Below are positions 1 through 64,000 of a stretch of DNA of 64,000 bases, piece by piece. Both the position numbers and the translations under genes were made by a program. Location: assembly GCF_030915465.1 (NCBI RefSeq), contig NZ_CP133267.1, positions 2,448,501 through 2,512,500 on the forward strand, written 5' to 3'. Numbering within the stretch: the stretch's first letter is position 1; each line of letters starts with the position of its first letter. Source of the stretch: Neobacillus sp. PS3-34 (GTDB taxonomy: Bacteria; Bacillota; Bacilli; Bacillales; Cytobacillaceae). The notes under the pieces are model-generated. The model made no database searches and was not told the origin of the DNA. It worked only from the letters and a program-made list of their open reading frames with translations.

Positions 1-86
1 TTATCGAGGATGATGAGTTCGCCCTTGTAGATGACGAAGAAGAGGACGAAGAAGAAGAGGAATTTGATGAAGAGGAAGAGCTGTAA
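1..86 (+). CDS. rpoE: RNA polymerase delta subunit, C-terminal end only
   Basis: Only the last 27 codons are in the window, read in frame from base 3 to the TAA at 84-86. The residues are almost entirely Asp and Glu, with a final Glu-Leu. This is the acidic, disordered C-terminal tail typical of the Firmicute delta subunit, which displaces nucleic acid from RNA polymerase and aids recycling. The position directly upstream of pyrG is the conserved Bacillus arrangement and supports the call. The folded N-terminal domain lies outside the window. Confidence 0.85.
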   Translation, partial: IEDDEFALVDDEEEDEEEEEFDEEEEL

Positions 87-92
87 ATCGGC

Positions 93-131
93 TTGACTTT
101 TTATCATCCCGCTTGTAGAATACTTTTTGGG
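93..131 (+). promoter_or_regulatory. pyrG sigma-A promoter with GGG start site
   Basis: TTGACT at 93-98 and TAGAAT at 116-121 are separated by exactly 17 bp. Seven bases after the -10 comes GGGCTCC (129-135). In B. subtilis the pyrG transcript starts with GGGC, and low CTP causes stuttering at the G run. The same start context is visible here. Confidence 0.8.
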
Positions 132-167
132 CTCCTTAAAAAAGGAACGATTCAACATTAGCTAATA

Positions 168-205
168 AGCGCTCCCTTACCACGTGTAGGCGGAGTGCTT
201 TTTTA
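168..205 (+). terminator. pyrG leader attenuator (intrinsic terminator)
   Basis: AGCGCTCC (168-175) pairs with GGAGTGCT (192-199), followed by a T run from 199. The terminator lies about 40 nt downstream of the promoter's GGG start and upstream of pyrG. From B. subtilis, extra G residues added at the 5' end under CTP limitation pair with the pyrimidine-rich 5' stem strand and block termination. Here the CTCCC at 172-176 could serve as that target. Confidence 0.75.
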
Positions 206-216
206 TTTTTTGCTAT

Positions 217-290
217 TAGAATTTATTTCCATAAATTCTAGTAGTGCATAAGTTCAACTACGGCTCGTCAATCGCCGAGTTTTCTTTAGA
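217..290 (-). repeat. Dispersed intergenic repeat, internally deleted copy
   Basis: Read on the minus strand this matches the element at 5658-5770: an AAGAAAACTCG end, a GCGATTG/GCGAGC-like core and a GTAGTTG..CTTATGC segment, ending in a perfect 10-bp hairpin (TAGAATTTAT/ATAAATTCTA). It lacks an internal part of the other copy. It lies between the pyrG attenuator and the pyrG start codon, so it lengthens the leader mRNA. I see nothing else in 291-430. Confidence 0.6.
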
Positions 291-424
291 TTTGGGGCAT
301 GAAATGTGTGGAATTCAAACACATGCGGTCGCATGTCCATGCCGCTTCCCCTGTACTTATAATTTTTTTGCAGAACTCGCCATGGGAAAATTTTTAAAAC
401 AATCTAGAGATGTACAAACTGTAA

Positions 425-2038
<1,614 letters not shown>

Positions 2039-2051
2039 AATAATCGTAACG

Positions 2052-2083
2052 AACCAGTCCCTGAAAACGGGGCTGGTTTTTTT
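2052..2083 (+). terminator. pyrG terminator
   Basis: ACCAGTCCC pairs with GGGGCTGGT around a short AT-rich loop and is followed by seven T residues. Confidence 0.85.
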
Positions 2084-2118
2084 AATATGTTCGTGGAGAA
2101 GATGATGATCATAAGATG

Positions 2119-2262
2119 GCGCGCGAGAAAATGAAAGGAATAGGCGAGATTATTGTAAAAACAGGCGAGAAAAATAGAAAAGCGAGCGAAATAATTTCGG
2201 AATCGCGCGAGAAAAATCAGAAAACCCGCGAGAAAAACGGCGAAGTCTGCGAGATTGCTCTT
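2119..2262. repeat. 21-bp phased array, GCGAG core (array C)
   Basis: A GCGAG core (one copy reads GCGAA) recurs at 2123, 2144, 2165, 2186, 2207, 2228 and 2249, exactly every 21 bp. The intervening bases are A-rich and poorly conserved. The same core and period occur at 25558-25805. The array lies between the pyrG terminator and the convergent ywjG. The open frame through it has no homology I recognise and simply reflects a period divisible by three. Confidence 0.8.
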
Positions 2263-2268
2263 AAAGAA

Positions 2269-2420
2269 AGGCTGTTTTCTAAAAGATTGTTGTTTTGTAA
2301 ATAGGTTTTTAAAAGCAAATCGTTGAAAAAGAAGTTGATTGGAGCGGAAAGCGAGCATAATGGAGTGGAAATTAACTACGCCTTAAATAGCAATAGCAAC
2401 AAAGTAAACGAAAACAGCCT
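2269..2420 (-). mobile_element. MITE-like element with 11-bp terminal inverted repeats
   Basis: The ends AGGCTGTTTTC (2269-2279) and GAAAACAGCCT (2410-2420) are perfect inverted repeats. The 152-bp interior is non-coding. On the minus strand it matches both flanks of the longer element at 11629-11912, lacking that copy's GC-rich centre. No transposase is present, so if mobile it would move in trans. Confidence 0.6.
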
Positions 2421-2440
2421 AAAGAAAAGAGACCTAGCCG

Positions 2441-2477
2441 AAAAAAGGCCAGATCTCTATGTTTCATGGATCTGGCC
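2441..2477 (-). terminator. ywjG terminator
   Basis: Read on the minus strand, GGCCAGATC pairs with GATCTGGCC and is followed by six U residues. It lies just past the ywjG stop codon and closes that transcript against the pyrG side. Confidence 0.8.
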
Positions 2478-2486
2478 CCTCATTTT

Positions 2487-3008
2487 TTATTCATATTCAG
2501 CTAATATCTCTTCAATTGTAAATTTTAATCCGAAATAGACAAATAATGCGGCGATTGATGAGGGGAATCCAAACCGGTTGCCTTCTTCATCGGGAAGAAG
2601 TCCCTTTGTAAGCGCCAGGTCAATATGGACGTCTGCCAGATTATCGAGGCTTGGTCCGCCATCCGCATCAACCACGGATGAGACCGCGGTAAATAAAATG
2701 CCCTTGTCCTTTAATTCTGCTGCTGCTGTCACTGCATCCTTATCCGTTGAAAAACGGGAAAAGAGCAGTACGCGGTCGGCAGAAGTAATTTCTGCACCAT
2801 CATAGCTTCGGACAAAATCCAATTTTTCTTCACCTTCAATTGCCTCAAATGAAACAGCCTTCATTTCCCTGCTTCCATAAATATAGAGGATTCCATCTCC
2901 TGCAGGTGCCTGGGCAAGCAGTCTCGCTCCATCCTCAAATGAAAACTCACCTTTATCCTGGATCCTTTTAAATAAGCCCGTCAGCTGGGTCGTAAACATT
3001 TTTAACAT
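2487..3008 (-). CDS. ywjG: YwjG, DUF2529 family protein
   Basis: This 173-aa cytoplasmic protein is recognised from its start (MLKMFTTQLTG), the EDGARLLAQA segment and its position between pyrG and spo0F. The family is annotated as DUF2529, a small SIS-like sugar-isomerase fold; its biochemical role is unknown. Start: the ATG at 3008 follows an AGGAGG site (minus strand), whereas the longer upstream frame has no such site, so I use the shorter start. It is the only minus-strand gene in the window and is divergent from spo0F, so the 3009-3218 gap holds two divergent promoters. Confidence 0.85.
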   Translation of the reverse strand: MLKMFTTQLTGLFKRIQDKGEFSFEDGARLLAQAPAGDGILYIYGSREMKAVSFEAIEGEEKLDFVRSYDGAEITSADRVLLFSRFSTDKDAVTAAAELKDKGILFTAVSSVVDADGGPSLDNLADVHIDLALTKGLLPDEEGNRFGFPSSIAALFVYFGLKFTIEEILAEYE

Positions 3009-3092
3009 TCTGATCCTCCTATAAGCATATTGAAAATTGTATGATTTCTGCCATAACATGTATTGTTTTATTATAGCCCTCTGTGCTAAAAA

Positions 3093-3147
3093 TGTCGAAA
3101 AACCTAGGAAGAAGGAAGCAGGAGTTTTGAGTGCGGAAATAGAAGTA
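3093..3147 (+). promoter_or_regulatory. Spo0A box and candidate sigma-H promoter for spo0F
   Basis: TGTCGAA at 3093-3099 is a perfect 7-base Spo0A box. GCAGGAGTTT at 3118-3127, an 11-bp spacer and ATAGAAGTA at 3139-3147 resemble a sigma-H promoter with one deviation in the -10. In B. subtilis spo0F is driven by sigma-H and controlled by Spo0A~P, which fits this arrangement. The 0A box is clear; the sigma-H assignment is tentative. Confidence 0.5.
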
Positions 3148-3218
3148 TTAGGATGGGATATAAATAGATAATGGCCAATGTGAAAAATAATTTTATCAGA
3201 TGGGGAGAGGCGAAAATA

Positions 3219-3596
3219 ATGAACGAAAAAGTTTTGATCGTTGATGACCAGTTTGGAATCAGAATTTTACTTAACGAAGTGTTTCAAAAGGAAGGTTATA
3301 AAACCTTTCAGGCAGCAAACGGGCTGCAAGCACTCGATATCGTAAAAAAACATGCCCCTGACCTTGTTTTGCTTGATATGAAAATTCCGGGAATGGATGG
3401 AATTGAAATTTTGAAAAGAATGAAAGTCCTCGATCCGGATATCCGCGTGATCATCATGACGGCATACGGAGAATTGGATATGATTCAGGAAGCAAAAGAC
3501 CTCGGTGCGTTAACCCACTTTGCGAAGCCATTTGATATTGATGATATTCGTGCGGCCGTAAGGAATAATTTGCCTGAAAAATCCACCAAAAATTAG
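3219..3596 (+). CDS. spo0F: Sporulation phosphorelay response regulator Spo0F
   Basis: This stand-alone receiver domain of 125 aa (B. subtilis Spo0F is 124) accepts phosphate from sporulation histidine kinases and passes it to Spo0B. The visible acidic pocket is Asp9-Asp10. The phosphoacceptor is Asp53 in [12 protein letters not shown]. Also present are the conserved Thr in IIMTAYGE and the Lys in HFAKPF. There is no output domain. Start: ATG 3219 follows GGGGAGAGG, and an in-frame ATG at 3171 lacks a site. A Spo0A box upstream suggests feedback control. Confidence 0.95.
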
Positions 3597-3674
3597 TTTT
3601 GTCAAAGGGAAAAAGGGTAATGTTTAGTTGGGTGCGCTTTCATTTTGACAGTTTATAAAACTCGTCTTGATTAA

Positions 3675-3703
3675 TGGCAATTCTCCATTCAGTTTGGTAT
3701 GAT
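3675..3703 (+). promoter_or_regulatory. Candidate fbaA promoter with extended -10
   Basis: TATGAT at 3698-3703 is preceded by TGG, giving an extended -10 (TGnTATGAT). The -35 (TGGCAA, 17 bp upstream) is poor. A TTGACA at 3645-3650 is not matched to a good -10. Confidence 0.4.
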
Positions 3704-3826
3704 ACTAATGAACTTGCAGAGGTTGTTTATCTTTTTGTCATGTACATAAACCTTCATACAGAGGGAAAACTTTACGTGGAAGCTCTGTTCCGAAAAGATA
3801 CCGACCTATAATAAGGAGGAAGAAAA

Positions 3827-4684
3827 ATGCCTTTAGTTTCAATGACTGAGATGCTGAAAAAAGCGAAAGCAGAAAGCTACGCTGTTGGGCAATTCAACTT
3901 AAATAACCTGGAATTCACTCAGGCAATTCTTTTAGCAGCACAGGAAGAAAAATCACCTGTAATCCTTGGTGTTTCCGAAGGCGCAGCCCGCTATATGGGT
4001 GGCTTTAAAACTGTTGTTAAAATGGTTGAAGGATTAATGGAAGATTATAAGGTTACTGTACCGGTTGCGATCCATCTTGACCACGGATCAAGCTTTGATA
4101 AATGTAAAGAAGCGATCGATGCTGGATTTACTTCCGTTATGATCGATGCATCACACCACCCATTTGAAGAAAACATTGAAACAACTTCAAAGGTTGTTGA
4201 ATATGCACATTCAAAAGGCGTTTCTGTTGAAGCGGAATTAGGAACTGTTGGCGGACAGGAAGATGACGTTGTTGCAGAAGGCGTTATTTACGCTGATCCA
4301 AAGGAATGTGAAGAGCTTGTTACTCGCACTGGCATCGATTGCCTTGCACCAGCATTAGGCTCTGTACACGGACCTTACAAAGGCGAACCAAACCTTGGAT
4401 TCAAGGAAATGGAAGAAATCGGCAAGACTACAGGTGTGCCTTTAGTTCTTCACGGAGGAACTGGAATCCCTACAAAGGACATCCAAAAATCAGTTTCACT
4501 TGGTACTGCTAAAATCAATGTAAATACTGAAAACCAAATCGCATCTGCTAAAGTTGTTCGCGAAGTATTAGCAGCCAAGCCTAATGAATACGATCCACGT
4601 AAATACTTAGGCCCTGCTCGCGATGCAATCAAAGAAACGGTAATCGGCAAAATGCGCGAATTCGGTTCTGCAGGCAAAGCTTAA
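3827..4684 (+). CDS. fbaA: Class II fructose-1,6-bisphosphate aldolase
   Basis: The enzyme reversibly cleaves fructose 1,6-bisphosphate into dihydroxyacetone phosphate and glyceraldehyde 3-phosphate in glycolysis and gluconeogenesis. The length of 285 aa is normal for the Bacillus class II enzyme. Zinc and substrate motifs are visible: HLDHGSSFD (catalytic Asp and metal His), an internal [13 protein letters not shown], a C-terminal [10 protein letters not shown] and KINVNTENQ. An AAGGAGG site precedes the ATG. It is followed by its own terminator and then transaldolase, another central sugar-phosphate enzyme. Confidence 0.97.
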
Positions 4685-4789
4685 TATCAACATCAATTGA
4701 AAAGTGGTGTTCCCGGCAATGGGGCATCCCTCCTTTTTCTATTAAGATGAAGAAGGGTTCATCGGTGTTTGAAGTAAAATACTTAACAC

Positions 4790-4830
4790 GAAACCGCCCC
4801 TTTTGAAAGAGGCGGTTTCAATTCTTTTTT
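4790..4830 (+). terminator. fbaA terminator
   Basis: GAAACCGCC (4790-4798) pairs with GGCGGTTTC (4811-4819) and a T-rich run follows. Confidence 0.8.
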
Positions 4831-4868
4831 AAAAGGCAGAAAATTTTGTCTAAAAATGGAGGGTTAAT

Positions 4869-5519
4869 ATGAAGTTTTTTATTGATACAGCAAATATTGA
4901 AGAAATCCGTGAAGCCCATGCATTAGGTTTATTAGCTGGAGTTACAACCAATCCATCACTTGTCGCCAAAGAAAAAAATGTTTCATTCCATGATCGTTTA
5001 AAGGAAATCACCGCACTTGTTCCTGGCTCTGTCAGTGCTGAAGTAATCGCCCTTGATGCAGAAGGCATGATTAAAGAGGGAAGGGAATTGGCTGCGATTG
5101 CTCCAAACATTACAGTCAAGGTTCCGATGACTCCTGAAGGATTGAAAGCCGTTCATGCTTTTTCAAAGGAAGGCATCAAAACGAATGTAACGCTGATTTT
5201 TAATGCCAACCAGGCTTTGCTTGCAGCGAGAGCTGGTGCCACATATGTTTCTCCATTCTTAGGCAGATTGGATGATATCGGCCAGAACGGTCTTGACCTC
5301 GTATCAACGATTGCGGAAATTTTTGCTGTTCACGGACTTGAAACAGAAATTATCGCTGCATCCATTCGCCATCCTATGCATGTAACAGAAGCTGCATTAA
5401 GAGGTGCGCATATTGCTACCATTCCATATAAAGTACTTCTGTCATTATTTCATCACCCTCTGACCGATAAAGGAATCGAAGCATTTTTGGCTGACTGGAA
5501 TTCCCGGACAAACAGCTAA
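4869..5519 (+). CDS. tal: Transaldolase (TalC/MipB-type)
   Basis: This 216-aa protein is the short transaldolase type. It moves a dihydroxyacetone unit between sugar phosphates in the non-oxidative pentose phosphate pathway. Motifs include [10 protein letters not shown] at the start, [16 protein letters not shown] with the Schiff-base region near [15 protein letters not shown], and [20 protein letters not shown] precedes the ATG. B. subtilis has the same gene (ywjH) in this position. No clear terminator follows. Confidence 0.95.
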
Positions 5520-5861
5520 TATATTTTCCAACTTTTTTTGTTATCAATACATGAAAATCTTTTTTTCGTGTAAACTATATAAATAGACACTGTCGGATTT
5601 TGCCTTTTTGTGTTGGAAAAATATGCCTGACCCCTTTCTGGTAAGGGTATTCCCTATAAAGAAAACTCGCCGATTGGCGAGCCTTTAGGGCGAAGACAGA
5701 GGCGTAGTTGCCCTTATGCGCAATAAGAAAGTATTAACTTCGAAAGTTTATACTTTCTTATTAGCTAATAAAAGGTCAAGAAGGAGCCCTTATCGGCAGG
5801 CAGGTAACATCAGAAATTTTAATCCGATATGAATGACATAAGGCTTAGAAGGGAGTCGAAA
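5520..5861 (+). other. tal-murZ gap with a dispersed repeat
   Basis: The gap is mostly non-coding. A dispersed repeat fills 5658-5770, carrying GAAAACTCGCCGATTGGCGAGC, a GTAGTTGCCCTTATGC segment and a terminal hairpin (AATAAGAAAGTAT paired with the matching ATACTTTCTTATT). It is in inverted orientation to the partial copy at 217-290. Apart from the murZ ribosome-binding site (AAGGGAG) I see no other signal. Confidence 0.55.
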
Positions 5862-7149
5862 ATGGAAAAGCTTAAGATTGCAGGCGGTTATCCATTAAAA
5901 GGGACAGTACGGATCAGCGGTGCCAAAAATAGTGCAGTTGCATTAATCCCCGCTACCATTTTAGCTGATTCGCCAGTAACGATTGAAGGATTGCCCGATA
6001 TCTCAGACGTTGAAATTTTGAAAGACTTGCTGGAGGAAATCGGCGGTTCGGTCAATCTATCAGATAATGATATGACAGTCGACCCTTCGGCAATGATCTC
6101 GATGCCTCTTCCGAACGGGAAAGTTAAAAAATTGCGTGCTTCCTATTATTTAATGGGTGCTATGCTGGGACGTTTCAAAAAGGCGGTAATCGGCCTTTCC
6201 TGGCGGATGCCACCTTGGTCCAAGGCCGATTGACCAGCACATTAAAGGTTTCGAAGCACTGGGTGCAAGCGTGACAAACGAACAGGGAGCGATTTACCTG
6301 CGTGCGGACGAGCTGCGTGGAGCAAGAATTTACCTCGATGTCGTCAGCGTTGGAGCGACCATTAATATCATGCTTGCGGCTGTCAGGGCAAAAGGGCGGA
6401 CGATTATTGAGAATGCTGCTAAAGAGCCAGAGATTATCGATGTTGCAACACTTTTAACCAATATGGGCGCGAAAATTAAAGGTGCAGGTACCGATGTGAT
6501 CCGGATTGATGGGGTTGATCAGCTTCATGGATGCCAGCATACGATTATCCCTGACCGCATTGAAGCGGGAACCTATATGATTTTGGGAGCAGCTGTAGGT
6601 GAAGGCGTTCTGATTGATAATGTAATTCCACACCATATGGAATCATTGATTGCTAAGCTTCGTGAAATGGGTGTTCAAGTAGAAGCTCGTGATGACCAGA
6701 TTTATGTTTCCGGCTCTAAGTCATTTAAAGCCGTGGATGTTAAAACCCTCGTTTATCCTGGTTTCCCTACTGATCTACAGCAGCCATTTACATCTCTGCT
6801 GACAAGGGCTGAAGGATCAAGCGTCGTCACCGATACGATTTATGGTGCCCGATTTAAGCATATTGATGAATTAAGAAGAATGAATGCAAACATAAAGGTT
6901 GAGGGCCGTTCCGCCATTATCAATGGACCTGTCCAGCTTCAGGGTGCCAAAGTGAAGGCAAGCGACCTCCGTGCAGGTGCGGCATTAGTCATTGCGGGGC
7001 TGATGGCAGAAGGCATTACGGAAGTCACAGGTCTTGAGCATATTGACAGAGGCTACAGCAACCTGGTGGAGAAATTGAATGGCCTTGGCGCAACTGTCTG
7101 GAGAGAATCAATGACAAAAGAAGAAGTCGAACAGATGAAGAATACGTAA
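5862..7149 (+). CDS. murZ: UDP-N-acetylglucosamine 1-carboxyvinyltransferase, MurZ/MurAB paralogue (frameshifted as read)
   Basis: This enzyme transfers enolpyruvate from PEP to UDP-GlcNAc, the first committed step of peptidoglycan synthesis. The reading frame breaks near 6192-6200. Upstream it reads to RFKKAVIGL; downstream, in another frame, it continues [12 protein letters not shown] with GIDQ-like MurA blocks through to [11 protein letters not shown]. One extra base just after GGCC at 6192-6195 would explain it, and removing it restores the conserved active-site loop PGGC with the catalytic Cys. I treat it as one intact gene with a sequence error. Start ATG 5862 follows AAGGGAG. A second MurA is at 55798. 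Confidence 0.9.
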
Positions 7150-7163
7150 CCATATTTTTGTGA

Positions 7164-7193
7164 TTTCAAATGGTTATATGTTCAGGCTATAAT
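7164..7193 (+). promoter_or_regulatory. Candidate glpX promoter
   Basis: TATAAT at 7188-7193 with TTTCAA 18 bp upstream, directly after the murZ stop and about 40 bp before glpX. Confidence 0.5.
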
Positions 7194-7232
7194 AGATAAG
7201 TACGTTTTTAGAGGTGAATGGGGGAGAAACAG

Positions 7233-8195
7233 ATGGAAAGAAGTTTAACGATGGAGCTCGTCCGCGTGACGGAGGCTGCTGCACTCGCTTCTGCCCGCTG
7301 GATGGGCCGCGGAAAAAAAGACGAGGCAGATGACGCAGCGACAAGCGCAATGCGTGATGTCTTCGATACCATTCCGATGAAGGGTACAGTCGTGATCGGC
7401 GAAGGGGAAATGGATGAAGCGCCGATGCTGTATATTGGAGAAAAACTTGGAACTGGCTATGGCCCGCGTCTGGATGTAGCGGTTGATCCTCTTGAGGGAA
7501 CCAATATTGTCGCATCTGGCGGCTGGAATGCCCTTGCTGTTTTAGCGGTTGCCGACAATGGAAATCTGCTTCATGCGCCGGATATGTATATGGAAAAAAT
7601 AGCAGTAGGTCCGGAAGCTGTCGGTGAAATCGACTTAAATGCTTCAGTGCTTGATAATTTGAAGGCTGTTGCACGTGCGAAAAACAAGGATATTGAAGAT
7701 GTGGTTGCCACTGTATTAAATCGCGAGCGCCACGAGCATATCATTGCCCAGCTTCGCGAAGCGGGAGCGAGAATTAAACTGATCAACGATGGCGATGTGG
7801 CAGGAGCGATAAATACAGCTTTTGACCAAACCGGTGTTGATATCCTCTTTGGTTCAGGCGGAGCTCCTGAAGGCGTCCTTGCAGCAGTTGCGCTAAAATG
7901 CCTTGGCGGAGAGATCCTCGGAAAATTAGTGCCTCAAAATGATGCTGAGCTTGAACGCTGCATCAAAATGGGCCTTGATGTAAACCGTGTCCTCCGCATG
8001 GAAGACCTGGTAAAGGGCGACGATGCCATTTTTGCAGCTACTGGTGTTACAGATGGAGAATTGCTAAAGGGAGTCCAGTTCAAAGGATCCTACGGTTCAA
8101 CGCATTCTGTTGTCATGAGGGCGAAATCAGGCACAGTCCGATTCATTGAAGGACAGCACAGCTTGAAAAAGAAGCCAAATCTTGTCATCCGATAA
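7233..8195 (+). CDS. glpX: Class II fructose-1,6-bisphosphatase
   Basis: GlpX removes the 1-phosphate of fructose 1,6-bisphosphate during gluconeogenesis. The 320-aa product starts [20 protein letters not shown], as in B. subtilis GlpX. It carries the metal/phosphate motifs [18 protein letters not shown] and GSGGAPEG, and ends in [12 protein letters not shown]. The frame is intact. Start: ATG 7233 is 7 bp after GGGGGAG; the upstream ATG at 7218 overlaps that site and is less likely. It follows murZ and precedes rho, as in B. subtilis. Confidence 0.95.
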
Positions 8196-8596
8196 TCATT
8201 TTTTATGTTAAATTGCAAACCCTTACACCCGGGTGCATCCCGGGTTGTATGGGTACAAAATCCTTTTCAGAATAAGGCGGCTAGTTTGCCTAAAACAGCT
8301 CCGTTCATCTTCCAGATGCTCCTTCCTGAAAAAATCAGTTGATTAATTTTTTGAGAACAGGGTAAAATAGAAATTGTTTTTAAACTTCATTAATTTCCTT
8401 TTCTTCTTAAAAAAACTTCAATGCAATAGTAAGACTTAACTTTCCAATTCCTCCAACTCTTATTTTTTCGAACAAAATGGACATATACTTTCATTCTTGA
8501 AGTCCGAATAAGTTGAATAATAGATTGCTGCCTTTACTAGGGTTAGTTTGTCTATTATCGGAGAAACGGAACAAACTTTTAAAGTGTGGTGTACAA
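8196..8596 (+). promoter_or_regulatory. rho leader with candidate promoter
   Basis: TTGATT (8339-8344) and TAAAAT (8363-8368), spaced 18 bp, are a plausible sigma-A promoter. They leave a 5' leader of roughly 220 nt, consistent with rho being autoregulated in many bacteria. ACCCGGG/CCCGGGT forms a hairpin at 8226-8245 after glpX but has no T run. I see no riboswitch I can name in the leader. Confidence 0.45.
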
Positions 8597-9877
8597 ATGG
8601 AATTAACAATATCTAGTCTAGAAAACATGAAGCTGAAGGAGCTTTACGAGCTTGCACGTGAATATAAAGTGTCCTATTACAGCAAATTAACGAAAAAAGA
8701 ATTAATTTTTGCCATCCTGAAAGGGCGCGCCGAGCAGCAGGGCTTCTTTTTCATGGAGGGAGTACTTGAAATCATCCAGTCAGAAGGCTTCGGATTCCTC
8801 CGTCCAATCAATTACTCGCCAAGCTCAGAGGATATTTATATTTCTGCCTCTCAAATTCGCCGCTTTGATCTTCGGAATGGGGACAAGGTTTCAGGGAAGG
8901 TTCGTCCTCCAAAAGAAAACGAGCGTTATTACGGCTTGCTTCAGGTTGAAGCTGTCAATGGCGATGACCCTGAATCGGCGAAAGAGCGCGTTCATTTCCC
9001 TGGCCTGACACCTTTATATCCAAACAGGCAGATGAAGCTGGAAACAACTCCAAAACATTTGTCTACAAGGATTATGGACGTGGTTGCGCCTGTCGGCTTT
9101 GGACAGCGTGGATTGATTGTTGCTCCTCCAAAAGCGGGGAAAACAATGCTCATCAAGGAAATTGCCAACAGCATTACCGAGAACCATCCGGATGCTGAGC
9201 TGATTGTCCTGCTGATCGACGAACGCCCTGAGGAAGTAACCGATATCGAACGGTCTGTTGCCGGCGATGTAGTAAGCTCGACATTTGATGAAGTACCTGA
9301 AAACCATATCAAGGTTGCAGAGCTTGTCCTTGACCGTGCCATGCGCCTTGTCGAGCATAAGCGTGATGTCGTTATCCTGATGGATAGCATTACACGCCTT
9401 GCCCGTGCCTACAATCTTGTCATTCCGCCAAGTGGACGCACGCTATCAGGCGGTATTGACCCAGCTGCCTTCCACCGTCCTAAACGCTTTTTCGGGGCTG
9501 CAAGGAATATTGAAGAAGGCGGAAGCTTGACGATTTTGGCTACGGCACTTGTGGATACAGGTTCGAGAATGGACGATGTGATTTACGAGGAATTCAAGGG
9601 AACAGGAAACATGGAGCTTCATCTTGACCGTTCACTTGCTGAACGCCGTATCTTCCCGGCATTGGATATCCGCCGTTCCGGTACCCGTAAGGAGGAGCTT
9701 CTCATTCCGAAGGACCACTTGGATAAATTATGGGCAATTCGTAAATCCATGTCGGACAGCCCTGATTTTGCAGAACGTTTCTTGAGAAAACTGAAGCAAA
9801 CGAAATCGAATGAAGATTTCTTTGCGGTGCTTGGCGAAGAAATGAAGGGAAGTCGTTCCACAAGCCGCCAGCAGTAA
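8597..9877 (+). CDS. rho: Transcription termination factor Rho
   Basis: Hexameric RNA helicase that ends transcription of untranslated RNA. The 426-aa product has the N-terminal Rho domain (SISSL-like start, [24 protein letters not shown]), the cold-shock-like RNA-binding domain ([21 protein letters not shown]) and the ATPase domain. The latter has Walker A APPKAGKT and Walker [16 protein letters not shown], followed by the Q/R-loop region [36 protein letters not shown]. Start: ATG 8597 aligns with B. subtilis; an in-frame TTG at 8513 would add unrelated residues. The ribosome-binding site is weak. Confidence 0.96.
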
Positions 9878-9968
9878 TGCTTGCTCTTAAGTGAAGTCTT
9901 TCTGAAATAGTTATTATTTCGTATTTTCTAAACGCCTAAAATTGTGTCAAAAGGGTGTGATTCCCAGC

Positions 9969-9996
9969 TTGCAAAAAACGGGATTCATGCTATAAT
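9969..9996 (+). promoter_or_regulatory. rpmE sigma-A promoter
   Basis: TTGCAA (9969-9974), a 16-bp spacer and a perfect TATAAT (9991-9996), followed by an approximately 85-nt leader to rpmE. Confidence 0.75.
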
Positions 9997-10094
9997 AGGT
10001 ACAGTGTGTTTTTACCATTTTAATGTTTGTTTAAAGACAAGCATTATTCGATAACTCTGTTTCGAATGATTCAGGGCGGAAGGAGATGAAAAGA

Positions 10095-10307
10095 ATGAAA
10101 GCAGGAATTCATCCAAATTATAAATTAGTTAAGGTGACTTGTGCATGCGGAAACACGTTCGAAACTGGTTCAGTTAAAAACGAAATTCGCGTTGAAACTT
10201 GTTCAGAATGTCATCCATTCTATACTGGTCGCCAAAAATTCGCTGAAGCAGGCGGACGTGTTGACCGTTTCAACAAGAAATACGGCCTTAAGCAACAGCA
10301 ACAATAA
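10095..10307 (+). CDS. rpmE: 50S ribosomal protein L31, zinc-binding type
   Basis: Small 70-aa large-subunit protein. It carries the zinc-ribbon cysteines of the RpmE (C+) form: Cys-Ala-Cys near residue 15 and CSECHPF, then FYTGRQKF and the basic tail [12 protein letters not shown]. Start ATG 10095 gives the standard MKAGIHPN beginning and good spacing from GGAAGGAG; ATG 10086 is almost on top of that site. In B. subtilis this zinc form is exchanged with YtiA when zinc is scarce. It sits after rho and before tdk, as in B. subtilis. Confidence 0.96.
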
Positions 10308-10314
10308 TCGCTCA

Positions 10315-10350
10315 AAACAGGCAAGAATCATCATCCCTTGCCTGTTTTTT
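10315..10350 (+). terminator. rpmE terminator
   Basis: AACAGGCAAG pairs with CTTGCCTGTT and leads into a T run. Confidence 0.85.
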
Positions 10351-10441
10351 ACTTTTAATAAACCCTTTTACATAAACCATTCGATCGCAATGGTTATATA
10401 TAGATTTTTATTGTGGTTAGCAAGGAAGGAGAGGCCGTTTT

Positions 10442-11062
10442 ATGTATGTGATGAAACAAAGCGGATGGGTTGAGGTCGTCTGCGGCAGCATGTTTTCCGG
10501 AAAATCGGAAGAATTAATCCGTCGGGTGAGACGAGCACAGTTTGCAAAACAGAAAATTGCTGTATTTAAGCCGAAAATCGACAATCGCTATAGTAAGGAA
10601 TCTGTCGTTTCCCACAATGGCTCTTCTTTTATTGCAATGCCAATTGCCCATTCAACTGATATTATGCAGTATATTGACGCTGAAGTGGATGTAATCGCAA
10701 TTGATGAAGTCCAATTTTTTGATGATCAAATCGTAAAAGTGATTCAGCAGCTGGCAGATAGCGGATATCGCGTCATCGCAGCGGGCCTTGACCAGGACTT
10801 CCGCGGCGAACCTTTCGGTGTAATGCCTGCCCTGATGGCAGTGGCTGAGCTTGTCACAAAGCTTCAGGCCGTTTGTGCTGTTTGCGGATCACCAGCAAGC
10901 AGGACGCAGCGCCTTATTAATGGAAGCCCTGCTTCCTATCATGATCCGATTATTTTGGTTGGCGCATCAGAAGCCTACGAGCCCCGCTGCCGCCACCATC
11001 ATGAGGTTCCAAAAACGCCAAGCCGTTCGGTGGAAGCGGAAGCTGAACTTTATAATAATTGA
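10442..11062 (+). CDS. tdk: Thymidine kinase
   Basis: Phosphorylates thymidine with ATP in the pyrimidine salvage pathway. This 206-aa type II thymidine kinase has the P-loop [14 protein letters not shown], the Walker B region [10 protein letters not shown] (catalytic Glu), the lasso region DFRGEPFGV, and zinc-binding cysteines in [15 protein letters not shown] and the C-terminal CRHHHEVP. Start ATG 10442 (MYVMKQSGW) lies 9 bp after AAGGAGAG. The frame is intact, and a terminator follows 4 bp after the stop. Confidence 0.96.
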
Positions 11063-11065
11063 TTT

Positions 11066-11099
11066 AAATGCCGTAGCTGCTTTTAGCTGCGGCATTTTT
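11066..11099 (+). terminator. tdk terminator
   Basis: AATGCCGTAGCT pairs with AGCTGCGGCATT and ends in a T run. Confidence 0.85.
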
Positions 11100-11164
11100 C
11101 TTGGAAAAATTTTTCTGGAACCGCTTCTCAAAAATCGGGCAAGCTATTTGTAGAGGTGGATAGG

Positions 11165-11593
11165 ATGAAAAAATGGATGATTGTAATTCTGGCTCTTTAT
11201 CTGGCCGGCTGCAGCAACAATAATAATGCAAACTACGATCTGAAAAAAGATAAGACAAATCCGCAATTCATGTCCAACCGTCCGGATGGTAGGCAGAGGA
11301 TGGGTGACCAAAATCCCAACTTCCTTAACTTAAAAGGGACCACGGAAAGAAGTGAAATCAATTCAAATCAAGAAACAGATGTGGACCAGGCACGGCGGAC
11401 AGTAGCGATGTCGAAGGAATTTACTCCAGGTGCCGTTTGGATCAATGGAGATAGAATGTGGGTTACCGTCTATAAAAAGGGTATGCTGACTGAAAGGGAA
11501 AAAATCAATGCCGAAGCACGCATGCACCGCAAACTCGTTCACGCACTGCCGCGATATAATATTGAAGTAAGAGTGAAGGAAGACAGAAGATAG
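11165..11593 (+). CDS. Lipoprotein, YhcN/YlaJ-like sporulation family
   Basis: This 142-aa protein has a short basic start, a hydrophobic segment and a lipobox LAGC near residue 17, so it should be a membrane-anchored lipoprotein on the outer face. After an Asn-rich linker, the C-terminal part (FTPGAVWINGDRMWVTVYKK...RKLVHALPRYNIEVRVKED) resembles the YhcN/YlaJ domain found in spore or forespore-membrane lipoproteins. The family call is from remembered motifs and is moderate. Start ATG 11165 follows GAGGTGG; a GTG at 11156 overlaps the site. Its function is unknown to me. Confidence 0.7.
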   Translation: MKKWMIVILALYLAGCSNNNNANYDLKKDKTNPQFMSNRPDGRQRMGDQNPNFLNLKGTTERSEINSNQETDVDQARRTVAMSKEFTPGAVWINGDRMWVTVYKKGMLTEREKINAEARMHRKLVHALPRYNIEVRVKEDRR

Positions 11594-11623
11594 CATGCTC
11601 TGAATTACAGGGCATGTTTTTTG
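11594..11623 (+). terminator. Terminator after the lipoprotein gene
   Basis: CATGCTCTG (11594-11602) pairs perfectly but for one G-U with CAGGGCATG (11608-11616), followed by six T residues. Confidence 0.8.
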
Positions 11624-11628
11624 TTTTT

Positions 11629-11912
11629 GGCTGTTTTCGTAAACTTTGTTGCTATTTAAGGAGTAGTTGATTTCCACTCCAGGATGCTCGCTTTCCGCGG
11701 GGCGGGCGGTGAGCCTCCTCGGCGCACAGCGCCTGTGGGGTCTCATCTGTCCCGCTGCTCCCGCCGGACGTTGAATCATCTCCCTGGAATCAACACCGCA
11801 CGAAGGAGATGCGTGAGCATTTTCGAGGAGCTCGCACCTTCCGCTCCACTCAACTTCTTTTTCAACGATTTGCTTTTAAAAACCTATTTGCAAAACAACA
11901 ATCTTTTAGAAA
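11629..11912 (+). mobile_element. GC-rich MITE-like repeat, long copy
   Basis: The left end GGCTGTTTTC matches the terminal repeat of the short copy at 2269-2420. Both outer segments are nearly identical to that copy in inverse orientation. The centre holds a GC-rich segment (CTTTCCGCGGGGCGGGCGG, GGTGAGCCTCCTCGGCGC and a matching GCTGCTCCCGC) that I recognise as a frequent intergenic repeat in Bacillus-type genomes. The right end stops at TTTTAGAAA (11912) without its terminal repeat. The missing AACAGCCT is found at 12712-12719, past the 52-bp array, suggesting one interrupted element. Confidence 0.6.
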
Positions 11913-11964
11913 GGCTGTTTTAGCAAGGATTGTTGTTTTCGGAACAAATTCTAATATTAGAGTT

Positions 11965-12641
11965 TGTTCCGAAATCCTCTGATTCAGACTCGATTACCTT
12001 TAATTTGATCAGCGTTGTCCGAATACCGCTCTGATTCGGACTCGATTACCTTTAATTTGATCAGCGTTGTCCGAATACCGCTCTGATTCGGACTCGGTTA
12101 CCCTTGATATGATCAACCCTGTCCGAATACCGCTCTGATTCGGACTCGATTACCTTTGATATGATCAACCCTGTCCGAATACCGCTCCGATTCGGACTCG
12201 AGTACCCTTAATTTGATCAACCCTGTCCGAATCCCGCTCCGATTCGGACTCGAGTACCCTTGATTTGATCAACCCTGTCCGAATCCCGCTCCGATTCGGA
12301 CTCGAGTACCCTTGATTTGATCAATCCTGTCCGAATCCCGCTCTGATTCGGACTCGAGTACCCTTGATTTGATCAACCCTGTCCGAATCCCGCTCTGATT
12401 CGGACTCGAGTACCCTTGATTTGATCGACCTTGTCCGAATCCCGCTCTTATTCGGACTCGAGTACCCTTGATTTGATCAACCCTGTCCGAATCCCGCTCT
12501 GATTCGGACTCGAGCACCCTTGATTTGATCGACCTTGTCCGAATCCCGCTCTGATTCGGACTCGAGTACCCTTGATTTGATCGACCTTGTCCGAATCCCG
12601 CTCTGATTCAATTCAAGTACCATTGAATACACCACTATTAA
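11965..12641. repeat. 52-bp tandem array A, 13 units
   Basis: Units begin at 11965 (degenerate) and then at 12017, 12069, 12121 and so on every 52 bp to 12589 (degenerate). Each unit carries GTCCGAAT, a 9-nt CCCGCTCTG-like loop and ATTCGGAC, a perfect 8-bp hairpin. It then has CTCGAGTACCCTTGATTTGA and TCAACCCT. The central units are most alike; the edges decay. Open frames through it shift with every unit because 52 is not divisible by three. It fills the gap before prfA. Confidence 0.9.
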
Positions 12642-12770
12642 TCTTGATTCGTTTCTAAGCGAGCACAAATTATTACAAAAACAACCAAGTCTACGATAAG
12701 AGTCTTTAGAAAACAGCCTTGTTTTTTAATAAAAGCTCAGCTGTATAAAAAATTTCCTCTTTAATTGGTT

Positions 12771-12799
12771 TTGACGGTACATTTCCCCTATACTATAAT
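12771..12799 (+). promoter_or_regulatory. prfA sigma-A promoter
   Basis: TTGACG (12771-12776), a 17-bp spacer and a perfect TATAAT (12794-12799), 36 bp before the prfA start. Confidence 0.8.
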
Positions 12800-12835
12800 T
12801 ATAATGTTATGGACTAAAAACTGAGGTGAATAACT

Positions 12836-13909
12836 GTGTTCGATCGTCTTCAATCTGTTGAAGATCGTTATGAAAAGTTAAATGAGCTTTTAAGCGATCC
12901 TGAAATTGTGAATGATACAAAAAAACTGCGAGAATTTTCTAAGGAACAATCAGATATATCCGATACAGTAATGGCGTATCGTGAATACAAGGATGTACGT
13001 GAACAGCTTTCAGATGCCAAAGCGATGCTTGAAGAAAAATTGGATTCTGAGATGCGCGAGATGGTGAAGGAAGAAGTAAACGAACTTCAAAGCCAGGTGG
13101 CAGAGCTAGAGGAGAAATTAAAAATCCTCCTCATTCCAAAGGATCCAAATGATGATAAGAACGTTATTTTTGAAATCCGCGGAGCGGCTGGCGGTGATGA
13201 AGCTGCATTATTCGCTGGCACTCTGTACCGTATGTACAGCCGCTATGCAGAAGCGCAGGGCTGGAAAACAGAAATCATTGATGCCAATGCCACTGGACTG
13301 GGCGGATTCAAGGAAATCAGCTTCATGATCACAGGTACAGGAGCATATTCAAAATTGAAATTCGAGAACGGGGCACACCGTGTTCAGCGCGTTCCGGAAA
13401 CAGAATCAAGCGGCAGGATTCACACTTCCACGGCAACCGTCGTGTGCTTGCCTGAAGCTGAGGATGTTGAGGTTGAAATCCACGATAAAGATATCCGTTT
13501 TGACGCATTTGCATCAAGCGGCGCCGGCGGACAAAGCGTAAATACGACGATGTCAGCGGTTCGTTTAACCCACATTCCAACTGGGATTGTCGTTTCCATC
13601 CAGGATGAGAAATCCCAGCACAAAAATAAGGACAAAGCCATGAAGGTATTGCGTGCCCGCGTTTACGATAAATTCCAGCAGGAAGCTCAGGCTGAATACG
13701 ATCAGGTGCGTAAATCTGCTGTTGGTACAGGTGACCGTTCTGAACGGATTCGTACTTACAACTTCCCGCAAAATCGTGTAACCGACCACCGTATCGGCTT
13801 AACGATCCAAAAGCTCGACCAGATTCTTGAAGGAAAGCTGGATGAAATCATCGATGCATTGATCGTAACAGATCAATCAGAAAGACTTGAGAATGCGTCC
13901 AATGAGTAA
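12836..13909 (+). CDS. prfA: Peptide chain release factor 1
   Basis: RF1 recognises UAA and UAG and triggers peptide release on the ribosome. The 357-aa length is normal. An N-terminal helical domain precedes the codon-recognition domain ([18 protein letters not shown]), and the catalytic GGQ is visible in [19 protein letters not shown]. The start is GTG 12836, after TGAGGTGA. The stop codon overlaps the ATG of prmC, whose product methylates the GGQ glutamine, so the two are co-translated. The frame is intact. Confidence 0.97.
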
Positions 13910-14769
13910 AAAAGTGTACGAAGCCCTCAACTGGGCTTCTTCTTTTAAAAGCGGCCAATCGGGAGGAACATGCGGGAGAATTGCTGCTGCGCCATTTTAC
14001 GGGAATGAGCCGGTCCATGCTGTTGGCAAGCCTTAGAGATGAACTTGAACCTGGGACAATAGAGGCTTTCGAAAAATCGGTCCACGACCATGCTGCCGGA
14101 AAGCCGGTACAGTATATCATCGGACATGAAGAGTTTTATGGCAGGCTTTTTCATGTCAATGAATCTGTCCTGATTCCAAGGCCGGAAACGGAAGAGCTGA
14201 TTATGGAGTCGATCAGGCGTATCGAGGAAAAGTTCGGATCCCGCCAGGAGTTGACGATGGTGGATGTCGGGACGGGCAGTGGTGCAATCGCCGTAACGAT
14301 GAAGCTTGAATGTCCGCAGTTAAAGGTGCTGGCATCGGATATCGCTCCTGATTCTCTGGAGCTGGCAAAAGAAAATGCAGACCGGCTTGGTGCTGAAATC
14401 AATTTTGTCCAGGGAGATTTGCTTCAGCCTTTCATCGAAAAAGGTGTGTTGTTTGATCTCGTCCTTTCGAATCCCCCTTATATTCCGATCGGCGATATGA
14501 CGGGTATGTCTGAGGTCGTAACGGAGCATGAGCCGCATCGTGCACTATTTGCGGGTGAGGATGGGCTTGATTTTTACAGAAGGTTCATGAAGGAGCTGCC
14601 GCTTGTTTTAAAGCCCGATGCATTTGTTGGGTTTGAAATCGGTGCCGGCCAGGGTGAAGCGGTCGCTGAATTGCTGTCAAATACATTCCCACATGCGAAA
14701 GTGGATATTATAAATGATATAAATGGAAAGGACCGGATGGTATTTGCCGATCTGTCCTCTGCAGGATAA
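13902..14769 (+). CDS. prmC: Release factor glutamine methyltransferase (frameshifted as read)
   Basis: PrmC methylates the Gln of the GGQ loop of RF1 and RF2 using S-adenosylmethionine. The start ATG 13902 ([15 protein letters not shown]) overlaps the prfA stop. The frame then breaks near GGCC 13953-13956, and the rest continues in another frame as [17 protein letters not shown]. Two missing G residues (AGCGGGGCCAAT read as AGCGGCCAAT) would restore a product aligning in length with B. subtilis PrmC. Downstream are SAM motif [14 protein letters not shown] and the signature SNPPYIP. I annotate one intact gene with a sequence error. Confidence 0.88.
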
Positions 14770-14801
14770 AGAACCTCGGATTCATTTCGGGGTTCTTTTT
14801 T
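14768..14801 (+). terminator. prmC terminator
   Basis: AAGAACC pairs with GGTTCTT and is followed by T residues. Confidence 0.75.
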
Positions 14802-14844
14802 ATGCTTGCTAAAAAGGGTTTTTAGCGGGTGTTTAAAAGGGTGC

Positions 14845-14912
14845 GGTCGATATTTTTGGGACCCGGTTGATAAATGTTTCTGTACGGTTGATAAATCATA
14901 AATTTCGGTTGA
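14845..14912. repeat. 21-bp phased array F, GGTTGATAAAT core
   Basis: GGTCGATA, GGTTGATA, GGTTGATA and GGTTGAAA start at 14845, 14865, 14886 and 14907 (steps 20, 21, 21). The core resembles arrays at 19192-19285 and 59675-59995. A hairpin with a T run, CTAGTTCTT/AAGAAATCTAG at 14938-14967, follows and may be a second terminator. Confidence 0.6.
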
Positions 14913-15029
14913 AAACCCGGTGAAAAGAGTCACGAGCCTAGTTCTTCAAAAAGAAATCTAGTTTTTTATTTTTAATAGTTTAAGATTCTGGCATTTTGTC
15001 CACAATGAGTTAGTGAAGGGACGGTGTCG

Positions 15030-15934
15030 GTGTTGAGAAGTAAAACGATTGTATGGGCATATCTTGTGATTCTATCATTAGGGACAATAATGAGTTTATA
15101 TATACCAAAAAATGAAGTGGCTGCGAAGGAGGAAATTGTGATTCCTGGTGAAGCCATCAGGCTGAGAATCCTTGCAAATAGTGATAGTGGCTCAGACCAG
15201 GCGTTGAAACGACTGGTACGCGACAAGGTAAATGAGAATATCACCGTTTGGGTAAAGGATCTCACTTCCATTGACGAAGCAAGGAAATTGATTCATTCCA
15301 AGCTTCCTGAAATCCAGCAAATTGCAGAAGGTGTAGTGGAACAGCAGCATTCTGATCAGTCTGTAAACGTAAAGTTCGGCAAGGTACAGTTTCCAACTAA
15401 GCTGTATGGTGAATTCCTTTATCCCGCAGGAGAATATGAAGCCATCCTGATTACACTTGGAGAGGGGAAAGGGGCAAATTGGTGGTGCGTGCTTTACCCG
15501 CCGCTCTGCTTCCTTGATTTTTCAAGCGGAGTAGCTGTAAGCCAGGGATTTGATGGGGAAAAAAAGGCACAGCGCGAGGAAACAAAGCCAGAGCGGAAAG
15601 AACAGCGCGAGGAAACAAAGCCAGAGCGGAAAGATCAACAAGTGGAAGCAAAGCCAGAGCAAGAACTACAGATTTCTGATCGTAAGCAGGAAGATGAGGT
15701 TTCACAGTTGGAGCAGAGAAATGATAGCGATGAAGAGCCGCCGCAAGCTCCAGCAATGTTACTGATATACCATCTGTAGAAAGCAGTAAGGTATATGCTC
15801 AACAGGAAGTACAAGAAAAAGCAGAGCAAAAGGAAAGTGGCCATAAGCATTCCAAGGTTTACGCAGAAGAAGACGAGAAACCGGTTGAAGTGAAGTTTTT
15901 TGTGGTCGAGATGTGGAAAAAGATGTTTAACTAA
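15030..15934 (+). CDS. spoIIR: Stage II sporulation protein R (frameshifted as read)
   Basis: SpoIIR is made in the forespore under sigma-F and secreted to activate SpoIIGA, which matures pro-sigma-E in the mother cell. An N-terminal hydrophobic segment is followed by the conserved AIRLRILANSDS, KFPTKLYGEFLYPAGEYEA and GANWWCVLYPPLCFLDFSSG blocks. The C-terminal part has unusual near-identical EETKPERKE repeats. The frame breaks at 15737-15743; restoring one G (CCGGCCGC read as CCGCCGC) links it to the expected end EVKFFVVEMWKKMFN. Start GTG 15030 has better spacing from GAAGGG than GTG 15024. Confidence 0.88.
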
Positions 15935-16024
15935 CTTAAACGGATTTAATTTTACAAAAGTTATGAAATGTCTACATATTATATTACATTCGGTGTACAA
16001 GTCGATTACAGAACCCTTACAACG

Positions 16025-16049
16025 GTTTTAATTTCCTTAAAGAGGATAT
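16025..16049 (+). promoter_or_regulatory. Candidate sigma-B promoter of the KGG-repeat gene
   Basis: GTTTTA (16025-16030), a 13-bp spacer and GGATAT (16044-16049) differ from the sigma-B consensus GTTTAA/GGGTAT at one base each. B. subtilis gsiB is sigma-B dependent, which fits. Confidence 0.45.
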
Positions 16050-16092
16050 TTATAGGGAGTAACGTCAAAAATCTTCTAAGGAGTGATCTTAA

Positions 16093-16545
16093 ATGGCTAA
16101 TAATGATGATAATAATAACAATAAGATGTCTCGCGAGGAAAGAGGACGTAAGGGCGGAGAAACCACAAGCCGGAAACATGACAGAGAATTCTATCAGGAA
16201 ATACGCCGCAAAGGCGGAAAAGCGACAGCTCAAAAACATGATAAGGAATTCTATCAGGAGATTGGGCGCAAAGGCGGGGAATCGACATCCAAAAAACATG
16301 ATAAGGAATTCTATCAGGAAATTGGTCGTAAGGGTGGCGAAGCTACAGCTGAGAACCATGATAAGGATTTTTATCAGGAAATTGGCCGCAAAGGTGGAGA
16401 AACAACATCTGAAAAACATGATAAGGAATTCTATCAGGAAATCGGGCGTAAAGGCGGCGAAGCCACGCGCGATAAACACGGCGATGGATTCTATGAAGAA
16501 ATTGGTGAAAAGGGCGGGGAATCGAGAAATCGTAGAAACGATTGA
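16093..16545 (+). CDS. GsiB-like stress protein with KGG repeats
   Basis: This 150-aa, highly charged, hydrophilic protein is built from about six 20-residue repeats of the type FYQEIGRKGGE followed by ATxxKHDKE. This is the KGG/LEA group 1-like repeat of B. subtilis GsiB and plant Em proteins, linked to desiccation and general stress. There are no Cys, no membrane segments and no enzymatic motif. AAGGAGTG precedes the ATG. It has its own candidate sigma-B promoter and terminator, so it is an independent unit between spoIIR and ywlB. The reverse-frame open frames over it are repeats of its own periodicity. Confidence 0.85.
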   Translation: MANNDDNNNNKMSREERGRKGGETTSRKHDREFYQEIRRKGGKATAQKHDKEFYQEIGRKGGESTSKKHDKEFYQEIGRKGGEATAENHDKDFYQEIGRKGGETTSEKHDKEFYQEIGRKGGEATRDKHGDGFYEEIGEKGGESRNRRND

Positions 16546-16582
16546 TCCCGCAGTATAACGGTATGTGACCTTCCTAACCCAG

Positions 16583-16609
16583 GGCAGCCACGGATGCTGT
16601 CTTTTTTTT
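16583..16609 (+). terminator. Terminator after the KGG-repeat gene
   Basis: GGCAGC pairs (one G-U) with GCTGTC and is followed by eight T residues. Confidence 0.65.
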
Positions 16610-16634
16610 GCTCTTTGATTTTCTTTTTTGCAGG

Positions 16635-16673
16635 TTCTACTTCTAGTAAATCTTCATATTAATAGAAGTAGAA
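16635..16673. promoter_or_regulatory. Perfect 11-bp inverted repeat before ywlB
   Basis: TTCTACTTCTA (16635-16645) and TAGAAGTAGAA (16663-16673) are perfect inverted repeats with a 17-bp AT-rich gap, ending about 10 bp before the ribosome-binding site GGGGAGG. It could be an operator or an mRNA hairpin. Confidence 0.5.
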
Positions 16674-16696
16674 ATAGCAAACGGGGAGGAATGGAA

Positions 16697-17143
16697 ATGC
16701 AGGCATTGATTCGAAGTGGGGAAGAAAGAGATTTTGCGAGAGTAATAGATTTTTTAACGAAAGCAGGATTGGGTACGGAGGGGCTTTCAGAAGAGGTGCT
16801 TCCTTATTTTTTATTGATGGAAAATAGTAGTGGCGAAATTAAAGGTCTTCTCGGCATTGAAGCCCTCGGCGAGGACGGCCTTTTGCGTTCCCTTGCGATT
16901 ACACCTGATTTAGGGGAAAGAGACATTATCCTTTTATTTGAACAAATGATGGTTCTGGCTAAAAATAAAAAACTTTCACGGGTATTTTTAGCTACAAATA
17001 AAATCCAGGCTCTCGACTTTTTTCATGTGCTCGGTTTTAAGGAGACTGAAATAGACGATTTGCCGGAAAAGTTTTTTGAATCTAAACATATTCAGCATAT
17101 TTTTAATGTGGATAACTCAATATTTTTAAAATTTTCACTTTGA
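16697..17143 (+). CDS. ywlB: YwlB, GNAT-type N-acetyltransferase-like protein
   Basis: This 148-aa cytoplasmic protein has the GNAT layout: MQALIRSGEERDFARVIDFL at the start, a central acceptor strand (GLLGIEALGEDGLLRSLAITPDL) and a final strand-helix (RVFLATNKIQALDFFHVLGF). The usual acetyl-CoA loop is poorly conserved, so activity is uncertain. The substrate is unknown. Start ATG 16697 is 7 bp from GGGGAGG; the ATG at 16691 is too close. Position and length match B. subtilis ywlB. Its last codons already contain the first DnaA box of the cluster that follows. Confidence 0.8.
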   Translation: MQALIRSGEERDFARVIDFLTKAGLGTEGLSEEVLPYFLLMENSSGEIKGLLGIEALGEDGLLRSLAITPDLGERDIILLFEQMMVLAKNKKLSRVFLATNKIQALDFFHVLGFKETEIDDLPEKFFESKHIQHIFNVDNSIFLKFSL

Positions 17144-17376
17144 TTGTGGGTATATCCACAAAATTATCCACATTTTCTAATTAGTTATACACAATTTGTG
17201 GATAAAGCTTGTTTTTAAAGCATCCTTCTTTTATACTTTCAAACGTACTAAGTGAAAAATAAGCGATTTTATATGCCTAAAATAATTTTTTTACGTTTGA
17301 AATAAAGGTGGATAAATATGAAGACAAACATTTGGTCAGTGGATAATTCTGTGGATAATTTATTAAATAATCCACA
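17107..17376. promoter_or_regulatory. DnaA-box cluster at ywlB-ywlC
   Basis: Nine 9-mers match the DnaA box in 270 bp. Exact TTATCCACA (either strand) occurs at 17107, 17164, 17197 and 17350, and TTATACACA at 17185. Copies with one mismatch occur at 17152, 17307, 17338 and 17368. The cluster spans the end of ywlB, the intergenic gap and the first codons of ywlC. I recall ywlC as a DnaA-bound locus in B. subtilis, consistent with a conserved regulatory or titration site. Confidence 0.8.
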
Positions 17377-18359
17377 AATAGAAAATGCGTCTGCTCTTCT
17401 ATCCCAAAATGAAGTCGTGGCATTACCGACTGAAACCGTTTACGGGCTGGGAGGAAATGCAGAAAGCGATGAGGCGGTCAGGAAAATTTTTGAAGCAAAG
17501 GGCAGGCCGAGTGACAATCCGTTGATTATCCATATTGCGGAGAGGGAACAACTGGCTCGTTTCGTAGAGGAAATCCCTGAAAAAGCATCCATATTAATGG
17601 ACCGATTCTGCCTGCCCGCTTACTATTATTTTTAAAAAGAAGGAAGGCATCTTGTCAGACAAAGCGACAGCTGGACTTGCGACGATTGCCGTCCGGATGC
17701 CTGACCACCCGGTTGCACTGGCTATTTTGAAAAAATGCGGTCTGCCGATAGCAGCACCAAGTGCAAACAGTTCGGGAAAGCCAAGCCCGACAACGGCCAA
17801 GCATGTTATGGACGACTTGAATGGAAAAATTGCCGGGATTATTGACGGCGGGCGAACAGGGGTAGGAGTCGAATCAACTGTGGTCGATTGTACGGAATCC
17901 ATTCCGGTCATCTTAAGGCCAGGCGGCATCACCAAGGAACAGCTTGAAGAAGTGGTCGGTGAGGTTGAAACTGATCCGGCGCTTCTTAATGAAGAAATGC
18001 GGCCGAAGTCTCCCGGCATGAAATACCGCCACTATTCTCCGAATGCTCCGCTCTATTTAGTGAAGGGGAGTAAGAACTTCTTACAGGCGCTCATTGATGA
18101 GAAAAGAAGCGAGGGCTTGCGGGTCGGTGTATTGACTACAGAAGAATACCGGACAGACATCCAGGCTGACGTGGTATTGGCCTGCGGGAGAAGAGAAGCG
18201 TTGGAGACGGTTGCCAGCTCATTATACGAAACGCTCCGCGCCTTTAATGATGAAAATGTCGATGTGATTTACAGTGAAATGTTTCCGTCCAGTGGTGTTG
18301 GGCATGCAATTATGAACCGTCTGTTGAAGGCAGCGGGCAATAAAGTAATAAGTGAATAA
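17318..18359 (+). CDS. ywlC: L-threonylcarbamoyladenylate synthase (YwlC/Sua5; frameshifted as read)
   Basis: Makes threonylcarbamoyl-AMP from Thr, bicarbonate and ATP for the t6A37 modification of ANN-decoding tRNAs. YrdC/Sua5 domain motifs include VVALPTETVYGLGGNA, KGRPSDNPLIIHI and PSANSSGKPSPTTA; a C-terminal Sua5 domain follows PGMKYRHYSPNAPLYLV. The frame breaks at 17609-17617. Two GGCC sites each appear to have lost one G (TGGCCTGGCCCG read as TGCCTGCCCG); restoring them gives the conserved WPGPLTIIL. Total length then is about 347 aa, as in B. subtilis. ATG 17318 follows AAAGGTGG and lies inside a DnaA-box cluster. Confidence 0.92.
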
Positions 18360-18369
18360 GTTGAATAAT

Positions 18370-18405
18370 GGCAGGCACTTCCTTTCGGGAGGTGCCGGTT
18401 TTTTT
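18370..18405 (+). terminator. ywlC terminator
   Basis: GGCACTTCC pairs with GGAGGTGCC around TTTCG, followed by a T run. Confidence 0.85.
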
Positions 18406-18545
18406 AAAAGTAATCCGTTTAAGATACTTGAGCCATGCGTTTTAATACCAGGAAAGGGCAGCTGGTGACTTTTATCCAATTGGGCTTCTAAATCAATTCA
18501 GACGAGCATAAGCTGAATTAGCAAGTCCAAGGGGGCGAGAATCGA

Positions 18546-19099
18546 ATGTCAGCAGTGCTAGGGGAATTATTCACGCTATTATTAATGGCGTTTGCATTAG
18601 GAATGGATGCATTTTCGGTTCGCCTGGGGATGGGAATGTATAAGCTGAGGCTCAGGCAAATATTTAAGATTGGCCTCACTATCGGGTTGTTCCATGTCTG
18701 GATGCCCCTGCTGGGAATGATGGCAGGGAAATTTTTATCGGAAAAATTCGGTACCTTTGCCGGCTATCTTGGCGGGCTGCTTCTCATCCTTCTTGGAATT
18801 CAGATGATCTGGTCGAGCCTTAAAAAAGAGGAAGCAAGTGTCATCACGCCAGTCGGATTTGGGTTGCTGATTTTTGCGTTGAGCGTCAGCCTCGACAGCT
18901 TTTCTGTCGGACTGACACTGGGGATATACGGAGCAAGGACAGTCATGACGATTTTCTGCTTCGGAATTGCCGCTACCATTTTGACATGGCCGGCTTATTG
19001 GCGGGAAAAAAAGTGCAAGGCTGGCTTGGATCATATAGCGAAGCACTGGGCGGAAGCATTCTCCTCGCGTTCGGCTTAAAGCTGCTGCTTCCTTTTTGA
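18546..19099 (+). CDS. mntP: Manganese efflux pump MntP (frameshifted as read)
   Basis: Six-helix inner membrane exporter of Mn(II). The visible part has the paired repeat [12 protein letters not shown] and [16 protein letters not shown], each with the family's membrane Asp residues. The frame breaks at GGCC 18987-18990. Adding one G (TGGGCC) restores [22 protein letters not shown] and a final helix ending LLLPF at 19099, for about 184 aa. Start ATG 18546 follows AAGGGGGCG. B. subtilis ywlD occupies the same position. Confidence 0.88.
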
Positions 19100-19116
19100 A
19101 TGGAAAAATACCGGGA

Positions 19117-19146
19117 AAGCTGTTCCGTGGGGAATGGCTTTTTTGC
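19117..19146 (+). terminator. mntP terminator
   Basis: AAGCTGTTCC and GGAATGGCTT form an imperfect stem (two mismatches) before a T run. Confidence 0.55.
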
Positions 19147-19187
19147 TTTAGAAGATGATTGAGGTGGGAGGTCATTTGGCAGGGGCT

Positions 19188-19285
19188 TGTCGGTATCTTC
19201 GTCGCATCGGTCGGTATTTTTAAAAAAGAGGTGGGTATTTTTATAAATTGGTTCGGTAAATCATGAAAATAGGTTGGTAAATACA
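19188..19285. repeat. 21-bp phased array G, GGTCGGTA core
   Basis: GGTA cores within TCGGTAT, TGGGTAT, TTCGGTAAA and TTGGTAAA lie at 19192, 19213, 19234, 19255 and 19276, exactly 21 bp apart. It belongs to the same family as array E (59675-59995). Confidence 0.75.
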
Positions 19286-19421
19286 TAGAGTTAGTATGAG
19301 TATAATTGTGAAAGTCGAATTTTGCTGAAATTTTAAAAAAAATCTAAACTAAACAGCAGTTCTGTTCGATATTAAAGATATGGTCCTGCATCTCTTTTCA
19401 AAAAACGTTAATATCCACGTA

Positions 19422-19449
19422 TTGGAATATGCGGAATATGTCTTATAAT
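19422..19449 (+). promoter_or_regulatory. ywlE promoter
   Basis: TTGGAA (19422-19427), 16-bp spacer, TATAAT (19444-19449); the AAGGAGG site of ywlE follows 10 bp later. Confidence 0.6.
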
Positions 19450-19472
19450 GTATAAAAAGGAGGCAGACCACT

Positions 19473-19937
19473 ATGCAACGTGTTTTGTTTGTTTGTACAG
19501 GTAATACGTGCCGAAGTCCGATGGCGGAAGTAATTTTGAAAAATAAGAACATAGCGGGAATAGAAGTGAAGTCTGCGGGAGTTTATGCTGTAAATGGAAG
19601 TGATGCCTCAGCGAACGCCAAGCAGGTATGGAAGGAAAATGCGATCCAGCATGAACACCGTTCGAATTCTGTTACGGAAGAGCTGATGAACTGGGCATCA
19701 ATCATTTTAACGATGACGGTGTCACATAAGGCGGCACTGCTTCACAGTTATCCGGAGGCTGCTGGCAAGACGTTTACTCTAAAAGAATTTATTGGGGAAA
19801 AAGTGAATGCAGATGTAATCGATCCTTTCGGTGGAGATTTAGGAATATACCGCAGCACCTATCAGGAGCTTGAATCCTTAATCGACCTGGCGATTGATCG
19901 AATCTATAAAGAAAAACAATCACATCAGGGGGACTAA
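19473..19937 (+). CDS. ywlE: Protein-arginine phosphatase YwlE
   Basis: Low-molecular-weight phosphatase fold, 154 aa. The P-loop [12 protein letters not shown] at residues 8-19 carries the nucleophile Cys, with Thr in the third position typical of YwlE-type arginine phosphatases. The general-acid loop is [10 protein letters not shown] near residue 117. In B. subtilis it reverses McsB arginine phosphorylation and so affects CtsR and Clp-dependent proteolysis. AAGGAGG precedes the ATG. The stop codon is one base before the ATG of the next gene, so the two are cotranscribed. Confidence 0.93.
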
Positions 19938-19938
19938 G

Positions 19939-21228
19939 ATGAAGGAGAAAAGGAAGTACAAGTTTGGATTAAGAAAGAAGCTGGTGTTTTTTACGACGAT
20001 TCTTGCGCTTATTACTTATACGACTAGTGCTGTTTTTATTGAAGTTGTATATCCGTATGTAAAGGGAAGCATCAGCCAAATGCTCTTTATTGTCATTACG
20101 CTGGCTTTAGGGATTATGTGGTCAGGTGTGTTAGCCTTTTTTGCAGCACGCTTCATTGTGAAACCGCTTCAACGTCTTCAAACAGTTGCTTTAAAAGCGG
20201 CCGAAGGAGACATCAGTGAGGATGTAGTTCTTTCTAAATCTGATGATGAAATACGATCACTTGGCGAGGCATTTAATCATATGCTGGGCAGCATTAGGGA
20301 TATGGTCTATAAAATCGATGAGAACTTCATTGAAACAAATGATAAGGTGATTAACATTTCGGATCGATCAGGATGCGCTTCCCAGCAGGCGGAAAGCATT
20401 TCGAGAACAATCAGTGAAATATCTTTGGGTGCCGATAATTCAGCAGCTTCAATCCAAACAACAGTTGAATCGGTGGAAGAAGTGATTAAAATAGCTGAAG
20501 AAGTGCAGGAGAAAGCCCAAAATGCCGAAACGATTTCAAAGGAATTGGTGGAGGAGCTGCACGTTTCGAGAGAAGTCATTCAATCCCTTGTTTCAGGAAT
20601 AGAGCTTCTTGCACAGGACAATCGTACATCTTTGAAAACGGTCAAGCATCTAGAAGAAAATGCAGCTAAAGTCGAACAAATTATCCAGCTTGTTGGACAA
20701 ATTGCCTCCCAGACAAATCTGCTTGCACTGAATGCATCGATTGAAGCTGCCCGCGCTGGCGAACATGGAAAGGGCTTTGCCGTGGTCGCGGAGGAAGTCC
20801 GTAAGCTTGCGGATGAAAGTGGGAAAGCGGTTCAGGGAATTTCCGAGCTTATCAAAAACATTCAATCTGAGGTTCAAAATGTTGTAAAACAGATTGCGGT
20901 CCAGGTTGATACAGCCAACGAAGAAGCAAAAAAAGGTACAAAGACGAATGAAGCAATTGAAGAAATGACAGAAACCATAAATGATATGGCCGGTATGGTC
21001 CAATCCATTACTGTGCTCGTCGACCGTCAGATGGACAGCATCCGCCATACGGCAACACAATCGCAGGAGGTTGCTGCGATTGCTGAGGAAACATCTGCAG
21101 GTGCGCAGGAAGTAGCATCTGCCACAATGGAACAGGCGGGCGTCATTGAAGGCGTCGAACAGCTAGCGATGGACCTAAAGGAACAGGCCGCCAAGCTTAA
21201 AGAAACCATTACAAGGTTTAAATTATAA
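19939..21228 (+). CDS. Methyl-accepting chemotaxis-type transducer
   Basis: This 429-aa protein has two predicted membrane segments close together (about residues 14-35 and 48-72) with almost no extracytoplasmic sensor. A HAMP domain ([22 protein letters not shown]) and a long coiled-coil signalling domain follow. The hairpin tip reads [44 protein letters not shown], the CheA/CheW contact region. The lack of a sensor domain suggests it detects an intracellular or membrane signal; the ligand is unknown. Start ATG 19939 follows AGGGGGA. It directly follows ywlE, an arrangement I do not recall from B. subtilis. Confidence 0.9.
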
Positions 21229-21292
21229 TAAATTTGGGCTCTCTTCGATGTGAATATCGGGTATGAGGTGCTTAACAATTCAAAGGCCAATA

Positions 21293-21330
21293 AAAATGAC
21301 GTATGGATATGCATACGTCATTTTCTTATT
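21293..21330 (+). terminator. Terminator after the transducer gene
   Basis: AAATGACGTATG pairs with CATACGTCATTT, followed by a T-rich stretch. Confidence 0.8.
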
Positions 21331-21509
21331 GAATAAAGGATGTTTAGTCTTTTGGGTGTGCTATATGACAGCCTGAAGATATGAAAAATACTTGTTGTAC
21401 AATAAAAAGCCCATGCCAAATGCCGGGTCAAAATCATTACTACTTTGGAGGACGCAATCTATTTGATGAACTTTTTATACTCTATTTCTCTATAGAACAA
21501 AAATAAATG

Positions 21510-22000
21510 ACCTCTATTGGACAAAACCTTGGACATGAGCGGAGAAAATGTCTAATAAGAGGGTCCTATTGGACAAAACCTTGGGTATGAGTGGAGAAAA
21601 TGTCTAATAAGAGGGTCCTATTGGACAAAAAATTGGACATGATCGGTGAAAATGTCTAATAAGAGGTCCCTATTGGACAAAACCTTGGACATGAGCGGAG
21701 AAAATGTCTAATAAGAGGGCCCTATTGGACAAAACCTTGGGTATGAGCAGTGAAAATGTCTAATAAGAGGGTCCTATTGGACAAAACCATGGACATGATC
21801 GGTGAAAATGTCTAATAGAGGTCCCTATTAGACAAAACCTTGGACATGAGTGGAGAAAATGTCTAATAAAAGGGGCCAATTGGACACAACCTTGGACATG
21901 GACGGTGAAAGTGTCTAATAGGAGGGTTCTATTGGACAAAACCTTGGGTATGAGCAGTGTAAATGTCTAATAAAAGAGCTCTATTAGACAAAACCTCCTC
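21510..22000. repeat. 52-bp tandem array B, 10 units
   Basis: ATTGGACA begins at 21516, 21568, 21620, 21672, 21724 and 21776, then at 21827, 21879, 21931 and 21983. All steps are 52 bp except one of 51. Each unit contains TTGGACA twice (13 bp apart) and then TGTCTAATAAGAGG; TTGGACAT can pair with ATGTCTAA (one G-U) across an 11-nt loop. The sequence is unrelated to array A although the period is identical. The rest of the gap (22001-22186) shows nothing beyond the rpiB ribosome-binding site. Confidence 0.9.
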
Positions 22001-22199
22001 GTCGTCTCGTTTTATACTTGTCGCCCCTTAGCTTAGAGTCGCAAATAAATTAGGTGCGGTCCGGTCCATACGTTGCTAAACGGACGCTTCCGCTATTCGT
22101 ATACCTTTATAAATTTCATGGATTGTGTCAAAATAAAGTGGGACATATAAGTGATTTTTTAAAAAGTTTATCTTTGAAAAATTATAGGAGGTTCAGCGG

Positions 22200-22646
22200 A
22201 TGAAGGTAGCATTGGCTTCAGACCATGGCGGAATTAATATCAGAAAAGAAATCGCGAGTTTAATGGATGAATTGGGAATTGAATACGAAGATTTTGGCTG
22301 TGATTGCAGTACGTCTGTAGATTACCCGGATTATGCGCTGCCAGTTGCTGAAAAGGTGGCAAACGGTGAATTCGACCGCGGCATCTTGATTTGCGGAACC
22401 GGCATTGGAATGAGCATTGCGGCTAATAAAGTAAAAGGCATCCGCTGTGCGCTCGTGCATGATACATTCAGTGCAAAGGCAACGCGCCAGCACAATGACA
22501 GCAATATTTTAGCGATGGGTGAGCGGGTCATCGGACCGGGACTTGCGAGAGATATTGCACAAATCTGGCTGACCGGCGAATACGAAGGCGGCCGCCACGC
22601 AAACCGAATTGGAAAGATTTCAGACTACGAAAATAAGCATCTTTAA
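22200..22646 (+). CDS. rpiB: Ribose-5-phosphate isomerase B (YwlF)
   Basis: Interconverts ribose 5-phosphate and ribulose 5-phosphate. The 148-aa product has the RpiB/LacAB fold motifs MKVALASDHGG, the catalytic Cys in GILICGTGIGMSIAANKVKGIRCAL, HDTFSAKATRQHND and the end region EGGRHANRIGKI. AGGAGG precedes the ATG. It is followed after 18 bp by the in-frame coding region of ywlG, so the two are probably cotranscribed, as in B. subtilis. Confidence 0.95.
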   Translation: MKVALASDHGGINIRKEIASLMDELGIEYEDFGCDCSTSVDYPDYALPVAEKVANGEFDRGILICGTGIGMSIAANKVKGIRCALVHDTFSAKATRQHNDSNILAMGERVIGPGLARDIAQIWLTGEYEGGRHANRIGKISDYENKHL

Positions 22647-22664
22647 TCGAACACCACTCCAATT

Positions 22665-23258
22665 TTGAAAGGGTGTGCTTCCATGACAGAAACGATTGAA
22701 AAATGGGAACAGGAATTTTCAGCCGTCATCAGCCAGTTTAAAGAGCAGGCTGCTTTCAGGCCAGGTTCATTGCTCGTCGTTGGCTGCAGTACGAGTGAGG
22801 TAATGGGTGAAAAAATCGGTACCGCCGGAACCTTCGATGTGGCCGGAATGATTTTCCGCCAGCTGAAAAAACTCCAGGATGAAACAGGTATCCGGCTTGC
22901 ATTCCAATGCTGTGAACACTTGAACCGGGCGCTTGTCATTGAACAACAGGATGCCGACGCAAGGAATCTTGACCAAGTATCTGTTGTTCCTGTCCGTACG
23001 GCAGGCGGCGCGATGGCGACCTATGCCTTTGATCAGCTGGAGAATCCAGTTATGGTAGAGTTCATCAAAGCAGATGCCGGCATCGATATTGGTGATACGT
23101 TCATTGGCATGCACTTGAAGCATGTCGCTGTTCCTGTCCGGATAAAACAGAAAAATGTCGGGGGCGCACATGTGACGCTTGCTAAGACAAGGCCAAAGCT
23201 GATTGGCGGAGCCCGAGCTGTTTATGAAAGAACAGAGGAAAATAAAGCCTGCCATTAA
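22665..23258 (+). CDS. ywlG: YwlG, DUF436 family protein
   Basis: This protein belongs to the conserved YwlG/DUF436 family (TIGR01440). It is recognised from [37 protein letters not shown] and [30 protein letters not shown]. The function is unknown. The TTG/GTG-type frame opening at 22665 has a better start at ATG 22683 ([12 protein letters not shown]) after GAAAGGGTGTG. It sits between rpiB and glyA exactly as in B. subtilis. The frame is intact. Confidence 0.88.
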
Positions 23259-23266
23259 GCTAGTGC

Positions 23267-23301
23267 GGACTTTAGCTGCGAGCCAGGGTCCGCCTATTTT
23301 T
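23267..23301 (+). terminator. ywlG terminator
   Basis: GCGGAC pairs with GTCCGC across a loop of about 19 nt, followed by ATTTTT. Confidence 0.55.
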
Positions 23302-23435
23302 GGAATAATGATCCAGTAAATCAGTCAGTGTGAAAGCGGATACAAGTTTCTTTCTTTTTTTTGCAAAAGCATGATAAAATATAATAGGAATTTTCTTAAT
23401 TTTACATACAGCCAGGATTCTAAGGGGGATGGAAC

Positions 23436-24676
23436 ATGAAGCATTTAGCCCAACAAGACGAACAGCTTTTTCAGGCGATCGAAAAAGAATTAAATCGCCA
23501 GCGCACGAAAATTGAATTAATCGCTTCGGAAAACTTTGTAAGCGAAGCAGTAATGGAAGCCCAAGGCTCCGTTTTGACAAATAAATACGCAGAAGGCTAT
23601 CCAGGCAGGCGCTATTATGGCGGCTGTGAATATGTTGACGTAGCTGAGAATATTGCACGTGACCGCGCGAAACAAATCTTTGGTGCGGAGCATGCGAATG
23701 TACAGCCCCACTCAGGTGCACAGGCGAATATGGCGGTTTATTTTACCGTTCTTGAGCCGGGAGATACTGTGCTTGGGATGAACCTATCGCATGGCGGCGA
23801 CTTAACACACGGCAGCCCGGTAAACTTCAGCGGCGTGCAATACCGTTTCGTGGAATACGGCGTGGATGAAACGACACACCGCATCAACTATGATGATGTG
23901 AGGGAAAAAGCGCTTCAGCATAAGCCAAAGCTGATTGTAGCGGGTGCAAGTGCGTATCCGCGTGAAATTGACTTTAAAAAATTCCGTGAGATCGCTGACG
24001 AAATCGGCGCTTACTTAATGGTTGACATGGCTCACATCGCAGGTCTTGTCGCGGCGGGCTTCACCCAAGTCCTGTTCCTTATGCAGACTTTGTTACAACA
24101 ACAACGCATAAAACATTGCGCGGCCCACGCGGCGGAATGATTCTTTGTAAAGAAGAATTCGCAAAGAAAATCGACAAGTCCATCTTCCCTGGAATCCAGG
24201 GCGGCCCGCTTATGCATGTGATCGCTGCAAAGGCCGTTGCTTTTGGCGAGGCGCTCCAGGATAACTTCAAGGAGTATGCACAACAGATTATTGATAATGC
24301 GAAACGCCTGGCTGAAGGGCTTGAAAAAGAAGGCTTGAAGCTGGTTTCAGGCGGTACGGATAACCACCTTCTGCTGGTAGATCTTCGTACGCTCGGTTTA
24401 ACCGGGAAAGTGGCGGAAAAAGTATTGGACGAGATCGGTATTACTGTGAACAAAAATACGATTCCATTTGATCCGGAAAGCCCATTTGTGACAAGCGGAG
24501 TCCGCATTGGTACGGCAGCCGTAACATCTCGCGGATTTGGCCTTGAAGATATGGACGAAATTGCCTCAATCATTGCGTTTACACTTAAAAACCATGAGGA
24601 TCATGCGAAGCTTGAAGAAGCAAGCAAGCGTGTAGAGGCATTGACAGGTAAATTTACCCTTTATCCTGAACTATAA
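23436..24676 (+). CDS. glyA: Serine hydroxymethyltransferase (frameshifted as read)
   Basis: PLP enzyme that converts serine and tetrahydrofolate into glycine and methylene-tetrahydrofolate. The first part runs from [20 protein letters not shown] to [13 protein letters not shown]. The frame then breaks at 24057-24061. Restoring one C (GGGCCTTCAC read as GGGCTTCAC) yields [26 protein letters not shown] with the PLP-binding lysine (TTHKT). The remainder is normal, ending [11 protein letters not shown], for 413 aa. AGGGGGAT precedes the ATG; TATAAT at 23380-23385 could be its -10. Confidence 0.95.
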
Positions 24677-24686
24677 ATTTCAATAA

Positions 24687-24716
24687 GAAGCCGCCTAAAA
24701 AGGGCCGGTTTTTATA
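24687..24716 (+). terminator. Possible glyA terminator
   Basis: AAGCCGCC and GGGCCGGTTT form an imperfect stem before T residues. The 3' arm contains GGCC, where bases seem to be lost in this sequence, so the true stem may be better. Confidence 0.45.
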
Positions 24717-24868
24717 TGATTGCGTTTTTCTTTTTTTGGAAAAATATGATTTTTTCTGGCAGTTGCCCTCTGAAATGTTTTTCTGTAAAATTAGACGAAG
24801 TGTTTGGTGCAAATTAACTGGTGAATCTGGTTGATGATTGCAGAATTTAAATTAAAGGGGCGATTGTT

Positions 24869-25504
24869 GTGGCAAAAGTATACGTTTTTGATCATCCACT
24901 CATTCAGCATAAACTGACTTACATAAGGGATAAAAGCACGGGTACAAAGGAATTCCGTGAATTGGTTGATGAAGTGGCTACACTGATGGCTTTTGAAATC
25001 ACAAGGGATATGCCGCTTGAAGAAATCGAAATCGAAACACCTGTCAGCTTGACAAAATCTAATGTTCTTTCCGGTAAAAAAATCGGGATCATCCCGATCC
25101 TGCGCGCGGGTATCGGAATGGTTGACGGAATTTTAAAGCTGATTCCTGCTGCAAAAGTCGGCCATATCGGACTTTATCGCGATCCTGAAACATTATTGCC
25201 GGTTGAATATTATGTAAAGCTTCCAAGCGACGTGGAGGAAAGAGATTTCATTGTAGTGGATCCGATGCTTGCAACGGGCGGTTCTGCGATTGAAGCGATT
25301 AACTCCTTGAAAAAGCGCGGCGGCAAAAATATTAAGTTCATGTGCTTGATCGCTGCCCCTGAAGGCGTAGAAGCTGTTAAAAATGCGCACCCGGACGTTG
25401 ATATTTATATCGCGGCTCTTGACGAAAAGCTTAATGACCACGGTTATATCGTACCGGCATTGGTGATGCAGGCGACAGATTGTTTGGAACGAAATAAATT
25501 ATAA
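24869..25504 (+). CDS. upp: Uracil phosphoribosyltransferase
   Basis: Salvages uracil to UMP using PRPP. The 211-aa product has the UPRT features [20 protein letters not shown] at the start, [15 protein letters not shown], the PRPP loop [14 protein letters not shown] near residues 131-144 and the uracil-binding [22 protein letters not shown] end. The start is GTG 24869 after AAAGGGGCG. It follows glyA and precedes a terminator; in B. subtilis the atp operon comes next, while here a protease gene intervenes. Confidence 0.96.
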
Positions 25505-25541
25505 GGAAGCTGGCCGAGTTAATATGGCCAGCTTTTTTTAT
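25505..25541 (+). terminator. upp terminator
   Basis: AAGCTGGCC pairs with GGCCAGCTT and ends in seven T residues. Confidence 0.85.
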
Positions 25542-25552
25542 ACCAAAAAGCT

Positions 25553-25806
25553 GATGCGCGAGATAAAGGTGGAAACGCGCGAGATAGTTGACTAAATTGG
25601 CGAGATTATTGGTAAAGGCTGCGAGATTCTTCTGAAAAACTGCGACAATATAAAGAAAACGCGCGAGAAAATCGGCAACGGGGTACCATCAAGGCTAAAG
25701 GTAAGGTAAGAGTCCGCGAGATAATCATCGATTCCGGCGAGATAATCGGTAAAATACGCGAGAATATCAACAAAACCCGCGAGAAACCCTTCAATTTCCA
25801 CGAGAT
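25553..25806. repeat. 21-bp phased array D, GCGAG core
   Basis: GCGAG (mostly CGCGAGATAA or CGCGAGAAA) lies at 25558, 25579, 25600, 25621, 25642 (GCGAC) and 25663. After a 53-bp step it resumes at 25716, 25737, 25758, 25779 and 25800 (ACGAG). All other steps are exactly 21 bp. The core is the same as in array C, 23 kb away. Nothing else is recognisable between 25807 and the protease gene except its AGAAGCGGGG site. Confidence 0.85.
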
Positions 25807-25926
25807 AAGCTTCAGACAAAGTGGGTGTTACGTTTCACACAGCCTGTTTTTTCAATGAAACATTAAGGAATTGCATACTTTCCTAATTCCCGGAAAAACC
25901 TATGGAAAAAAGAAGCGGGGCTTCCA

Positions 25927-28262
25927 ATGAAAAATCTGGCTTTATTTTCAGTGCTATCCCTTACACTCTCTAATTCAATTCATTCGCAAGTACCCTCGAT
26001 AAAGGTTCCGCTGATTGAAACAAGGGAGATTAATATCAAGATTCCTAAAATCGGCGATGGGGAACAAATCATTCAGCGAAGCACTGGCGTCACTGTGCAT
26101 AGTGAAAAACTTTCCATTCCACCGATTCCAGAGGAAAACCCTGACAGTGAGCAAGTTGCGATTGTTCTTTTGGATGAGCCGAAAACAGATGCTCAGATTA
26201 AACAGATGCTGACGGAGTATCCGGATTTATCACTTAGGCATATCTTTCGTGAAGCACTTTATGGTTTTTCGGTAAAAGGAAAGCCGGCATCTATCGAAAA
26301 GCTGGAACAGAATAAGCAGGTCATCAAGATTTCGCCGGCGTATTCCTATCAGGCGGAGGCAACAGACAGTGTGTCAATCATTGGCGGTGAAGAGGCGAGG
26401 GGTTATTTTGACAGCAAAAATCAGCGCCTTACCGGCAAAGGGGTAACCGTTGGGGTCATTGATACGGGTGTTGACTATAACCATCCGGACCTGAGGAGAA
26501 ATTATGCGGGCGGACATGATTTGGTGGATGGCGATGCCGACCCGATGGAAACGCAGAGCAGGGATGGGGCACCAACGATTCATGGTACGCATGTTGCGGG
26601 AATTATCGCGGCCAATGGAAAAATGAACGGTGTGGCGCCCGATGCGAAAATTATTGCCTATCGGGCACTCGGCCAGGAGGATCAGGCACTACAGAGCAAA
26701 TTTTGTCGGCGATTGAACAGGCAATCAAGGATCATGTCGATGTATTAAACCTGTCGCTCGGCAACGAGATAAACGGGCCGGACCTGCCAATTAGCCTTGC
26801 TCTTAATAAGGCAGTCGATAAAGGAATTGTCGCCGTGGCCGCCTCCGGAAATTCAGGGCCGAATGTGTGGACGGTTGGCTCTCCGGGAACGGCTTCGAAA
26901 GCCATTTCAGTGGGGGCGTCTACACCAAGGTTGATGATTCCTACATTAATAATAGAAGGAAACCGGGAATCGATCAGACTGGAGCCGATGTCAGGTTCAA
27001 AGGAATGGAAGCTCGACCGATCGATTGATGTAGCTGATGGAGGGCTTGGCAGGAAGGAAGATCTCCATAGTGTTAAAAATAAAATCGCGCTAATAAAGCG
27101 CGGGGGGATTACGTTTACAAAAAAGGCACAAAACGCTCTGGATGCAGGAGCGAAGGCAGTCCTTATTTATAACAATATGAATGGCGGTTTTATTGGAACG
27201 CTTGAAAAACCGCTGGGAATACCGGTCGCTTCACTTCCGGAGGAAATTGGTTTGCTTTTAAAAGGACAGATAGAAAAAGGCAACAGCTCAGTTCGCGTGA
27301 ATCTCATCGAAGAACAGGACCGGCTTGCCACTTTCAGTTCGCGCGGACCTGTTACGGGGACATGGGAGATAAAGCCGGATGTGGTCGCGCCTGGAGTGGC
27401 AATCAATAGCACCATTCCGGGGGGCTATATGTTTTTGCAGGGAACAAGCATGGCTGCCCCGCATGTTGCAGGTGCATGCGCGCTGATCAAGCAGGCACAT
27501 CCGGATTGGACGCCTGCAGAAATAAAAGCGGCACTCATGAATACCGCCAGGCCGATTTATAAAACAGAAAATGCTCCATACCGCACGTATGAACAAGGAG
27601 CCGGACGCATCCAGATCATGGAGGCTGTGAGAGCGGAATCGCTCGTGATGCCAAGCTCGCTCCGATTCGGCAGGTTTACAAGCTCGCAGCAGGGCGACCG
27701 GCACACCGTCCTCTTGAATATCGAAAACAAAAGCGAAAAAACACTTCATTATTCATTTCGGATTCCCGAGGCAACGGATGGCTTGCGGTGGAAATTTCCG
27801 CTTTCTTTTACACTTAAGCCAAACGAGAGGAAGAACGTGCCCATCGTGCTGGCGGTCGATCCCAATCTGTTTAAGAAAAAGATCCAGGATGGAAGAATTG
27901 AGTTGGATGTCGATTCGGAAACGGTCAGCATTCCTTATATTTATGTACTGAATGAACCTAACTACCCAAGAGTGATGGGCTTTGATTTTGGCAAAGGGGA
28001 CAAACCGGGGACTTACCGGTATGAGGTTTATCTTCCAGGCGGAGCCGAACAGTTTGGGATTGCTTTGTTTGACCCACAGAATTTTCGTTTTAAAGGATTT
28101 CTCGATTCAGGCAGGAACCTGAAAAAGGGAATTGTGCAAAAGGAAATAGAAGTGGACCGGCTTCCAGAGGAGGGGACATATCTGGCGAAGGTATTTGCAA
28201 AAAAAGCTGGGAGAGAAGATTATATTGAAACACAAATTCGAATAATAAATCGCGAGCCATAA
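25927..28262 (+). CDS. Vpr-like secreted subtilisin-family serine protease (frameshifted as read)
   Basis: Peptidase S8 protein, about 778 aa when repaired. It has a short hydrophobic N-terminus, an inhibitor-I9-like propeptide (SEQVAIVLLDEPKTDAQIKQML), then the catalytic Asp in VGVIDTGVDYNHPDL, His in HGTHVAGIIAANG and Ser in GTSMAAPHVAGA. A protease-associated domain (IALIKRGGITFTKKAQNALDAGAKAVLIYNN) is inserted before the Ser, as in Vpr. The C-terminal 250 residues look like Fn3-type domains. The frame breaks at GGCC 26671-26674; one added C restores ALGPGGSGTTEQILSAIEQAI. The Cys-poor, secreted nature suggests extracellular protein turnover. Confidence 0.9.
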
Positions 28263-28524
28263 TGAGAATCCGGGGGATGTTTTACAGGCATCCCCCAGAA
28301 AATTTAATATTGAGGAATACCTTCTCTGGTATAATTTGTTTGTGAATATTTTACCTCTAAATGGATTGACATTGACAAGTCCCTATTGTATGCTTACAAA
28401 GGGCATAAGATGATAGGGTTTTCACAATATTCATGCTAGTTACACCACTTACTCATGAAGAAGAAAATCGTCTATTATCAGCCACTTGCCCGGTTCACAT
28501 TCTCTGACGTGAGGATGCGATTGT
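28263..28524 (+). promoter_or_regulatory. Protease terminator and atp operon promoter region
   Basis: GGGGGATG/CATCCCCC forms a hairpin (28272-28296) with only a weak T tract. TATAAT at 28330-28335 has an extended -10 (TGGTATAAT) but TTGAGG lies only 14 bp upstream. A second option is TTGACA (28372-28377) with TACAAA 17 bp later. One of these should drive the atp operon; the sequence alone does not decide which. Confidence 0.5.
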
Positions 28525-28746
28525 ATGCGTCAAAATAACCGCCACCCATTTAAAGCGATGGCTCTAATGTCAGCCATTGTCTCCCAATTAGTCGGCTCCA
28601 TTCTCATAGGAATTTTCTTAGGCAGATGGCTGGATCGGCATTGGGATACCGAGCCAATTTTCTTAATAATAGGATTGTTGCTGGGGTTAGCGGCAGGCAC
28701 ATATTCCATGCTCCGATCAATCCGCCATTTCTACTCAGGAGAATAA
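28525..28746 (+). CDS. atpZ: AtpZ/AtpI-family small membrane protein
   Basis: This 73-aa protein has two membrane helices (about residues 11-32 and 43-62) joined by a GRWLDRHWDTEP loop. This pattern is typical of the AtpZ (F0F1-ATPase subunit, putative Mg/Ca transporter) family at the head of Bacillaceae atp operons. It is thought to work with AtpI in c-ring assembly or Mg uptake. ATG 28525 follows GAGGATG. It is 6 bp from atpI. Confidence 0.8.
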   Translation: MRQNNRHPFKAMALMSAIVSQLVGSILIGIFLGRWLDRHWDTEPIFLIIGLLLGLAAGTYSMLRSIRHFYSGE

Positions 28747-28752
28747 ACTACC

Positions 28753-29127
28753 ATGCCAGAATTCAGAAAAATGTACAAACGACAGCAGCGATTGGTATTT
28801 TTTTTGTTGTCTGCTTATGTTCTTGGCTGGGGCTTTACTTCTTATAAACCAATTTTTGCTGGTTTAATCCTCGGAACCTGCTTCAGTTTTCTTAATCTCT
28901 GGTTATTAGTAAGAAAAACGGAAAGCTTTGAAAAAGCGGTTTCACAAGGGAAGAAGGTTCGGTCACTCGGTTCTTTGTCAAGGATGGCTACGGCTGGAAT
29001 CGCCGTCATTATTGCATTGCGATACCCGGAGGAATTCGGTATCGGAGGTTTAGTTTTGGGACTAATGACATCATATATTGTCATTATGATAGATTATTTT
29101 TACCAATCTTTACATGTACATAAATAA
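28753..29127 (+). CDS. atpI: ATP synthase subunit I
   Basis: This 124-aa membrane protein has four predicted helices (LVFFLLSAYVLGWGF, FAGLILGTCFSFLNLWLL, ATAGIAVIIALRYP, GGLVLGLMTSYIVIMIDYF). It is the AtpI assembly factor, which in Bacillus and related organisms helps form the c-ring. It lies between atpZ and atpB. The length and the NLWLLVRKTE motif fit the Bacillus family. The frame is intact. Confidence 0.88.
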   Translation: MPEFRKMYKRQQRLVFFLLSAYVLGWGFTSYKPIFAGLILGTCFSFLNLWLLVRKTESFEKAVSQGKKVRSLGSLSRMATAGIAVIIALRYPEEFGIGGLVLGLMTSYIVIMIDYFYQSLHVHK

Positions 29128-29144
29128 AAAAGGAAGCGAGGTGA

Positions 29145-29863
<719 letters not shown>

Positions 29864-29885
29864 TATATACCTGTTCATTTTATGA

Positions 29886-30146
<261 letters not shown>

Positions 30147-30162
30147 TTTTATCGAAAATCCT

Positions 30163-30198
30163 AATGGCGGAGAGGGAAATTCCAAAACCTTCGCCATT
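30163..30198 (+). other. Intercistronic stem-loop between atpE and atpF
   Basis: AATGGCGGAG can pair with CCTTCGCCATT, giving a stem-loop just after atpE without a T run. Such structures often protect atpE mRNA or separate segments of the message; that role is inference. Confidence 0.45.
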
Positions 30199-30260
30199 CA
30201 TTTATGTCTGTGTTAATGACGTTGAATGGGACAAACCATAAGCTTAGTTTTCGAAAGTGA

Positions 30261-31348
<1,088 letters not shown>

Positions 31349-31357
31349 GATTCGTAG

Positions 31358-32875
<1,518 letters not shown>

Positions 32876-32951
32876 TTGCTGTTGTTCAAAAGGTGGCATC
32901 CGCCTGCCTTTTGAACAGTTTTTAAGGGACAAACTTTGAAAAGGGTGGTGA

Positions 32952-33814
<863 letters not shown>

Positions 33815-33883
33815 TTTTATTTTAAAAAGGACTAGGGAATGAAAACATTCCCTCGATCCTTCATGCTTCAAAAGAGTACGTAA

Positions 33884-35317
<1,434 letters not shown>

Positions 35318-35336
35318 TAACGGACCAGGAGGGTAA

Positions 35337-35747
<411 letters not shown>

Positions 35748-35752
35748 GAATC

Positions 35753-35786
35753 AAAGCGGAGGACATCTTGTCCTTCGCTTTTTTTA
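35753..35786 (+). terminator. atp operon terminator
   Basis: AAGCGGAGGACA pairs with TGTCCTTCGCTT and ends in a T run. Confidence 0.85.
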
Positions 35787-35876
35787 AATTTGTCCCACAG
35801 TTGAATGAGCTCAACGGGTTTACTCGTGAGGTACAAAACGGTAAATCGCAGACCAAATCACATAAACTTTACAGTC

Positions 35877-35917
35877 AAAAAGGCTTAGAGATGCAAATAT
35901 CTCTAAGCCTTTTTTTG
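35877..35917 (+). terminator. Second, very strong terminator-like hairpin
   Basis: AAAAAGGCTTAGAGAT pairs perfectly with ATCTCTAAGCCTTTTT around a short loop. The A run before and T run after make it work in both directions. Confidence 0.8.
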
Positions 35918-36424
35918 AATTTTATTTTTTTTACTATAGCACCCGTAAGTTGTACAAGTTCATTATACGCTAAAGCGAGTTTGATAAATAAGCGGAGAAA
36001 TTCCTCTTAATTAGGAAAAAGCTCTGAAAATAGCTTAAATAGACGGAAAGATTCCGACTATTGACTGAAAAAACGTGAAAATGGTTAATTTTGCTTTGCT
36101 TAATCGGAAAACCTCCGCTTATATACCCCGAACTGAGCTCTATTCTGCTGTCTAACCGAAAAATCTCCGCTTATTTTAAATAGCACTGGTTACTCAATTA
36201 AGGATAAGACTTCTTACTAAATCACAAATAATTCACACACCCTCCAATAATTATTTCATACCCTGTGATTTACTATCTGAATTAAGACAAAACTAAAGTA
36301 AACCCGTTAGCCTGAGCTGTGGGACTTTTTTTTGAGAATTTTTTGTCAGAATATGTTTAGTAGCCGACCAAGCGGGTATTTCCACTATTGTAAAGATATG
36401 GTTTAGATGGAAAATAAAAAATCT
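35918..36424. repeat. Intergenic region with degenerate ~52-bp repeats (array H)
   Basis: CGGAGAAATTCC (35993), CGGAAAGATTCCG (36044), CGGAAAACCTCCGC (36105) and CCGAAAAATCTCCGC (36156) recur at steps of about 51, 61 and 52 bp, each with a small CGGA/TCCG inverted pair and a following TTAT or TTATTT. It looks like a decayed member of the 52-bp class. From 36190 to 36424 I see no gene; the segment should hold the promoter of the riboswitch transcript, but I cannot place it convincingly. Confidence 0.5.
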
Positions 36425-36516
36425 TGAAAACGGCAAACCATTCGAAAGGGTGGGACGCAAAGTCTAGGAGTCTAAAGCTGTTACGATTGAAGCAGCCATG
36501 ATCGTCCAACTGCCAG
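36425..36516 (+). promoter_or_regulatory. Cyclic di-GMP-I riboswitch (GEMM-I)
   Basis: The aptamer shows the class signature: GGCAAACC (36432-36439), a P2 hairpin closed by a GAAA tetraloop, GGGACGCAAAG (36452-36462), the P3 arm, and a closing TGCC. The GGC at 36432-36434 can pair with GCC at 36512-36514 to form P1. That same 3' strand is the 5' arm of the terminator immediately downstream. Ligand binding should therefore hold P1 and stop the terminator forming, an ON switch; this direction is inference. Confidence 0.88.
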
Positions 36517-36543
36517 GAGTGCTATTATTCTGGCAGTTTTTTT
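36510..36543 (+). terminator. Riboswitch expression-platform terminator
   Basis: CTGCCAG (36510-36516) pairs with CTGGCAG (36530-36536), followed by seven T residues. It overlaps the 3' strand of aptamer P1. Confidence 0.88.
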
Positions 36544-36694
36544 GTTGCCTAAATACTGGTTTCACTATTTAAAGGGCAGTAGCTCTTTAAATTTAAATAA
36601 TAATTAACGGAACTAGAGGGGGTGTCTTTTTAAAAGACGGAATATTCAGTTTAATTTTTATCACACTAATTTCTATTGAAAAGGGGTAGGCAGG

Positions 36695-38678
36695 TTGAAA
36701 AGAAGAACACTTAAACATTTTGCAATCCTATTTACTTTCGTATTAACTGTTTTTAATTTTTTACCGATGCTATCGGCCAGTGCACATGGCAACTTTGATC
36801 CAGGGCATGGTTTTAAATCGTTTAGTATTAATTCTAATAAGCTAACTGATGGTGAATTAGGTGATGGCAACTTAAAAGTCAATGTGCATGTTTCGGCTCA
36901 GAATGATGAGAAGCAATCGTTTAACTGGACCTCTAACCTGTCAGTTTACGCAATTTATGTAAAAGAAGGTCCGGGCAGAGAATGGTACTATTATGAAAAC
37001 GGTAAACTTTCTGGCGAAAATGTTGTTTTTTCAAAAAAGCCTGGGACAAGCCATATTACCTTCTTTTACAAGAGTGAGGGAGGCGGTGAGCTAAACCTGG
37101 GTGATCCTCATAAAGTAAAGTTAATTGCACTTCCTTCAGTAGATCCAAACCAGTACAACTGGAGAATTACAAATGATAACGATGTCGAAGTGGAAGTAAC
37201 GTATGTGCTAGTCGGTTCTAAGCAAACCGGCAAGGTGAAAGTAGCAGCAAAAGGAACAGCTGATTTTTCGACAAAAAAAGAAGGATGCAGCAATAAGGTT
37301 AAGCTTTTTCTAGGCGGAGTTTTGGCTGACCAAAAGGACTGCGGCAAAGGTAAACCTGAACAGCCAGGAAATCCAGTGCCAGGAATTGATTTGAAAAAAA
37401 TCCATCTTACCTCCATTTGTTCTGAGGATCCAACGAAAAACCTTAAATGGAGAGTAAGCAACGAAAATGATAAAGAAGTCGAAGTAACATATAAGGTTCT
37501 CGGGACAAATCAAACGGGTAAAGTTACAGTAGCTGCAAATTCAACGGCTGAATTTACAACCGTAAGAGCACACGGCGCAAATGCGACGAAAATTCTGCTC
37601 AATGGAAAAACGATAGAGGTCAAAATAAGTACAGGCTTAAAGTGTGATGTACCTGTAACCACGATTCTAACTAAAATAAAACTAGTTTTAAATAATTGCC
37701 TGGGACATGTAAGAAGTGCAACTTTAGTGATGAAGGACCATACCAGAGTAAATTTCAACCTGGATGGCGGTGCAGCGGAAGTTTCCCAGCAGTTGAAATA
37801 TGAAGATATTGAATCGATAGAATTAAATGTTAACGGGGCGGTAACGAGCTATAAACTCAACACAATGCCTGCCGACATGAAAAAGCTTGAAAACGGTATA
37901 CTCACCATCGTGATAAACTGGGGAACTGGCGGGGAAAAAGAGGATACGATCTTTACAAAAATCAAGCTTGAATTAAGTGACTGCGTCGGAACTGTAGAAA
38001 GTGGCTTTGTTGTTCTGAAAAATGGAGTAAAGCTTCCACTTAATAATCTTTTTGTACAGTTAGCTGCTTCCATGAATACAAGTGAAATTGATCATCTGGA
38101 ACTAATGGTAAATGGCAAATTGGAAACCTATAGTCTGTCTGATTTAACGAAAATGACTGCTTCCATCCATGACGGAGTGTTAACGCTGAAGCTAAGCTGT
38201 AATAATGGAGGAGGCACTGGAACAACACCAACTGATCCTGGAACACCGAATCCGGGCGGCGGTGACGGAGGAGTTGTTATTCCAACACCAACTATACCGG
38301 CAGATCCGGGAACTGGAACTATACCAACACCAACTGTTCCAGCAGATCCGGGAACTGGAACGACACCGACAGTACCAGTAGATCCGGGAACTAGCCTGCC
38401 AACACCGGGTACAGGTACATCACCTGACCAGGGAGGAAACGATCAAGGCGGTATCATCATCCCTGCACCAGCGACACCAGGCAGGTGGAAGGCCAGCTTC
38501 CGGGAATAATAACGGCACGATGACAGAAAATCAAACACATTCGGGCACAAAAGGCTGGTATTTCAGCATGCTGCCAAAAACGGGTGATTCAAGCCCAATC
38601 GGTTATTATCTTGCTGGCTTGTTCATTATTTTGGCAGGGGCAGTAATGCTAAGGGCTAAAAAAGTGAAGAGCGAATAA
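36695..38678 (+). CDS. Secreted LPXTG cell-wall anchored protein (frameshifted as read)
   Basis: About 661 aa when repaired. A signal peptide (basic KRR, hydrophobic FAILFTFVLTVFNFLPML, ASA-H cleavage) leads to an N-terminal domain, then two similar 60-residue modules (WRITNDNDVEVEVTYVLVG and WRVSNENDKEVEVTYKVLG). Two further similar modules start TKIKLVLNNCLGHV and TKIKLELSDCVGTV. A Pro/Gly/Thr-rich stalk follows. The frame breaks at 38480-38484; restoring GGGCC (read as GGC) joins it to an LPKTG motif, a hydrophobic helix and a basic tail (RAKKVKSE). The TTG start follows AGGGGTAGGCAGG. The c-di-GMP-I riboswitch upstream suggests a surface or biofilm role. Confidence 0.85.
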
Positions 38679-38684
38679 GTTTTG

Positions 38685-38711
38685 ATAGAGGGGGGATGTC
38701 CTCCCTCTATT
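38685..38711 (+). terminator. Hairpin after the LPXTG gene
   Basis: ATAGAGGG pairs with CCCTCTAT; the T run after it is interrupted, so readthrough into the sortase gene is possible. Confidence 0.5.
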
Positions 38712-38781
38712 ATTTAGTCTCTGTTGTTATTCAAAACAAACAATTTATAAGAAAACAGCCATTATTTATAAGGAGATTACT

Positions 38782-39483
38782 ATGAAAACGAAAACGGCCA
38801 TTTTTCTAATGATAGTAGGTATTGCCGTTGTTCTGTATCCTTTTCTGGACAGGACGTATAATTTCTACCAGGAGAAAAAACTCATATCCGAGTGGGAAAA
38901 GACCGGCTACGCTGCAAATCCAGAAAAAGAGGCAGCGGAAAACTACAAAGAGCTGAACCAGGTTTTTGCAGCACCGACAGATACGGCAGCTTCAGGCAAG
39001 GAGACAACTAATCCTGACAGCACTATTCAAAAAACTAGCAGCAAAACTCTCGTGGGAAATAGCACGGATAATAAGCCGGAACGTGATGGGTTGCTGGGGA
39101 TTATTGAAATAAAGAAAATCGGCGTGAAGCTGCCCATTTTAGAAGGTGCTAGTCTAAAGAATATGAAAATAGCGGCTGGCCATATAACAGGAACGGCATT
39201 CCCGGGCGAGGCAGGGAATGCGGCAATTGCGGCCCACCGCAGCTGGACATATGGAAAAATGTTTAACCGTCTTAATGAGGTTAAAAATGGTGATGAGATT
39301 GTCATTCAAGATAAGGGGCATCTATATAAATACCGTGTTTTTAACAGAATGGTTGTTAAACCAAGTAATACATCTGTGCTCGTCGGGAAGCCTTCTGAAC
39401 GAAGGTTAACCTTGATTACGTGTACACCACTAAAAACGGCCACTCACAGGCTGATCATTCAGGCAGAGCTGGAGAAATCATAA
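38782..39483 (+). CDS. Class D-type sortase
   Basis: Membrane-anchored transpeptidase that links LPXTG-type proteins to peptidoglycan. The 233-aa product has an N-terminal membrane helix (FLMIVGIAVVLYPFLD), a variable linker and the sortase domain: GIIEIKKIGVKLPILEGAS, catalytic His in NAAIAAHRSWTYGKMFNRL, catalytic Cys in LTLITCTPLKTATHRLII and the catalytic Arg just after. The TLITCTP form is typical of class D. AAGGAG precedes the ATG. It lies 100 bp from the LPXTG gene, making that protein its likely dedicated substrate. Confidence 0.9.
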   Translation: MKTKTAIFLMIVGIAVVLYPFLDRTYNFYQEKKLISEWEKTGYAANPEKEAAENYKELNQVFAAPTDTAASGKETTNPDSTIQKTSSKTLVGNSTDNKPERDGLLGIIEIKKIGVKLPILEGASLKNMKIAAGHITGTAFPGEAGNAAIAAHRSWTYGKMFNRLNEVKNGDEIVIQDKGHLYKYRVFNRMVVKPSNTSVLVGKPSERRLTLITCTPLKTATHRLIIQAELEKS

Positions 39484-39519
39484 ACCAAGCCATCCTATAA
39501 AGGTTGGCTTGGTTTTTTT
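39482..39519 (+). terminator. Sortase gene terminator
   Basis: AAACCAAGCCA pairs with TTGGCTTGGTTT and ends in a T run. Confidence 0.85.
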
Positions 39520-39699
39520 GAATGCATGATACTCCTTAACACTCAAGGCAGCATTGAAATTTCCGTTAAGATTGTGCATTTTCCCCAATTTAAAACAAGG
39601 CTTTTCCATTAGGAACAAGCAGCTGTTATTTTCAATAAAATGGAACTAGCTAAACTAGTACGATTTTTTGGAGGTTTCAACAAAAGGAGCGGGCAGAAA

Positions 39700-41151
39700 A
39701 TGGGGACCATTAACGGAAAAGATTTTATTGATCGTTTAGATGAGATGGAAAATGAAATTTGGTATGACGGTGAAAAAATTAAAGGGAAAATTTCTGAGCA
39801 TCCTGCCTTTAAAGGGATTCTTAAGTCAAAGGCTTCTCTTTATGATTTACAAAATGATTCCCTTCTAAAAGAGGAAATGACTTTCTTTTTACCAGATAAA
39901 AAAGAATCTATTGGACTTTCCTATTTGCAGCCAAAAACAAAAGAGGATTTAAAGAGAAGGAGAAAGATGATGGAACATTGGGCGAGATGTACCCATGGAA
40001 TGATGGGAAGAAGCCCTGACTATATGAACACGGCTATTATGAGTTTTGCCTCTTCTGCCTCCCTATTAAAAGATAGAGAAAATTGTTTTCCTGAAAATAT
40101 ACAATCCCTATATGAAAGGGCGATGGAACAAGACCTCTCGTTTACACATACATTTATTACTCCCCAGGTGAATCGTTCCCAGTCCTATTTGGGATTTACG
40201 GAGCATCCTATCTCAGCTAAGGTTATTGATAGAAATGAAAAAGGAATAATCATAAAAGGTGCCCGCCTGCTCGCTACTCAAGGCGGTTTAACGGATGAAA
40301 TATTAGTTATTACTGCTCCAAGATTATTTCTTGATCCGGATGAAGCGTTCGCCTTTTCCATCCCTTCAAACACGAAAGGATTAAAATTTATTTGCAGAGA
40401 ATCTTTTGTGGGAGGAGAATCTTCTTTTAATCATCCCCTTAGCTCTAGATATGAAGAAATGGATTCGATCGTTGTCTTTGACAATGTCTTAGTTCCATGG
40501 GAGCGAGTATTTTTTTACGATAATGTTGATGCCACTACTGACTTCATGACGCAAAGCTCCTTCCACACCTTCGCATACCATCAAGTTGTGACTAGACAAA
40601 TAGTAAAAACAGAATTTATTCTCGGTGTTGCTCAACTACTTGTCGAGACCATAAATGTTGATGAGTATCAACATATACAAGAAAAACTTTCCGAAATGAT
40701 CATTGGTCTTGAAACAATGAAAGCACTATTAGAGAAGTCAGAAAATGATGCAAAAATAGATCAGTGGGATTTAATGCGTCCATGTATGATTCCATTGCAG
40801 ATTGCCAGTAACATTTTTCCAAGAATTTATCCCCGTTTCAGTGAAATTATACAATTAATCGGAGCTAGCGGAATGATTTCATTGCCAACCGAAAGAGCCT
40901 TTGAGTCTGAAAACAGGGCAGAACTAGACCAATATCTTCAGGCGTATAGTATGAATGCTAAGGACCGGGTAAAAATATTCCGTTTGGCATGGGATCTTAC
41001 GATGAGTTCATTTGGTACAAGACAAACGCAATATGAAAGATACTTTTTTGGTGATCCTATTCGCTTATCCAGTAATTTGTACAAAAACTATCTAAAAGAA
41101 AACCATGTCGGAAAAATAAGTCAATTTTTAAATCTAAAAAATAAAGAGTAA
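39700..41151 (+). CDS. HpaB-type FADH2-dependent monooxygenase (4-hydroxyphenylacetate 3-hydroxylase family)
   Basis: This 483-aa protein belongs to the acyl-CoA dehydrogenase-fold hydroxylase family that uses reduced flavin from a separate reductase. Motifs: HGMMGRSPDYMNT, THTFITPQVNRSQ, KVIDRNEKGIIIKGARLLATQGGLTDEILV, VPWERVFFYDN and the helical C-terminal domain with GASGMISLPTE. The substrate is unknown; phenolic compounds or chlorinated phenols are typical. No flavin reductase gene is in the neighbourhood. Start ATG 39700 follows AAAGGAGCGGG. It is flanked by a sortase terminator and a riboswitch, so it is probably monocistronic. Codon use looks more AT-rich than the neighbouring atp and nuo genes. 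Confidence 0.82.
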   Translation: MGTINGKDFIDRLDEMENEIWYDGEKIKGKISEHPAFKGILKSKASLYDLQNDSLLKEEMTFFLPDKKESIGLSYLQPKTKEDLKRRRKMMEHWARCTHGMMGRSPDYMNTAIMSFASSASLLKDRENCFPENIQSLYERAMEQDLSFTHTFITPQVNRSQSYLGFTEHPISAKVIDRNEKGIIIKGARLLATQGGLTDEILVITAPRLFLDPDEAFAFSIPSNTKGLKFICRESFVGGESSFNHPLSSRYEEMDSIVVFDNVLVPWERVFFYDNVDATTDFMTQSSFHTFAYHQVVTRQIVKTEFILGVAQLLVETINVDEYQHIQEKLSEMIIGLETMKALLEKSENDAKIDQWDLMRPCMIPLQIASNIFPRIYPRFSEIIQLIGASGMISLPTERAFESENRAELDQYLQAYSMNAKDRVKIFRLAWDLTMSSFGTRQTQYERYFFGDPIRLSSNLYKNYLKENHVGKISQFLNLKNKE

Positions 41152-41390
41152 GTTGTTTTTGGAAGTAGATCTAGGAGAGATAAAATCATTAATAACTCCT
41201 TTAATACGATACGTTTTCCTTCATATTATTTTCCCACTGTGTAGTACATTTCTTGTTCAACTAAACTGCCCTGCTAACAAGAAAAACAACACCATTCATT
41301 AACAAAGTTATTTTAGAAATAACAAAAAATGGATATAGAAAAAAGTGGGAAATGATTTTATAATAAAGTAGTAGGTTAAACTTTTCAACG
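41152..41390 (+). other. Gap between the HpaB-like gene and the second riboswitch
   Basis: AT-rich, no gene and no clear terminator. TATAATAAAG at 41359-41368 could be the -10 of the riboswitch transcript, but I cannot match a good -35. Confidence 0.35.
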
Positions 41391-41480
41391 AAAATGGCAA
41401 ACCTATTGAAAAATAGGGACGCAAAGCTATAGGCCTTCCTCTTTTAAGAAGAGTGGCAGCCTAGCTACCGAAAGGGGAGT
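41391..41480 (+). promoter_or_regulatory. Second cyclic di-GMP-I riboswitch
   Basis: GGCAAACC (41396-41403), a P2 hairpin CCTATTGAAAAATAGG, GGGACGCAAAGC (41416-41427), a P3 arm with CCTCTTTTAAGAAGAG and a GGCAGCCTAGC closing strand fit the GEMM-I pattern. Here no terminator follows. The aptamer ends against AAAGGGGAG (41471-41479), the ribosome-binding site of the next gene, suggesting translational rather than transcriptional control. The direction of control is not clear from the sequence. Confidence 0.82.
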
Positions 41481-41487
41481 TATTTTT

Positions 41488-42273
41488 TTGCGTAAAATGA
41501 TGGCGTGTATAAGTTTGTTGGTGATGTTTTCAGCGAATCATGCCCATGCAGCTGAAAATAGCGTGGTAGATACGAGTTTGCTGAGCAAAGGGATTGTCGG
41601 TGTTCAATCCATGAGCACAGATGGAAAAAAGCTTAAGGTTGCTGTTGAGAAGGAGAACAGAATTTATTATTATGATTTGCCAAGTAACGGGCAGATAAAT
41701 TATTTTCCTTTGCAGATGAAAAACGGGGACTATAAAGTCAGCATTTATGAACAGATTATTGATAACCGTTATAAGCCGGTGCTTCAAACATCAGTCGGCC
41801 TCTCGCTGAAGGATTCGAATCAAATGTTTCTGCAGTCCACGCAGAATGTTACCTGGAAGGCTTCCATGCCGCTTGTAAAAAAGGCGCATGACCTGACCTA
41901 CAGGCTAAAGGGGAATGAGGACAAGGTTAAAGCCGTTTACGGATATGTAACGAAAAGGATAAAATATGATTATGTAAAACTAAAAACAGTAAAATCAGGT
42001 TATATTCCTAATCCGTCCAATACATATAAAACAAATAAAGGCATCTGCTACGATTACTCGTCGCTGTTTGCCGCGATGCTGAGAAGCCAGGGCATACCAG
42101 TCAAGCTGGTAACCGGTTATTCTACTAATGTAAAAGAGTTCCACGCCTGGAACGAGGTATACATAAAGGAAAAGAAAAAATGGGTCATCATCGATACGAC
42201 GGTTGATGCATCGAGGGTACATCCGGGTATATATAAATCGGCTGCACAGTATAAAAAATTGAATGAGTATTAA
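41488..42273 (+). CDS. Secreted transglutaminase-fold protein
   Basis: This 261-aa protein has a signal peptide (KMMACISLLVMFSANHAHAAE) and a C-terminal transglutaminase-like cysteine protease domain. The catalytic Cys is in NKGICYDYSSLFAAMLRSQGIPVKLVTGY, the His in EFHAWNEVYI and the Asp in WVIIDTTVD. The N-terminal half (about residues 30-125) has no family I recognise. Such proteins may crosslink or cut surface proteins or peptidoglycan; the substrate is unknown. The start is TTG 41488, 8 bp after AAAGGGGAG. It is probably controlled by the c-di-GMP riboswitch directly upstream. Confidence 0.85.
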   Translation: MRKMMACISLLVMFSANHAHAAENSVVDTSLLSKGIVGVQSMSTDGKKLKVAVEKENRIYYYDLPSNGQINYFPLQMKNGDYKVSIYEQIIDNRYKPVLQTSVGLSLKDSNQMFLQSTQNVTWKASMPLVKKAHDLTYRLKGNEDKVKAVYGYVTKRIKYDYVKLKTVKSGYIPNPSNTYKTNKGICYDYSSLFAAMLRSQGIPVKLVTGYSTNVKEFHAWNEVYIKEKKKWVIIDTTVDASRVHPGIYKSAAQYKKLNEY

Positions 42274-42277
42274 AATC

Positions 42278-42313
42278 AGGCTGCACTCCAATTAGGGTGC
42301 GGCCTTTGTTTGT
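42278..42313 (+). terminator. Terminator after the transglutaminase-fold gene
   Basis: GGCTGCACTCC pairs imperfectly with GGGTGCGGCC, followed by TTTGTTTG. Confidence 0.6.
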
Positions 42314-43400
42314 TGGGCGGAGAGTTTTAAATCAGGGTCTTTTATTTTAAAACGATAATCTTGCGAAAAAAGCCTAAATAAAAGATTAATGGTTTGTCTT
42401 GTTGCTGAATATAGTTTAGAGGGAAAGTGTAGAAGATTTGGGAGTTGTGTAGAAGTTAGAGGAAGGTATGTTGAAGATGGAGGAGTGAAGGAAGGTGGGC
42501 TGCTAGGTGTATTGGATGTGAAGGGTTAGGATTTTTTTTGAGGGATTTGAAATTCAGTGCGTTTTTGATAGTTTTTGAAGAGAAAATGAAAGGTTTTAGT
42601 AGATTTTAGATCCTTTTTTTAAAAAAACTAATTTGGTGTGGTTTTTTTAAGAATTCTTGTTGTTTTATGCATGATGATTGGGATATATGCACGAGTTTGA
42701 AGGGTGAACGACAAAGTTTGTTGTTATATGCATGAGATTTGAATGAGTTTTTATTTTGGCGAACCTTCGGTTCTTTTGTTGTGTATTTGGTGAAGATATT
42801 AGGCGAACCTTCGGTTCTGTTAATATGTGTGGGCTAGCTCTTAGCGAACCTTCGGTTCTGTTGTTAGTTCACATTGATAATTAGTATTTCATCATGTGAT
42901 AGTTTTTGAAATTATTATGGATGGTGACAAATCTTACTGACAAGGATGTTTCTATGTAATTAAATGGGAGTGAGGAAATTAGTATTCCGAATTGTTCGGA
43001 GGGGGATAGTTGGTTCTTGGGAGAGCAAATGTTGGCTCTTGCTAGCCTCTTTGTGAAAACCTACTCAATCGGTTCTTGCGAACCTCCCTCGGAGCTAGGC
43101 ACGTCATCTTCCGCTCCGCTTCAGATCACGTGCCCTCCACCGCTTACAACGAGTTCACGTCGCTGTTCGCGTTTGCGTCATCTTCCGCTTCGCTTCAGAT
43201 CACGCAAACGCTCAGTGTAGGTAATATGTGTCAACAACTAAACTAGGGTTCCTGTAATTCCTCCCTCGGTGCTCACGCACCACCGGCTTCTGCTGCCGCC
43301 GAAGCCTTGCAAAATCACGCCTTTTTACGCTTTCTGCGAGCGAGCTCGCAGCGCTAGAAAAGGCATGATTTTGCTTGCGGGAGAAATTCCAGATAATAGT
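42314..43400. repeat. Long non-coding gap with several repeat types (array I and GC-rich inverted repeats)
   Basis: About 1.1 kb without a supported gene. GTGTAGAAG-like cores recur near 42427, 42447 and 42469. GCGAACCTTCGGTTCT, itself a small palindrome, occurs at 42759, 42803 and 42844 (steps 44 and 41, about twice 21). From 43045 the sequence becomes GC-rich: CGTCATCTTCCGCTCCGCTT followed by CAGATCACG occurs twice (about 43102 and 43166). GCAAAATCACGCC (43309) pairs with GGCATGATTTTGC (ending 43374) around an inner TGCGAGC/GCTCGCA. I cannot assign a function. Confidence 0.55.
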
Positions 43401-43410
43401 CTAGGGCATG

Positions 43411-43439
43411 TCGACACTTATTTGTAAGAGTGCTATAAT
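43411..43439 (+). promoter_or_regulatory. nuo operon sigma-A promoter
   Basis: TCGACA (43411-43416), a 17-bp spacer and TATAAT (43434-43439) with an extended -10 (TGCTATAAT), 57 bp before nuoA. Confidence 0.8.
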
Positions 43440-43495
43440 GAATTCGGTTACAAATTTCATTAGTATGAAAATTTACAACATTGGAGGGGATAGGC

Positions 43496-43870
43496 ATGGA
43501 ACTTCTAAATGTATATCAGAATAATTATCTGATAGTTTTTGTGTTTCTATGTCTTGGGGTGCTGCTACCTGTGGTGGCATTAAATTTGGGTAAGCTTTTG
43601 CGTCCGCATAGGCCGAGTGAAGCGAAATATACCACATATGAAAGCGGTATTGAGCCATTTCACGATTCCCGTGTGCAGTTCAATGTCCGCTATTATATTT
43701 TTGCCCTTATGTTCGTTATTTTTGATGTGGAAACAGTGTTTTTATACCCGTGGGCTGTCGCTTATGATAAGCTCGGCATTTTTGCGTTGATAGAGATGTT
43801 GATTTTCGTTTTAATGCTTGCTATTGGGCTTGCCTATGCTTGGAAAAAGAAGGTGTTAAAATGGACTTAA
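43496..43870 (+). CDS. nuoA: NADH-quinone oxidoreductase subunit A
   Basis: Membrane subunit of complex I, 124 aa, three helices ([61 protein letters not shown]). It has the conserved loop [21 protein letters not shown]. Start ATG 43496 follows GGAGGGGA; the upstream ATG 43481 overlaps that site. The stop overlaps the nuoB start. It is the first gene of an 11-gene operon reading nuoABCDHIJKLMN. Confidence 0.95.
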
Positions 43871-44373
43871 AATTAGATGGCATTTCTCCTCAGGAAATGG
43901 AAGAGATGCAGAGAAATGTATTTATGACTACGCTGGAGCAAATAAAGGCATGGGCGCGAAGCAGTTCAATCTACCCTATGACATTTGGTCTGGCTTGTTG
44001 TGCGATTGAAATGATGGGTGTTGGTTCTTCCCATTATGACTTGGACCGTTTCGGGTCGTTTTTCCGTACGTCTCCACGCCAGTCGGATTGTATGATTGTT
44101 TCTGGTACGGTGACGAAAAAAATGGCGCCGATTGTACGCCGTTTATATGACCAAATGCCGGAGCCGAAATGGGTAATTGCAATGGGTTCTTGTGCGACTG
44201 CCGGCGGACCGTATATTAAATCGTATTCGGTTGTTAAAGGTGTCGACCAGATCGTGCCCGTGGATGTTTACATACCAGGATGCCCGCCTAACCCGGCTGC
44301 TTTAATTTATGGAATTAATAAGTTAAGGGAAAAGATTCGTTACGAAGCGAAGACTGGGAAGAGGGTGATCTAA
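43861..44373 (+). CDS. nuoB: NADH-quinone oxidoreductase subunit B
   Basis: Carries the terminal iron-sulfur cluster N2 next to the quinone site. Cys ligands are visible in [22 protein letters not shown] and [13 protein letters not shown]. The 170-aa length is normal. ATG 43861 overlaps the nuoA stop by ten bases with AAGAAGGTG upstream; an in-frame ATG at 43840 inside nuoA is not needed. Four bases separate it from nuoC. Confidence 0.96.
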
Positions 44374-44376
44374 CCG

Positions 44377-45684
44377 ATGAGCGGAGAAAAAGATCTCGAC
44401 CAATTAAAGAAAGAGGCTGCGGAAAAGGCGAAAGCCGCGGCACTGGCGAAGAGGCAAGCTAAGTTGGCTGGTGAAGCTGCACCTGTCCAAGAATCGAAAC
44501 CTTCTGAAAACGCTCCAGTTGTACCGGAAGAGGCATCAGCAACTGAATCTGCTGATTACCTTGACCTCGCGAAGCAAAAGGCTGCAGCGGCGGCGAAGGC
44601 AAAGGCGGCAGCTTTAGCTAAAAAGAAAGCCGCGGAGCAGGGCGGAGATGCTGCACCGGCTCAACCTGAACCTTCCGTGGAATCCGCTGCACCAGCATCA
44701 GATGCCGGCGATGCCGACCTCGCGAAGCGCAAAGCGGCAGCCGCTGCAAAGGCGAAGGCCGCAGCATTGGCTAAAATGAAGGCGAAAGAGGCAGCGGAAG
44801 GAGCTCAGACTTCTGACGCCGCGACTACTTCTGAAGCGAGTAGCTCAGGCGATGACGCCGACCTTGCGAAGCGTAAAGCGGCAGCTGCAGCAAAGGCGAA
44901 GGCCGCTGCACTGGCAAAGATGAAGGCAAGCGGAGTGGAAGCTCCAGCTGAAGAGGCTGGCGATGATGCAAAAGCGAAGGCCGCAGCAGCCGCGAAAGCA
45001 AAAGCAGCGGCAGCAGCAAAAGCAAAGGCGGCCGCACTGGCTAAGCAGGCAGGCGGAGCAGATGCAGGAACCGCTGGTGACGATGAAAAGGCAAAGGCAA
45101 TTGCAGCCGCGAAAGCGAAAGCAGCGGCAGCAGCAAAGGCAAAGGCCGCAGCAGCAGCCAAGGCGGGCGGAGACGATGCCCCAGCAGCAGAGGAAGCCAA
45201 ACCATCACCGAATCAGCCGTATCTTGATAAATATGTGAAAGTAATTGAAGAGAATTTGGGAACAGATATATTAGAAGATTCCTATATAAATAAAATTTCA
45301 AAGGATGTTCCAACTCTTGTTGCGAAACGAGATACATATTTTAAGGTAGCTCAATTTTTGAAATATAATGAGCGCCTGGGCTTTGACTATTTATCAGAGC
45401 TGCACGGAACCGACTTTGAAACACATATGGAAATTTATGTTCACTTATACTCATACAAAAATCGTCAGTCTGTTGCTTTAAAAGTAAAGATTGACCGTGA
45501 TGAACCAACAATCGATTCCCTGCAGCCGATTTGGGAGGGAGCAAACTGGCCTGAATGTGAAGCGTTTGATTTACTGGGCATTAAGTTTACCGGGCATCCG
45601 AACCTTCATCGAATCATGCTTGGCGAAGAATGGGTTGGCCATCCACTGCGTAAAGATTATGAGCAGTATGATGTGGAGGTGTAG
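44377..45684 (+). CDS. nuoC: NADH-quinone oxidoreductase subunit C with long Ala/Lys-rich N-terminal extension
   Basis: The C-terminal 160 residues form the NuoC domain (KRDTYFKVAQFLKYNERLGFDYLSELHGTDF, ANWPECEAFDLLGIKFTGHPNLHRIMLGEEWVGHPLRKDY) of the peripheral arm. The first roughly 270 residues are low-complexity repeats such as KAKAAALAK and AAAAKAKAAA, interrupted by acidic EAGDDAD-like segments. They should form long, charged helices. Such extensions occur in other Bacillus NuoC proteins as I recall, but their role is unknown. The reverse-strand frames over this region are artefacts of the low-complexity composition. It lies 3 bp before nuoD. Confidence 0.9.
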   Translation: MSGEKDLDQLKKEAAEKAKAAALAKRQAKLAGEAAPVQESKPSENAPVVPEEASATESADYLDLAKQKAAAAAKAKAAALAKKKAAEQGGDAAPAQPEPSVESAAPASDAGDADLAKRKAAAAAKAKAAALAKMKAKEAAEGAQTSDAATTSEASSSGDDADLAKRKAAAAAKAKAAALAKMKASGVEAPAEEAGDDAKAKAAAAAKAKAAAAAKAKAAALAKQAGGADAGTAGDDEKAKAIAAAKAKAAAAAKAKAAAAAKAGGDDAPAAEEAKPSPNQPYLDKYVKVIEENLGTDILEDSYINKISKDVPTLVAKRDTYFKVAQFLKYNERLGFDYLSELHGTDFETHMEIYVHLYSYKNRQSVALKVKIDRDEPTIDSLQPIWEGANWPECEAFDLLGIKFTGHPNLHRIMLGEEWVGHPLRKDYEQYDVEV

Positions 45685-45687
45685 CCA

Positions 45688-46787
45688 ATGTTACGAACGG
45701 AAGAAATGCTATTAAACGTAGGCCTCAGCACCCTAGTACACACGGGGTTTTCCGGCTTGTGATAAAAATTGACGGGGAAATTATCAAGGAAGCGAAGCCT
45801 GTCATCGGATACCTGCACCGCGGTACGGAGAAATTGGCTGAAAACCTGCAATATACTCAAATCATTCCTTATACTGACCGGATGGATTACCTGTCCGCGA
45901 TGACCAATAACTACGTCATCTGTCATGCTGTTGAAACGATGATGGGCATTCAGGTTCCTGACCGCGCTGAATATTTGCGCGTCATTGCAATGGAACTCGG
46001 CCGGGTTGCCAGCCATCTTGTCTGGTGGGGAACCTATTTGCTTGATATCGGAGCAGTCAGCCCGTTCCTTTATGCGTTCCGCGAGCGGGAAATGATCATC
46101 AATATGCTCAATGAGCTATCCGGTGCACGCCTGACATTCAACTACATGCGTGTGGGCGGAGTAAAATGGGATGCTCCAGAAGGCTGGATCGAAAAGGTTA
46201 GGGATTTCATTCCTTACATGCGCGAGCAGCTGGCTGGCTACCATTATCTTGTTACTGGAAATGAAATCTTCTTAAACCGTGTTAAAGGTGTCGGCAAGTA
46301 CACGAAAGAGGACGCGCTAAATTACTCGCTTAGCGGTGCGACTCTCAGATGTACGGGCGTGAAATGGGATCTTCGCAAGGATGAGCCATATTCGATTTAT
46401 GACCGGTTTAAGTTTGATGTTCCGGTGCAGGAGGGCGGCGACGCCTGGGCGCGCTACCAGGTCCGCATGGCTGAAATTGAGGAGTCATTAAAGATTCTTG
46501 AGCAAGCGGTTGAACAATTCCCGGCAGAAGGTGACATCCTCGCCAAAGTGCCAAAGATTATCAAGGCACCTAAAGGCGAAGCGTATGTGCGAATCGAATC
46601 GCCGCGCGGAGAAATCGGCTGCTATATTGCCAGCGATGGCAAAAAGGAACCGTACCGCTTAAAATTCAGAAGGCCATCATTCTATAATCTTCAAATTCTC
46701 CCGAAACTTTTAGAGGGCGAAAATATCGCAAACCTGATTACTATTTTAGGGGCAATTGACATTGTCCTTGGGGAGGTGGACGGTTAA
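45688..46787 (+). CDS. nuoD: NADH-quinone oxidoreductase subunit D (frameshifted as read)
   Basis: The 49-kDa subunit forming the quinone pocket with NuoB. The start [12 protein letters not shown] (ATG 45688) is followed by a frame break at GGCC 45721-45724. Restoring a C (GGCCCTCAG) gives [20 protein letters not shown], the conserved quinone-site His region. The rest is intact: [50 protein letters not shown] and the end DIVLGEVDG. The product is 366 aa when repaired. Its stop overlaps the nuoH start. Confidence 0.95.
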
Positions 46788-47791
46788 TGATTGAAGATCT
46801 GCTGCAATCAAGCCCAGGCTGGGCGAACTTTGGCATCTTCTTTTTACTTGGCACCGTCTTGCTGTTAGTCGTATTGGGATTCGTTACGTATGGTATCTTG
46901 GCGGAACGTAAAGTAATGGGTTATATGCAGCTTCGCCACGGCCCTAACCAGGTCGGAGGCCGCTGGGGACTTTTACAAACCGTTGCCGACGTTTTAAAGC
47001 TTTTATTAAAAGAAGATATTATTCCTAAAATGGCAGACCGGCCATTATTCATCCTGGCTCCGGTCATCGCCTTTGCACCTGCGTTTATGGTGCTCGCCAC
47101 CATACCGTTCACTGACAAATTTCAATTTGCCAATATCGGCGTAGGCTTGCTTTATTACATCGCCATCTCCGGATTGACCACAATTGGGGTTGTAACCGGC
47201 GGCTGGGCATCGAATAACAAGTACGCCCTGCTAGGCGGCATGCGGGCAGCGGCACAGATGATTTCGTATGAAATTCCGCTTGTTATGTCCGTACTGGGAG
47301 TAATCCTTTTATCTGGAAGCCTGAATTTGAATGATATCGTCCACGCACAGCAGCATGGCTGGTTCATCCTGCTGCAGCCGATTGGATTTATCATCTTTTT
47401 CATCGCCTCTGTTGCTGAATTAAACCGAACACCGTTTGACCTTCCGGAAGCGGAATCAGAGATTGTTGCGGGTTACCATGTTGAGTACTCTGGTTTCCGC
47501 TGGGCCTTCTTCATGCTTGCGGAATATGTGTACTTATTCGCAATGTCAGCTCTTATTGTGACGCTGTTCCTTGGCGGATGGATGGCACCTTTTTCTTTCC
47601 TTGGATTCATTCCGGGCGCCGTCTGGTTTGCATTAAAGTTTTCCGCTGTGATTTTCGTTTATATCTGGTTCCGTGTCGCGTTCCCGCGTATCCGGGCAGA
47701 CCAGCTGATGGAATTCGCATGGAAGGTGCTTCTGCCGGTTGCATTGGCAAATATTTTCCTGACAGCGTTAATTAAGTCGTTATTTTTCTAA
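46787..47791 (+). CDS. nuoH: NADH-quinone oxidoreductase subunit H
   Basis: Membrane subunit with eight helices that contacts the quinone channel, 334 aa. Conserved blocks: [83 protein letters not shown] and the basic [18 protein letters not shown] 46787 overlaps the nuoD stop. The 318 bp that follow before nuoI contain a dispersed repeat rather than a gene. Confidence 0.96.
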
Positions 47792-47977
47792 TGTCTAGCT
47801 CCAGCGCCTACCCCCTCGAGGTCATAAAGGCCAGCCTTCATCGCACCTCTCCGGAGGGCACCTCCTGCGAGGTGCGTCTTATGCTTGTCGGGGGTGACCA
47901 CTAAGGAAGGCTGCAAAGAGAAAAGGCTTCGCAGGAACAAGCGGGTTTTAGCTTGTTCCGAAGGCGCTTGCGCTTTT
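47791..47977 (+). repeat. Dispersed Bacillus-type repeat inserted inside the nuo operon
   Basis: It begins TGTCTAGCTCCAGCGCCTA with CCCCTCGAGGTC, has GCTTGTCGGGGGTGA in the middle and ends GGCGCTTGCGCTTTTCT. I recognise this type as a common intergenic repeat in Bacillaceae. It also contains a strong internal stem (CGCACCTC..GAGGTGCG). It starts one base after the nuoH stop. The remaining 47978-48094 holds GGGCCC-containing hairpins (CCGGGCCC..GGGCCC) but no gene. Confidence 0.65.
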
Positions 47978-48109
47978 CTGAATATATATCCATAAACGGG
48001 CGGTTCAAACTGCTTAAGCTGCAATAATAAAGTTGCAGCTGCACCGGGCCCTCAGTCAGACTCCTGATGGGCCCAACAAAATTCCCATTTTTACAAAGGG
48101 GTGAAAAAC

Positions 48110-48529
48110 GTGCTTGGATTAGCAAAAGGCTTGAAATATACCCTTAAAAACTTAACTCGTGAAAAAGTGACTTATGACTATCCGAATAAGCCGCTTCCGC
48201 TGCCGGACCGGTTCCGCGGAATCCAGAAATTTTATCCGGAAAAGTGCATCGTCTGTAACCAGTGCATGAACATTTGCCCGACAGAATGCATTGATTTAAC
48301 CGGGAAAAAGCATCCGGATCCAACGAAAAAAGGAAAAATCATTGATACGTATGATATCAACTTTGAAATCTGTATCCTTTGTGACCTTTGTACCGAGGTT
48401 TGTCCGACAGAGGCCATCATTATGACGAATAATTTTGAGCTGGCGGAATTCAGCAGGGATATGCTGTTTAAGAATCTTGAATGGCTGGATGAAAATGACG
48501 AAAATATTCGGAAGGAGAATAAAGCATGA
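48110..48529 (+). CDS. nuoI: NADH-quinone oxidoreductase subunit I
   Basis: Ferredoxin-like subunit carrying two 4Fe-4S clusters (N6a/N6b). Both CxxCxxCxxxCP motifs are visible: CIVCNQCMNICPTECI and CILCDLCTEVCPTEAI. The 139-aa length is normal. Start GTG 48110 (MLGLAKGLKYTLKNL) is 7 bp after AAGGGGTG; the GTG at 48101 overlaps the site. Its stop overlaps the nuoJ ATG by four bases. The gene is separated from nuoH by a repeat, so translation here is not coupled to the upstream gene. Confidence 0.95.
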   Translation: MLGLAKGLKYTLKNLTREKVTYDYPNKPLPLPDRFRGIQKFYPEKCIVCNQCMNICPTECIDLTGKKHPDPTKKGKIIDTYDINFEICILCDLCTEVCPTEAIIMTNNFELAEFSRDMLFKNLEWLDENDENIRKENKA

Positions 48530-49044
48530 CGTTTTCAGGCGAATTTTTTGCATTTATGGCACTCGCTTTGGTAGCGGTCATAGGCGGCGTGCTTTTATTG
48601 AACCTTACCAAAGTCATTCATATGATCATTGCCCTTGTCTTTACGTTTGTGAGCATTGCAGGCATCTATGTTATGCTGTCGGCGGAATTCGTAGCTGCTG
48701 TGCAAATCCTGATTTATTCAGGCGCAATCACAATCATTATGCTGTTTGGAATCATGCTGACGAAGCACGATGACTCCAGTGAGGCAAAATCAAGCATATG
48801 GCGCAAGCTGTTTTTACTAGTTGGCGTGGTCGGATTTGCGTTTGCCGTTTACATTGGCATCTATAATTTGGACCTTGACCCGCAGCCAAACCATTTGTAT
48901 GAAAACAACACGCTGCAAATCGGTAAGGCCCTATATTCAAAATTTGTCATTCCGTTTGAGTTAACATCGGTCTTGCTCCTGGTTGCCCTTGTCGGCGCAA
49001 TCATATTAGCAAAAAAAGACGAGAAGGAGGCGGATAAGGAATGA
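48526..49044 (+). CDS. nuoJ: NADH-quinone oxidoreductase subunit J
   Basis: Membrane subunit of 172 aa with five helices, including the conserved third helix ([24 protein letters not shown]) whose pi-bulge couples quinone chemistry to proton pumping. GGAGAAT precedes the ATG within nuoI. Its stop overlaps the start of nuoK (ATGA-type overlap). The frame is intact. Confidence 0.94.
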
Positions 49045-49355
49045 GTTCAGTTCCCGCTTCAGCCTTCCTGGCATTGGCACTAATCCTGTTTTGCATCGGC
49101 CTGTACGGTGCCCTTTCAAAAAGAAATACCGTCATTGTCCTTATCTCCATTGAGTTAATGCTCAATGCAGTCAATATTAATCTGGTTACGTTCAGTAAAT
49201 ATGGAATGAAGCCGTCGATCACCGGGCAGATATTCGCCCTGTTTGCGATTACAGTAGCTGCAGCAGAAGCAGCCGTCGGTCTTGCGATTCTGATCGCGCT
49301 TTACCGCAACCGCAAAACGGTTAATATTGATGAAATGGATACAATGAAACACTAA
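49041..49355 (+). CDS. nuoK: NADH-quinone oxidoreductase subunit K
   Basis: Membrane subunit of 104 aa with three helices, homologous to MrpC. The conserved proton-path Glu residues lie in [17 protein letters not shown] and [28 protein letters not shown] precedes ATG 49041 inside nuoJ. A 101-bp gap with no recognisable feature separates it from nuoL. Confidence 0.94.
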
Positions 49356-49456
49356 AAACGTCTGGCGAACATCAACAGACTTTATGCTCTCCAATCAGAG
49401 GGCACACTCTGGCGCACAAAAGATAAGTGGCGCTTTTTAAAAAGGGGATAGTGATA

Positions 49457-51325
49457 ATGATGGAAACTGCATGGATCATACCGCTTTTCCCGCTATTATC
49501 GTTTTTGATCCTTCTTCTATTCGGTAAACGGCTGAAAGAGTCAAGTGCATATGTGGGCATTTTGCTTACGCTTGCATCACTTGTCTATTCGGTATTGGTG
49601 CTATTCGAGCGATTCTCGGCGCCAACCTACAAAACAGAGGCCGTGTGGCTCACCATAGGAGATATTCATTTAACAGCGGGCTTTGAAGTGAATCAATTAA
49701 ATGCATTGATGCTGTTTATCGTATCGCTCGTTAGTTGTCTGGTACATACTTACTCAAAAGGTTATATGCATGGTGACGAGCGATTTCATGTGTTTTATGC
49801 GTACTTGGGATTATTTACGTTTGCGATGCTGGGTCTGGTGCTTTCACCGAACCTGCTGCAAACCTACTTTTTCTGGGAGCTTGTCGGTGTCGGCTCATTC
49901 TTGCTAATCGGCTTTTACTTTTACAAAGAAGAAGCAAAGGCTGCGGCAAAAAAGGCGTTCATCATGACCCGTATTGGGGATGTTGGGCTCTTAATCGGCA
50001 TGATTCTATTATTCTGGCAAACAAAAAGCTTTGAATACTCTACTATTTTTAAAGCAGTGGCAGACGGCGATGTTTCACAAGGCTGGATCACGCTTACCGC
50101 CATCCTGATTTTTATCGGGGCTGTCGGAAAATCCGGTCAGTTCCCGCTGCACACATGGCTTCCAGACGCGATGGAAGGCCCTACACCGGTGTCAGCATTG
50201 ATCCACGCGGCAACAATGGTTGCGGCAGGTGTTTACCTTGTAGCGGCACTCTTCCCGCTGTTTGCAGCCAGTAAGACGGCATTGCTGACAGTTGCAGTGA
50301 TTGGGGCGTTCACCGCCATTTTTGCAGCCAGCATCGGCCTTGTGCAAACCGATATTAAAAGAGTACTTGCGTATTCAACGGTCAGCCAGCTCGGCTATAT
50401 GATGCTCGCTTTAGGCTCTGCCGGCTATGTAGCCGGAGTGTTCCACCTGATGACACATGCTTTCTTTAAAGCGCTGCTGTTCCTTGCAGCCGGAAGCGTC
50501 ATTCATGCGGCACATACACAGGACATTGAAAAGATGGGCGGACTTTGGAAAAAGCTGCGCCTGACGGGTCCGTTATTCCTGATCGGAACGCTGGCAATCA
50601 GCGGGGTTCCGTTATTATCCGGATTTTTCAGTAAAGATGAAATATTAGCCGCAGCATGGGAAGGCGGACATCCTGTTCTGTTCCTGCTTGCGGTAATTGC
50701 AGCATTTTTCACAGCATTCTACATGTTCCGCCTGTTCTTCATGGTCTTTACAGGAGCACCGCGCGGCGACATGAAGCATGTACATGAATCACCATCGATG
50801 ATGACAATCCCGATGATCGTTCTTGGCGTGCTGGCAGTCGTGTCCGGTTATGTGAACACGCCTTGGTTCGGCACCTTCCTTGGCGACTGGCTGACAGACG
50901 GAAATGAAGCACTTGGCCACGGACATGTGGAAGGTCCTGCATGGATCATGATTGTAGCGACACTCGTTTCCCTGGCAGGTATTTTCCTTGCATGGATGAT
51001 GTACGGCAAGCGTTCACTTTCACGTGATTGGCTAAGCGGCAGGGGAGACGCACTCCACACGATCCTTTATAACAAGTATTACGTGGATGAGTTTTACGAG
51101 CTGACAGTCGTGAACATCACAAAAGGAATCAGCTATTTCCTTCGTTTTATCGACGTTTTCCTTGTTGAAGGAATTGTTAAAGGAGTATCTGGTTTTGTTC
51201 AGGGCCTTGGAAAAACAGGCTCAAAGCTTCAAAATGGCCAGGTACAGACATATGGCGCGATGGCGTTTGTCGGACTTGCGTTATTAGTTGTAATCTTTGC
51301 GTTAACAGGGGGGTACTTAAAATGA
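49457..51325 (+). CDS. nuoL: NADH-quinone oxidoreductase subunit L
   Basis: Distal antiporter-like proton pump subunit of 622 aa with about 15 helices and a C-terminal lateral helix. Motifs: FFWELVGVGSFLLIGFYFYKEEA, KSGQFPLHTWLPDAMEGPTPVSALIHAATMVAAGVYLV (broken-helix Lys/His), LVQTDIKRVLAYSTVSQLGYMMLALG and the C-terminal SRDWLSGRGDALHTILYNKYYVDEFY. Start ATG 49457 follows AAAGGGGA. It overlaps nuoM by four bases. Confidence 0.95.
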   Translation: MMETAWIIPLFPLLSFLILLLFGKRLKESSAYVGILLTLASLVYSVLVLFERFSAPTYKTEAVWLTIGDIHLTAGFEVNQLNALMLFIVSLVSCLVHTYSKGYMHGDERFHVFYAYLGLFTFAMLGLVLSPNLLQTYFFWELVGVGSFLLIGFYFYKEEAKAAAKKAFIMTRIGDVGLLIGMILLFWQTKSFEYSTIFKAVADGDVSQGWITLTAILIFIGAVGKSGQFPLHTWLPDAMEGPTPVSALIHAATMVAAGVYLVAALFPLFAASKTALLTVAVIGAFTAIFAASIGLVQTDIKRVLAYSTVSQLGYMMLALGSAGYVAGVFHLMTHAFFKALLFLAAGSVIHAAHTQDIEKMGGLWKKLRLTGPLFLIGTLAISGVPLLSGFFSKDEILAAAWEGGHPVLFLLAVIAAFFTAFYMFRLFFMVFTGAPRGDMKHVHESPSMMTIPMIVLGVLAVVSGYVNTPWFGTFLGDWLTDGNEALGHGHVEGPAWIMIVATLVSLAGIFLAWMMYGKRSLSRDWLSGRGDALHTILYNKYYVDEFYELTVVNITKGISYFLRFIDVFLVEGIVKGVSGFVQGLGKTGSKLQNGQVQTYGAMAFVGLALLVVIFALTGGYLK

Positions 51326-52817
51326 GTTTATCTTCTGTGCTTTCGATCCTGGTATTCTCCCCTTTACTAGGTATCATCGTTCTTGCGTTCATGAAAAACA
51401 CGCAGGAAAAGCAAATCAAGATCGTTGGATTTCTGGCAACCTTACCAGCACTGCTTCTGGCACTTGCCTGCTATTTTCATTACCAGGCAGGAAAGAATCT
51501 TAATGATTTTTCCGTCGTAAAATCATGGATTAGCTTTGTAGGTGATAAAAGATTTTATACAGTTGACTATGAGCTTGGCCTTAATGGCTTTTCACTCATC
51601 ATGGTTGTATTGACAGCCATTATCGCATCACTTGCGGCGATTGCCTCTATCCATATTAAAAAAGAATGGAAGGGCTATTTCATGCTATTCCTTCTGCTCG
51701 AACTGGGTATGCTTGGCGTATTCACCGCACAGAACATGATTTTATTCTTCGTCTTCTTCGAAGTAACACTGGTGCCAATGTTCTTTTTAATTGGCAAGTG
51801 GGGTTATTTTGAAAAAGAAAAAGCAGCATACAGCTTTTTAATCTACAATGGTCTTGGTTCTGCTATCTTACTAATCGTGATCATGGTGATGTTTGCTAAG
51901 ACCGGAACATCCAATATTCATGGATTGATGCAGATTATCCAATCACCGAAAGGCCTTTCTCAAGCTCAGCAAAATTAGGGCTATTGATCGCACTTTTAGT
52001 GGCTTTCGGCGTGAAACTGCCGATCTTCCCGCTGCATAGCTGGATGCTTCGCGTTCACGTTCAGGCACCGCCATCAATCGTTATGATCCACTCTGGGATT
52101 CTATTAAAAATTGGTGCGTTCGGTTTAATCCGTTTCGGGATGGGGATCTTCCCTGAGCAGTTCCAGAAGCTTGCCGTGTGGCTTGCCGTACTCGGCATCA
52201 TTAACCTGTTATACGGAGCGTTTCTGGCGTTTATTCAAAAGGATTTCAAAATGGTCCTTGCCTACTCTTCCATTTCCCATATGGGAATCGTACTGATCGG
52301 TCTGGGTGCCATGAACGAAGCGGGAATCCAGGGTGCCATCTTCCAAGTAGTATCACACGGATTAATTTCCGCGCTGCTGTTCTTCCTTGTTGGAGTCTTT
52401 TATGAACGGATGGACACTTCGCTTATTGGCAATCTTGGCGGTATTGCAAAAGGAATGCCACTTGCAGCTGGATTCCTGCTTGCAGGAGCGATGGCTTCAC
52501 TAGGCCTTCCGGGTATGTCCGGTTTTGTCAGTGAATTTATGGCCTTCCTTGGATTGTTCAAGGAAATGCCTGTCCTTGCTGCGGTTGGAACACTTGGTAT
52601 CATTATGACTGCTGCTTATCTGCTTCGTGCCGTCCTCGGCATGACATTCGGAAAAGCGCATCGTGAGTTTGCCGGCACTGCAGATTTAAAAGGAGCAGAG
52701 TTTGTACCGGTTCTAACTTTGTTAGTTTTAATTGTATTAATCGGCGTTTACCCAAGTGTGATCAGCACACCGCTAAAATCGACACTTGATACGATTATGC
52801 TTGGGCTAGGGGGTTGA
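51322..52817 (+). CDS. nuoM: NADH-quinone oxidoreductase subunit M (frameshifted as read)
   Basis: Antiporter-like proton pump subunit, 498 aa when repaired. The first half (FFEVTLVPMFFLIGKWG with the key Glu) runs to IQSPKG. The frame breaks at GGCC 51952-51955. Restoring one G (AAAGGGCCTTTC) gives PKGPFSSSAKLGLLIALLVAFGVKLPIFPLHSWMLRVHVQAPPS, including the conserved Lys. The second half also has FIQKDFKMVLAYSSISHMG and ends IMLGLGG. It lies between nuoL and nuoN. Confidence 0.94.
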
Positions 52818-52823
52818 TGAAGG

Positions 52824-54338
52824 ATGGATTTTGAGACATTGCAATCATTTCAATGGGGAATCATGGCGCCGGAGTTCATCATCCTTGGTGCTGCCGCATT
52901 GCTTTCACTATTAGATTTATTTATGCCAAATAAGATGGACAGGAAGATTTTTGGCTGGATCGGTATCGCCGCTATTTTGGCGGCAATTGTGTCGCTTGCA
53001 GGATTGCTTGATCAGCCTGCCGTATCGATATTGGATGATACGTTCCGCCTTGACGCCTTTGGCAAGATGTTTAAATTCATCCTGCTCGGCGGCTCGGCTT
53101 TGGTTCTTCTGCTGGCAATCAGCTATGAACCGAAGGATGGGCTTGAGGAGTCAAGAGGGGAGTTTTATTATCTCTTCTTAACCGCATTGTTAGGCGCAAT
53201 GATGATGTCTTCTAGCGGAGACTTAATCACTTTGTTTGTCGGCTTAGAATTATTGTCTATTTCTTCTTATATTCTTGCTGGCATCAAAAAACGCCAGCTG
53301 CAGTCGAACGAGTCGGCGATGAAATATGTCATTAACGGCGGAATTTCAACAGCCATCACACTGTTTGGGATGAGCTATGTATACGGCTTGACTGGATCAA
53401 CCAATCTAAGAGCAATAACAGAGCAGCTGTCCGTCTTGGCGAATGTACAGCATGCCTACCTGCTTGGACTGGCGTTCCTGATGATCCTTGTCGGACTTTC
53501 CTTTAAACTGGCGGCTGCCCCGTTCCATATGTGGGCACCGGATGTTTACCAGGGGGCGCCGACTCCTGTTACGGCATTCCTAAGCGTCGTTTCCAAATCA
53601 GCGGGCTTCATTCTGATTCTTCGCGTACTGTTATCAGTTTTTGGTGTTACGCCGACGAACGGGCCGAAATCAGTTCCGATTCTTCTGCACATGCAGGATT
53701 ACATTTCCTTTATCGCAGGTGCAACGATGATTATCGGTAACGTTATTGCTTTAAGGCAATCAAACATCAAACGCTTATTTGCATTTTCAAGTATTGCCCA
53801 TGCGGGTTATATCCTTGTTGCATTTGCAAATCTAAGCTTCATCATGTTTGATGCCATCTGGTTTTACCTAGTTGCCTATCTGTTCATGAATCTGGGGGCT
53901 TTTGCGGTCATCCAGGTCATTTCTGAAAAAGAAGGCTCAACAGAAATCAGCAAGTTTGCTGGTCTTTACCGCCGGTCTCCGGTGCTGGCAGTCGTGATGG
54001 GAATTCTGATTCTGTCACTGGCAGGTTTCCCGGGCACTGCTGGCTTTATCGGTAAGCTGAACATCTTCATCGGTGCATTCACAGGAGATAATTCACATTA
54101 TGTCCTAGCATCCATTATGATTGCGACAACAGTCGTATCCTATTTCTACTATTTCGGATTACTGACACAAATGTTTTTCCGCCCGGCTGCAAGCGATTCT
54201 AAATTCAACCTTCCAGTTGGCATTCTAATCGTCCTGACTGTCTGCGTGGGAGCGACAGTGATTCTTGGAATCCTGCCAAATACAGCACTGGATTTCCTGC
54301 ATAACCATGCGAACCAGTTCCGGGACTTTTTGCAATAA
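52824..54338 (+). CDS. nuoN: NADH-quinone oxidoreductase subunit N
   Basis: Third antiporter-like proton pump, 504 aa, 14 helices. Motifs: TLFVGLELLSISSYILAGIKKRQLQSNESAMKY (key Glu), GLSFKLAAAPFHMWAPDVYQGAPTPVTAFLSVVSK, RQSNIKRLFAFSSIAHAGYILVA and the FPGTAGFIGKLNIF end region. The ATG at 52824 follows ATGAAGGAT. It closes the nuo operon, which has no nuoE, nuoF or nuoG, so the NADH-oxidising module is absent here as in other Bacillus; the electron donor is unknown. The frame is intact. Confidence 0.95.
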   Translation: MDFETLQSFQWGIMAPEFIILGAAALLSLLDLFMPNKMDRKIFGWIGIAAILAAIVSLAGLLDQPAVSILDDTFRLDAFGKMFKFILLGGSALVLLLAISYEPKDGLEESRGEFYYLFLTALLGAMMMSSSGDLITLFVGLELLSISSYILAGIKKRQLQSNESAMKYVINGGISTAITLFGMSYVYGLTGSTNLRAITEQLSVLANVQHAYLLGLAFLMILVGLSFKLAAAPFHMWAPDVYQGAPTPVTAFLSVVSKSAGFILILRVLLSVFGVTPTNGPKSVPILLHMQDYISFIAGATMIIGNVIALRQSNIKRLFAFSSIAHAGYILVAFANLSFIMFDAIWFYLVAYLFMNLGAFAVIQVISEKEGSTEISKFAGLYRRSPVLAVVMGILILSLAGFPGTAGFIGKLNIFIGAFTGDNSHYVLASIMIATTVVSYFYYFGLLTQMFFRPAASDSKFNLPVGILIVLTVCVGATVILGILPNTALDFLHNHANQFRDFLQ

Positions 54339-54377
54339 GATGTAAAGTCACAGGCTGGCGACTTAGTCTGTAATACA

Positions 54378-54409
54378 GCCGCCTCAAGCTTTGGGGAAAG
54401 CTTGGCGGC
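54378..54409 (+). terminator. nuo operon terminator hairpin
   Basis: GCCGCC followed by CAAGCTTT pairs with AAAGCTTG and GGCGGC (one bulged T). The stem is strong but the T tract is weak. Confidence 0.6.
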
Positions 54410-54561
54410 TTATGGTTAATACAAGGGGTAATATATATGAAAAGAAGGGACGCAGGTTCCTTCTTTTTTTGCGTTTTTTCTTCAAGCTTTTTATTCAACT
54501 TTTTCGGATATTGTATGTCATTGTGGTAAAATTATGGTTGGCAAAAAAAGGAGGTTTGGTG

Positions 54562-54798
54562 ATGGTAACAGATTTAGGACAAATGGCTTTATTGGGTATT
54601 ATTTTGCATTTGGTATTTATCGCACTTTCGTGGTGGGCACTGCAGGCAATCCAGCTGGAAAAGCTGCTTCGCGCCAATCATGTGATGCAGGCAAGGGTAT
54701 TGTATATATTATTGGCAATTGTGATCGGGTCTTCGGTTAGTAACTTCTTCCTCGACTATCTCCAGTGGTCAAAACAACTTCCATTTATTTTACAATAA
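54562..54798 (+). CDS. ywzB: YwzB, DUF1146 membrane protein
   Basis: This 78-aa protein has two membrane helices (MALLGIILHLVFIALSWWALQAI and VLYILLAIVIGSSVSNFFLDYL) joined by a short basic QLEKLLRANHVMQAR. It belongs to the conserved DUF1146/YwzB family of unknown function, located before ywmB and murAA in B. subtilis. Start ATG 54562 follows AAGGAGG; upstream in-frame codons from 54391 run through non-coding sequence. Confidence 0.85.
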   Translation: MVTDLGQMALLGIILHLVFIALSWWALQAIQLEKLLRANHVMQARVLYILLAIVIGSSVSNFFLDYLQWSKQLPFILQ

Positions 54799-55025
54799 TG
54801 AATTTGGAAAAAATTTATTAAAATTAGTAAAAAATTAGGGCTTAATGCATGTTTTCATCTTCGTGTTTTTTAGATACAATTCTCGTTGTGTGGCAAAGGT
54901 TTGTTTGTACTTTAAAGTAATAAAGATTGTCATTTGATGATCCTGTCAAAAAGTGACGATAATTCCCAAGTATGCTCTTCTTCTCCCTGGAAACAATGGT
55001 AGTAAGGGGAAGGGGAGAAGTACTA

Positions 55026-55765
55026 ATGAAAGAGAAATTAAAATTTATTTTATCAATAACTGCCATCATGGGTTTTATAATATTTCAATATGGGAATAGA
55101 ACGACTGTAGCCGATGGAGGGCTTGACTTACTTAAATTGGCTTCCGTTTTACAAGGCGAAAATATTTTACTCAATGAATGGTCTGTTAATGCAAGGGAAC
55201 ATTTGGTAAAGCTGAAAACCCAACAGGAGATAGAAGTCTACGCTGAAGATCTTCGACAAAAATTTCCTGAATGGAAATGGACCGTTACATCAACCCGCCA
55301 AAAATGGGAAGTAACCGCTGTTTCTCCAGCACATGAAACTCTTCAACTATTGGCAACCCACACAAACCAGAAGGCTGATGCGTATATTGTATACAGAGTA
55401 AATGGTACTGCATGGAATAGGGATGTTGAGTCTTTTTCACAGATGGCCAATTTGAAACTAGACTAAGCGACATATTTCGAGGCAATCCCACAATTTTCTC
55501 TTGTGTAAAAGGCGAAATCGGTGATAAGATGTTTAAGGCTTTACCTAATTCAGTAAATAATGTCCTTTCTGCTTTTAATGCAAAAGAAACCGAAGCTTTA
55601 AAAGAAGACAATTTTATGTCAGTAACGGCATTTTCGCCAATGTTTTCCGATTCGATTTCGGATAAAAAAGGAAGTATGAATTTACAAGTCGCAGTACGGT
55701 CAGAAGGATTGGGCGCTAAGACTACCATAGTTATTGGCACACCAATCATTACGATTGAATATTAA
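55026..55765 (+). CDS. ywmB: YwmB, DUF1779 family protein (frameshifted as read)
   Basis: About 246 aa when repaired. One N-terminal membrane or signal helix ([18 protein letters not shown]) is followed by a soluble domain ([34 protein letters not shown]). The frame breaks at GGCC 55445-55448. Restoring one base (GGGCC or GGCCC) joins it to [27 protein letters not shown] and the end [14 protein letters not shown]. The family (YwmB, TATA-box-binding-like fold) has no known function. Start ATG 55026 follows AAGGGGAG. It lies immediately upstream of murAA, as in B. subtilis. Confidence 0.85.
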
Positions 55766-55797
55766 TATAGAGAAATTGGACGCGGAGGGGAATACTC

Positions 55798-57107
55798 TTG
55801 GAAAAGATCATCGTCCGCGGCGGACAAAGGCTTTATGGTACGGTAAAAGTTGAAGGTGCGAAAAACTCCGTCCTGCCTGTTATCGCTGCAACATTATTAG
55901 CAAGTGATGGAAAAAGTGTAATTCGTGATGTACCGACTCTCTCCGATGTATACACAATCAATGAAGTATTACGCAACTTAAACGCTGAAGTGGTGTTTGA
56001 AAATAATACAGTTGTAGTAGATGCATCCAGAGAGTTAGAAGTAGAAGCGCCGTTCGAATATGTTCGTAAGATGCGCGCTTCAGTTCTTGTAATGGGATCA
56101 TTATTGGCCCGCAATGGACGTGCGCGTGTAGCGCTTCCTGGCGGATGTGCCATCGGATCTCGCCCGATCGATCAGCACCTTAAAGGTTTTGAAGCGATGG
56201 GTGCAAAGGTTAAAGTCGGAAATGGCTTCATTGAAGCAGAAGTTGACGGCCGATTAAAAGGCGCTAAAATCTACCTGGACTTCCCAAGCGTAGGTGCAAC
56301 AGAAAATATCATGATGGCTGCGGCACTTGCTGAAGGTACAACCATCATCGAAAACGTTGCAAAGGAACCGGAAATCGTTGACCTTGCAAACCTATTGAAC
56401 AAAATGGGCGGAAAAGTAAAAGGCGCTGGAACTGGTACACTTCGAATTGAAGGCGTAGAAGTATTATTCGGCACAGAGCATTCAATTATTCCAGACAGAA
56501 TCGAAGCAGGAACGTTCATGGTTGCCGCGGCGATTACAGGAGGAAATGTTCTTGTCCAAGGCGCTGTTCCTGAACACTTATCTTCATTAATTGCAAAAAT
56601 GAAAGAGATGGGTGTTATCATTGAGGAAGAAACAGACGGTGTCCGCGTAATCGGCCTGAAAAATTGAAGGCTGTCGATATTAAAACGATGCCTCACCCTG
56701 GCTTCCCAACTGATATGCAGTCACAAATGATGGCATTGCTGCTTCGCGCAGAAGGCACTAGCGTCATCACTGAAACTGTATTCGAAAACCGTTTTATGCA
56801 CGTTGAGGAATTCCGTCGTATGAACGCGGATATTAAAATTGAAGGACGTTCTGTCATCATGAATGGCTCTTCAAACCTGCAGGGTGCAGAAGTGGCGGCA
56901 ACTGATTTGCGTGCGGCAGCAGCACTTATTTTAACAGGCCTTGTTGCTGAAGGTATGACTCGCGTTACTGAATTAAAACACTTGGACCGCGGCTATGTTG
57001 ATTTCCACAAGAAATTGGCATCCCTGGGCGCAGACGTTGAACGCGTTAACGACGTTGAAGAAGTGCTTGCAGAGAACGAAACTTATATCGCAGATATGAA
57101 TGCGTAA
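55798..57107 (+). CDS. murAA: UDP-N-acetylglucosamine 1-carboxyvinyltransferase MurAA (frameshifted as read)
   Basis: The main MurA of Bacillus, committing UDP-GlcNAc to peptidoglycan. It begins [35 protein letters not shown] (TTG start after GGAGGGG). It has the catalytic Cys in [27 protein letters not shown] and ends [23 protein letters not shown]. The frame breaks at GGCC 56653-56656. Restoring a C (GGCCCTGAA) gives [28 protein letters not shown]; the repaired product is about 436 aa. It is a paralogue of MurZ at 5862. Confidence 0.95.
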
Positions 57108-57133
57108 TTTAAAATAATTAGGAGAGGAGCTGC

Positions 57134-57211
57134 ATGGATTTTTCCGAAAACGAACCGAAGAAACATGCTGTCAGATGTCTGGCAGGTCATGTTCCTTCGG
57201 TTTTTTGTTAG
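57134..57211 (+). CDS. Possible 25-codon ORF overlapping the murAA terminator
   Basis: AGGAGAGGAG stands seven bases before an ATG that opens a 25-codon frame (MDFSENEPKKHAVRC...PSVFC) ending at TAG 57209, right at the terminator T run. The ribosome-binding site is better than for many genes here. The terminator strands themselves supply most of the codons, so it may be coincidence. I recognise no family. Confidence 0.25.
   Translation: MDFSENEPKKHAVRCLAGHVPSVFC
57153..57206 (+). terminator. murAA terminator
   Basis: AACCGAAGAAACATG pairs with CATGTTCCTTCGGTT and ends in six T residues. Confidence 0.85.
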
Positions 57212-57331
57212 GTTTTTTTTTGATCTATTCGAAAATAGCTATTTTTAATGAAATTCTCATTTGCTATTATTGATTCCGCATACTATCATTTGCCTGAATG
57301 ACTACTACAATCGGAAAGCTGTGATAGTACA

Positions 57332-58467
57332 GTGAAATTTTATAAAAAAAGTGTGGCGATTTTTTTAGCAGTAATGAGTCTGACGGGCTGCGCTCATCGG
57401 GATGATGCGGTGACTGTTCATGTAGAAAAGGTAAGGCTTGATAAGCGAGTTCCCGTTGAACATGTAGGAGTGGATGAGAAGGTCCACTTGGAACGACATA
57501 TAAGGATCGATAAGCGAATTCCAAGGACCCTCCCGGAAAAAATAAGAGACTACCTGATCGCACATCATGTGAATGGAAGCATTGAAGTGGCGCGAAAAAA
57601 TGTGGTTCTTTTTGAAGAGGGAATTGGATTTTCAAATATAGCGAAGAGGACACCTAATCAGCCGCTGACTACATTCCCAGTTGGTTCGATAACCAAAACG
57701 TTTGTGGCAACGAGCATTATGCAGCTTCAGGAACAGCATAAATTGAGTATTCGCGATACAGTGGCAAAATACATACCTGATTTTCCAAGGGGACGAAGAA
57801 TCAGGCTTGGCAACCTATTGGCTCATACCTCCGGAATTCAGCCGCCCTTATGGAAGCTGGGCGATACGAAGCCTGGCGATCTGGTCAGGGAAATAGAAAA
57901 AGGCCGATTAAATTTCACGCTGGAACGAAGTGGGATTACGAGGATGCCAACTACATGGTATTGGGCTATATCCTCGAAAAGGTGACCGGTACCCCGCTTC
58001 ATGAATATATTCAAAAAAATATTTTCAATAAGTCAGGTATGATTCACTCCGGGTTCATTGCTCCGGGGAAACGGACCGCAATCAATTCGGTTGGATATTT
58101 GAAAGATGGGAAAAAGATATTTTCGACCCGTGTTTCGAATCCGTATATTTTGTACGGGTGCGGTGACATTTATGCAACCACAGATGATTTGCGCCTGTAC
58201 GACCAGGCCTTGATGGACGGAAAGCTCGTAACGAGAAACAGCCTGGAACAGATTTTGACGCCGCGATCCCGTTCCTTCTATGGACTTGGACTTTATAATA
58301 ATGGAAATGCATTTTACAGCAGAGGGGTACTTGGCGGATGGGATACGGTGCATTTTTATTTTAAGGACCATACTTCCGTTGTTGTTCTTTTAAATATACG
58401 AAATAAAAAAAGCGAAATTTATAAAATACCGAATGATTTGTATAAGTTGGTAATCGCAAAGAGTTGA
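57332..58467 (+). CDS. Beta-lactamase-family serine hydrolase lipoprotein (frameshifted as read)
   Basis: About 378 aa when repaired. It starts with a lipobox LTGC near residue 19. A charged linker of two similar stretches (KVRLDKRVPVEHVG and KVHLERHIRIDKRIPR) follows, then a class C beta-lactamase/D-Ala-D-Ala peptidase-like domain. The SxxK is FPVGSITKTFVA and the YxN is DYEDANYMVLGYILEK. The frame breaks at GGCC 57902-57905; a missing G in AAAGGGCCG explains it and joins GRLN-side sequence to IKFHAGTKWDYED. The enzyme could be a penicillin-binding peptidase or an esterase. The GTG start has a weak site. It sits between murAA and spoIID, where B. subtilis has none that I recall. Confidence 0.8.
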
Positions 58468-58573
58468 GTAATATATAGTCATAAATGCTTGTCCGCTTCC
58501 ATAGAATTGAAATGAGACGTAAGCCTGCAGATGAAGCTGCGGGCCGTTTACTTTTCGAAATGGAGGCTTACAC

Positions 58574-59602
58574 ATGATCAAAGTCAAACCACTATTCGCA
58601 CTAGCTGCCATCCTATTTGCCATCACATTAATCGTTCCAGCCCTGCTAGTGATGCCTTTTATGGAAGGAAAGGCAAGCGGCAAATTAGCGGAAGAATTGA
58701 AAGCAGATAATACAAGTGGGGTGGTGGTTCCAACGGAAGACTCAGCAGTTGATGTAGCTGTCTATCGGACCTCACTAAAGAGAATAGAAAAGCTGCCAAT
58801 GGAACAATATCTCATCGGGGTTGTTGCCGCGGAAATGCCGGCAGACTTTGAAATGGAAGCATTGAAGGCCCAGGCACTCACCGCCAGGACCTACATTGTA
58901 AAGCAGATGTTAAGTGAGGAAAATCTGGCCTTCCAAAGGGTGCTCAGGTTACGGATACAGAAATCCATCAAGTGTATAAAAGTGATGAAGAATTAAAACG
59001 GGACTGGGGAATGGATTATAGTTGGAAGCTGAAGAAAATTACTGAAGCTGTCAGAGCCACGAGCGGACAAATCCTTACCTACCATAACCAGGCAATCACA
59101 GCTACCTTCTTCTCAACAAGTAATGGCTTTACGGAAAACTCCGAGGATTACTGGTCCAACGCCTTTCCTTATTTAAGGAGCGTCGACAGCCACTGGGATA
59201 AAAATTCGCCAAAGTTTCAAAGCCAAAAGGTGCTCGCTGTTAATGATTTTGAGGATTTGTTGGGTATAAAATTAAAAGATGGCAAGGCGATTGGTAAAAT
59301 CATTGAACGGACAGCCGGAAAGCGGGTAGGCAAGGTCGATTTTAGCGGCGATGTTTTGACCGGGAAGGAAATTCGCGAAAAACTGGATCTTCGTTCTTCT
59401 GATTTCACATGGGAACGAATCGGCAACAAAATCCTTATTTCCACCAAAGGCTATGGCCACGGCGTGGGCATGAGCCAATACGGTGCCAACGGAATGGCCA
59501 GCCGAAGGGAAGACCTATGAGGATATTGTAAAACACTATTACAAAGGCGTAGAAATATCCGATGCGAAAAATATGCTTGCAACGATAACGGCCCGGAAAT
59601 AG
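58574..59602 (+). CDS. spoIID: Stage II sporulation protein D (two frameshifts as read)
   Basis: SpoIID is a lytic transglycosylase of the SpoIIDMP engulfment complex. An N-terminal helix ([20 protein letters not shown]) precedes [39 protein letters not shown]. Frame break one is at GGCC 58927-58930; adding a G links it to [25 protein letters not shown]. The catalytic region [22 protein letters not shown] and [17 protein letters not shown] follow. Break two is at 59496-59504, also at GGCC; the end then reads [19 protein letters not shown]. The product is about 342 aa. TGGAGG precedes the ATG. A sigma-E promoter was not identified. Confidence 0.92.
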
Positions 59603-60000
59603 ATAGAGTATGAGGGGGAGCCAGGCTGGTGCCTGGCTTTTTGGATTGAAAGAGGTCAGGTTTATGAGAAGGTTGGTATTTTGGGAAAAGTGGTCGGTAA
59701 ATAAGGGGAAAGGTTTGGTATTTTTAAAAAAGTGGTGGGTAAATCGAACGAACTGGTTGGTAAATCATTTAAAGTGGTCGGTAAACGGAAAAATTACCAA
59801 GGATCAATTACCTGAGCCAGGCTCCGGCCTGGCTTTTTGTATCAAGGGTCTTCCTAAAAGAGGCATCTGAAGGAAGAAGGTTGGTATTGAAGAAAAAGTG
59901 GTTGGTAAAAAGCAATAAGAGGTCGGTATTTTATTAAAAGTGGAGGGTAAATGAAAAGTTCCCGTCGGTAAATTCCTCATTTAGGTCGGTAACTAAAAAT
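59603..60000. repeat. 21-bp phased array E, GGTCGGTAAAT core, in spoIID-NERD gap
   Basis: A GGTA core, usually in GGTTGGTATT or GGTCGGTAAA, lies at 59675, 59696, 59717, 59738, 59759 and 59780. After a gap it resumes at 59883, 59904, 59925, 59946, 59967 and 59988. Every step within a block is exactly 21 bp. The inserted 59800-59875 segment carries two copies of GAGCCAGGCT..GCCTGGCTTTTT hairpins, one of which (59810-59840) is a likely terminator; a similar one at 59620-59640 follows spoIID. The remaining bases up to 60100 show no other feature. Confidence 0.85.
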
Positions 60001-60114
60001 CTAGTCAAGAAATGTACATTTTTTAAAGATAATTCATTTAAAAAATGTTCTTGGTAGAAGGTATCATCTCATTTAATGAAGAAATCATTCAAAAAACAGA
60101 AGGGAATGATACCT

Positions 60115-61080
60115 TTGATTGTAAAAAAACGAGAAGTTTCGTTGAAATACAGAAAGATCGAAGCGTTTTATTCAGGAAGATTGCCGAAGAATCATCCAAA
60201 ACGCCCACTGATTGAACAAGAATTTAACAATAGAAAGGCGGGAGATGCTGGAGAGAGAGGAGTCGACTATTATATAAGGAAACTTCCTGAGGAGGGCTAT
60301 TATATTTTTCATGGCCTCAGGTTATTAAACGGTGAATTTGCTTTTCAAATAGATACTCTGATTATTACTACAAGGTTTGGATTAATTGTGGAAGTTAAAA
60401 ATATTGCAGGAAATCTGCATTTCGATAAGAAATTCCATCAATTCACCCGAAAGATTAACAACATAGAGAAAAGATATAAGAACCCCATTTTACAAGCCCA
60501 ACAACAAAGAGACGAATTAAGAGAATGGCTGGAGAGAAACCACTTTTTGGATATTCCGATTGACTATCTTTTTGTAAACAGCAATGAAAGGGCGATCGTT
60601 TCTGCGGATCCTGGATATGAACTTGTCTACCGGCACGCCTGTAATAGTGACTGTTTACTTCAAAAAATTATGCAGCTATCAAATTTTTATAAAAAGGAGA
60701 TCCTGTCGACGAAGGAAGTGCGTAAACTTAACCGCCTGCTCCTCAATAAACATACCCCTGAGGATATAAATATCCACGAAGCCTTTAATCTTACGCCGTC
60801 TGACCTTATAACCGGAACGCAATGTCCCAACTGTAATTCGATTCCAATGTCCTACCATTATGGGAGCTGGAAGTGTCCGGTCTGCGGCATAAAATCGAAG
60901 GATGCCCATATTAAAGCTATAGAAGACTACTTTCTTCTTATAAACCCCTCTATCAATAATTCACAATTAAAAGAGTATCTTCATCTACCATCTGCAAGAA
61001 TAGCCTACAAAATCCTAACTTCCCTTAAAATGCCTCATACTGGAACATTTAAAAACCGCATCTATTTTCCAAAGCCATAA
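60115..61080 (+). CDS. NERD-domain protein with C-terminal zinc ribbon
   Basis: About 321 aa. The N-terminal part has the nuclease-related (NERD) domain: GDAGERGVDYYIRKLPEEGYYIFHGLRL and FQIDTLIITTRFGLIVEVKNIAG, with the Asp and Glu-x-Lys of a restriction-endonuclease-like fold. The C-terminus has a zinc ribbon (CPNCNSIPMSYHYGSWKCPVCG), then a helical segment. The role is unknown; nucleic-acid processing is the family guess. TTG 60115 after AGAAGGGA gives the common LIVKKRE-type start; ATG 60076 or 60106 are alternatives. It interrupts the spoIID-spoIIQ order of B. subtilis and is flanked by repeat array E. Confidence 0.75.
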   Translation: MIVKKREVSLKYRKIEAFYSGRLPKNHPKRPLIEQEFNNRKAGDAGERGVDYYIRKLPEEGYYIFHGLRLLNGEFAFQIDTLIITTRFGLIVEVKNIAGNLHFDKKFHQFTRKINNIEKRYKNPILQAQQQRDELREWLERNHFLDIPIDYLFVNSNERAIVSADPGYELVYRHACNSDCLLQKIMQLSNFYKKEILSTKEVRKLNRLLLNKHTPEDINIHEAFNLTPSDLITGTQCPNCNSIPMSYHYGSWKCPVCGIKSKDAHIKAIEDYFLLINPSINNSQLKEYLHLPSARIAYKILTSLKMPHTGTFKNRIYFPKP

Positions 61081-61202
61081 AAATATTTTCCTTTAATATG
61101 AATAGAAATGATCTTTTTGTCGAAAAATAATCAGAAAATTTTTTTTAGCCATATGTATATTATTCTACCGATCTGTTCAGAATGATTGCTGAGGTGATGA
61201 AA

Positions 61203-62114
61203 ATGAGAGAGGAAGAAAAAAGAACTTCTCAAAGCTCCAGCTTTAAGCGCTTTTTCAAAAAGCGTTGGGTATTTCCAGCCATTTATATCGCAAGTGCTGC
61301 AATCATTCTGACGGCGGTTCTATGGTATCAAACGAGTAACAATGCGACAGACAAGTACGATTATAAGGCAACGGATCTAAACGGCAAAAAATATAATCAG
61401 CCGTCAATGGAAGTAAGCCGTGCGCTTGAAAATTTCGAGATGCCTGTCAGCAAATCAGTGGAAACAGTAGTTGATAAAGGATTCTATGATTTTAAAGGCA
61501 AAGAATCAGATCAGCAAGCAGCGTTGGTTTATTACGATGATACGTACCAACCAAACACTGGTATCGACCTTAAGGCTAAAAACGGCGAAACGTTTGACGT
61601 CGTTGCATCCTTAAGCGGTAAGGTTACAAAGGTTGAGGAAGACTCGCTGCTGGGGAATGTGATTGAAATTGAGCATGACAAGGGTATTGCAACTCAATAT
61701 CAATCCGTTACAGACGTGAAGGTCAAGGTTGGCGATGAAATCCATCAGGGACAAGTGCTTGCAAAGGCTGGGCAAAGCTTGTTCAATGAAAAAGCAGGCG
61801 TGCATGTACATTTTGAAATCCGTAAAGATGGTGTTGCGGTAAATCCGCAAAATTATTTTGATAAGCCGATGAGCGCTTTACAAGCTGAAGAGCCTGTAAA
61901 GAATGTGAACAATCCTGCTAATCAAGGCTTAGAAGATAGCAAATTGAAGGATAACCAAAGCGGCAGCACTCCAGATACAACTGGCAATATTGAAGAAGAT
62001 CAAAGCAAGGACACTAAGTCCAAAGATGATCAAAGCAAGTCGAAAGATGAAAAGAAGTCTGACGACAGCAAAGCTCCTTCAGAGCAATCTTCTCAAGATA
62101 AAACTAACTCATAA
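61203..62114 (+). CDS. spoIIQ: Stage II sporulation protein Q
   Basis: Forespore membrane protein that interacts with SpoIIIAH during engulfment to form the A-Q channel. The 303-aa product has a basic N-terminus, one helix (VFPAIYIASAAIILTAVLWY) and a LytM/M23 domain (TGIDLKAKNGETFDVVASLSGKVTKVEEDSLLGNVIEIEHDKGI... GVHVHFEIRKDG). The first zinc-ligand position is Asn (YQPNTGIDL) instead of His, so it is probably not an active endopeptidase, as in B. subtilis SpoIIQ. The C-terminal tail is Lys/Asp/Ser-rich. Start ATG 61203 follows GAGGTG. Confidence 0.92.
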   Translation: MREEEKRTSQSSSFKRFFKKRWVFPAIYIASAAIILTAVLWYQTSNNATDKYDYKATDLNGKKYNQPSMEVSRALENFEMPVSKSVETVVDKGFYDFKGKESDQQAALVYYDDTYQPNTGIDLKAKNGETFDVVASLSGKVTKVEEDSLLGNVIEIEHDKGIATQYQSVTDVKVKVGDEIHQGQVLAKAGQSLFNEKAGVHVHFEIRKDGVAVNPQNYFDKPMSALQAEEPVKNVNNPANQGLEDSKLKDNQSGSTPDTTGNIEEDQSKDTKSKDDQSKSKDEKKSDDSKAPSEQSSQDKTNS

Positions 62115-62125
62115 TAAAAAATATC

Positions 62126-62162
62126 AAACAGTGGGGTTATCAATCCCGCTGTTTGTTTTTTT
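62126..62162 (+). terminator. spoIIQ terminator
   Basis: AAACAGTGGG pairs with CCCGCTGTTT (one G-U) and is followed by T residues. Confidence 0.8.
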
Positions 62163-62212
62163 GTTTCATTTTGTCCCTCTATGTTAAAATAGGGAAAAAA
62201 AGGGGGAATACG

Positions 62213-64000
62213 ATGAAGAAATGGTTAGTTACAATCCTCGCGGCCGTGCTATTTTTAATGGCTGCAGGGTGTACAAAGGAACCCTCGCCGGAAGATAGAT
62301 TCTCAAAATATATCGATTCGTGGAACAAGCAGGATTTTGCTAAAATGTACGGATTTTTATCAAGCAATGCAAAAAAATCTATCAGTGAAGAACAATTTGT
62401 CAGCAGATATAAAAAGATATATAAAGATTTGCAAATTACCGATTTAAAGGTTCAATTTAAAAAGCCGAAGAAGGGCAGCAAAAAGCAGGAAGGGAACAAG
62501 GTTCATTATTCCTATACTGCGAAAATGAACAGTGTGGCCGGTGAGATTCATTTTTCCCAAACTGCTAATCTGAAAAAAGAAGAGCGTAACAACGGAGATA
62601 ATTGGTATGTTGATTGGAGTACGGCACAAATTTTTCCACAATTAAAGGCAGGGGATAAGCTCGGCCTTGCATATATCGCACCAAAAAGGGGTGCCATCCT
62701 GGACCGGAATGGCAACACGCTGGCGGAGAATGGCCAGGTGGATGAGGTTGGCGTCGTGCCAGGACAGATGGGCGCGCAAAAGGAGCAGACGATTGCGAAG
62801 CTGGCCAGCTGCTGCAGCTCACTCCAGATAAAATCAACCAGGAAATCAGTGCGAGCTGGGTGAAGCCGGATTATTTCGTGCCGCTGAAAAAAGTCTCGCT
62901 GACCGACCAGAAGCTGATTAGCGAATTAATTAAGCTAGCCCCCGTGCAGACGAAAAAGGTGGAAGCGAGGGTCTATCCTTTTAAGGAGACTGCTGCCCAG
63001 CTGATCGGATATGTGGGGACGGTTACGGCCGATGATCTGGAGCAAATGAAGGACAAGGGCTATTCGAGTGGAGATGTGATTGGAAAAAGGGCCTCGAGCA
63101 GGTGTACGAAGAGCAGCTGCGGGGCAAGAGCGGAGTAAGGATCACCATCAAGAAGAAGGACGGAAGTGAGGAAGTCCTGGCGGAGCATCCAGTAGAAGAT
63201 GGCAAGGAAATTAAGTTGACGATTGATGCCAATCTGCAGGCGAAGATTTTTAGCCAGCTGGGGGAAAACCAGGGGCTTCATCCGCAATGAACCCGATTAC
63301 CGGGGAAACACTGGCTCTCGTCAGCAGCCCGGCCTTCGATCCAAACCAGCTGACACTCGGCCTTTCTGCAGCACAGTGGAAGATGCTAGAGGATAACCCG
63401 CTAAAGCCATTGCAGACACGCTTTAAACAGGCCTACGCGCCTGGTTCAATGCTTAAGCCGGTAACTGCTGGAATTGCGCTGATGAACAATTCGATCAACC
63501 CCGCAGAAGCTGTGAAAATCACATCGAAAAAATGGCAGAAGGATAAATCGTGGGGAAGCTATTTTGTGACAAGGGTCCATGAATCCAACCCGGTAAACCT
63601 TGAAAAAGCGCTAATTTTTTCCGATAATATCTATTTTGCACAAACGGCATTAAAGATTGGAAAAGAGAATTTTGCAGCGGGCTTGAGAAACTTTGGTTTT
63701 GAAAGCGAAATGGAGTTCCCATTCCCGCTCGAAACCTCGCAAATCGGGCAGCTTGGCAGTGAAATTGCGCTGGCTGATTCCGGTTACGGACAGGGGCAGA
63801 TCCAGATGAACATTGTTCACCTGATGGCATCGTATACACCGTTCGTCAATGGCGGGAATATGATTAAGCCTGTCCTACTCATGGATGACCAGAAAAATCA
63901 GGTGTTTAAAGAACAGGTCATTTCGAAGGCGGCGGCAGATACCATCGCGCCAATCCTGAGAAAAATCGTCAGTGAGCCGTCGGGAACAGCTCATCGGGCG
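62213..64000 (+). CDS. Class B penicillin-binding protein, PbpC-like (three frameshifts as read, truncated by window end)
   Basis: A lipobox-type start (LFLMAAGCTKE) is followed by an NTF2-like MecA_N domain (RFSKYIDSWNKQDFAKMYGFLSS), a PBP-dimer domain (PKRGAILDRNGNTLAENG) and a transpeptidase domain with SxxK in YAPGSMLKPVTAG and SxN in FSDNIYFAQTA. The KTG box is expected past the window. Frame breaks lie at GGCC 62803-62806, GGGCC 63089-63093 and 63272-63276. Repairing each by one base gives a continuous frame to 64000. This architecture is shared with B. subtilis PbpC (PBP3) and staphylococcal PBP2a. Start ATG 62213 follows AAGGGGGAA. Confidence 0.88.

What the first reader, a model, noticed from the sequence alone, without database searches (positions are those of the whole stretch)
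11965..22000. Two unrelated tandem arrays share an exact 52-bp period
Array A (11965-12641, 13 units) and array B (21510-22000, 10 units) have no common sequence. Yet both repeat at 52 bp with a single 1-bp exception, and both carry an 8-bp hairpin per unit with a 9- to 11-nt loop (GTCCGAAT/ATTCGGAC; TTGGACAT/ATGTCTAA). 52 bp equals five helical turns, so each unit presents the same face. Edge units are degenerate while central ones are nearly identical, as expected from unequal exchange. The shared period with unrelated sequence suggests selection or a copying mechanism that fixes length rather than sequence. I know no named family with these properties.
Basis: partly seen in the sequence, partly recalled or inferred. 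Interest (0 to 1): 0.8.

Follow-up and report, generated by a model that had tools for sequence, protein, structure and literature searches.

The report
Fixed-length 52-bp palindrome arrays in Bacilli
The two repeat arrays belong to one large family of tandem DNA repeats scattered between genes in many Bacillus relatives, in which short mirror-image sites recur almost exactly every 52 bases although the DNA between them is unrelated; what keeps that length fixed is unknown and can be tested.

Summary
The arrays are real: A (TRF 11977-12609) and B (21514-21996) both repeat at 52 bp. They are not unrelated. Both units share one frame: a 25-bp palindrome GTCnnnnn-N9-n'n'n'n'n'GAC plus a 27-bp spacer, free in sequence but not in length. 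This genome holds at least 38 such arrays. Indels are three- to four-fold depleted in array spacers relative to the same elements' non-repeated ends. Both arrays are absent at orthologous loci of congeners. Array A lies in a MITE-like element behind a terminator; minimal copies hold one or two units, much like BOX elements. RNA-level tests (G.U versus A.C asymmetry, sense versus antisense folding) gave no consistent signal; RAYT transposases do not track the arrays; plasmid and viral collections gave no hit; nine literature searches listed no description. Best reading: protein-binding DNA sites held on one helical face, spread as BOX-like cargo and amplified in place. No binding protein is known, so function is inferred. 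New variant of a known kind.

The parts
11595..11628 (+). terminator-like hairpin and T-run behind the upstream ORF; the insertion starts right behind it
   Evidence: sequence read by eye; a similar hairpin is in congener G003 without the insertion
11629..11912 (.). MITE-like repeat (GTTGATTTCCACTCCAGG type) whose first ~27 bp resemble the A element's leader; abuts it
   Evidence: several copies at 91-95% over about 284-295 bp, and more partial ones, in the fetched parts of this genome; end similarity read by eye
11913..11989 (+). leader of the A element (left end, TIR-like, with a degenerate first palindrome)
   Evidence: 20 copies over 75% length in fetched parts of this genome, 85-97% identity
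11977..12609 (+). array A: 12.2 copies of a 52-bp unit, stem type GTCCGAAT/ATTCGGAC; 11 palindromes between 12017 and 12561
12607..12702 (+). trailer of the A element (aligned part of a 116-bp consensus), right end, TIR-like
   Evidence: 76% to consensus; 8 copies over 75% length in fetched parts of this genome
11629..12758 (.). stretch absent at the orthologous locus of congeners G002 and G003 (7-22 bp there)
21296..21321 (+). B leader hairpin ATGACGTATG...CATACGTCAT followed by T-rich DNA (terminator-like)
   Evidence: 5 copies of this form in 1.72 Mb of fetched sequence (part of it fetched because it holds arrays), all 54-227 bp from a 52-bp array
21514..21996 (+). array B: 9.3 copies of a 52-bp unit, stem type GTCTAATA/TATTGGAC; 9 palindromes between 21550 and 21989; one 51-bp step
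21231..22100 (.). stretch replaced by about 48 bp at the orthologous locus of congener G003
12836..13909 (+). prfA (peptide chain release factor 1), neighbour of array A
   Evidence: TIGR00019, E 8e-169
22200..22646 (+). rpiB (ribose-5-phosphate isomerase B), neighbour of array B
   Evidence: TIGR01120, E 2.5e-51

Best explanation
Both arrays are members of one family of chromosomal arrays whose unit is a palindromic DNA site (GTC...GAC arms, 9-bp centre) repeated head to tail every 52 bp. Shown: one frame, free spacer sequence, nearly fixed spacer length, insertion-like gain, avoidance of divergent promoters, rarity of the palindrome outside arrays. Inferred: a dimeric host protein binds each palindrome, neighbouring dimers interact along one face of the helix, and this selects for steps of a whole number of turns (52, rarely 62/63 or 94). 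The bound array then acts as a multivalent block or topological boundary behind a gene's terminator. Arrays move as cargo of BOX-like, MITE-like elements (seen for type A) and grow or shrink in place by recombination or slippage (inferred from copies with 1, 2 and up to 18 units).
For: One ungapped frame in 27 arrays with compensating stem changes (74 double-change cells against 22 in shuffles and at most 15 when slid; pieces had been picked for pairing). Period-neutral scan (37-67 allowed): steps 52 x515, 51 x59, 53 x24, 62 x6, 50 x2, 48 x1, 40 x1. Substitutions:indels 535:9 in this genome's array spacers and 1093:26 in 84 arrays of named genomes, against 241:18 in leader plus trailer of the A element, Fisher p 2e-4 and 5e-4. 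Other recurrent steps lie near whole turns: 62 in Macrococcoides, TRF rows of 52, 63 and 115 in G057, 52/94 in GTCTTCAT arrays. In this genome 197 palindromes of the AATA/GAAT kind lie in arrays and 2 outside. No consistent RNA-strand signal: G.U over A.C in 34 arrays, reverse in 28, tie in 47; tandem-gene sense strand folds better in 23 of 46. 0 hits in plasmids and viral contigs. Copies with 1 unit (L411) and 2 units (L122) inside the same leader and trailer.
Against: No binding protein was found or predicted. Steps of 40, 48, 92, 99, 100 and 117 and 47 (L407) do not fit whole turns, and some arrays run uniformly at 51 or 53, so phasing is suggestive only. Named loci hold 23 palindromes outside arrays against 709 inside, more than at neighbouring gaps (8 and 5). 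Stem compensation can also arise without selection, by template switching at quasi-palindromes (recalled). Placement 3' of genes would also follow from tolerance of parasitic insertions, as argued for BOX in PMC3049150 (passages). Orientation with the upstream gene suggests a link to transcription that a symmetric site does not need. My first indel estimate (870:9) counted spacers outside arrays; the mended, weaker ratio lowered this confidence from 0.42 to 0.40.
Confidence: 0.4

Rival explanations
1. BOX/BIME-like selfish repeats with no host function: the element's own transposase or a hairpin-processing enzyme handles the palindromes, and the 52-bp spacing is what that enzyme needs.
For: Type A lies in a MITE-like frame with 20 leader copies; gain at both loci relative to relatives; patchy distribution even within a genus (G001 0, G002 49, G003 23 matches); arrays avoid divergent promoters (29 convergent: 4 divergent, background 134: 121).
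Against: Among 56 array flanks from 9 groups of loci in other genomes, the 4 similar pairs all lie within one locus, so no common carrier was seen there; few palindromes outside arrays; Y1/RAYT presence does not follow the arrays.
Confidence: 0.31
2. RNA-level device: a run of hairpins at mRNA 3' ends that stops read-through, stabilises messages or titrates an RNA-binding protein.
For: Array sense matches the 5' gene in 24 of 29 arrays by automatic ORF calls, 27 of 29 after reading flanks by eye, and 37 of 48 in named genomes; many arrays follow terminator-like hairpins (by eye); window arrays fold strongly (z -8.9 for A, -5.4 for B sense, -1.5 for B antisense); one array fills the gap between two co-directional ORFs (2439341).
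Against: No excess of G.U over A.C outside this genome (22 arrays v 23). In this genome the array-sense strand is the more stable in only 8 of 29. G057 keeps unpaired arm positions unit after unit. RNA gives no reason for a fixed 52-nt step.
Confidence: 0.17
3. Ordinary minisatellites, with the equal length a chance or plain inheritance without constraint.
For: Edge decay and homogenised centres are what unequal exchange gives; all arrays may descend from one ancestral 52-bp unit.
Against: Period distribution and indel depletion despite turnover of spacer sequence.
Confidence: 0.06

Closest known systems
BOX elements of streptococci (boxA - n x boxB - boxC)
   Same: Short left and right end modules around a variable number of tandem units; enriched between convergent genes; probably non-autonomous mobile (PMC3049150, passages seen)
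   Different: Here a conserved palindrome frame with free spacer sequence and a 52-bp step across genera; in the other genomes looked at, no common end modules were seen
BIME / REP (repetitive extragenic palindromes) with RAYT transposases
   Same: Clusters of regularly spaced imperfect palindromes outside genes, stems kept complementary; BIME-2 binds gyrase (PMC2817692, passages seen)
   Different: No GTAG tag seen, head-to-tail and not alternating, inter-repeat length nearly constant, whereas Stenotrophomonas inter-REP segments vary substantially in length (PMC2817692); RAYT not linked
MITEs such as bcr1 of the Bacillus cereus group
   Same: Type A sits in a short element with TIR-like ends, many copies and empty sites in congeners
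   Different: MITEs are not defined by an internal palindrome array; bcr1 itself was not compared here (named from PMC3733652, passages)
CRISPR arrays
   Same: Palindromic repeat plus spacer of similar length (general features recalled)
   Different: Spacers are themselves repeated within an array; cas genes were not looked for

Membership tests
REP/BIME with RAYT | GTAG or CGTC tag beside the palindrome | tested here: not met
   alignment A1: stem base is GTC...GAC, spacers variable, no tag column
REP/BIME with RAYT | cognate Y1/RAYT transposase present with the repeats | tested here: not met
   PF01797 absent in array-rich G003, G005, G006; 5-17 matches in R1-negative G010, G028, G038, G047, G050
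REP/BIME with RAYT | alternating repeat orientation | tested here: not met
   spacers run head to tail in the consensus units
BOX element | end modules around a variable number of tandem units | tested here: met
   type A only: leader + 1 to 18 units + trailer
BOX element | sequence relation to boxA/B/C | not tested
   no BOX sequence was compared
MITE | inverted terminal repeats | tested here: inconclusive
   leader start and reversed trailer end look alike by eye; no score computed
MITE | multiple copies and empty sites | tested here: met
   20 leader copies; empty site in G002 and G003
MITE | target-site duplication | tested here: inconclusive
   insertion in a T-run makes a short T duplication undecidable
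CRISPR | unique spacers | tested here: not met
   spacers repeat within arrays
curated structured RNA family (Rfam 15) | match to a model | tested here: not met
   no gathering-level match over either array; only sub-threshold eukaryotic RNA models with E 0.24 or more nearby
ordinary minisatellite | period free to vary between arrays | tested here: not met

The most novel reading that the evidence does not exclude
Many Bacilli carry dozens of chromosomal, helically phased arrays of a palindromic site for a still unknown, conserved DNA-binding protein: a dispersed chromosome-organising or insulating system in which spacing, not sequence, is the conserved trait and arms co-evolve with the protein.
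Probability: 0.32. Interest if true: 0.85.

Novelty: new variant of a known kind. Interest (0 to 1): 0.6.

Why it matters
If the phasing reading holds, these arrays would be a clear case in bacteria of selection on the spacing of DNA sites rather than their sequence, and a handle for finding an unknown nucleoid or insulator protein in Bacillaceae. If they are purely selfish, they are a BOX-like family with an unusually strict geometry and a useful typing marker. Either way, a pull-down or spacing-change experiment separates the readings.

Tried and rejected
RNA function: wobble asymmetry looked strong at stem position 4 (TG 94 against CA 23 cells pooled over 109 oriented arrays of 160) but is reversed at the other positions, and by array it is 34 to 28; folding gave sense more stable in 8 of 29 (this genome, p 0.013 against), 30 of 45 (named, A-rich sense, p 0.07), 5 of 8 and 23 of 46 (tandem gene sense), with 55 of 89 in flank controls. 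RAYT as driver: rejected. Phage or plasmid carriage: none (with B and A against plasmids; 55 with the AATA/GAAT pattern against viral contigs). Replication direction as the cause of orientation: 24 of 29 agree after re-orienting array 737k (dnaA taken as origin), but four of the five that disagree still follow the 5' gene. A crowding of arrays near the presumed terminus was seen by eye and not tested. Phylum-wide search with model R1: 0 of 298 other genomes, but only 16 candidates per genome were scored, so this is weak.

Biases and mends: one search looked for palindromes in steps of 52 +-3 and favoured GTC/GAC; of 31 candidate places 29 gave chains of three or more, one a single palindrome, one none. 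Two of the 29 were left out of alignment A1. (25 chains at 52, at most 1 elsewhere apart from 51/53 and 102-105) includes loci fetched by similarity to A and B; less biased figures are. One search tried centre lengths 8-10 only. In one search, 20 of 106 arrays overlapped a long ORF by the script's rule and 80 had neighbours on both sides. The Sedimentibacter SX930 units are nearly those of Trichococcus, and 'Chryseobacterium sp. ISL-80' units are Bacillaceae-like; both records may be mislabelled. One search used 870 spacer substitutions, which included spacers beyond array ends; one search recounted 535. One search was also run with 28 of 30 for gene co-orientation; the right counts are 24 of 29 by ORF calls and 27 of 29 by eye. 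In one search minus-strand loci were placed wrongly; one search corrected it. Searches ended in script errors after partial output; what they printed was used.

Literature searches: (listings); no paper on a 52-bp family was listed. Only passages of PMC2817692, PMC3049150 and PMC3733652 were read.
Full report
Observation. TRF finds array A at 11977-12609 (12.2 copies of 52 bp, 94% matches) and array B at 21514-21996 (9.3 copies, 84%). Self-comparison of A peaks at 52, 104, 156, 208, 260; that of B at 52, 104, 156 and, because of a 51-bp step, at 155, 207, 259. A lies between a 145-aa ORF behind thymidine kinase and prfA; B between a chemotaxis-receptor-like gene and rpiB.

One family, not two. 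In register, the A unit is GTCCGAAT-N9-ATTCGGAC plus 27 bp, the B unit GTCTAATA-N9-TATTGGAC plus 27 bp. Queries with A and B found many more places in the 4.9-Mb chromosome (75 and 48 matches). I took an even sample of 80 x 20 kb. With the window it holds 21 non-coding TRF arrays of score 150 or more: 13 at 52 bp, one each at 104 and 146, four with long periods (148, 156, 310, 347) whose self-comparison peaks at multiples of 21, and two others (45, 377). The 146 array has peaks at 52 and 94. 29 arrays read in detail carry palindromes in steps of 52 (+-3 searched), with stem types GAAT, AATA and others such as TCAA, TTCA, GTCA/ATCA and TTAA. Nine further 52-bp arrays raise the count to at least 38. 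An ungapped alignment of 27 arrays has GTC and GAC invariant (partly by choice of pieces) and co-varying inner pairs. A script detecting 8-bp-arm palindromes in step found 25 chains at 52 and at most one at unrelated periods, on sequence partly chosen by similarity.

Other genomes. A covariance model (R1) matches 38 of 61 genomes including this one, in several families of the order, patchily: 0, 49 and 23 matches in three congeners. Fetched relatives' arrays mostly run at 52 with other stems; exceptions are 51 (L172), 53 (L157) and a 52/63/115 pattern (L154). Palindrome steps in those loci: 52 x108, 51 x4, 53 x4. In an even 400-kb sample of one relative, G030, 9 of 14 non-coding TRF rows have periods of 51-52 or multiples; in R1-negative G025 none of 3 does. 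A named-genome scan that allowed any period from 37 to 67 returned 119 stretches, 80 with titles shown: Neobacillus, Mesobacillus, Cytobacillus, Robertmurraya, Virgibacillus, Aquibacillus, Sporosarcina, Peribacillus, Trichococcus and others. Steps: 52 x515, 51 x59, 53 x24, 62 x6, and one or two each of 40, 48 and 50; centre length 9 in 754 of 790 (8-10 tried). Macrococcoides has a 62-bp version. Consensus units of many genera show GTCCGA or GTCCAA arms while spacers look unrelated. A stem-blind pattern gave 290 forward matches in six genomes against 0 backwards; G041 mixes AATA and TTCAT stems in neighbouring units without changing the step (listing capped).

Length is constrained. Between palindromes exactly 52 bp apart, this genome's array spacers differ from array consensus at 535 of 5427 sites, and 9 of 216 steps are not multiples of 52; 84 arrays of named genomes give 1093 substitutions and 26 of 535 steps off the array's own mode. 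28 copies of leader and trailer of the A element show 241 substitutions and 18 gaps. Odds ratios 0.23 and 0.32, Fisher p 2e-4 and 5e-4. Larger indels would escape the array counts, and the yardstick comes from one element in one genome. Recurrent departures (62, 63, 94) are close to whole turns, but single departures are not all so.

Origin and mobility. 30 loci upstream of prfA and 30 upstream of rpiB were read, this genome's included; apart from it, one (G012, prfA) had a 52-bp array, of another sequence. The stretch 11629-12758 is missing in G002 and G003; 21231-22100 is replaced by 48 bp in G003. Array A has a 77-bp leader with 20 copies and a 116-bp trailer with 8 longer matches; minimal copies carry one unit (L411) or two (L122), and the same frame can hold GTCTTCAT arrays with steps of 52 and 94, once 47. 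Next to it lies a MITE-like repeat whose first bases resemble the leader's. Some B-type arrays follow a conserved terminator-like hairpin (five copies of one form, all next to arrays). Among 56 array flanks of other genomes no similarity between different loci was seen.

Place and strand. In named genomes 80 of 106 arrays had neighbours on both sides: convergent 29, tandem 47, divergent 4, against 134, 522 and 121 for all ORF pairs; convergent against divergent p 6e-5. 20 of the 106 overlap a long ORF by the script's rule. The same skew is reported for BOX and taken as tolerance of parasites (PMC3049150, passages), so it does not prove function. Array sense agrees with the 5' gene in 24 of 29 arrays here by ORF calls, 27 of 29 by reading flanks, and 37 of 48 elsewhere.

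DNA or RNA. The window's arrays fold well as RNA, as a palindrome array would. Strand-specific tests give no consistent signal: G.U exceeds A.C in 34 arrays, the reverse in 28, with 47 ties, and 22 v 23 without this genome; the sense strand is not regularly the more stable. Palindromes of the main kinds are rare outside arrays: 2 against 197 in this genome's fetched parts, 23 against 709 in named loci. This favours a DNA-level, multivalent role, by inference. No protein was identified; RAYT was tested and rejected.

Comparison. By mode of spread type A works like a BOX element; by site structure it resembles BIMEs, which bind gyrase and other proteins (PMC2817692, passages). It fails REP/BIME membership on tag, orientation and RAYT, and differs in its constant linker. 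No Rfam family matches. Nine searches of open papers listed no 52-bp family; subscription papers are not covered.

Verdict. A real, widespread and, as far as these searches reach, undescribed repeat family with a strict 52-bp geometry; mechanism open, with protein-bound phased DNA sites the most likely and a selfish BOX-like origin close behind.

Noticed in passing
genome C1:1599289, 1960626, 2595398-2596597, 2833579; window 2165-2237 and 59671-59785: A second class of arrays with about 21-bp spacing (motifs such as TTATCTACACT or AATCTCGCG plus about 10 free bases); 20-21-bp arrays also sit upstream of prfA or rpiB in several relatives.
   Followed up: partly
window 2276-2423 and 11629-11912: Copies of a frequent MITE-like repeat (GTTGATTTCCACTCCAGG...GCGGGGCGGGCGG) with ends like those of the A element.
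   Followed up: partly
genome C1:2439341-2440043: A 13-unit array fills the gap between two co-directional ORFs, starting near the stop codon of the first; the upstream flank reads like a thiolase end (by eye).
   Followed up: no
L280, L304, L305, L313 and L321, L329, L339: Records labelled Sedimentibacter sp. SX930 and Chryseobacterium sp. ISL-80 carry Trichococcus-like and Bacillaceae-like array units; perhaps misnamed or mixed assemblies.
   Followed up: no
window 36422-36517 and 41387-41473: Two c-di-GMP-I riboswitches about 5 kb apart (RF01051 and RF03167).
   Followed up: no
G012, prfA upstream (L227): A different 52-bp array without an obvious GTC...GAC palindrome (by eye) upstream of prfA, where array A lies here: a possible case of the same period with another motif.
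   Followed up: no
G057 contig C13: Arrays keep non-complementary arms (GTCCAATAG / CTCATGGAC) unit after unit, so half-sites can be conserved without full hairpin pairing.
   Followed up: partly
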